This document shows positions 1 to 35,913 of a stretch of DNA of 35,913 nt, piece after piece (position 1 is the first letter of the stretch; each line of letters opens with the position of its first letter). A program made the position numbers and the translations under genes. Below the pieces are notes generated by a model that was given only the letters and a program-made list of their open reading frames with translations, was not told the origin of the DNA and did no database searches. This DNA is from Fragilaria crotonensis (Eukaryota > Bacillariophyta > Fragilariophyceae > Fragilariales > Fragilariaceae), in contig JAKSYS010000644.1 of the NCBI GenBank assembly GCA_022925895.1, forward strand, positions 1 through 35,913, read 5' to 3'.

Positions 1-16
1 TTTCCGTTGATCTTGT

Positions 17-2609
17 TCAAGAATTGTCGCATCGATTGGATCCACTTGGATTCGAGATGCGGAAGAGATTGACTACATTTTCAAGTATCGAATATGATAC
101 GCCAACTGACACTTGGATCCACGCGACTGTGATTCGTAGCATCTTGCCAATTGTAGTGTATTGTCTCCAATGATGTATGAAGGACGAAATCTGGGCTATC
201 CCCTGCTCCACATATAAATCTCGAAAAGTTGCCCCTCCTAACGAGGCTGGACCGAAAAGGATCTCGCGCTTTGTGTTCCGATTGTAGCCGCATCGAGCCA
301 CAAGAATCGAGAGGGCCTTCCGCTGCACCGAGTGGACTTGGTGTTTAGTCATCGACGATGCCGCCAGGGGATACATTACGCTTGGCAAGTAGCATGCGTA
401 GTAATACGTCCATGCCTCGCTTCTCGACAGAGGGTAAGACCACATAAATTTTGTAATCTCATCACTTTTGGCCTTCAGCTCTCGAAATTGGGCTTGTTGC
501 GTGCCGGCTGGGTCTTTATGATGACCTAACGTCTTATGTGCCTGATACGGTGATAACAACTTGACCGAATGAGTAACGTTAGTGATCGGATCAGTAACTT
601 CGACTTTGATGGAAGAAGTTTGCACTACCGGTTTGAAAACTGGGGAGCCATTTTGCGAGAACTGCCATTGCACCACGTGGCACGAACATTTTGAAATTTC
701 CAACGCGCCACCGCTCGCAGAAAGCAAGTTGGTCCAGAGTTGGGCGTTGTATTGAACTCCTTGAAGAATGTCTCCTGGGCTTGCTGAAGGAGATCCCTGG
801 TCCGTGATTTGGCTTCCGCAATCGTCGACAAAACCCGTGATGCCCAAAGTTACTTCCTCCTCTCCTGACGGATCGCGATACACCGCCTTGTATGCTTGTT
901 CGTCGTAACAATCAAACAAGGTGCTCAATAAAAAGCACCAAATAGCGGGAGAATTACCACTTCCTTGACCAGTACCATAGATTGGCTTGTCTTCCTCATG
1001 ACTATATCCCGTTTCGGCTAACCCGGTTTCCACGATAAGATGCCTGACGGAGAGTTTCCGAATTCAATATTGAGACTGACTTTGCTACTCCATATTTCCG
1101 ACTTACCAACATGGCTACCGATGGAATAATGCGATCGTAGCATGCCATCGCATCGTAACTTGTAATTGCCAGAGACTTGCGGGTAATTCTAGATATTTCG
1201 TACTGAAGCTCTTCCAGAAGGACTGGATCTTTAGCGTTCCGCTTCGGTCTCGACCCGTATTGGCCATCATCCAACCTCCTCAAATCCTCTGCTTGGTGCA
1301 AAGCTGATCTCCATTTTATCCCCAGGGCAAGATTATAATCCGCTTCGTATAAATGTATCACTCTTGTACGATGTATTTTGACCACTCCCGGGTCTTTAAA
1401 AAGAATAACATTCGCAACCGTGTGCCATCGCCGATACGAATAACCTCGCTCCAGAGCATAATTCAAAAGTCTGAGATGCACTTCTCGCAGTTCCCGTTGT
1501 TTTTGATCCAGTTCGTTGCGAACAGTCACAAATTCAGGAGGAAGTTCGTCATCTCTTGCATCGATTGAATGCGAGTGTCTACCGATGAGAGCCTTGTAAT
1601 GACCAAGATGAAAACCTGAAGGTGATGTGGTGGTGGATTCGGTCCAAACCTTTAACTTTTGCACAAATTCATCGTCGCTGATGGTGGGCCGAGACGCCAA
1701 TTGCTGCATTTCCTCTATGTGGCGTATGTGGCGTATAAGGATCGAAACGTTTTCATCCATACCTTGGGTATCGAATTGGCCATTAAGAAGATCATCTCCT
1801 GCCCATGATCCGCCGCCAAAACCGAGGGACTCGGCGAGAGGAGATGTGGTGAAAGGTGTACCTTGTGCTTGTCCGAAGTGCTGTTGGTTCCGCCGGGTTA
1901 GATGACGAAGAATTTCTTCTGGAACGTCGATTTGTTGCCATTCGGTACAGACTTTGGGATCTTCTTCAGGATGCACCGGAATCTCTAACCGTGTGACTCC
2001 ATAGCGATCGTTGGATGAGCGCACGTTTTTAAGTTTCCGAAAAAGATGCTTGATATCCTCCACTTTCTTCAGCCGTCTCAGCGATGCCACGACCTTTCGC
2101 TCTAGCGGGTTGCGAGAATTTTCCAGAGCTTTGATCTTCTGCATTCTTTCCGCGTCTCTTCTCTGATAACTCTGTGATACAATTTGTTTCACGTCCTGTT
2201 TCGCTTTCCGAAGGGATGAGGAACAATCTCGGATTGACGTCGGGAGGGATATTGGGTCGTTCAATTCGTGAATCTCTCTGGTGAGGGTCTCGGCGCAATG
2301 AAGACCAGTTTTCAACGATGAGAGACACTTCGATAAGATTGTGACTTTCTTTCGCGCTTCTGCCAATTCGACCGACCAAAATGGCTCTCGATACCGGTGC
2401 GTTTTCCTTTCAGCCGTGAGACTCGCGTTTAGGACATCTTTATCGAGTCGTTCCGCGAACTCGTGTCGATTACCGATGAGACTGAGTCGAGCACTCCTTT
2501 CGAATACATTGTGTTCGGCAAACAATGCATGTTTGAATCGGATATATGCAGTTACTTGATTGATATTACATGACTGTAATATCCTCGGTTCTCTTTTTGA
2601 CAGACTCGG
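17..2609 (-). pseudogene. LINE-L ORF2, reverse transcriptase part
   Basis: This is the linker and RT domain of the ORF2 polyprotein, which copies element RNA at the nicked target (TPRT). An open frame runs from about 2525 to 1002. After a frameshift near 1040 it continues to 17 in another frame. The second part holds GTGQGSGNSPAIW and the catalytic GFVDDC (FVDD at 821-832); the first holds HLGHYKALIGR and a YDAMACYDRI block, all matched by LINE-R. The conserved upstream block (AFAERLD-like, then WSVELAEARK) also matches LINE-R, so the linker is homologous. The protein ends in a further frameshift near position 17. Not functional as it stands. Confidence 0.88.
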
Positions 2610-2719
2610 GTGGCTGCTATCTTATCCGAGGTAGTGCCCATCCGTGTGGGTCGAGTATTCCTTATCAAGGATGCTGCGGCAACACGTTAAACATTGAAAT
2701 TAAGTTTTTTTTTTTTTTT
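2610..2719 (+). mobile_element. 110-bp retroposed tail fragment with poly(T) 3' end
   Basis: A short insertion in opposite orientation to LINE-L. It is flanked by a direct repeat gacagactcgg (2599-2609 and 2720-2730), extendable through T's to about 16 bp. Its last bases are a run of 15 T's (2705-2719). Just before the tail it has CCGTGTGGGTCGAGT, a hairpin tcctt-atc-aagga (2659-2671) and CACGTTAAA. These match the ends of LINE-R and of the SINE-like copies at 14699 and 35730. Removing it plus one flanking repeat rejoins the LINE-L ORF2 frame, so LINE-L was open here when it inserted. It is a severely 5'-truncated copy of an element of that family. Confidence 0.82.
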
Positions 2720-2730
2720 GACAGACTCGG

Positions 2731-3939
2731 TGTCTCTATACCGAACAGGATGGAGTTTTGGAAGTCCAGATAGAATCCTCGATGATCAGAGTGAAGACGG
2801 TGATTGAATGCCTCGTATCCGGCCTTTACCAAAGCCTCTTGAAACTTCTGAGTTGCTAACGCGTAATCAAGACATGATCGTCCTCGAGCGTAAGTTGCTG
2901 GTAATTTTTGCGGATGCTTCGTTGGGATGAGGTTTACCAGTCCTAAGTCGCTCGCTAGAAACTCCATGCCCTCTGAATCAGAGCCGAACTCTTCGTTGAA
3001 ATCGCCTAGCACGAGAAGTTCATATCCTTTTGATCTGAAGTTTCGTAATTTCATATGAAGGTCTCTCCTGAACGCTGTGCGAGGCTCTTGGATAGCATCG
3101 TTATCCTGGATTAAAAGAACCTGCTGCTGCCGTGCCGTCGTGATGCCTCCTTTGACTGATTTATCGACCACTTGATACACCGAGAAAATGGCCACTTTGC
3201 GATCCGCTTTACCTGTCAGATGCTGTATTGTCCAACGACCCCATTTGTCACTTTCGTGTGCGAGGATACGACCGGTAATGTGACCTGTTGCGAGCGTGAA
3301 AGTGCCTCCTGGTTTATACTGCGTGTGATACGCAATGGGTGTAGTCCCTAAAGTGAGTAGTGACCGCTCCCAATGTTGCCTCGTCGTATCGTACAGCGTC
3401 TGCCTTACGTTCGCCTGGCTTGTATCGAGATTGTGCTCTTGACCGCAAAAAATGTCCCCTTGAATCTCCCGTAAGAGCTCGCAAATTGCGTTGAATTTTC
3501 CTCCTCGTCGGTCGAGATTGATACCATTCACGTTCTGCGAGTAAATTCTTGTTACTCCTTCCGTCTTCTCAGTTAGAACGTCGCCCCAATGTTTGTTTTC
3601 CTTTTGGTTTTGAACTGACAGAGCTGATCTCCTGCTTACGCTGTTGACTGGTTGACTATGGCGCTTAAAGAAATCCTTCCACAAGGTTTGCGCGATGTTC
3701 CTTGGGGAGTTCGTTTCTACCAATTCCAGACGTGTGTGATCACTTGTACTTTCTGTTCGACCTTGTTCTCGCTGTACGTCGTTACACTCTGGAACTCTTC
3801 GTTGTTCACTTTCTGTTCTGATCGCGCCGCTACGTTCGAGTGGACCTTCCCCTCCTTGCGGTGTTTGATTTCTAACATTAACAGCATTCCTGTTTTCTTG
3901 ACCCTGAAGATGTTCTTGACTACAATGACGCTCGATCAT
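2731..3939 (-). pseudogene. LINE-L ORF2, APE-type endonuclease part
   Basis: N-terminal endonuclease of ORF2, the target-nicking enzyme. Motifs in order: SQNVNGI (Asn of motif I), CGQEHN (metal-binding Glu), IFSVYQ (Tyr), LVLGDFNEEFG, a LDYALA block, and SDHRGF (catalytic Asp-His). About 120 residues of low-complexity, Glu/Arg-rich sequence come before it. The ATG at 3939-3937 lies one base after the ORF1 stop (TGAAATG), which suggests coupled translation. The frame is open through the whole endonuclease until the inserted fragment at 2719 ends it artificially. All key residues I looked for are present. Confidence 0.9.
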
Positions 3940-3940
3940 T

Positions 3941-5740
3941 TCAAACGTCTATGTCGTCAACTGTCGTTTCGACTTGTTGACGCTGCTGGTCCAGACTCGG
4001 ACTATCCCCCGCGTTCCTCCGCTCCCTGGGAGGTCCAGGTTTCTCTGAGAGTTGGCCTTTTGTACCAACTTCGCTATCTCCTTCATTCCGAGAATGTTGA
4101 AGATCTTCTGAAATCATCGGCTCGTCGGTTACCACTCTAAAGTACTGAATTATTGTCTTTTGAAGTTGGGAAGTTCTGATAGGTTGATCAGTTTCTTGAC
4201 TCTCTGGCGACCTTCTTACGCTTGTTGAGCCCGGATCAAGTATTACTAGTGAACTGTCCCCTAGCTGATGACTTGAATCCACCTTTGGTGCTTCCGAGTG
4301 CTGCTGGAGAATCTCCTTGAAATGATCGTCACTGACTTCCGCATCTGCGAATATACCTGGCCTTGCTTCGTACAATTTTCGAGGCGGGGGAGTAAGTGCC
4401 CTATCAGCCTGGATTGCACTCGAGTCAAATGACGGATCTTTTTGTAGCTCTTGTGATGGGTAGTCTAGTTGAAACGGGTCTAAAGGACTCTCTGGGTCTC
4501 GTGCTGACCAATGATGTGATTTGGAATCAGGAGACCATTTTTCAGTTCGATGCTGTAGCTGGCCTTGTATAATTGACTGGTCCATCGAGATATCGGACAA
4601 ATTGACCATTTGTTGATGATTCCCTGGTTCAACAGTTAGCCTAGCATCAATCAACGGGATTTTCTCTGAAGTCGCACGAGTATTCTGCCTCTTCCGGACT
4701 GCAAACGTTACCGCTGGACTTTGTGCTTCTCCTTGTTCCGCAATGGTGTTCTCCACATCTGAGTCAGCGACCCGTGCAAATCGTTTTCCCATTGGTTGCG
4801 CAAACATCATATCCGTTAACATCTGCATTTGCCGATTCTGGTTTGCCAGGAATGCCTTGAACTCGGGATCTGAATTGAAACTCGCAGAAGGAGGGGGTGG
4901 TTGCTGTGCCTGGTGGGCCTGAATTGCCGCTTCAACTTTTCTTGCAATCTGGAGCTCCATTTCCTCGTTCTGTTTTGCTACTTGTCTTTCGAAGTCCTGA
5001 CGTTGGGTTGCCATTTGACGCTCCATAACCAGCCTTTGCTCTTACGCTTTACGCTCCACTGCCATCTTGTCTTGCTGAGCTTTCTGTTCCAATTCTCGCC
5101 TCTGCAGTTCCATTTCTCGTTGGTGAAGTTTATTTGTTTCCTCATACGTATTAATCCTCATACGCAATTCTTCCACTTCTGCCCTGCTCGAAGCTAAGTC
5201 GGATAGATAATCTTCGTCGAAGCTCGTGCCTTGCGTGGTCGTTGGTACACTGTTCTGGTCTGTTGAAGGAGATAACTTTGCGCCTCGAAGGCGTTGCGCC
5301 CATGTTTTCTGACCTCCTTTATTGACTATCACGTTCACAGTCCTTGGCGCACCGGACTTCTCAGGTTCATCTTGAATCATGTGATCCGAGAGTGTAGAAG
5401 TATACGACATTGCCGTATTAATGCTTGATGACATGTAGGTTTCTTCGCCACTTGAACATCCATCCGAATAAATCGGAGCGACTTCAGGATCTCCCGGAAG
5501 CTTCTGGTTGATTTCTTTTGCGTCCTCTGGCACATACTCCTCGTACCATTCGTTCAAGTTTCCTAGAAGGTATTCGCGAATTCCAGTAAAATCTTCTTTG
5601 CCAACCAATACTTTGTGGCGTCACTCGACTAGGGCCGTGGGAGTTTGGACAACATCAAGGACTCCATTCACTGATAGGATGTGTGGCGATAAGTAGTACA
5701 TAGCATCCACACTGATGTTATTCAGAACAATCACGCGATG
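3941..5740 (-). pseudogene. LINE-L ORF1, coiled-coil protein remnant
   Basis: ORF1 proteins of LINEs bind element RNA and form the RNP. One frame runs from 5740 down to the TGA at 3943-3941, broken by TGA at 5621-5623 and TAA at 5042-5044. The N-terminal part (around RHKVLVGKEDF) aligns by eye with the C-terminal end of the conserved domain of LINE-R ORF1. Next come a Ser/Thr-rich linker and a long Glu/Gln/Arg-rich coiled coil (about 5170-4900; LQRREL, FERQVAKQNEEMELQ), then a disordered, Pro/Ser-rich C-terminus. No CCHC zinc knuckle is seen. Both stops fit C-to-T change (CGA to TGA, CAA to TAA). The N-terminus is missing. Confidence 0.8.
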
Positions 5741-6140
5741 TTATGCCATTATCTTCGTTTGTTTGCACAGGATTACATGGTCTGGGGTGAGAGCACAGTA
5801 CTGTGTCTCCAGCACTACTACTACTACCACACTGGGAAGCGACAGTACTAGCACTATCGAGGGGGTACCAACGGTCCCACACTATCGGCATTTCGTGTCG
5901 GCACCCGGCCACGAAATTTCGTATCGGCATCTCATATCGGCATGTCATATGCGGACATACGTGCCGGATACGGACACAACCACGATTCACCGTTGGATAC
6001 CGAATCGCACATCAACGTGAATTCGCCGATCCAGCAAGCTGGAGTGGGAAACTTTGCACACATCGAGCCACCATCGTGAATCGACTGTGCCATCCCAACC
6101 ACCAAAGCCAATAGCTTAGCCCCTAACTGTTTAATTTTCA
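5741..6140. other. Non-coding stretch between LINE-L and the unknown pseudogene
   Basis: I see no convincing gene here. There is a short CTA/CTAC-rich tract near 5811-5831. The motif tatcggcat occurs three times between about 5880 and 5945, and cgaaattt-type sequences face each other near 5893-5922. It may be the upstream region of the gene starting at 6141, or sequence left by the 5' end of LINE-L. Confidence 0.4.
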
Positions 6141-7664
6141 ATGGCTCCCATGGTCAGCTTTGCAGGAGAACCTGCTTCTACTAACAAGTGGACAGAATTT
6201 TATGCCCGAAACCAGAACGACGGAGGACCTTTTCAGGTGCTTTTCGAGACCAACATGGAGACGATGGCCAGGAAGACAGAAGGGCATCTCAACAGCGTTG
6301 CTAAGCTTACGGAAACAATCACCGGGAGCGATTATGGAAACATGCTACTAGTCCCAGGAAATAAAGGAACAATGCAACTCATCCACCACGGATTTGCCTG
6401 CAATGCGAAACAGGATTCTCACTCGCGTTCGCGCACGGAAACCTCGACGACACCACGACATTCAAGACCGTAGACCGAGACGAGTTAGTCTCCCCGCCTT
6501 GGTGAGCAACGGCGGAGACGTGGAAGGACCCGGTAGAGGAGGAGCCACTGTCCCCTCCTGGACAGCATGATGGCGGCCGAGTCACCGGATGAGTTCGCCG
6601 AGCTCGTAGCCAAAGGCAACCAAATCCTAGAGAGACGACCCAATCACTGCCTCATCACCACTAGCACCTTCGAGGAAGTCGGGAGCCAAGCTGGTCTCCG
6701 CCAAGGACCTCGCATTTGCCATCATCGAAGCATTCCAGATCGCGGCGGCCGACGACGACGTGATCAGCACGGGAGAGAAGCGGAGGCCGCGGGGCTGGAA
6801 GACATACTAGCCCTCTTATGGGCATCGGAACAGGGAATGCTCAGGAAATCCGCCTCGTCGACGTCCCCGAGAGTACTATGATGAGTCACCTAATCCGGGA
6901 GTCAGGGAAGCTCACGGGGCCGTAGCCCGCCCCACAACAGGAAGGACGGTCGCGGGAAACGCGGACGCCCAGGAGAGAGGGAACGCGAGCATGGAAATGA
7001 TGGCGGCCTCCTCACAAAGCATGGTCGCCCTCCTCAGCCGCTTTCAGGAAGGAGCCGACTCGGACCGACAGAAGAAGGAAACCGAGAAGTCGATCCTCAA
7101 GACCATGGGACCAACTCAGCGCGGACTGTTCACTTCTCTCTGCACCGCGCGGATGAGCGTCGAGCCCACGATGACGGAGTTCATGATGAACCTGACGACG
7201 AGCAAAACACCTCAGAAGGCCATCAACCTCATACAGTCCGAGACACGGATTGGGAAGGAACCTTCTCCGTCGGCGGCTTCCACAAGATGCTGTCAAATGG
7301 TTTCCTCTCCCAGGACCCCAACAGAGCAAACCCGGGCGGGTTCACCATATTCATGTTCCACCCGAAGACAGTCGACCTTGGATCAAAGGGAAGTAGGGGC
7401 GGAAACGAACTCCTGCGAGAGTACCTGGGGATGGACGTGGACGAAGCGACCCTAGAGTTCTACATGAAACAGGGTTTTTTACACCCCGAACACGCCCCAC
7501 GACCTGCGAGTGCAGCTCCAGACCGCGCTCGACATGCTGGAACTCTTGACCTGCGACGGAACAATTGCGGGCAAGGGCCTAGCCTACGTGTTGGACGCGC
7601 GTCGATGGGGACAACTGACCACCGTCCTCAATGACCGATTCAAGTCGGAGACGGAAATTCCTTA
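6141..7664 (+). pseudogene. Frameshifted gene of unknown family
   Basis: A coding region broken into at least five frames that read coherently once shifts are allowed. It starts MAPMVSFAGEP at 6141. Recognisable pieces follow: FAELVAKGNQILE (about 6594), KLVSAKDLAFAIIEAFQIA (about 6690), LALLWASEQG, EIRLVDVPESTMMSHLI (about 6860), MEMMAASSQSMVALLSRFQ (6991), then DWEGTFSVGGFHKMLSNG, NPGGFTIFMFHPKTVDLG and LRVQLQTALDMLELLTCDG, ending at the stop at 7662-7664. One shift is at a C run near 7494 (one C too many). I do not recognise a characterised domain. A multicopy gag-like or nucleocapsid-like orphan of protist genomes is possible but unproven. No CCHC knuckle or enzyme motif is seen. Confidence 0.6.
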
Positions 7665-7725
7665 GTGTCTTGATATGCTTGTTTAATGAACTTCATCAAG
7701 TCCACTGAGTCGGTCTTCACTACTG

Positions 7726-7844
7726 CTTACGTAAAATACTTCTTCACGTTTGTTTCTTAAGAATAATATTGATTTACGTTTCCTTCTTAATAATGATATT
7801 GTTCCAGGATCTTCGCTTAAGAATAATATTCCGGCATTGGGCGT
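7726..7844. repeat. Four degenerate 30-bp tandem units, AT-rich
   Basis: Units begin at 7726, 7756, 7786 and 7816, exactly 30 bp apart. Each starts with a related 15-mer (cttaagaataatatt in units 2 and 4, cttaataatgatatt in unit 3, cttacgtaaaatact in unit 1). The second halves are more diverged. On the minus strand the units translate as 10-residue repeats (ILFLSEDPGT, ISLLRRKRKS, ILFLRNKREE, VFYVSSSEDR) inside a 61-codon open frame (7868-7683), which may be chance. Confidence 0.6.
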
Positions 7845-7874
7845 GCCGGCGTGCATGCATTCTGCCACGCCGGC
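7845..7874. other. Perfect 9-bp inverted repeat, hairpin candidate
   Basis: gccggcgtg (7845-7853) and cacgccggc (7866-7874) are perfect reverse complements separated by 12 bases. It lies between the frameshifted gene and the convergent kinase gene. It could form a GC-rich hairpin in RNA from either strand, but no T-tract or other processing signal is obvious. Confidence 0.5.
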
Positions 7875-8239
7875 CTATCCATTTGGACGTTAAATTTGAA
7901 CGGCAAAAAGCGTTAGGGCAATTGAGAGCGCATCCACGGCAACTCAGGCATACGTGTTTAAGCGGGTTTGCCGCATGTCCCTGTCAGTTGACTGAATTCT
8001 GCCATGAGTGCAGAAGATTCGGCCAGCCGGACGGCCTGAAGGACTCCGCTGACGTACGCTAGATTCTGTGACGATGACTGGGAGGAATGACTCTTCCTTG
8101 GGCCTACGTTTAGATAGCTCACTCTTTTTATTAGTGGTCAAGTTGCATGTCGTTACTACTAGTAGACCATTAACGTTATAACTAGAGTCGATCCTGGCAA
8201 TGGCGGATGCGCCGCTCTTGCGACAGGATTCACTGACTC
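7875..8239. other. Intergenic region, presumed 3' flank of the kinase gene
   Basis: No gene seen. Short open frames on either strand lack recognisable domains. It lies just past the TAA of the kinase gene and is convergent with the gene ending at 7664, so it probably contains the kinase 3' UTR and poly(A) site. I could not identify a poly(A) signal with confidence. Confidence 0.4.
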
Positions 8240-11200
8240 TTATGCTTCAAACTCGATGCTTTCCTGTTTTTCATCCGAAGCTACTGATAGATATTCATTC
8301 TGATATTCACCTTTCACCCACTTGATCGTCCCGTTCGGGTCGCTTACAGGAACCATATGATGCTGCCATACCGTCTCTTTCATGGCCTTCTCTGCGATCA
8401 TCTTGAACGCATCTCCCGTCAAGGTCAGGATTTTATCACGTGCTTTAGCGCTCGGTATGGTTCCTTTTTCGACGAGAGTCTCGCAATGTGACAGAACGTC
8501 CTGCGTTGCGACGTCGACCAGGGCAAATAAGAAAGCCTTCAACATTAGTCCTTGATCATCAAATTCAAGACTCGGGATTGGGAACGGAAGGCCGTAGGCA
8601 CTGGCCATGTATTTGAGAACCTGAAGACAGACTATAAGCCATGGCGCAATCTCTACAATCCATTTTCTTGGCACCTGGATCTCGAAGGGTTCGTGGCCTG
8701 GTTTACCCGAATGAGCACAAACAAAGACGACCTTGTAGTTTTGCGTCATTTTCTTCTTGATCCAAGTCACGGGATTCTCCAGTTCCTTCTTCGTTATCGA
8801 GACAGGTGTCAGGCAAACGAGATTCGGGCACGGCATGCTTTGCTTCGCAGCGAGAAAGTGCAACGCGGCCAAGGACCGCTCTAATCCTTTTGCAAATCCC
8901 TGTAGCATCTGCAGCTGCTTCTCCAATGACTCAATGGTTGCGTCAACACCATTTTTTACGACGTGCAGCAATTCCGTGCCTTTGTCAACACCCACTCCGA
9001 CCCGATGCAACGTTTTTTCTAATCTTTCCAATCGGAATATGCAATCGTTATACCTCCTCTGTGTATCTCGATGTGATTCGAATTGGGTGAAGATTTCACG
9101 AGGTAGGAGCTTACGTAGAACATCATCATCTAATGGTTTGCTTGAGCACCCGTCGATCGGGCACAACGTATCGCACCTGCCATAAGGATAATGCGAACCT
9201 TTGTTCTGGATACAAGGCATGCAAAGTGCGTGAGGCTTGCTACCGCTACACCCTATATCGGCAGAGTAATGGTTGCATACGTCACAAAGGACGTCCCTTT
9301 CTCGGCCACGACCAGTACGCTTCGGCTCAAAGTCCAGTGTACCATCGTGTACCTGTTTCGCCGTGCAAATCTCATCCATGAGGTTCTCCGTACTCAACCT
9401 CTTGTCAGGAGAAGGGTCCATACACTGAATGGCAGTCTTGCAAACTAGTTGAAGAGACTTTGGATTCCAGATGATGGATCGATCTGCGTCGTCCTGGAGC
9501 AGTTTCCAACCATCTTTGATCTCTGTTTGCTCATTCTCGACGAACGTCTGGAAAACATGGACAAGCTCCTCTCGATTCCTAGGCTGGCCATTCAAGCGGC
9601 CCAAAACTAGCTCAGCCATGACGACGCCAATAGAATACACATCATATGCAGCAATAAAGCGACACCGAAACCCCTTCGCCTTCTTCATCAAATACTCTGG
9701 GCACATGTACCCAACGGTTCCAAATGCAGGGCCTTCAGATGAGCCAGATAGTATGATCGACCCTGGCTCTGGATTGAGGCTGGAGTCCTCGTCAGGTACA
9801 AATTTGGCCAGCCCACAATCAATGAGCCGGGCTGTGAAATCACCTGCTAGGCAAATGTTTGCACTCTTGATATCGCGATGAAATACTTTCCAACCTGCTT
9901 TACCAGTGTGCAAGAAGTGCACGGCTCTCGCCAATTCGAACATGATCATCAGTCGCTTATCTGCAGGAAGGCGGGATCTCGTGCCGTCGTCCTTGAAGAA
10001 GCCGTCGAGGGAGCCGTTGGCTGCATATTCATACACCAAAAACTGCTCTGTATGACTGACATTTAAGTTATAGCCGTACAAGACAATGATATTGGGATGA
10101 TGAAATCTTTTGAGTGTCTGGCAAAATTGTGCGTACTGTTAGAACTCGAGATAGCGTCACTGTTCTAGGTTTCTTTGTTCCAAACGAGGGGCAACACTCA
10201 ATACGGAGAAGAGAACGTACCGAAATTTCCATCTGGAAGGTTTTCCGAGCTTTGTCGACGGATTCCTGATCACTTTTATCAAGTTTTATCTTTTTGATAG
10301 CGACCAATTTTTGGAGATGTCTATCCTCGGCCAAAACAACATGGCCAAAGGCACCAGATCCAAGTTTACGTACGAAAGTGCACTGCTTGATAAACTCTAA
10401 AGAGAATTCAACGGGATCATGATCCATGGATGTGCTACTCATCACCAGTGAAAGCTTGGATCGGTCATCTGCTAACTTGGCGTGAGTTTCGGCATCGACA
10501 TCCACCTTGCTAGGTGGAAGCAACGCGCAGACGACTTCCCGAAGGCCATTTTGCCTCGCCCAGTCGATAGCAGTCTCCCCACTCTTATTCCTGAAATTCA
10601 CTTCCACATTGTCTCGTTTCAAGATTTCAAGGGCAACAACTGAAAGGCTCTTGTTGCACGCCCAGTAAAGCGCCGTCAGACCTTCACTATCATAGGCATT
10701 CACATCGACATCGTCTCGTTTCAAGATTTCAAGGGCGACGTCGGAAAGGCGATTGCCGCATGCCAAGTAAAGCGCTGAGTGACCTTCACTATCCTTGGCA
10801 TTTACGTCGACATTGTCTCGTTTCAAGATTTCAAGGGCGACAAATGAAAGGCTCTTGTTGCACGCCCAGTAAAGGGCTGACCGACCTTCACTATCCTTCG
10901 CATTCACATCGACATTGTCTCGTTTCAAGATTTCAAGGGCGACATCTGCATTGCCATTGATGCACGAGAAGTGAAGGGCTGTCCAACTGCCACTGTGCTT
11001 GGCATTCACATCAACAATTTCTTGCTTCAAGATTTCAAGGGCGACATCGGAAAGGCTCTTGTTGCATGCCCAGTAAAGGGCTGACTGACCTTCACTATCA
11101 TAGGAATTCACATCGATATTGTCTCGTTTCAAGATTTCAAGGGCTACATCGGAAAGGCTCTTGTTGCACGCCCAGTAAAGGGCTGACTGACCTTCACTAT

Positions 11201-12563
11201 CCTTGGCATTCACATCGACATTGTCTCGTTTCAAGATTTCAAGGGCGACATCTGCATGGCCATTGATGCACGCCCAGTGAAGGGCTGTCACACCAGTACT
11301 ATCCTTGGCATTCACATCGACATTGTCTCGTTTCAAGATTTCAAGGGCGACATCTGAAAGGCCTCTCCTGCATGCCCATTGGAGGGCTGTCACACCATCA
11401 CTATCAATGGTATTCACGTCGACATTGTCTAGTTTCAAGATTCCAAGGGCGACATCTGAAAGTCCATTGTCGCACGCGACGTGAAGGGCTGTCCAACCAT
11501 CACTGTGCTTGGCATTCACATCGACATTGTCTCGTTTCAAGATTTCAAGGGCGACATCTACATGGCCGTTGATGCATGCCCATTGGAGGGCTGTCACACC
11601 ACCACTATCAATGGTATTCACGTCGACAGTGTCTAGTTTCAAGATTCCAAGCGCGACATCTGAAAGTCTATTGTCGCACGCGAAGTGAAGGACTGTCCAA
11701 CCATCACTGTGCTTGGCATTCACATCGACATTGTCTCGTTTCAAGATTTCAAGGGCGACGTCGGAAAGGCGATTGCAGCATGCCAAGTAAAGCGCTGACT
11801 GACCTTTACTATCCTTGGCATTTACGTCGACATTGTCTCGTTTCAAGATTTCAAGGGCAACATATGAAAGGCTCTTGTTGCACGCCCAGTAAAGGGCTGA
11901 CCGATCTTCACTATCCTTGGCATTCACATCGACATTGTCTCGTTTCAAGATTTCAAGGGCGACATCTGCATGGCCATTGATGCACGCGAAGTGAAGGGCT
12001 GTCCAACCATCACTCTGCATGGCATTCACATCAACAATATCTCGCTTCAAGATTCCAAGGGCGACATCTGAAAGGCTGCTGATGCATGAACAGATAAGGG
12101 CTGTCACACCAGTACTATCCTTGGCATTCACATCAACATTGTCGCGTTGCAAGATTTCAAGGGCTACATCTGAAAGGCTGTTGAAGCACGCGAAGTGAAG
12201 GGCTGTCAAACCATCACTTTCCTTGGCATTCACGTCGACATTGTCTAGTTTCAAGATTTCAAGGGCAACATCTGAAAGGCTATTGTCGCACGCACAGATA
12301 AGGGCCGACCGACCTTCACTATCCTTGGCATTCACATCGACATTGTCTCGTTTCAAGATTTCAAGTGCGACATCAGAGAGACTTTTGTGGCACGCCCAGG
12401 TTAGGGCTGTGTTGCCAAATTCATCCTTGGCATTCACGTTTGCCCCCTTGTGCAAGAGGTCACGAACCTTCTTGAGATTACCATCCTTGGCGTTGTTGAT
12501 TAAATCATCGTCATTCGCTCTTGACGGCTTCTTCTTCTTCTTCTTCGAAGAGGGAAGCATCAT
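8240..12563 (-). CDS. Ankyrin-repeat TKL-like protein kinase with RING-like Cys cluster
   Basis: Two exons (12563-10221 and 10117-8240) give about 1406 aa. The start is the double ATG at 12563/12560; an open frame upstream to 12596 has no ATG. Residues about 1-60 are Lys-rich, then 19 ankyrin units. Kinase: LGSGAFG loop (734-740), VAIKK lysine (757), HRDIKSAN (861-868), GTVGYMCPEY, and AAYDVYSIG. The fold and these signatures resemble TKL/IRAK-type kinases. The DFG motif reads DCG (881-883) and APE reads CPE, but all catalytic residues are kept, so activity is plausible. Residues about 1059-1105 form a RING-like cluster (CDVC, then H-x2-C-x2-C, then C-x3-C). The C-terminal ~250 residues include a hydrophobic stretch around WLIVCLQVLKYM and are unrecognised. 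Likely a cytoplasmic signalling or immune-type receptor kinase (inference). Confidence 0.9.
10118..10220 (-). other. 103-bp spliceosomal intron in the kinase gene
   Basis: On the minus strand it starts GTACGTTCTC and ends TTTTGCCAG, a normal GT-AG intron in phase 0. Joining the exons gives QMEIS followed by TLKRFHHPNI, the expected alpha-C to beta-4 region of a kinase. Without splicing the frame drifts and the kinase is cut in two. No other intron is needed. Confidence 0.93.
10539..12374 (-). repeat. 18 tandem 102-bp units encoding 34-residue ankyrin repeats
   Basis: Eighteen units of exactly 102 bp, each coding for DVALEILKRDNVDVNAK-x-S-x-G-x-(S/T)-AL-x-x-AC-type repeats, with a diverged unit just before (12375-12480). 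Repeats are shifted from the usual ankyrin register but contain the G-x-(T)-AL-x-(W/H)-AC helix. Units are very similar in DNA. Higher-order copying is visible: units 7-8 resemble 9-10, and units 4-6 resemble 14-16. The spacing keeps the frame, so unit gain or loss leaves the kinase intact. Confidence 0.92.
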
Positions 12564-13473
12564 GCGTTCGAAGAGGGGTGGGTTGTGCACAAACAAGTAT
12601 TGGCTCCGCAGAAGTCGAATTGCGTCGTCAGGTGAGCGAAAGTAGACGAAAGTGTTGAGCGAAAAGGAGCTTGAAGATCAAGATACCAAAATTGTCCAAG
12701 ATCGGTTGCGTAACAGTAGCCATGGTCCGAAGCCAATCGTGACCGATGATACGAGAGAGTGAAAGATGGCTGGATACCAGTAGTGCCAAGAAAACGGCGA
12801 TCTTCGACGGTACACGTCGACGTCGATGCATGCTGCATGTGCGTATGTCAGCGCCCTGACGTGGCGCTTTAGTTTTAGCTTGGAACAGAGTGCATCACTC
12901 ATTCTTTCAGTAAAATTTGGTTTACGATCAATCAAGCCACTCACCGTAAGTTGTTTAATATGTACCGTACTGTGTACTGCTTACTGGGATGCGGTCATAG
13001 ATACGAACCGGACTCGGGAATCAGTCATCGATTGTATGCACGTTTATACATAGAACCACAATTCGTTTAAGACTGTTGTTATCGTTCTTATCTTGCTGTT
13101 GGTAAGTTAGTTGTTGTTAATCTCGATAGGATATAAACAGTTTATCAGACCCAATGAACCAGAAAGATTGGAGTGGTTGAAGACAGCGATTCGTTCGCTG
13201 CCATCTCCTTCGTGTGAGAAGAACGAGGAGATGCTGTGCTGTGGCATCAAATGAAGCGATTAAGGTTGGCCACCGTCATGGGGTCGCTTGGCCCAGCACA
13301 GAGCGTTGACTGGAGACATCTCCGTCTCCGCATTCGTATGTTGATGCCGGAGACTGATCATCTCTCGGTGCGACGTTGACTCCCATGGTCACAACGGACA
13401 TATTGCCCGTATGTCGCTTGGTATATACAGCACACGAGTGGTATTGACACCCTTCCCCTTGGATACAGGTACC
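12564..13473. other. Kinase upstream region and probable Copia-A 5' LTR/leader
   Basis: No gene seen. The kinase promoter (minus strand) must lie at the left side. To the right, gatataaacag (about 13130-13140) is a TATA-like box, and tggtattgacac (about 13451) could be a tRNA primer-binding site just ahead of the Copia-A gag ATG at 13474. If so, the Copia-A 5' LTR ends near 13446. I cannot prove this because the 3' LTR of Copia-A is outside the window. Confidence 0.35.
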
Positions 13474-14619
13474 ATGGACCCTCCTGTTATCGTTAACCTT
13501 GACGAGTTGTTCCCTGAATTACAACATCAGCCGATGCGTTATGTTTGCATGTGTGCGGGTTGAGGGATATACCCTCCCAGACCAGACTTATCGAGAACGA
13601 AGGATTGGAGACTATCGAAGAGTTAGCGAACTATACTGATAGAGAGCTGGACACTATGGCGGACCGTGACTCTAAGAGGAACCCTCAGAACACTCGCATC
13701 CAGTTGGGATTGTCGCGTACGAAGAAGCTCAAGGCGGTTAAGTATTGGATTACCAAGAAACTCCGTGAGAATGCTCCATGTGACTTAATCGAACTTAACA
13801 ACGCATTCATTGCAACCCTCATTCGTGAGATGTCACTTGCGGCAGAAGAGAAATATACTGATTCGAAGTTGTACTACCCAGAGGCATTTAACGCGAGCGA
13901 CTATAAGAACTGGATTAAGAAAGTCACGAACTACTTGGATTCGAGGAAGGGTAAGGCTGGTGTGCCATTGAGTTATGTTATTCGTCCTGCCGAAGCAAAT
14001 CCCGACAACGCGACCGACGAATACACCCGTACGTTGTGGGCGGCTTCGTTCGAGACTCCGCAGTTTGTTGAAGATAATCGTGAGGTGTATCATTTGCTCA
14101 AAGATCTTGTGACCAAGACGGATGGTGCAACTTGGTTCGAAAAGGTAACCGACGGCGACGGACGTGCGGCTCATTTGTTATTGCGTGAACATTATGTTGG
14201 AGAGGCGCACGATATGCGTCGCACTGCATCTGCAAATGCGAAGCTTGAAGCATTATTCTGGAAAAGTGAGGCCGCGTTCCCGTTTGAGAAGTATCTCACT
14301 CGGATGAACGAAGCGTTCAAGGAATTGGAGGACGCAGGCCAGCCCATGTATATGCAACAAAAGGTTCAATTTCTACTCAAAAGTATGCGGTGAGATGATA
14401 TTCAGGTACAGACTACTATGGGAATTGTTCGCGATAAGTATTTGAACGACTTTGATGCCGCTTGTATGACTTTGTCGAGGACTGTGTCGAGTCGCTTTGC
14501 TTTGGCTGAACCCGGTAAGAGTAACAAGCGTTCCATTGGTGCTACAACTACAGCTGGTCGCAGCCGTTCTGGCAACGGACGCGGAGGTAATGTTCGGGCA
14601 ATCGTGGGGGCCGCGGTGG
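13474..14619 (+). pseudogene. Copia-A gag, 5' part
   Basis: Structural capsid-type protein of a copia element. ATG at 13474 (MDPPVIVNLDEL) gives about 24 codons, then a frameshift at a T run (about 13543-13546) moves into the long frame starting LHVCGLRDIPSQ. One in-frame TGA at 14391-14393 interrupts the frame, which continues as DDIQVQTTMGIVRDKY. The middle has a gag-like alpha-helical region (FEKYLTRMNEAFKELED), and the end becomes Arg/Gly-rich. Without the frameshifts and the stop the protein would continue into the part at 32791. Confidence 0.8.
14615..14619 (+). repeat. 5-bp target-site duplication of Copia-B (left)
   Basis: ggtgg directly precedes the LTR start TGTCAG at 14620; the identical ggtgg follows the 3' LTR end CTGACA at 32785. 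Five-base TSDs are standard for copia integrases. Confidence 0.9.
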
Positions 14620-14680
14620 TGTCAGTGCATCTACTCACGCGCTTGTCTCAAGCCACCATTGCTATACTACAGTACCGTAC

Positions 14681-14698
14681 GAGATACTGTGATCATCA
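14681..14698 (+). repeat. 18-bp TSD of SINE-like copy 1 (left; right copy 15548-15565)
   Basis: gagatactgtgatcatca occurs at 14681-14698 and 15548-15565, flanking the insert exactly. The uninterrupted site is seen in the 3' LTR near 32400, which confirms a duplication made by insertion. Confidence 0.95.
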
Positions 14699-15547
14699 AA
14701 AAAAAAAAAAAAAAAACCGAATATCTATTTTACGTGCTGCCGCTGTTCCGGACGAAGACGGAACTCGACTCACACGGATGACCGCTACCCTGGGGTACAG
14801 CAGAGGCCACCATAATTGTTTTCTGTTACTGCAGTACTGTCGTACTGAAATTGTGCCAAATAATGCTGCATGGAGTCGTCGTATCATAGGGAGGGTGACT
14901 GTAGTGCGGGAAAAACCTTGGATCATTGAACTTAGTTGCCGTAGGTTTAGTTGTCGCATTGTACGTCGGTAGCATGTAGAGCACCACCATATGGTGCGTA
15001 GCGGTATACTCGGAGGATCGGGTCACTCCAACTTTCGTTCGGAATTTGGTAGCGGTGTGTTCGGTCATTTGAAACGCCAAAGGGCGCGTAGCGGAAAGGT
15101 GTTGGGTCATGGAACTGGGTGGAGTCACCCCAATAGTCATATCGGATTTCATCACAGTACTTCGGTCAGCAGTAAAATAGGTCACGGTGCTGGTATGGAT
15201 ACCAGCAATCGGTCGGAGGTCCTTCGTCGCTGATGGTGTTGAATCAAGCAAAATTCGGGGGATAGACAGCGTAGAAACAATACCGGTTTCTACATGAGGA
15301 AAAAATCGATCACGTCGCACATCTGATGATACCTCAAACGCTGCAACCGCTCCATACGCGTTGATGCCAATTGCACCACAATCATTCTCAAGCATATTGG
15401 TGTTGATACTTGTAGACGGAGGTCGGGGAAGGCTGTAGCGCCATCCTTTGACTTGACTTTGTTGTGCTCTAAGTTGCGTAGAAAACGTACCAGAACTCAC
15501 GTAGAAACAACCACTTACTTGGCAAAAACTCCTCGGAAAAAATTCTA
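14699..15547 (-). mobile_element. SINE-like non-autonomous retroposon, copy 1 (5'-truncated)
   Basis: An 849-bp insertion in the 5' LTR of Copia-B. In its own sense (minus) it ends in a T run of about 18-19 (14698-14716 on plus). The sense 5' end (15547) lies inside the sequence of copy 2 at about 34893, so copy 1 is 5'-truncated, the signature of target-primed reverse transcription. The ~60 bases before the tail match LINE-R. It encodes no RT. A 245-codon open frame (15563-14826) exists, but differences from copy 2 are mostly amino-acid changing, so coding is doubtful. No tRNA-like A/B box is evident. Confidence 0.85.
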
Positions 15548-15933
15548 GAGATACTGTGATCATCAGTGTACCGTATCTATGTGGTACTGTCGTATTGCTA
15601 TACTGACCGGACTAGGCTAGTCTAAAAAGGAGTGGACCCTTCCACTCCGGTCACAACTTCATCATAGCTTAAACATTTACCCTCAATCGCATCTTTGCCG
15701 GTCTGGGATCGTAAAGGTGACGAGGGATCATTTGCTGCTTTGATACTACAGCACCAACACTTTCCAGCGAACTCGCAACACGTTCGGACACGCTTGTTCT
15801 TACTTGTTTCGACTTGTTTTGACGATCATTGTTGATCATCGTCACTTACGCGAGCCCTTCCTCCTGCCTTACGTTTAATCTGCTCCCTGGCGAGTACGTG
15901 TAAACGTAAGGCTCTGGAAAGTGTGGTCTGACA

Positions 15934-15943
15934 GGTTATGAGC
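15934..15943 (+). promoter_or_regulatory. Copia-B primer-binding site, initiator tRNA-Met anticodon region
   Basis: ggttatgagc directly follows the 5' LTR end. It is the reverse complement of GCTCATAACC, the anticodon-loop region of initiator tRNA-Met, not of the tRNA 3' CCA end. This is the half-tRNA priming known from Drosophila copia. Ten matching bases; identity of the host tRNA is inferred. Confidence 0.7.
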
Positions 15944-16077
15944 ATTCATTTTACGCCACATTCCTCCGCGTTGCCCTTCTGACGCGCGTGCACACGTCAG
16001 GTGCCTCCCGGTCCCGCTTAAGTATCCCGGTGCTTCGACGCCCGTTTCCCGCATCTGCCCCTTTTTCCTCCGGCACT
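15944..16077 (+). other. Copia-B leader between primer site and gag ATG
   Basis: Untranslated leader of about 134 bp with a C-rich end just before the ATG at 16078. Probably carries packaging signals, none recognisable. Confidence 0.5.
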
Positions 16078-18300
16078 ATGTCCGACGCTGGGGAGCTCGA
16101 CCACTCGAATGACTGTGTTGTTATCACCGTGGATATTCAGGGCTGCCCTTTGGCGGAGATCCCGCTCACCGAGCTCTTCGATATCCCCTCATCGACCCTC
16201 CGCGATACTTACCACGATAGCTACCATCCGCGAGTCCGTCACCCTCCAACTCGAGGACACGCCCTGGCTTCGTCGTGCCGACGACGCTCGGCGTCTCCTC
16301 CACGATGCTGGTTTTGGCATGTACCATGCCCGGGATCGCACGTCGATCATCACGCTTCGCAAGCCTGCGCTCCAGCGTTTGATTCTCCAGTGCCTTCAGG
16401 AACGTCCCCGCCCATCCAGTACCGTCCATGTCCATGTTCTGATCCGTTTCTTGTTGCCTGACGTCGACATCCCGACACCACCCCGGACATCTCTCACGTC
16501 CGACAGCGAACGTGACAGCCGCTCCCGCTCCTCCCACGGACTCCCGTCTGAGATACGCACCGTCGCTTCCGAGTCGTCTGCGGTTCCCGCGTCCGACACC
16601 TTCCGACCCGTTGCGGCCACACCCGTCGACCCTGACGTCGCTACCCCTCCGCCGCCCACGGATCCCCTTCCTGCTGCCCCCGTGCCTACTACTTTTCGTG
16701 GCCACCCCGTGGATATCGGGACCGCCCACGATCGCGGTACTCCTTCGGCCCGTTACCGGACCCCGACGGACGACGCCCCGCCTCCCTCGGCGGCGGCGCG
16801 TACGATGTTCGACTCTGGCACCACGGCGCGATCCCGTGCGCTCGTTCGCACGCCGACTCGGAATCATCCGTTCTCGGCTGAAGTCACCTTTGGCGCCGAG
16901 ACTTTCGAGGAGTACATGACGCAGTTCATGTATGCGGAGGTCAAATTCAAGGACTTCCGCAAGGCTGTTATCCCAAAGTTTGACTCCCAACGACAGGATT
17001 CTTTCGTCCACTGGTACAAGCTCTTCTGCTCCACATGCTTGCAATGGGGCGTCTGGTGTCCCCCCTACGAATCCGCCCAGGAGGATATGGTCCATGGCGC
17101 TTGGTGGAACCTCCTCCCCGCCTCTGTCCGTCAAGCCGACCGTTTCATGTCGGGACTTATATATTCTGCCCTCATCTTAGATAGCACCTTCCCGGCTGGT
17201 ACGCGGGAATATAGCGCCGTTGAGGGTTGTCCCCCCAATGCCGGCTACCATGCGTTGTACGCTCTCCTTCGCCTCCATCATCCCCTGCTTCATTCTGTCC
17301 TCTCGACCGCGAACGAGATCCCGAAACAGCGTCGCACGGAGCAATTCGGTCTCTACATCCGCCGTCTACAGGATTTTATGGCTCGCGAACGTATGGCCAC
17401 ACGGACCTATACTGAATCCGAAGCCCTTGACCTGGCCGTCCGCAACCTCCTCCCCGACTGGCGCGCCGAGTTCCGTCGCATGGTTGAACGCGATAAACGC
17501 ACCGGTCCCGGTTGGACTCTACCGACTGGCGCGCCGAGTTCCGTCGCATGGTTGAACGCGATAAACGCACCGGTCCCGGTGGGACTCTACCCTTCAAGTT
17601 GGCTTTACCTCAACTGGCCACGACTTTCGTCGAGTATGCTGCCGAGCTCGGCCGCGATGCTAGCTCGGCTATCGTCCTCCATTCGCGCTCCTCCGGCTCC
17701 CACGCCGTTGTCCGTCGGATTGAGACCAACCCAGCCCGTTCCCTTGGGAACTCCAGCACCGATGAGAGCCTCGGCGACTCCGAGATTGATTTTGTCATCA
17801 ATGCCATCACCAACAACCAGGCTGCCTCTTCCCTCTGTCTTGGGTGCCATCAACCCGGCCATACTCTCGCGGATTGCAACCGGTTCGTGGACTACATCGT
17901 CGCGGAAAGCCTCGCTCAGCGCAACCCGCAACTGAAAGCGCACATTGCCGCCTCCCACCAACAGTTCCGCAGTCGCCTTACTGCCGCCCATGCTCGTGGT
18001 GGTCGGGCCTCCCGCTCCGACGCCGTTCGCAGTCTTCAGCTCGACACGTCTACGCAGGCTACCGTTGCTTCGTCACTTGGCAACGTCCCGACGTCACCAT
18101 TGCCCCCCGCTTCTTCGGTCCCGCCCGACCTCCACCTGGGTGACGACACCGACGATCTGGACGACTCCTTCCCGCCTGTCTCCATCCGCTCCGTGACCCT
18201 CCACGTCACTTCGCCCCCTGTTTCCGGATGCGTCCCCACCGGCACGCCCCCTGCTGCGCCTTTGCCCCCCACCGCGAACCCCCTCCTCCTTCGTCGTCTC
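16078..18300 (+). pseudogene. Copia-B gag with CCHC zinc knuckle
   Basis: Gag nucleocapsid/capsid polyprotein. It starts MSDAGELDHSNDCVV at 16078, with a frameshift near 16195 into the frame carrying the body (16109-17935 frame). There is a long Pro/Ser/Arg-rich N-terminal half, then a capsid-like helical region (about 16860-17500; FEEYMTQFMYAEVKFKDFRK). A 68-bp tandem duplication (17456-17591) shifts the frame. The next frame holds a zinc knuckle CLGCHQPGHTLADC (17836-17877; Cx2Cx4Hx4C), which binds RNA. Base composition is much more G+C-rich than the surroundings. Confidence 0.85.
17456..17591 (+). repeat. 68-bp tandem duplication in Copia-B gag
   Basis: The unit starting gactggcgcgccgagttccg occurs at 17456 and again at 17524, with one mismatch noted. 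68 is not a multiple of three, so it breaks the gag frame; removing one unit exactly restores it. Replication slippage or an assembly artefact could explain it. Confidence 0.9.
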
Positions 18301-20031
18301 GCGGCGACTTATGATGACACCACATCCAGCTCGTTCGCGCACGCTGACAATGGGTCCATGGCTTGCACCACGCACGACGCAGCCCTCCTGTTTGCGTACC
18401 GCCCGCTGGCTCGCCCCAATGTTCGTCTCTTCGACGCTGGCCAGCACGCCCACACGCCGGTCGGTGTCGGTTTCCTCCGCATCCCTGTTGCTGATCGTGG
18501 AATTGCCGGAGGCCCTTCGTCCGTCTTCGTGCGGACGTATTACACTCCCACGATTCCTGGCATCATTGTCTCCCACTCCGCCATTGCAAAGCAGTTGGGT
18601 ACGAACGGGTACAACATGTCCAGTTCTGTCGATGCAGCCGGATTCATCCACTTCCCGCACCGCTTACGACGCTGCCAGGATGTGTACATCCGCCTTCAAC
18701 CCACCTCCCGTCGCGGAGGCCTGACCTTTACTGATGCGCTTCTGGTCCCCAGCACTGCCGAGCATCTGTCCCCATACCATCTCCCTCGGTGGTACGGCGT
18801 CTCTGTACCGAGCACTCCTCGTCCGCGTGCCCAACTGACCTCCTCGACGCCACCGATGGTATGACATGCCAGCCTTGTCACACTCCGCCTCGCGACCCGC
18901 CGGATTTTTGTTAGGCCCGTCATCTGCATCACCCTCTGATGACACAGGGCCTCTTCCAAATGGGTGCGGGGCGACTGCCGCGGATCACCAAATCTTGTCG
19001 CCACCGCAGCGCCCAGCGGCCAGGGTCCCACCCGATCCGTCTTTATTGTCGACGCAACTCCCTTCGGACGCAACTCCGAATCCATTTCCCTGTCACGAGT
19101 CACCTCTTGACGATGCCCCTGTTCTTCGGAATACCGTTGCCGACCCAGAGCGCCTCATCGTACGATCCCTTAATCGGTCAGCCCTACGAATGCTTTGGCA
19201 TCAGCGTCTAGGCCACCTCAACTTCCGGCGCCTCTCCGACATGCACCGTTTTGTAAAAGGTTTCCCCAAAATGTCGCTTCCGACCGAGCTTGACAGCTGT
19301 CCTATCTGTTTGGCAGCCAAAATGCGGAAGACTCCTGCTGGCACCACGACCACAATGAAAGCCACCACTTGCTATCAAGGTCTCTCCATTGACTTCGGCT
19401 TCATGCCGATCGGCATCGCAATCTTGTCGGTTTCAACGGCGAAACCTGCTATGTGCTCCTCACGGACCACTACAGCGGCCGCCTGTTTGGACGTGCTTTT
19501 GCTTCGAAGGCACCACCCGTCGACTGGTTGAACAGCTGGTTGGCAAACAACGCACCGCAATGCACGAACAAATATGTACGCATGGATGGCGGTGGCGAGT
19601 TGGGAAAATGCCGAGAGGTCCATCGGACTTTCACCAATTTTGGATATTCTGTTGAGCTAACCGGCCCGGATTCGTCGCATCAGAATGGTCCTGGGGAACG
19701 CCCTCACCAAACCATTGGTGACGCCATGCGCGCCATGCTCTCTGGTGCCAATCTCCAACCAAACTTCTGGCCTTATGCCTTTTATCACTACCTTCGCCTG
19801 TATAACTTTGTTCCACATGGCGACCGGCCCTCCAGTCCATTTGAGATGTGCGGTGCACCACTCCCGAACCTGTCGAGATTGCGAACATTCGGATGTCGCG
19901 TCTATGTTCGTCCCACCACGCCTCGTCTGGGTCGCGTTGTTCCTAATTCCAGAACGGGTGTGTTCTTAGGCTACTCTCGCACGTTAAAAGTAATGTACTA
20001 CTATGACTTGGAAAGTGCCATGGTTAAGACA
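18301..20031 (+). pseudogene. Copia-B protease and integrase
   Basis: Protease: the ADNGSM motif at 18343-18360 (D/N-G-S in place of the usual DSG/DTG) in a retropepsin-like context. A frameshift near 18850 leads to the integrase N-terminal zinc region LWHQRLGHLN...CPICLAAK (about 19191-19321; H-H-C-C), then LSIDFGFM (first catalytic Asp). Another frameshift near 19430 leads to LLTDHYSGRLFGRAF, then MDGGGE (second Asp) and NGPGERPHQT (Glu), with 36 residues between. This is the DDE integrase core. The frame ends MVKT at the LINE-R insertion and resumes at 29152. Confidence 0.9.
20015..20031 (+). repeat. 17-bp TSD of LINE-R (left; right copy 29135-29151)
   Basis: gtgccatggttaagaca at 20015-20031 and 29135-29151. 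Removing one copy plus the insert joins the Copia-B frame without a shift (position classes match), which confirms the TSD and dates LINE-R after Copia-B. Confidence 0.95.
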
Positions 20032-20040
20032 AAAAAAAAA

Positions 20041-20105
20041 CCAAATCTAATTTAACGTGCTATCCCAGTGTCCGTAGAATATAGACACGCGACCCACACG
20101 GTGAG
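20041..20105 (-). promoter_or_regulatory. LINE-R 3' recognition block with hairpin
   Basis: Sense order: CCGTGTGGGTCGCGT, hairpin GTGTC-11 nt-GACAC (20068-20088 on plus), then AGCACGTTAAAT and the T tail. The same block, with a different hairpin sequence in the same place, ends the SINE-like copies and the 2610-2719 fragment. This is where the RT would bind the RNA (inference from LINE/SINE tail sharing elsewhere). Confidence 0.7.
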
Positions 20106-20158
20106 ACCGAAGCCTGGTGTTAGACCTGACCTCACAACATTGGTTTTTTCCTGAATTC

Positions 20159-21478
20159 CTAGCGTTTCTCCCAATATGACTTCAACGATCTCATCCCTTT
20201 GGTTGCTAACTTAGTCGCCCGCTTTATACTTGTCCTTAAGATCGGTTCATTGATCTGAAACCATGTTTTGATATGCCACGTGGGCTTAACTTCATGGTCA
20301 CGGATATCAGCCATCAATAGTTCCCGAGCCGTCGGTTCATACTGATTCCGCAGCGCATACAACTCTCGCAACGTTTGCAAAGCGTTCCGCCTGTCCACCA
20401 GGGCACTTAACCTCGCGTCTGCACCATGTAAATCATTATTCCGACTTTCCCATAGTAAATACCAGTTGTCCCACAGTTTCTTGATAATGGCGACTTGCCA
20501 CTTGCCACCTTTGCAACTTTTCTTCGGGTTAGGCCGCGTTGCATAATGCGCATCCTGCAAATCCACCCATGCCCAACTGAATCGTCCGAGAAAGATGTGC
20601 TTCCAGCCGATCTGGTTTTGTTGTTGTATAAGGAGTTCGTACTCATCATCGTATATTGCGGTTTCCAGTTGATATGACGTGGGATCAGCACATTCCAACC
20701 AACCTCGGATTCCATCCAACAGTATCGCTCGTAGACCAGGACGAGTTTCCCATTTATCACAAGTCTTACCAAGAACCGTTATTAGAGTCGCTCTCCACGC
20801 CGCTCGACTCGAATGAGGACATCGCAAAATGTGTTCCCAATCCTCATCATGACACGGACATGCCGGGCAACCTCTTCGACTGGGATCGCGTCGATGCTGG
20901 AAGTGATTAGTAGGAAGAATACCCTGAACGAGCTTGATGAAGTGATCGCGGCGCTGAATCTGATTGTGTAGACATGTGGCATGGGCTTTCCAATTGATCC
21001 TGTCCGTTGTACTGGGCTTCCATCCATTGCGGGATTGTAGATGTGCCAGCAACGGTGCATACGTTGCTTGATATCGTATCGCCGATTTGTATTTTGTCGT
21101 GACGGTACCTTTTGGAGTAACCAAATGCACTCCAGCTCCCTCCACCAACAAAGCGTGGGGTCGTATCATCCCGAACTCGCGTTGGAAAGTATTTGCCATT
21201 GCGTCAGCGTCTACATTCAATTGAGCCATGAGATTCAATCGTTCATAAGCGACCTTGCGATCTTGGTGACCTCTGACGTGTTCTAAACTAAGCCCCGGCA
21301 TTTCGTGAAGCAACCGTCGAATATTAACAATAAGATCCGATTCCGGGCTCAGGGGATCGAGCGGAAGTTGCTCTGATCCGGCTCCGACTCCGTTGCCTCC
21401 GCCACAGTCAGCTGTCTTTTGATGCCCAAAACTGTCTCCACCAGACTCAAACTGTCCGTCGCAAGTGTCCCTTGCCAC
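20159..21478 (-). pseudogene. LINE-R ORF2, RNase H end and C-terminal zinc motif
   Basis: After a frameshift near 21360-21420 this frame carries the end of RNase H (HVRGHQDRKVAYE, then VDADAMA with the last catalytic Asp), then the zinc-type motif CPACPCHDEDWEHILRCPH typical of the C-termini of many LINE polyproteins, then a Trp-rich tail (LWESRNNDLHG) ending SYWEKR and TAG. A related tail is found in the fragment at 30654-31236. RNase H removes the RNA from the first-strand hybrid. Confidence 0.88.
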
Positions 21479-24465
21479 GGTTCATGTTGATAAGTAAATT
21501 CTGCAAGGCGTTTCAAAAAACACAACATCGCCAACAACCCATACGCTTCAGACCGGTATGAGTTTGGCGTGGCGCCCGGCGCAAGACCCATCCCTTCTGC
21601 TGTCCGTTCACCCTGGTCCGTACTCATCACCCATCCAAATGCCCCCATTTGCTTAAGCCATACAGACCCGTCGCTGACGCCTCGCACACCGTGTGACAAG
21701 GCAAGTCCAACCGTGAATGGATCCGTTGTCATAGCTGTGCGTACCAATAATTCGTATTCCCACGGCTCAAGGTCTTCAATATATTGCTCGAACGTAGCAA
21801 TCTGCGGTTTCCGGGGAGAGGTAAAGACAGTGCTCCGAGCAATCACCGTCCATTCTACCTCCTCCGTGACTTCACGAACCTCAACCGGAACCGCTTCATG
21901 AGGGATGTGCTGCCACTCACAATATCCACGAGTCTGTCGGTATCTGTACTCCCCTTCTTGTCTTGACAGGTCACAGATCATATAGTCTTGACCATCTCGA
22001 ATCCATAAGCGATTGCGTAATTGATATGCTGAATGGCTTTGTCGAAGCTTGTTGATTTTTGTAAGCCATGGACCTAAGGCCTGGTACAACTTCCCGGAAG
22101 CATCGCTCCACAGTAGATTCGCACGTTGCCACAATTTCCACTCCAGTGAAGACGGTCGTTTTTGATGTATCCACATGCCATGAGTACAACTGCTGTTGTG
22201 GGAGAACCTCCCTTCGTATTTCGCCTGATCTAGATAACAACCGGAAACGTCCGTGAGATCAGAGATGGTTTGCGCCTGAAGATAGAGACGACAATAATTG
22301 AGGCGCTTGATCTCCGATGCAGAAAACGTGTTAGCCTCCAAAATGGCATCCATAATATGACTGTCATGGCATCGTTGGAGTGTTGGAATGCCCGGAGTGT
22401 CGAGTTGAAGACATGATTGTATAGAATGTAAAAACTCCCGTAATGAAGCGAGCCACTTCGATTCCAAATGTGGAAGGTTTGTGTCAACCTTTTCCAGAAA
22501 CGAGTATGATGTGCCAATCTGATACTGAAACCAACCCACCGCTATACGTAGCAACTTTCCAGCCGTTGAGTTTAATCTCCAGTTCCGAAGGAATAATCCA
22601 ACCTGTCCAATGCCTTGTTCAACATAAAGGTGTCTGAAATTGGCGCCGCCTAACTCGAGCGGTCCGTAGAGGATCTCACGCTTGGTGTGACGATTGAAGC
22701 CACATCTGGGAACTATGATAGACATCGCTTTACGTTGTACCTGATCCAGTCGTTTCTTCGTGAGAGATGAGCACGCTAATGGATAACCAACACTCGGGAG
22801 ATAACACGCATAGTAAAACGTCCATGTTTCAAGTCTGGTAAGGGGACATGTCCACAGAAACGACGTAATCTCATCGCTCTTCGATCTTAATCGCCGGAAC
22901 TGTTCGTTTTGATTACCGACTGGTGCCTTATAATGACCCAGTGTCTTATGTGCCTCATAAGGTGACAACAAAGGAAGTTGATATGTTTCCTCTGTAGACC
23001 TGTCAATGACTCGTAACGCTGACTGGTGTGCAGATTGTTTCGGTGCCAAAAACGGTGCACCCTGCGTTGTGAACCACCAATGAAGTACTTGACACGAACA
23101 TTTGGATAATTCTAACGCCCCACCACTCAAATAAAGTAAATCGTTCCACAATTGTGCGTTCTTCTGTGTGCTCTCCAAGATACCTTGCAACGTTTCATCC
23201 GATCCTGGCGCCAGGAAATTATTAACTTGTCCATTACAATCATCAACGAACGCCACAAGACCTAAAGACACGGACGTGGATTCATCCGGCGAGTAATACA
23301 TTGCCGGCGTCGCCACCGTATCGTATGCATCCATGAGACAACTCGACAAAAAACACCAAATCGCTGGAGAATTAGCACTGCCTTGTCCAGTGCCATAAAT
23401 GGGTGCATCGACTGTATGAGAATAACCCGTAGGTGCAAGGCCCAACTCCGTACGAACCCGAAACTCCGCCTTCTCCAAGGTTAAAGCATTTGCCTGCGTC
23501 ACTGATAAAGGAACACCAAACTTCCGGCTCACAATCATTGCCTCGTTTTGAATAATCCGATCAAAGCATGCCCGTGCGTCATAATTGATAAGAGCAACAG
23601 ACCTCCGCGTCGCCCGTGAGATCTCACACTGCAATTCCTCAATAAAAACCGGATCGGTTGCATTACGTTGCGGTCTAGATCCATATTGTCCCTCATTCAA
23701 CGCCGCCAAAGCTTCTGCCTGGTACATTTGAATTCTCCACTTAATTCCCAAAGCAAGATTAAAATCCGCCTCATAAATGTGGATCACCCGCGTTCTATGC
23801 AACCGCACATTGTCCTCATCCTTGAAAAGGATTGTGTTGGCAATTGTTTGCCATCTCTTGTAGGAGTACCCTCGTTCGAGCGCGTAGTTTAGCAGAGCCA
23901 AGTGTAGATGTAGTAGATCAGTTTGCATCATGTCTAATTCTGCTCGATTGGCTCGGAACTCCGGAGTCAACTCCTCGTCTGGTAACTCTGAGGAGTAAGC
24001 ATGTCTCGCGATCAAAGCCTTGTAGTGACCCAAATGCAATCCTGACGGGGACGTTGTCGTGGATTCCGACCACACACGCAGTTTGCTCGTGAATTCTTCT
24101 AAAGATATTGTAGGGAACGAGGGAGTTGCGGCCATTTCGTGCACTTGTTCCAAGTGCTGGAGGAGGAGTCTCACATTTTTACTCACTATGTCATCCTCGT
24201 CCGGTTGATGTTGATAATTGCCTTCAAGAATTTGTGTACTCAATGGTTGATCTCCACAGAAGCCTAAATTGTCGAGGAGTGGTGGTACAGTGAAGGGAGT
24301 TCCTTTGGCCTGTCCAAAATGTTCTCGATTTCGTTCCTGTAGTAACCGAACAATCTCCGTGGGTACGTCGACTTGTCGCCACTCAGTGCACGTTTTGGGG
24401 TCATGATCTGGATGCAGCGGAATTTCAATACGCGTTACTCCCTGGCGTATTCGATTCTTCCTCAC
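21349..24465 (-). pseudogene. LINE-R ORF2, reverse transcriptase and start of RNase H
   Basis: A 1038-codon uninterrupted frame. RT motifs: HLGHYKALIARH, YDARACFDRI, GTGQGSANSPAIW, and the catalytic FVDDC (FVDD at 23239-23250). Thumb region LGHYKAPVGNQNEQF; FNRHTKREILYGP. RNase H starts with VSDGSVWLKQMGAFGW (first Asp), SYRSEAYGLL (Glu) and LATDSLSLVE (Asp). The listed first codon is GTG; the true start is the ORF2 ATG at 26147, with a one-base A-run slip near 24510 (AAAAA where AAAAAA would keep the frame). Confidence 0.92.
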
Positions 24466-26147
24466 ACCGCTGATCTTTCGAAATAGCTGTTTGATGTCCT
24501 CGGCTTTTTCATATGTCGTAACCTGGTGGCAGCTTCTTTATCAGCTTTTTTCCCCGACTTTTCGAGTGAGTCAATTTTCTGTTGACGTTCTTGATCACAG
24601 CGTTCATAACTCGCAGCAATGATTTCTTGAATAGTAGATTCTATTTCGCGAATTGCCGCGGTACAGTCACGCACTGTGCGAGGCAACGGCACTGGTGATG
24701 AGAGTTTGGCCATTTTGCCTGCCAGAATACTCGAGTGATCATACTTCGTTCGAAGTGCTGAACGATGTTTCTTTAAAATGTTGACCTGCTTTCTGGCTTC
24801 CGCTAGTTCAACAGACCATGCAGGTTCTCCAAATTTTTTCACTTTGGTTGCCGCAGTGAGACTTGCCGCCAGCACATCCTGGTCCAGTCGTTCTGCAAAG
24901 GCATGTCTGTTACCCGGTTTTGACAACTGTACACTTCGATCGAATGCATTATGATGCTGAAAGAGGATTCGATGCTTCTCCCGAATATAATCCGTCACCT
25001 GCTGTATGTTACTGGACGACAAGTCTCTCGCCTCCGATGATACCAATTGTTGAGTACTTGAACCAAAAAGCAAGTTCGTGTCAAAGTCAAGAAAGAACCC
25101 ACGATGATCGGACACCACATGCGCGTTAAACTCTTCGTATCCGGCTGAAACCAGGGCTTCGCTCACGGAGGAGCTTGCCAGAGTATAGTCCAACCGTTTC
25201 GTTCCTCTTGCGTACGTGGCCGGTGGATCAAGCGAATGTCTACATGCCATTAGATCAATTAGACCAAGTTGTCCCGCAATCTTACTCATGCCATCGGGAT
25301 CAGCACCAAAAGTTTCATTGAAATCTCCAACCACTAATAATAACATGCCAGCTGCAGCATATGTTTGGAGGGCTTTCAATAAATCGCGCCGAAACGCCGT
25401 TCGCGGATTGAGAACCGGGTCCTGTGCTAAGCGGAGTAAACTTGCTTGTTGCGCCGCCACTGTGATAGTACCTGGGCTCACTGTCTTATCCACTGGTTGA
25501 TACACCGAGAAGACCGCGATCTGCCGTGCTCGTTTGCCCGAGAATTCCTGAACTACCCACCGTCCCCACGGATCTCGATTTTGACGAACCACTCGACTCA
25601 TCAGACTATCGACCGTCAAGATCATAGTGCCCCCTGGTTTATAAGAGTTTTCCACCGTGATGGGTGTTGTTCCAAATGATATGCGATGTTTCTGCCAGTG
25701 TTGCTTTGCAGCTTCGAATAGTACGCTCCGAATCCTGAATTGTGTGGTGTCCAGGTTGTGTTCCTGTCCGCAAAATATATCCGCTTGAACTTCCTTGATT
25801 GACCGACAAATATCATCAAACGTTCCGCCTCGCCGATCAATAGAAATACCGTTTACATTAATTGAGTATAGTCTCGTGATATGCACCTGTTTGGGTCCTA
25901 GTGCATCTCCCCACGGCACATTAGAACGAACGTTTGAGGTTGTGATAGCCTCTGTCCTTGCGGACGAACTGTCCGCGTTTGCTGTGGAGAAGAGCTGTCG
26001 CCATTGTAGCTTTGCCCTTTCCAAGATGGTAAGGGAAGTAAGTGATGAGTGTTCCGGGGTCTGGTTTTCAGAACCTTGAGGTGCATCTTCCGGCGGTATC
26101 AAAATTTCCCCCGCAGATGCAAGCGATGTATGCAATCGTTGACTCAT
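24462..26147 (-). pseudogene. LINE-R ORF2, APE-type endonuclease
   Basis: Starts at ATG 26147, whose A is also the last base of the ORF1 TAA (TAATG). Motifs: SINVNGISIDRRGG, CGQEHNLDTTQ, AVFSVYQPVDK, LLVVGDFNETFG, RLDYTLASS, VVSDHRGFFLDF. All APE-family catalytic positions are present. A linker of about 200 residues follows. The frame is lost near 24520 through a single-base deletion in an A run. Confidence 0.92.
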
Positions 26148-29033
26148 TACGTGGCATCCCGCCCAGCCGGATCACTTGAGTTAGTGTATTGAGCGTCCGG
26201 GGGGCTTGGATTTTGCTGGGGAGTTGATAACGGCAGTTGAGAGTTTGTGTCCTCAGGTCGGTGGTCAGTAACTGAGTTATGGGCACCTGTGGTAGTATCT
26301 TCGACGTTGGGGAGTTCATCGTCAAATAGCTGCATTTGAACATCGTCCAAAGCCATTGGAGAAGTCTCTGCCCTTGAGTTCTGCTGCTCTTCATTCTTCC
26401 TTGTTTTCTTCTTTTCCGGAGACCTGCGATACCTAGAGGATCCATCACCAGAGGCTATGGATCGACTATCACCTGTGCCGGGAACAGTTGTACCATCGAC
26501 CTCTGGAATTTGCAGGGCCATGTGTGACAGTGGTATCTGAATCGACTGTTGGACTCCTGTGAACGGTAAGACGCCCGACGCAGCAGTGGTGAAGCTCGCT
26601 TGATGCATTAATGTGTGAAGCATAAGACGCATGCTTTCCATAGTTATGTTGAAGCTCGCAAACTGTGTTTGAAGTCCAGCCACAGTGTGCGTCATCTCCG
26701 TTATTGTTTCCATGGTTTCTCTCAGACTCTGTTCGTTTGCTGCCAACCTATCTGACGAATCTTGTGTAGCCTCCCGGTTCGATCGTAAGAGTTCTCTACA
26801 TTCCCTCATCTGATTTTCCAACTCTGTCATTCTTGTTGTCGTGGACGATCGTAACGTATTGGTCAAGGAATGAGTAGAAGCTGTATCTGCCCGCTCATCA
26901 ATCTCGTCCAACAAGGTAAGGCTGCTGATCTGCGACGATTTCCCTTTGGTTTGTGATTTCGGGTTGGGTTTTCCCTTTGGCGAAGCTGTGGTACCTGGCA
27001 TTCTTGCCGCCTCAATCGAATAGTCTTTATCTCCTGGTGGTCGTTTGACTAGAGACGGCCACTGCGGACTGTTATCTCTGTTGACCGTGTCTTGCGGCTT
27101 AACTGAACTTGTTTCTTTACCCGCAGACTCAACAACCGAAGGCGACTTAACCGAGGGCGGGGCTTTACTCCAGATGTCAACAGATGACAATTTTGCCATG
27201 AAGTCTAAGTTTGTTTGGACAGTGGACGTAATATGAATTACGTCTGGCAAATCAGGAATTCTCACGATATTTCTCTTCTCTGTGAGAAATCGGTCGCAAT
27301 CTTTCCTTATATTGCATCACCATTGACTTTATTTCTGTTGCGTAGGCTGCGGGGGCCATAACATAGGCAGTTTTGGAATTCTTAATACCATTGACCACGT
27401 CACATTGAGCATGAGTCTCTCCATCGACTCGCCGGAGTGATAACACCCAATCACGAGTCGACCTTTCGATTGTTGTTCCATCCGAAAAATATTCAATCCG
27501 TTTCAAGTCTAATGTTGTGACCAGTGGCGCCAAGGAGATTGGCCTTAAGGCTCGAATATACTTTTCGTGCATTTGGAAGTGATTATCAATTTGATCGGTT
27601 GACATGTTTGCAAAGGTATATCGAGGAAGAAAAACAGCTGTCTGGTGCCCGTTTAAAATCTTTGAGAGCCCTTGACAAAGCTCAGCCACCTGCTTTTCAC
27701 CACAGTACACCACTAAATGAGCAATCGACTTGTCTGTCGGAGTCTTCCGATGGAGGCGAATATCAAAATAAGGTAGTGTGTCCACCATTCGAGACCGGAG
27801 AAACTGTGTGTACTTGTGACGTAAGGTCATTGTCGGGTGTTTAAGCAATATGTAACCTGCCACAACAGGAATCCCCGCCTTGGGCGTGACATTAGACTCG
27901 TGAATCTTCAGATTGTTCAATTTCATTGCCGACTGGACATGAGTCGAGTTCCTCCACGAAATGGGATTCTCACTGAACGCAAAACGTACGGCGAATACAA
28001 TCAACTGCATTGTATGCACCTTCGTGATCTGGGGTTCCAAATACTCATCAAGATCAGAAACCGTCAACTCATGTACTCTTTTTGGATGGACTAGTTCAGT
28101 GCTGTCCCACATGTAGAAACATCCATCGGCTTCCATAAAAGTAATGCTCAACATTGCATGGATTTCCGAAAGGAGACGCTGTTTGTTGTCGGCCAGATCG
28201 TTGAACTCCTTCTGCACAAGTTTCCATTTAAACGAGATGCGATGAGCGCCGTCGTTGGTCATGAATTCATTACTTAGTGTAAAGGCTGATTGTTTAGCAT
28301 CCGACTCTGAGTTTGATTCGCCATCTACATCGAAAGTTGTATTTCTCAGTGACGTAGATGCCTCTTCTGGGTCCGATCTTGGAGAATCGCATTTGCTTCC
28401 TGTCATTGCCTCAGAGTCCGGAATACTAAATCTTGTCATTGTTTTACTGGGTAGTCCGACTTCCTCCTCTGTGATGGGACAGTTTGGCGTCGTCATTGGT
28501 GTCATCTTGACATTGCGTTTGTTTACACCCTTCACTGCCTTCCACAAACCTTTGTCCAGGTGCTTTGCGAAGTAAGCAATAATGTGCGGCCAATTGAAAC
28601 GCTCTGTGTCCATTTCCAAGGACTCTGGTGAATGCTCAAGCAGGAAAGGTTGAGAAACTTTGTTTGCCCACGCATATAGCTTAGGCGAGACGTTAAGTTC
28701 TCAATCCACATAAGACTTGTAATTAAACCATACAAGGCGGTGAAAACACAGTGGGTCAGAGTTACGCTGTCGCCAAATCGTATCGAACTCTTGTCCACTC
28801 ATCGCCTGGAATCCCAAGGACGTGAACCGATGCCAACTAGTCGGTGAAACTGAACGACGATAGCCATCATCATCAGCCTGCCTTTTTTCGAGCGCTGCTT
28901 TCAAATCACTATCGCGTTCGATCAAAACAGGGTTTGGAACGTAAGCGACTATAGTGAAACTGAACTCAGATGAGGTGATATCCAATGGGATATCGGAAGC
29001 GAAGAACGGCAACGGGGCCGTTCCTTCGGTCAT
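26147..29033 (-). pseudogene. LINE-R ORF1, RNA-binding-type protein
   Basis: Begins at ATG 29033 (ACCATGACC, MTEGTAPLPF). One frame runs to 27252 with a TGA at 28701-28703, then shifts near 27255 into the frame ending at 26147, about 960 aa in all. The N-terminal and middle part (blocks FVAYVPNP-like, YMWDSTELVHP, HPTMTLRHKYTQFLR, PYFDIRLHRKTPTDK) is a conserved-looking globular domain I do not recognise. The C-terminal part has a coiled coil (LENQMRECRELLRSNRE) and Pro/Ser-rich ends. No CCHC knuckle. Shared with LINE-L ORF1 over its end. Confidence 0.85.
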
Positions 29034-30478
29034 GGTGAACGGTGCGGAGATACGCAACAACTTCCTACTGTTTCTACGGATGTACGGTCAAAGGACAGAA
29101 CTCAATGTAAAAACTCGAAACTAGAAAATTGTGTGTGCCATGGTTAAGACAGCCACCCACGCCCGTTTTGACGAAGGTATGAATGATCTGACGGAACCGC
29201 CTCCCAACGCACGCCTCCTCCGACACCTGGCGAACGGCGACGCCATCAATCCCGACACTCTAGATGTTCCACCGCTCTCTTTGGAAGTTTCGGATGACCC
29301 CTTTGAACGCCTCGACGAGCACACGCAATCCATTGTCTGTGAGCACCCTACACTTGGTTTCGAGATTTCGGAGTGCCACATTCGCCGGCGCGGATATGTC
29401 TCTGGTATTGTTCCAAATACCTCTGCCGCGCGAATCCGCAATGTCCGCCGGCGATACATTGGCGCCTTCGTTGTGTCCGTAAACGGATCCAGCGTATTCA
29501 CTGGAGAGTCTGTCACCGACGCCCTCCGCACTGTTGTGGCAAGCGACTCTACTTCGTTCAGCATTGTATTCGCCCCCGACAGATACATACCTGTAAATGA
29601 GCGTCGACCTGCACAACCTCTCCATCTGGCCATCGATCAATTGAAGGTCATCCACGACATTCAACATGGTCCATCCTCCCTTGACCTGGACACCAACCAA
29701 TACATGCCCCTCGTCATCAGTTCCCTCAACACCACAACACACGGTACCGCTGCAGAACAAGAGCTTGGCAGTTTTACACGACGCAAACTACGCCGTCTAT
29801 CGAATTGGCCGGATTGGCAAGAGGCCGAGTTCAAACAATTAGATTCCATGGCGAAACAGCAAATGTATGGCTTGCCCGTGTTGCCTCCGCCCGACGCCAT
29901 CATCCTCCGACAACATTGGAACTACGCAATTAAAAGCGACGGTACCCGCAAAGCTCGCAACTGTTGTGACGGTTCCCCTCGTGCGGCCCCGCAACTGAAA
30001 CTAGCAAACACCTATTCGTCATGCATTGAGCAACCCTGCATGCGATTATTCTTTGCCCTGTGTGCACAGGAGGGATTCATCTGTTTGAAAGTCGACGCCA
30101 CCAACGCGTACGCAAACTCGCCTCCTCCGGAACAACCCACATTTGTTCGCATCGACGATCAGTACGCCGAATGGTACGAGGCTCGTTTTGGTTCCCCTAT
30201 CGACCGCTCCATGGTTCTGCCAGTTCAACATGCACTTCAAGGGCATCCTGAATCTGGCGCTTTATGGGAAGGTTTCGTTAACCGCGTGATCGCTCGCCAC
30301 GGCTTCTCCTCTACTACCCATGAGCGCAGCCTATACCACGGCGTGTACAAAGGGCAACGAATGTTGATCTGTCGTCAGGTTGACGACCTTGCCATTGGCT
30401 GTGCGAACTTGGATACTGTTCGGGAGCTTGTTGCCACCATCTGCAATGAAGACGGTATCGATCTCCGCGACGAAGGAA

Positions 30479-30495
30479 TTCTTACGTCCTTCAAT
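30479..30495 (+). repeat. 17-bp TSD of LINE fragment (left; right copy 31252-31268)
   Basis: ttcttacgtccttcaat at 30479-30495 and 31252-31268. Removing the insert plus one copy rejoins the Copia-B RT frame (LTSFN then GVDVE). Confidence 0.95.
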
Positions 30496-31251
30496 ATATA
30501 TAACCTAATTATAGGGTTAACACCGTCACAGTCCTTTTGTCAAAAACTACGTGTGTACCCCGGTACGGCAAACCTTTACAGGTCCGCGGAACCTACTAAT
30601 GTTTCAATCGTGTCTTCACGTCTGCCGAAAATCAATGTCTTCAATATTCGCCATCACTTGTGTCGGAAAAAATCTGTCATCCTCGTTTGGGTAGTACCAT
30701 CTAATTCAAATCGGGCTCTCGCCTTTCTCATATAATGCAGCCATCGTCGTCGTACCGAAGAGCTCGCGTTCACAATGTCACCAAGTGGTCGTTCGCAGAA
30801 ATGTCTATCGGCCGCGTTGACCATGTGGACTTGTTCGTGAAGTTGTGCGATTTCCTCCAAGTCAGGGTTCCGCAGTTGCTTGCATACTACAGACGTCGTT
30901 GAGTGTAGATGGTGGTTCCGAGCTGCCCACAACTGCGTGCTCAGGATATGGACGGCCTTAAGCACCTTCCGCATTGTATAACCTCCTCTGTTTTCGTTGT
31001 AGGCGCCTGAGTCTCCATCAGGTAGCGACGCCAGTTCACTCCAGGCAACCGAGAAAAAACCCGCGTGATGCAGCTGCCCACCCGATGCGAGTTTGTTGAT
31101 GGAGAGCGAGTTCGACATAGGGAATATGGTCCTTGGGTACCATGGACATGTCCACTGTCCCTGGCTCTTTGTTGATCCAACACAGAAGCTGGCTTTTCAG
31201 CGTGCGAGTGGCTGATGTCGCTCCGATTGCATCCATTGATTTCCGAAAAAC
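30496..31251 (-). mobile_element. 5'-truncated LINE fragment of a second LINE type
   Basis: 756-bp insertion in Copia-B RT. Minus-strand coding (31236-30654) matches the C-terminal tail of LINE-R (TRIGW, GFFLG, AWSELASLPD; LWAARNHHLHS). The 3' end is different: it has no T tract and ends with TTAGGTTATATAT before the TSD. So it belongs to a related but separate LINE family, or one with a different tail. Confidence 0.88.
30654..31236 (-). pseudogene. C-terminal ORF2 remnant of the truncated LINE
   Basis: Two overlapping frames: 31236-31036 (QTRIGWAAASRGFFLG) and 31118-30654 (ending MTDFFRHK), joined by a frameshift near 31085. Only the region after the zinc motif remains; there is no RT, RNase H or endonuclease. 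The last ~158 bp before 30496 are 3' UTR. Confidence 0.8.
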
Positions 31252-32326
31252 TTCTTACGTCCTTCAATGGTGTTGACGTCGAGCAAAGTAACCGCTATAC
31301 CAAGATTTCATGTGAGTCATACATCGATAAACTCCTCGCCCATTACGGATGGACTGCTGCGGGATCACGTGACACCGATTCATGACCAATCGAACCAATT
31401 GCAACTTCCACGGTACAGCAGATGTTCACCGACTACGAATCGGCGCCGATAGCAGGGTCTGCTGAGCAACTTGATCTTGAATCCTCGTCCGGTTTCTCCT
31501 ATCGTAGCGTCTTGGGTGCCCTAATCTACGCGTACGTTGTAGCACGCCCCGATATTGGTTATGCGGTGACTACTTTGGCTCGTTTCTCCGATCGCCCGGC
31601 GAAAATCCACTACGACGCCTTACGTCGTGTCGCACGCTACCTACGTATGACCAAAAGTTGGGGTTTATATGACTGGCGTCCGAAATGTCTGATGTCGCTC
31701 CCCGTCGGCGCCTTCCAACCCCCTCGACGCGGATCCATCGCTCCCCGTGTTTCCTGCACCTACACGCCCAACTGAACTTGCTGGTTACGTGGATGCCGCC
31801 CATGCTACCGATTTAGTCACCCGTCGATCCATCACGGGCCTCGTCTTTATGTTTTGTGGCGGACCAATTGCATACAAGTCCAAAATCCAGTCAACAGTGT
31901 CTACCAGTTCGACTGAAGCCGAGTTCATCGCTGCCGTACACGCCGCTAAGATTGCGAAGTATCTCCGCTCCATTCTCTCCGAACTCGGCTACCCACAATC
32001 GGAACCCACAATGTTGTATGAGGACAACGCCGCCGCGATTCTCATGGTCAATGCCAGTCGCCCGACTCCCCGGTCACGTCACATTGACATTCAGCATTTT
32101 GCCATCCAAGAATGGAAAGCACGTCGCGAGATCGTCCTTTCCCACATCCCTGGGATTGTGAACTCTGCCGATTCCCTTACTAAGTCCCTCGGGTCGACTC
32201 TTCACCACCGACATGTCCGTCGCTTAATGGGTCACTACGGCGCCCCATGGTCTCCGTCGCTCGCCTAACATTTTCTTTTTCTTCGATACACTCCTGTTGC
32301 TCATTGACCCGCTTTTTGATCCTGTC

Positions 32327-32338
32327 AATGGGGGAGTG
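32327..32338 (+). promoter_or_regulatory. Copia-B polypurine tract
   Basis: aatgggggagtg sits immediately before the 3' LTR start at 32339, where second-strand DNA synthesis is primed. The run of five G's is the core. Confidence 0.8.
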
Positions 32339-32785
32339 TGTCAGTGCATCTATTCACGTGCTTGTCTCAAGCCACCATTGCTATACTACAGTACCGTACG
32401 AGATACTGTGATCATCAGTGTACCGTATCTATGTGGTACTGTCGTATTGCTATACTGACCGGACTAGGCTAGTCTAAAAAGGAGTGGACCCTTCCACTCC
32501 GGTCACAACTTCATCATAGCTTAAACATTTACCCTCAATCGCATCTTTGCCGGTCTGGGATCGTAAAGGTGACAAGGGATCATTTGCTGCTTTGATACTA
32601 CAGCACCAACACTTTCCAGCGAACTCGCAACACGTTCGGACACGCTTGTTCTTACTTGTTTCGACTTGTTTTGACGATCATTGTTGATCATCGTCACTTA
32701 CGCGAGCCCTTCCTCCTGCCTTACGTTTAATCTGCTCCCTGGCGAGTACGTGTAAACGTAAGGCTCTGGAAAGTGTGGTCTGACA
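32339..32785 (+). repeat. Copia-B 3' LTR
   Basis: 447 bp, uninterrupted, TGTCAG to CTGACA. It shows the empty target site of the SINE-like insertion seen in the 5' LTR. It differs from the 5' LTR at about three bases by eye. Confidence 0.97.
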
Positions 32786-32790
32786 GGTGG
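32786..32790 (+). repeat. 5-bp target-site duplication of Copia-B (right)
   Basis: ggtgg follows the LTR end and pairs with 14615-14619. Confidence 0.9.
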
Positions 32791-33217
32791 AACCGCTGGT
32801 CGTGTTAAAGTTGTCATGAACGGTGTCGATGTGTCGGACATCAATCGAAATTTTACCAGTGACGAATGGGAGAAATTGCGTACTTGCGGCGGTGTTGCTT
32901 ATATACACCAGCGTCGTGAATACCTTGCAAATCGCGCCTCCGGTCGCTTCGACGGCCGTGGCGGAGGCCAAGGTCGCGGTGGCGGGCGTGGGTATGCTGA
33001 TCGTGGCTCGTATGGGGGCCGCGGTGGTGGCCGTTATGCGGTCGGAAATCAGGAACAACCTCGTGCTATTGCTGCCGCCGCGGCGACCACTTCGACCGAA
33101 ATTGTTGAATATGATGCCGATACTTCAAATGTGACTGCGCCGGCTCGTGCTCCGGCTTCGGGCGGTGATCGAGGTGGACGTGCAGGTGCCCGATTCGGCC
33201 CTCGTCGCGACTATTGA
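32791..33217 (+). pseudogene. Copia-A gag, 3' part with RGG box
   Basis: Continuation of Copia-A gag after the Copia-B insertion: VKVVMNGVDVSDINRNFT, then WEKLRTCGGVAYIHQRR, then an Arg/Gly-rich stretch (GRGGGQGRGGGRGY, GSYGGRGGG) and an end GPRRDY stop at 33217. It has an RGG-type RNA-binding tail and no CCHC knuckle. The next frame for pol begins in overlap, one base to the right. Confidence 0.8.
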
Positions 33218-34273
33218 CTTGCAACCCCGACATCCTGCGCATGCGGGGTGGCGGGGCGTACTGTGGCAACGATCAGGTCAGGCTTACGAACTCGATCGAT
33301 TGGCGCAGTGGCCCGTGGAGGAGCGAATGGATGAGTTTACAACTGACGAAGGTAATGTCGCTCGGTGTGAGTTGGATTCGCATGCCGATACTTGTGTTGC
33401 AGGCCCGAATTTCTTGATTTTAGATTATACTGGCCAGCAATGCGATGTGACTCCTTATACAAATGACTATCAACCCATTATAAATGTGTCGGTTGTTAAC
33501 GCTGCAACTGCATTTACTGACGAATCGACGGGAGAAACAATCATTTTGCAATTCAACCAGGTACTGTGGTACGGAAAGCGTATGAACATGAGCTTGATTA
33601 ATCCAAACCAGATGCGACATTACGGTGTGACGGTATCGGATGACCCCACCGACAGCACACGTGTATTCGGCGCGACGGTAGGCGACACGGTGATACCATT
33701 CAAGATGGACGGTACTGTTGTATACTTTGAATCGCGCGTACCATCTCGGTATGAATTGGATAACTGCAAGACGGTAATCATGACTGACAGTAACGTGTGG
33801 GACCCTACCAATGTACGCATTGCTATCGTATCTGTGACGTCAGGGGTAAATGATCTACCGATTGTGGAAACGTCAGAGCGACTACGGATATCATGCATGA
33901 GTGTCAAAACTGCTAAGACAGCGAATTCTGAAGGACATGATGATTGTGACAATGAGATGATTCCCTTCGACGACGCTTTGTTTCTCAATCGAATGATAGG
34001 TAAAGTACATGTGGCTACTGCGTATCGTGATGCGACTGTGGCGTTTGTTGGAAGCAGAGATCGACATTCGCGTGTGAATGCAGAAACTGTTGCGCGAAAA
34101 TTTAGATGTGGTATTGAGACAGCACAGAAAACCTTACGAACAACCACACAACGTGGAGTCCGATATGCCATTCATCCCTTATTTCGCCGATACCGCGTTG
34201 ATCACCTTGACTTGCATCGTCGGAGGCTCGCGGATACCTTTTATATGGACACTTTATTCTCGAAGGTCAGATA
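33147..34273 (+). pseudogene. Copia-A pol: protease and start of integrase
   Basis: Frame starts near 33147, overlapping gag by about 70 bp in the +1 frame. Protease motif CELDSHADTCVAG (about 33364-33402), with the DSH in place of DSG found in diatom and oomycete copia elements. It ends with a helical region and an AETVARKFRCGIETA, TTQRGVRYAIHP, DTLFSKVR block, the region just before integrase in these elements. The frame is clean for 1.1 kb and ends at TAA formed by the next insertion (34274). Confidence 0.88.
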
Positions 34274-34400
34274 AGGGACCTAACGACCAAGACCTACCGG
34301 TCTTGGCTTCTGCAAAACCCACTAGCTCTCGGGCTACTACCCTAATAGTAGCATGAAAACAATAGCTAGCCCATCGGGACGAAAAACCCCTAGAGAAAGG
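34274..34400. repeat. Direct repeat, left copy (LTR candidate)
   Basis: 127 bp identical to 35787-35913. Contains the inverted repeat ccaagacc-tacc-ggtcttgg. The sequence after it (34401 on) is not repeated before the window ends, so the true repeat length is unknown. Confidence 0.85.
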
Positions 34401-34757
34401 CGGTAGACTAGTTTCGACGATCAACGCGGGACAAGTAGCGTCGGGACAAGGTCTACAGTACGACGATGGCAACGATCAGCGCACGGTCAACCGGGACTAC
34501 AGCATGAATACCGCATTATGAAATTATAGTAACGGTCACACACGAAAGAGTCCAGAGTACGGTACCACAGTACGAACGAAGTATGAACACGACGGAAACG
34601 GAGCCGGATGTACAGAGAATGCGAACGAGTGGATGCAAATGCATCACGTGGAAACGGTACCGGGAAGACGCCTAGAAGCGACCGATGGAACGGCAACTGT
34701 CATCGACACTTTAAGTTCAATTGGATTTATCGTGCCTCTCTCGAGACTATAGTGATT

Positions 34758-34774
34758 AACACTTCTAAAATTCC
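34758..34774 (+). repeat. 17-bp TSD of SINE-like copy 2 (left; right copy 35731-35747)
   Basis: aacacttctaaaattcc at 34758-34774 and 35731-35747, directly flanking the element. Confidence 0.95.
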
Positions 34775-35730
34775 ATCAAGCAAATGCCACATACTGCACA
34801 CCATGCCAACGTACCAAGCATGGTGAGTCATGGACCCAAGTACGAGCCATCGAATAGCGCAAAGAAAGGGTCAATCGGAATTGCCTGGCTCTCCAGAATT
34901 TTTTCCGAGGAGTTTTTGCCAAGTAAGTGGTTGTTTCTACGTGAGTTCTGGTACGTTTTCTACGCAACTTAGAGCACAACAAAGTCAAGTCAAAGGATGG
35001 CGCTACAGCCTTCCCCCGACCTCTCGTCTACAAGTATCAACACCAATATGCTTGAGAATGATTGTGGTGCAATTGGCATCAACGCGTACGGAGCGGTTGC
35101 AGCGTTTGAGGTACCATCAGATGTGCGACGTGATCGATTTTTTCCTCATGTAGAAACCGGTATTGTTTCTACGCTGTCTATCCCCCAAATTTTGCTTGAT
35201 TCAACACCATCAGAGACGAAGGACCTCCGACCGATTGTTGGTATCCATACCAGCACCGTGACCTATTTTACTGCTGACCGAAGTACTGTGACGAAATCCG
35301 ATATGACTATTGGGGTGACTCCACCCAGTTCCATGACCCAACCCCTTCCGCTTGCGCCCTTTGGCGTTCCAAATGACCGAACACACCGCTACCAAATTCG
35401 AACGAAAGTTGGGTGACCCGATCCTCCGAGTATACCGCTACGCACCACATGGTGGTGCTCTACATGCTACCGACGTACACTGCGACTACTAAACCTACGG
35501 CAACTAAGTTCAATGATCCAAGGTTTTCCCGCACTACAGTCACCCTCCTATGATACAACGACTCCATGCAGCATTATTTGGCACAATTGCAGTACAACAG
35601 GCGTATTGCAGTAACACAAAACAATTATGGTGGCCTCTACTGTACCCCAGGGTAGCGGTCATCCGTGTGAGTCGAGTTCCGTCGTCATCCGGAACAGCGG
35701 CAGCACGTAAAATAGATATTCGGTTTTTTT
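34775..35730 (+). mobile_element. SINE-like non-autonomous retroposon, copy 2 (longest copy)
   Basis: 956 bp ending ATATTCGG and seven T's, then the TSD. Its first ~118 bp are absent from copy 1. Near the 5' end is the inverted repeat accatgc-11 nt-gcatggt (34800-34824). The 3' block holds the hairpin gttccg-tcgtcatc-cggaac (35676-35695) as in copy 1. An ATG-started frame 34997-35416 (MALQPSPDLSSTS) is open for about 139 codons. No RT, tRNA or 5S similarity was recognised. It depends on a LINE such as LINE-R for movement (inference). Confidence 0.85.
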
Positions 35731-35786
35731 AACACTTCTAAAATTCCCAAGCCCACCCCTGGACACAAAAATCCCGGGGATTCTGT

Positions 35787-35913
35787 AGGGACCTAACGAC
35801 CAAGACCTACCGGTCTTGGCTTCTGCAAAACCCACTAGCTCTCGGGCTACTACCCTAATAGTAGCATGAAAACAATAGCTAGCCCATCGGGACGAAAAAC
35901 CCCTAGAGAAAGG
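35787..35913. repeat. Direct repeat, right copy (truncated by window end)
   Basis: Identical to 34274-34400 over all 127 visible bases. The preceding bases ttctgt differ from those before the left copy. Confidence 0.85.

Follow-up and report, generated by a model that had tools for sequence, protein, structure and literature searches.

A conserved 3' hairpin followed by an oligo(T) tract in APE-type LINEs and short non-autonomous elements of the diatom Fragilaria crotonensis

Here, we describe a group of APE-type LINEs in the genome of the diatom Fragilaria crotonensis whose coding strand ends in a conserved hairpin followed directly by a run of T, an end that is also found on short non-autonomous elements of the same genome. 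On this basis we propose, with considerable confidence, that a diverse diatom clade of APE-type LINEs, together with short elements that seem to ride on it, is copied by target-primed reverse transcription that is anchored by the hairpin and templated by oligo(U). The hairpin, the T tail joined to it at a constant position, the T at the first position of the target-site duplication, the empty site and the sharing of this end by short elements can all be read from genomic sequence. Marker families in the genome point to a diatom host, with 19 matches to silicic acid transporters (18 of them above cut-off) and 61 to light-harvesting proteins; an oomycete host was considered first and dropped, although the 0 matches to the elicitin family carry no weight by themselves. 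The account is restricted to the host genome, and no other species was compared.

The window, i.e. the whole stretch of DNA analysed (35,913 nucleotides, contig JAKSYS010000644.1), contains a full-length LINE of 9.1 kb on the minus strand at 20032-29134, the reading frames of which are broken in this copy. These boundaries, proposed in an earlier note on the same DNA, proved exact to the base: repeat comparison and an empty site define a target-site duplication, GTGCCATGGTTAAGACA, on the left (20015-20031) and on the right (29135-29151) of the element, and the 5' end, which in this LINE starts with ACACAATTTTC, is common to other copies. The joined flanks of the LINE align without gaps over 732 bp, at 99.7% identity, with a copia copy on another contig; in the sense of the LINE this empty site reads GGC, then TGTCTTAACCATGGCAC, then TTTC, with a single T offered by the target. 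After insertion, A10 on the plus strand (20031-20040) corresponds to T10 at the sense 3' end of the minus-strand element, and one of these T can be target-derived. Since the empty site has one T and the occupied site ten, the T tract arrived with the element, as expected if, in the words of the earlier note, the sense 3' end is a run of T.

The sense of the element was derived from its minus-strand reading frames. An ORF at 24462-26171 contains an APE-type endonuclease domain (Exo_endo_phos, 2.4e-11) and is followed by an ORF at 21349-24537 with a reverse transcriptase (RT) carrying an FVDD motif (RVT_1, 6.7e-6, 26.4 bits, below the curated cut-off of 29.6) and the start of an RNase H-like region, the remainder of which lies together with a C-terminal part in an ORF at 20159-21481. 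Five other LINE copies gave a similar picture, with the endonuclease domain above its cut-off in four and RVT_1 under its curated cut-off in all five. The upstream ORFs on the same strand (27252-28700 and 26147-27316, i.e. 26147-28700) are ORF1-like by position only, and Pfam gave no match above its cut-off for them. With its endonuclease and RT, variable-length duplications, 5' truncation and empty site, the element is an APE-type non-LTR retrotransposon. A placement of the RT in a clade was not obtained, as single-sequence and profile searches of the PDB were uninformative (0 matches for the profile search).

The RNase H-like region had no Pfam match. Its residues E, D, H and D do not vary across 12 rows, although only one row covers the first D, which is also present in the consensus; we take this pattern to be the RNase H motif. 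A structural model of the region (pLDDT 61.7) found RNase H as its best Foldseek matches, all weak (best E 0.11). An RNase H domain, optional in this class, therefore remains a weakly supported prediction. Thus, of the domain order from which the earlier note had deduced the minus sense, the succession of endonuclease and RT stands, while RNase H has only this weak support and ORF1 rests on its position.

Is the T run a common property of this group? A search pattern for the hairpin that left the tail unspecified had 93 matches in the 62.1-Mb host genome, whereas a reversed control pattern had none; viral contigs gave 0 matches to the hairpin pattern. Together with the window LINE and one copy recovered by a relaxed pattern (L009), 95 ends were read, and L010, which lacks the pattern, was dropped. 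At least four T followed right after the hairpin in 91 of these 95 ends, at 88 distinct flanks. The runs at these flanks measured 4-19 T with a median of 9 and reached at least six T in 82 of 88, compared to 42 of 1520 windows of 33 nt drawn at random from these loci (at least six A: 8 of 1520). The T run is thus not a product of chance, with the caveat that related rows were treated as independent. A survey of tail base and length in the host genome was the check that had been suggested for this DNA, and the two outcomes named in advance as refuting, poly(A) at most ends or duplications placing the T run at the 5' end, did not appear: no copy read has a simple A tail, and the duplications put the T run at the 3' end.

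Four of the 95 rows lack a run of at least four T. One of them shows an interrupted T run (L089), and the other three share a single flank in which TTT is followed by A6-9 (L032, L045, L051). An A stretch beyond the T tract was also seen in L038 (T9A6) and L061 (T12A9), so that the U tract may at times be succeeded by A; a duplication sought for the A tail of L038 was not found in 9.5 kb upstream. A covariance model of the hairpin end, R1, which was built from 11 element ends with the T run excluded, gave three extra matches in loci L028, L029 and L080, outside the 95, and these are followed by T7, T8 and T18.

In the window itself, R1 (E up to 1) matched at four places, namely at 20040-20115 on the minus strand (the window LINE, 82.6 bits), 14717-14791 (minus), 35649-35723 (plus) and 2628-2704 (plus), with T10, T19, T7 and T15, respectively, behind the match. 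The LINE's own end and two others had been part of the model's alignment; the match at 35649 had not. The claim that four insertions in the window share the T end was thereby confirmed. Besides the LINE, these are a 5'-truncated insertion of 110 bp nested in another LINE (2610-2719, plus strand, duplication TTTTTGACAGACTCGG), an 850-bp non-autonomous element (14698-15547, minus strand, duplication GAGATACTGTGATCATC) and a 956-bp non-autonomous element (34775-35730, plus strand) whose first ~121 nt (34775-34895) are flanking sequence transduced on the 5' side. Similarity between the window LINE and the insertions ending at 14698 and 2719 covers the last ~80 nt before the T run.

The hairpin consists of two helices. 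In a MAFFT alignment of 48 distinct sequences, made from sequence only, 95.0% of the cells contain standard pairs. Cells in which both sides of a pair had changed numbered 70, against 25.6 +/- 5.1 in shuffles (a value reached in none of 500) and 7 to 15 in controls in which one strand was slid by 1-3 columns, and the covariation score was 0.306 against 0.159 +/- 0.012. Compensatory changes occur in all five pairs of the inner helix; the outer helix is near-invariant, and its innermost pair (columns 14-39) is unpaired in 14 of the 48 sequences. Two of five pair measures did not rise above the shuffles, i.e. the number of pairs with both sides changed (6; 85/500) and the number of further pair types (20; 75/500). 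Moreover, the structure was drafted after the RNAalifold result and the alignment had been seen and leans towards these sequences. Judged by covariation, the hairpin is a conserved RNA structure.

A further sample was chosen by the RT. With 91 of 566 first-look candidates scored, the RT part of the window LINE had at least 94 matches in the genome, many with long open frames. The exact hairpin pattern was present downstream in 21 and absent in 41 of the 62 matches that were taken, and the distance from RT to hairpin was 2.72-2.85 kb in 18 of the 21 paired loci. From the 41 pattern-negative loci we selected 20, mostly those with long open frames, and model R1 detected the hairpin at the expected place in 16. 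Behind it, at least six T were present in 15 of the 16 (the exception being L119), and none of the 16 has an A run at the hairpin end. Neither here nor among the 95 ends of the survey was a simple A tail found, and the group does not meet the poly(A) tail criterion of an L1-type poly(A) LINE. The other four RT-chosen LINEs (L112, L115, L121 and L125) have other sequence where the hairpin is expected and are perhaps interrupted or truncated copies; in L112, this unplaced sequence includes an A7.

Target-site duplications were scored if they had at least 11 exact bases and a shuffle p of at most 0.01, which yielded 38 distinct copies. L025, which lies in tandem, was excluded, and L001-L020 were hardly scorable, since the sequence ahead of the hairpin amounted to about 150-235 bp. 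The target-site count omits three copies whose offset was one base. In the 35 copies at offset 0, the first base of the duplication, taken as the base ahead of the shared non-T part in its 5' copy, is always T (background 0.264), the base before this T is C or T in 34, and the base before that is A in 24. The 5' copy of the duplication begins with one or two T in 33 of the 35, with four in one and with five in one. For LINEs read at both ends on C515, C75 and C197 (the latter with ends 24 kb apart), the duplications are 14, 16 and 16 bp long and again have T as the first base; two further LINEs were tried, one without a duplication and one with only 7 bp. Because the first duplication base is T, the nicked strand that serves as primer ends in A, which would allow it to pair with a template that ends in U.

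Ten copies of only 69-215 bp keep the hairpin/T end constant and vary at the opposite end. All ten were found via the hairpin, and copies without it could not appear among them. In a count independent of the hairpin, 24 matches were obtained with the last 300 bp of the LINE as against 14 with the first 300 bp, which is the usual 3' excess. Taken together, these copies identify the T run as the inferred start point of reverse transcription.

Clustering by upstream sequence set several LINE families apart from several short families. Short copies with the common 5' start measure 816-1266 bp, and many full-length short elements begin GAATTTT-like. A tblastn search with the proteins of the window LINE gave no match in most short copies; for L029, L060 and L071 it gave matches in flanking sequence, one of which crosses the 3' junction of L060. 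Both ends of the short elements resemble those of the LINE, a pattern of LINE-dependent non-autonomous elements, and we infer that the short families (0.8-1.3 kb) would depend on the LINE. A conserved 3' RNA structure is thus common to LINE and non-autonomous elements, as in stringent-type LINEs. A protein function of the short elements was also considered and rejected: across 16 similar copies, the length of the longest ORF starting with M ranges from 63 to 244 aa, which makes coding doubtful.

One pair of short elements allowed us to compare a parent with its daughter. The daughter, the element at 34775-35730, extends ~121 nt beyond the point at which its family usually begins on the 5' side. 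Among the matches found, an identical copy of its first 127 nt occurs at one other place only, in the 5' flank of L039, the presumed parent; a third place resembles them at 81% over part of their length. The 13 nt adjoining the parent are its own duplication. Over 961 aligned columns, 4 mismatches and 14 gap positions separate the two elements, and the 3' flank of the parent is absent from the daughter. Since the daughter holds the parent's 5' flank, its RNA began outside the element, probably by read-through. Copying of the daughter would nevertheless have started in the T tract. The tract has 17 T in the parent and 7 in the daughter, two of them possibly from the target, and tract lengths may have changed since insertion.

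These observations lead us to the following model. The element RNA would end in the structured hairpin and then an oligo(U) tract, the latter being read from DNA only. The endonuclease would nick the bottom strand at approximately 5'-A/RTT-3' (top strand AAY/T), and the A-ended primer, by inference, would pair with U. The RT would bind the hairpin, again an inference, and, anchored there, start within the U tract, where putative slippage would generate the runs of 4-19 T.

Where does the U tract come from? We favour, at slightly better than even chance, that it is encoded by the T tract of the donor itself, although this has not been shown. A comparison of six families, each with at least four members (86 rows, nine left out), shows modest differences in tail length (Kruskal p 0.0097; permutation p 0.0064), and this dependence on family leans to a donor-encoded tract, even if the effect is mostly due to one family of four with runs of 4 to 7. 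Alternatively, the RNA could be cleaved or end after the hairpin, with a host terminal uridylyltransferase adding the U tail that is used in priming. This possibility, to which we assign well below an even chance, suits the data nearly as well: the junction is fixed, the tail consists of T alone and varies in length, from 7 to 19 in the short family of 830 bp, and the parent's T17 became T7 in the daughter. Uridylation of LINE RNA is also known in human L1, where modification by TUT4/7 lowers retrotransposition (PMC11014359); the reverse would hold for a LINE dependent on a U tail. What weakens uridylation is, modestly, that tail length varies between families with the same hairpin, and that a donor-encoded tract with slippage covers the same data without an extra enzyme. 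A tentative extension, which we regard as unlikely, is that the clade turned host uridylation into a priming tail, with U added to its RNA behind the hairpin and with an endonuclease and an RT co-adapted to an A-ended primer and an oligo(U) start. Thus, the U-rich RNA 3' end inferred in the earlier note is upheld group-wide by the survey, as far as DNA can tell, and its origin among uridylation, an oligo(U) template and slippage is not settled.

Transcription by RNA polymerase III, stopping in the T tract, would likewise yield a U tail, and the polymerase does stop in T tracts near SINE 3' ends according to PMC5744160. We consider this origin improbable, yet not excluded. Runs of T5-T6 already lie near the 5' ends of the LINE and of many short elements, some short families have only T3-T4 there, and the coding RNA is 9 kb long. 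In addition, ARAGORN found 0 tRNA in the window, which contains two short elements, and the ~121 nt of parental 5' flank in the daughter suggest transcription from outside. A T run taken from the target would agree with an endonuclease that favours T-rich sites, with the T that opens 35 of 35 duplications and with the two sites bearing four or five T, but we give it practically no credence and reject it on the window LINE's empty site, which has one T against ten after insertion, and on the one or two T that open 33 of 35 5' duplication copies, compared with tails of 4-19. Equally negligible is a misassigned sense, in which the T run would be the 5' end or, as a coding-strand T run may suggest, the poly(A) tail of the opposite strand; this is rejected by the order of endonuclease and RT and by the RT-to-hairpin spacing, and it also conflicts with the constant hairpin end of the ten shortest, hairpin-selected copies and with the excess of 3' over 5' matches obtained without such selection.

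No earlier description of a group of LINEs ending in oligo(T) came up in the literature searched; a bracketed spelling of "poly(T)" was not matched by the search, and one could have been missed. In diatoms, the Ambal class of LINEs is given at a relatively high proportion in Pleurosigma in PMC12803021; the likeness to our group is that of a LINE class in diatoms, no Ambal reference sequence was compared and membership is not claimed. With mammalian LINE-1, the diatom LINEs share an APE-type endonuclease, RT, target-site duplications, 5' truncation and primer pairing with the RNA tail, whereas tail and primer are mirrored, with U pairing with A in the diatom and A with T in L1. The group offers a compact hairpin and a readable target site, and with these one can ask experimentally how an RT changes from an A to a U priming tail, and also whether uridylation can help, and not hinder, a retrotransposon.

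The closest parallels in organization are the stringent-type LINEs UnaL2, of the L2 clade, and SART1, which, according to PMC3747384, likewise have a 3' structure common to their short partners, a short 3' repeat and likely slippage. Their tails are TGTAA or A, unlike the T of the diatom elements; hairpin sequences were not compared and no functional test was made. The parallel in tail base is found in plants. A 2013 review (PMC3747384) notes poly(T) ends in p-SINEs and Au-like SINEs and relates the proposal that unidentified partner LINEs recognise poly(U); it also gives maize ZmSINE2 with (T)n and LINE1-1_ZM, and the portion of its plant LINE tail table that is displayed holds no (T)n class. 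Like these SINEs, the diatom elements have 3' T tracts. The plant elements come from seed plants, whereas in the diatom LINEs and short elements of 0.8-1.3 kb occur together. The diatom LINE group thus appears to have the poly(U)-tail property that was proposed for the partners of the plant SINEs, with its short partners residing in the same genome.

A 5' transduction at 34775-34895 of the window, with its counterpart at C125:67230-67356 of the host genome (G000), identifies two copies of the short element as parent and daughter, the daughter being the plus-strand copy at 34775-35730. Among the short elements, an open frame at 14826-15611 (-) of the window recurs in members of the same family, where it reaches at most 244 aa and starts with MALQPSPDLSS in several copies; in other copies of this family the frame is disrupted, and other short families carry different open frames.

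At several of the loci surveyed for element 3' ends (L038, L061 and L032/L045/L051), a stretch of A6 to A9 follows immediately 3' of the T tract. This stretch could be a poly(A) tail behind the U tract or could belong to an A-rich target, and at these loci we detected no target-site duplication that would separate the two readings.

Further observations concern the arrangement of copies. On contig C53, L025 and L026 are separated by 0.8 kb; their tail is doubled (T8-AA-T8/9) and they have a 3' flank in common, an arrangement that looks like a tandem duplication. The single copy L100 (C411) has two starts resembling the LINE 5' end (ACACAATTTTCTA...), at most about 100 bp apart. L060 and L088 represent a short-element insertion site common to two contigs with an almost identical target-site duplication; this may be an allele or a segmental copy.

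At 8240-12677 (-) of the window, two overlapping frames contain ankyrin repeats alongside a protein kinase domain, and a 102-bp repeat is present there in about 18 copies. Elsewhere in G000, single open frames contain silicic acid transporter domains three times (C97:29749-33762) and twice (C771:21664-24330).
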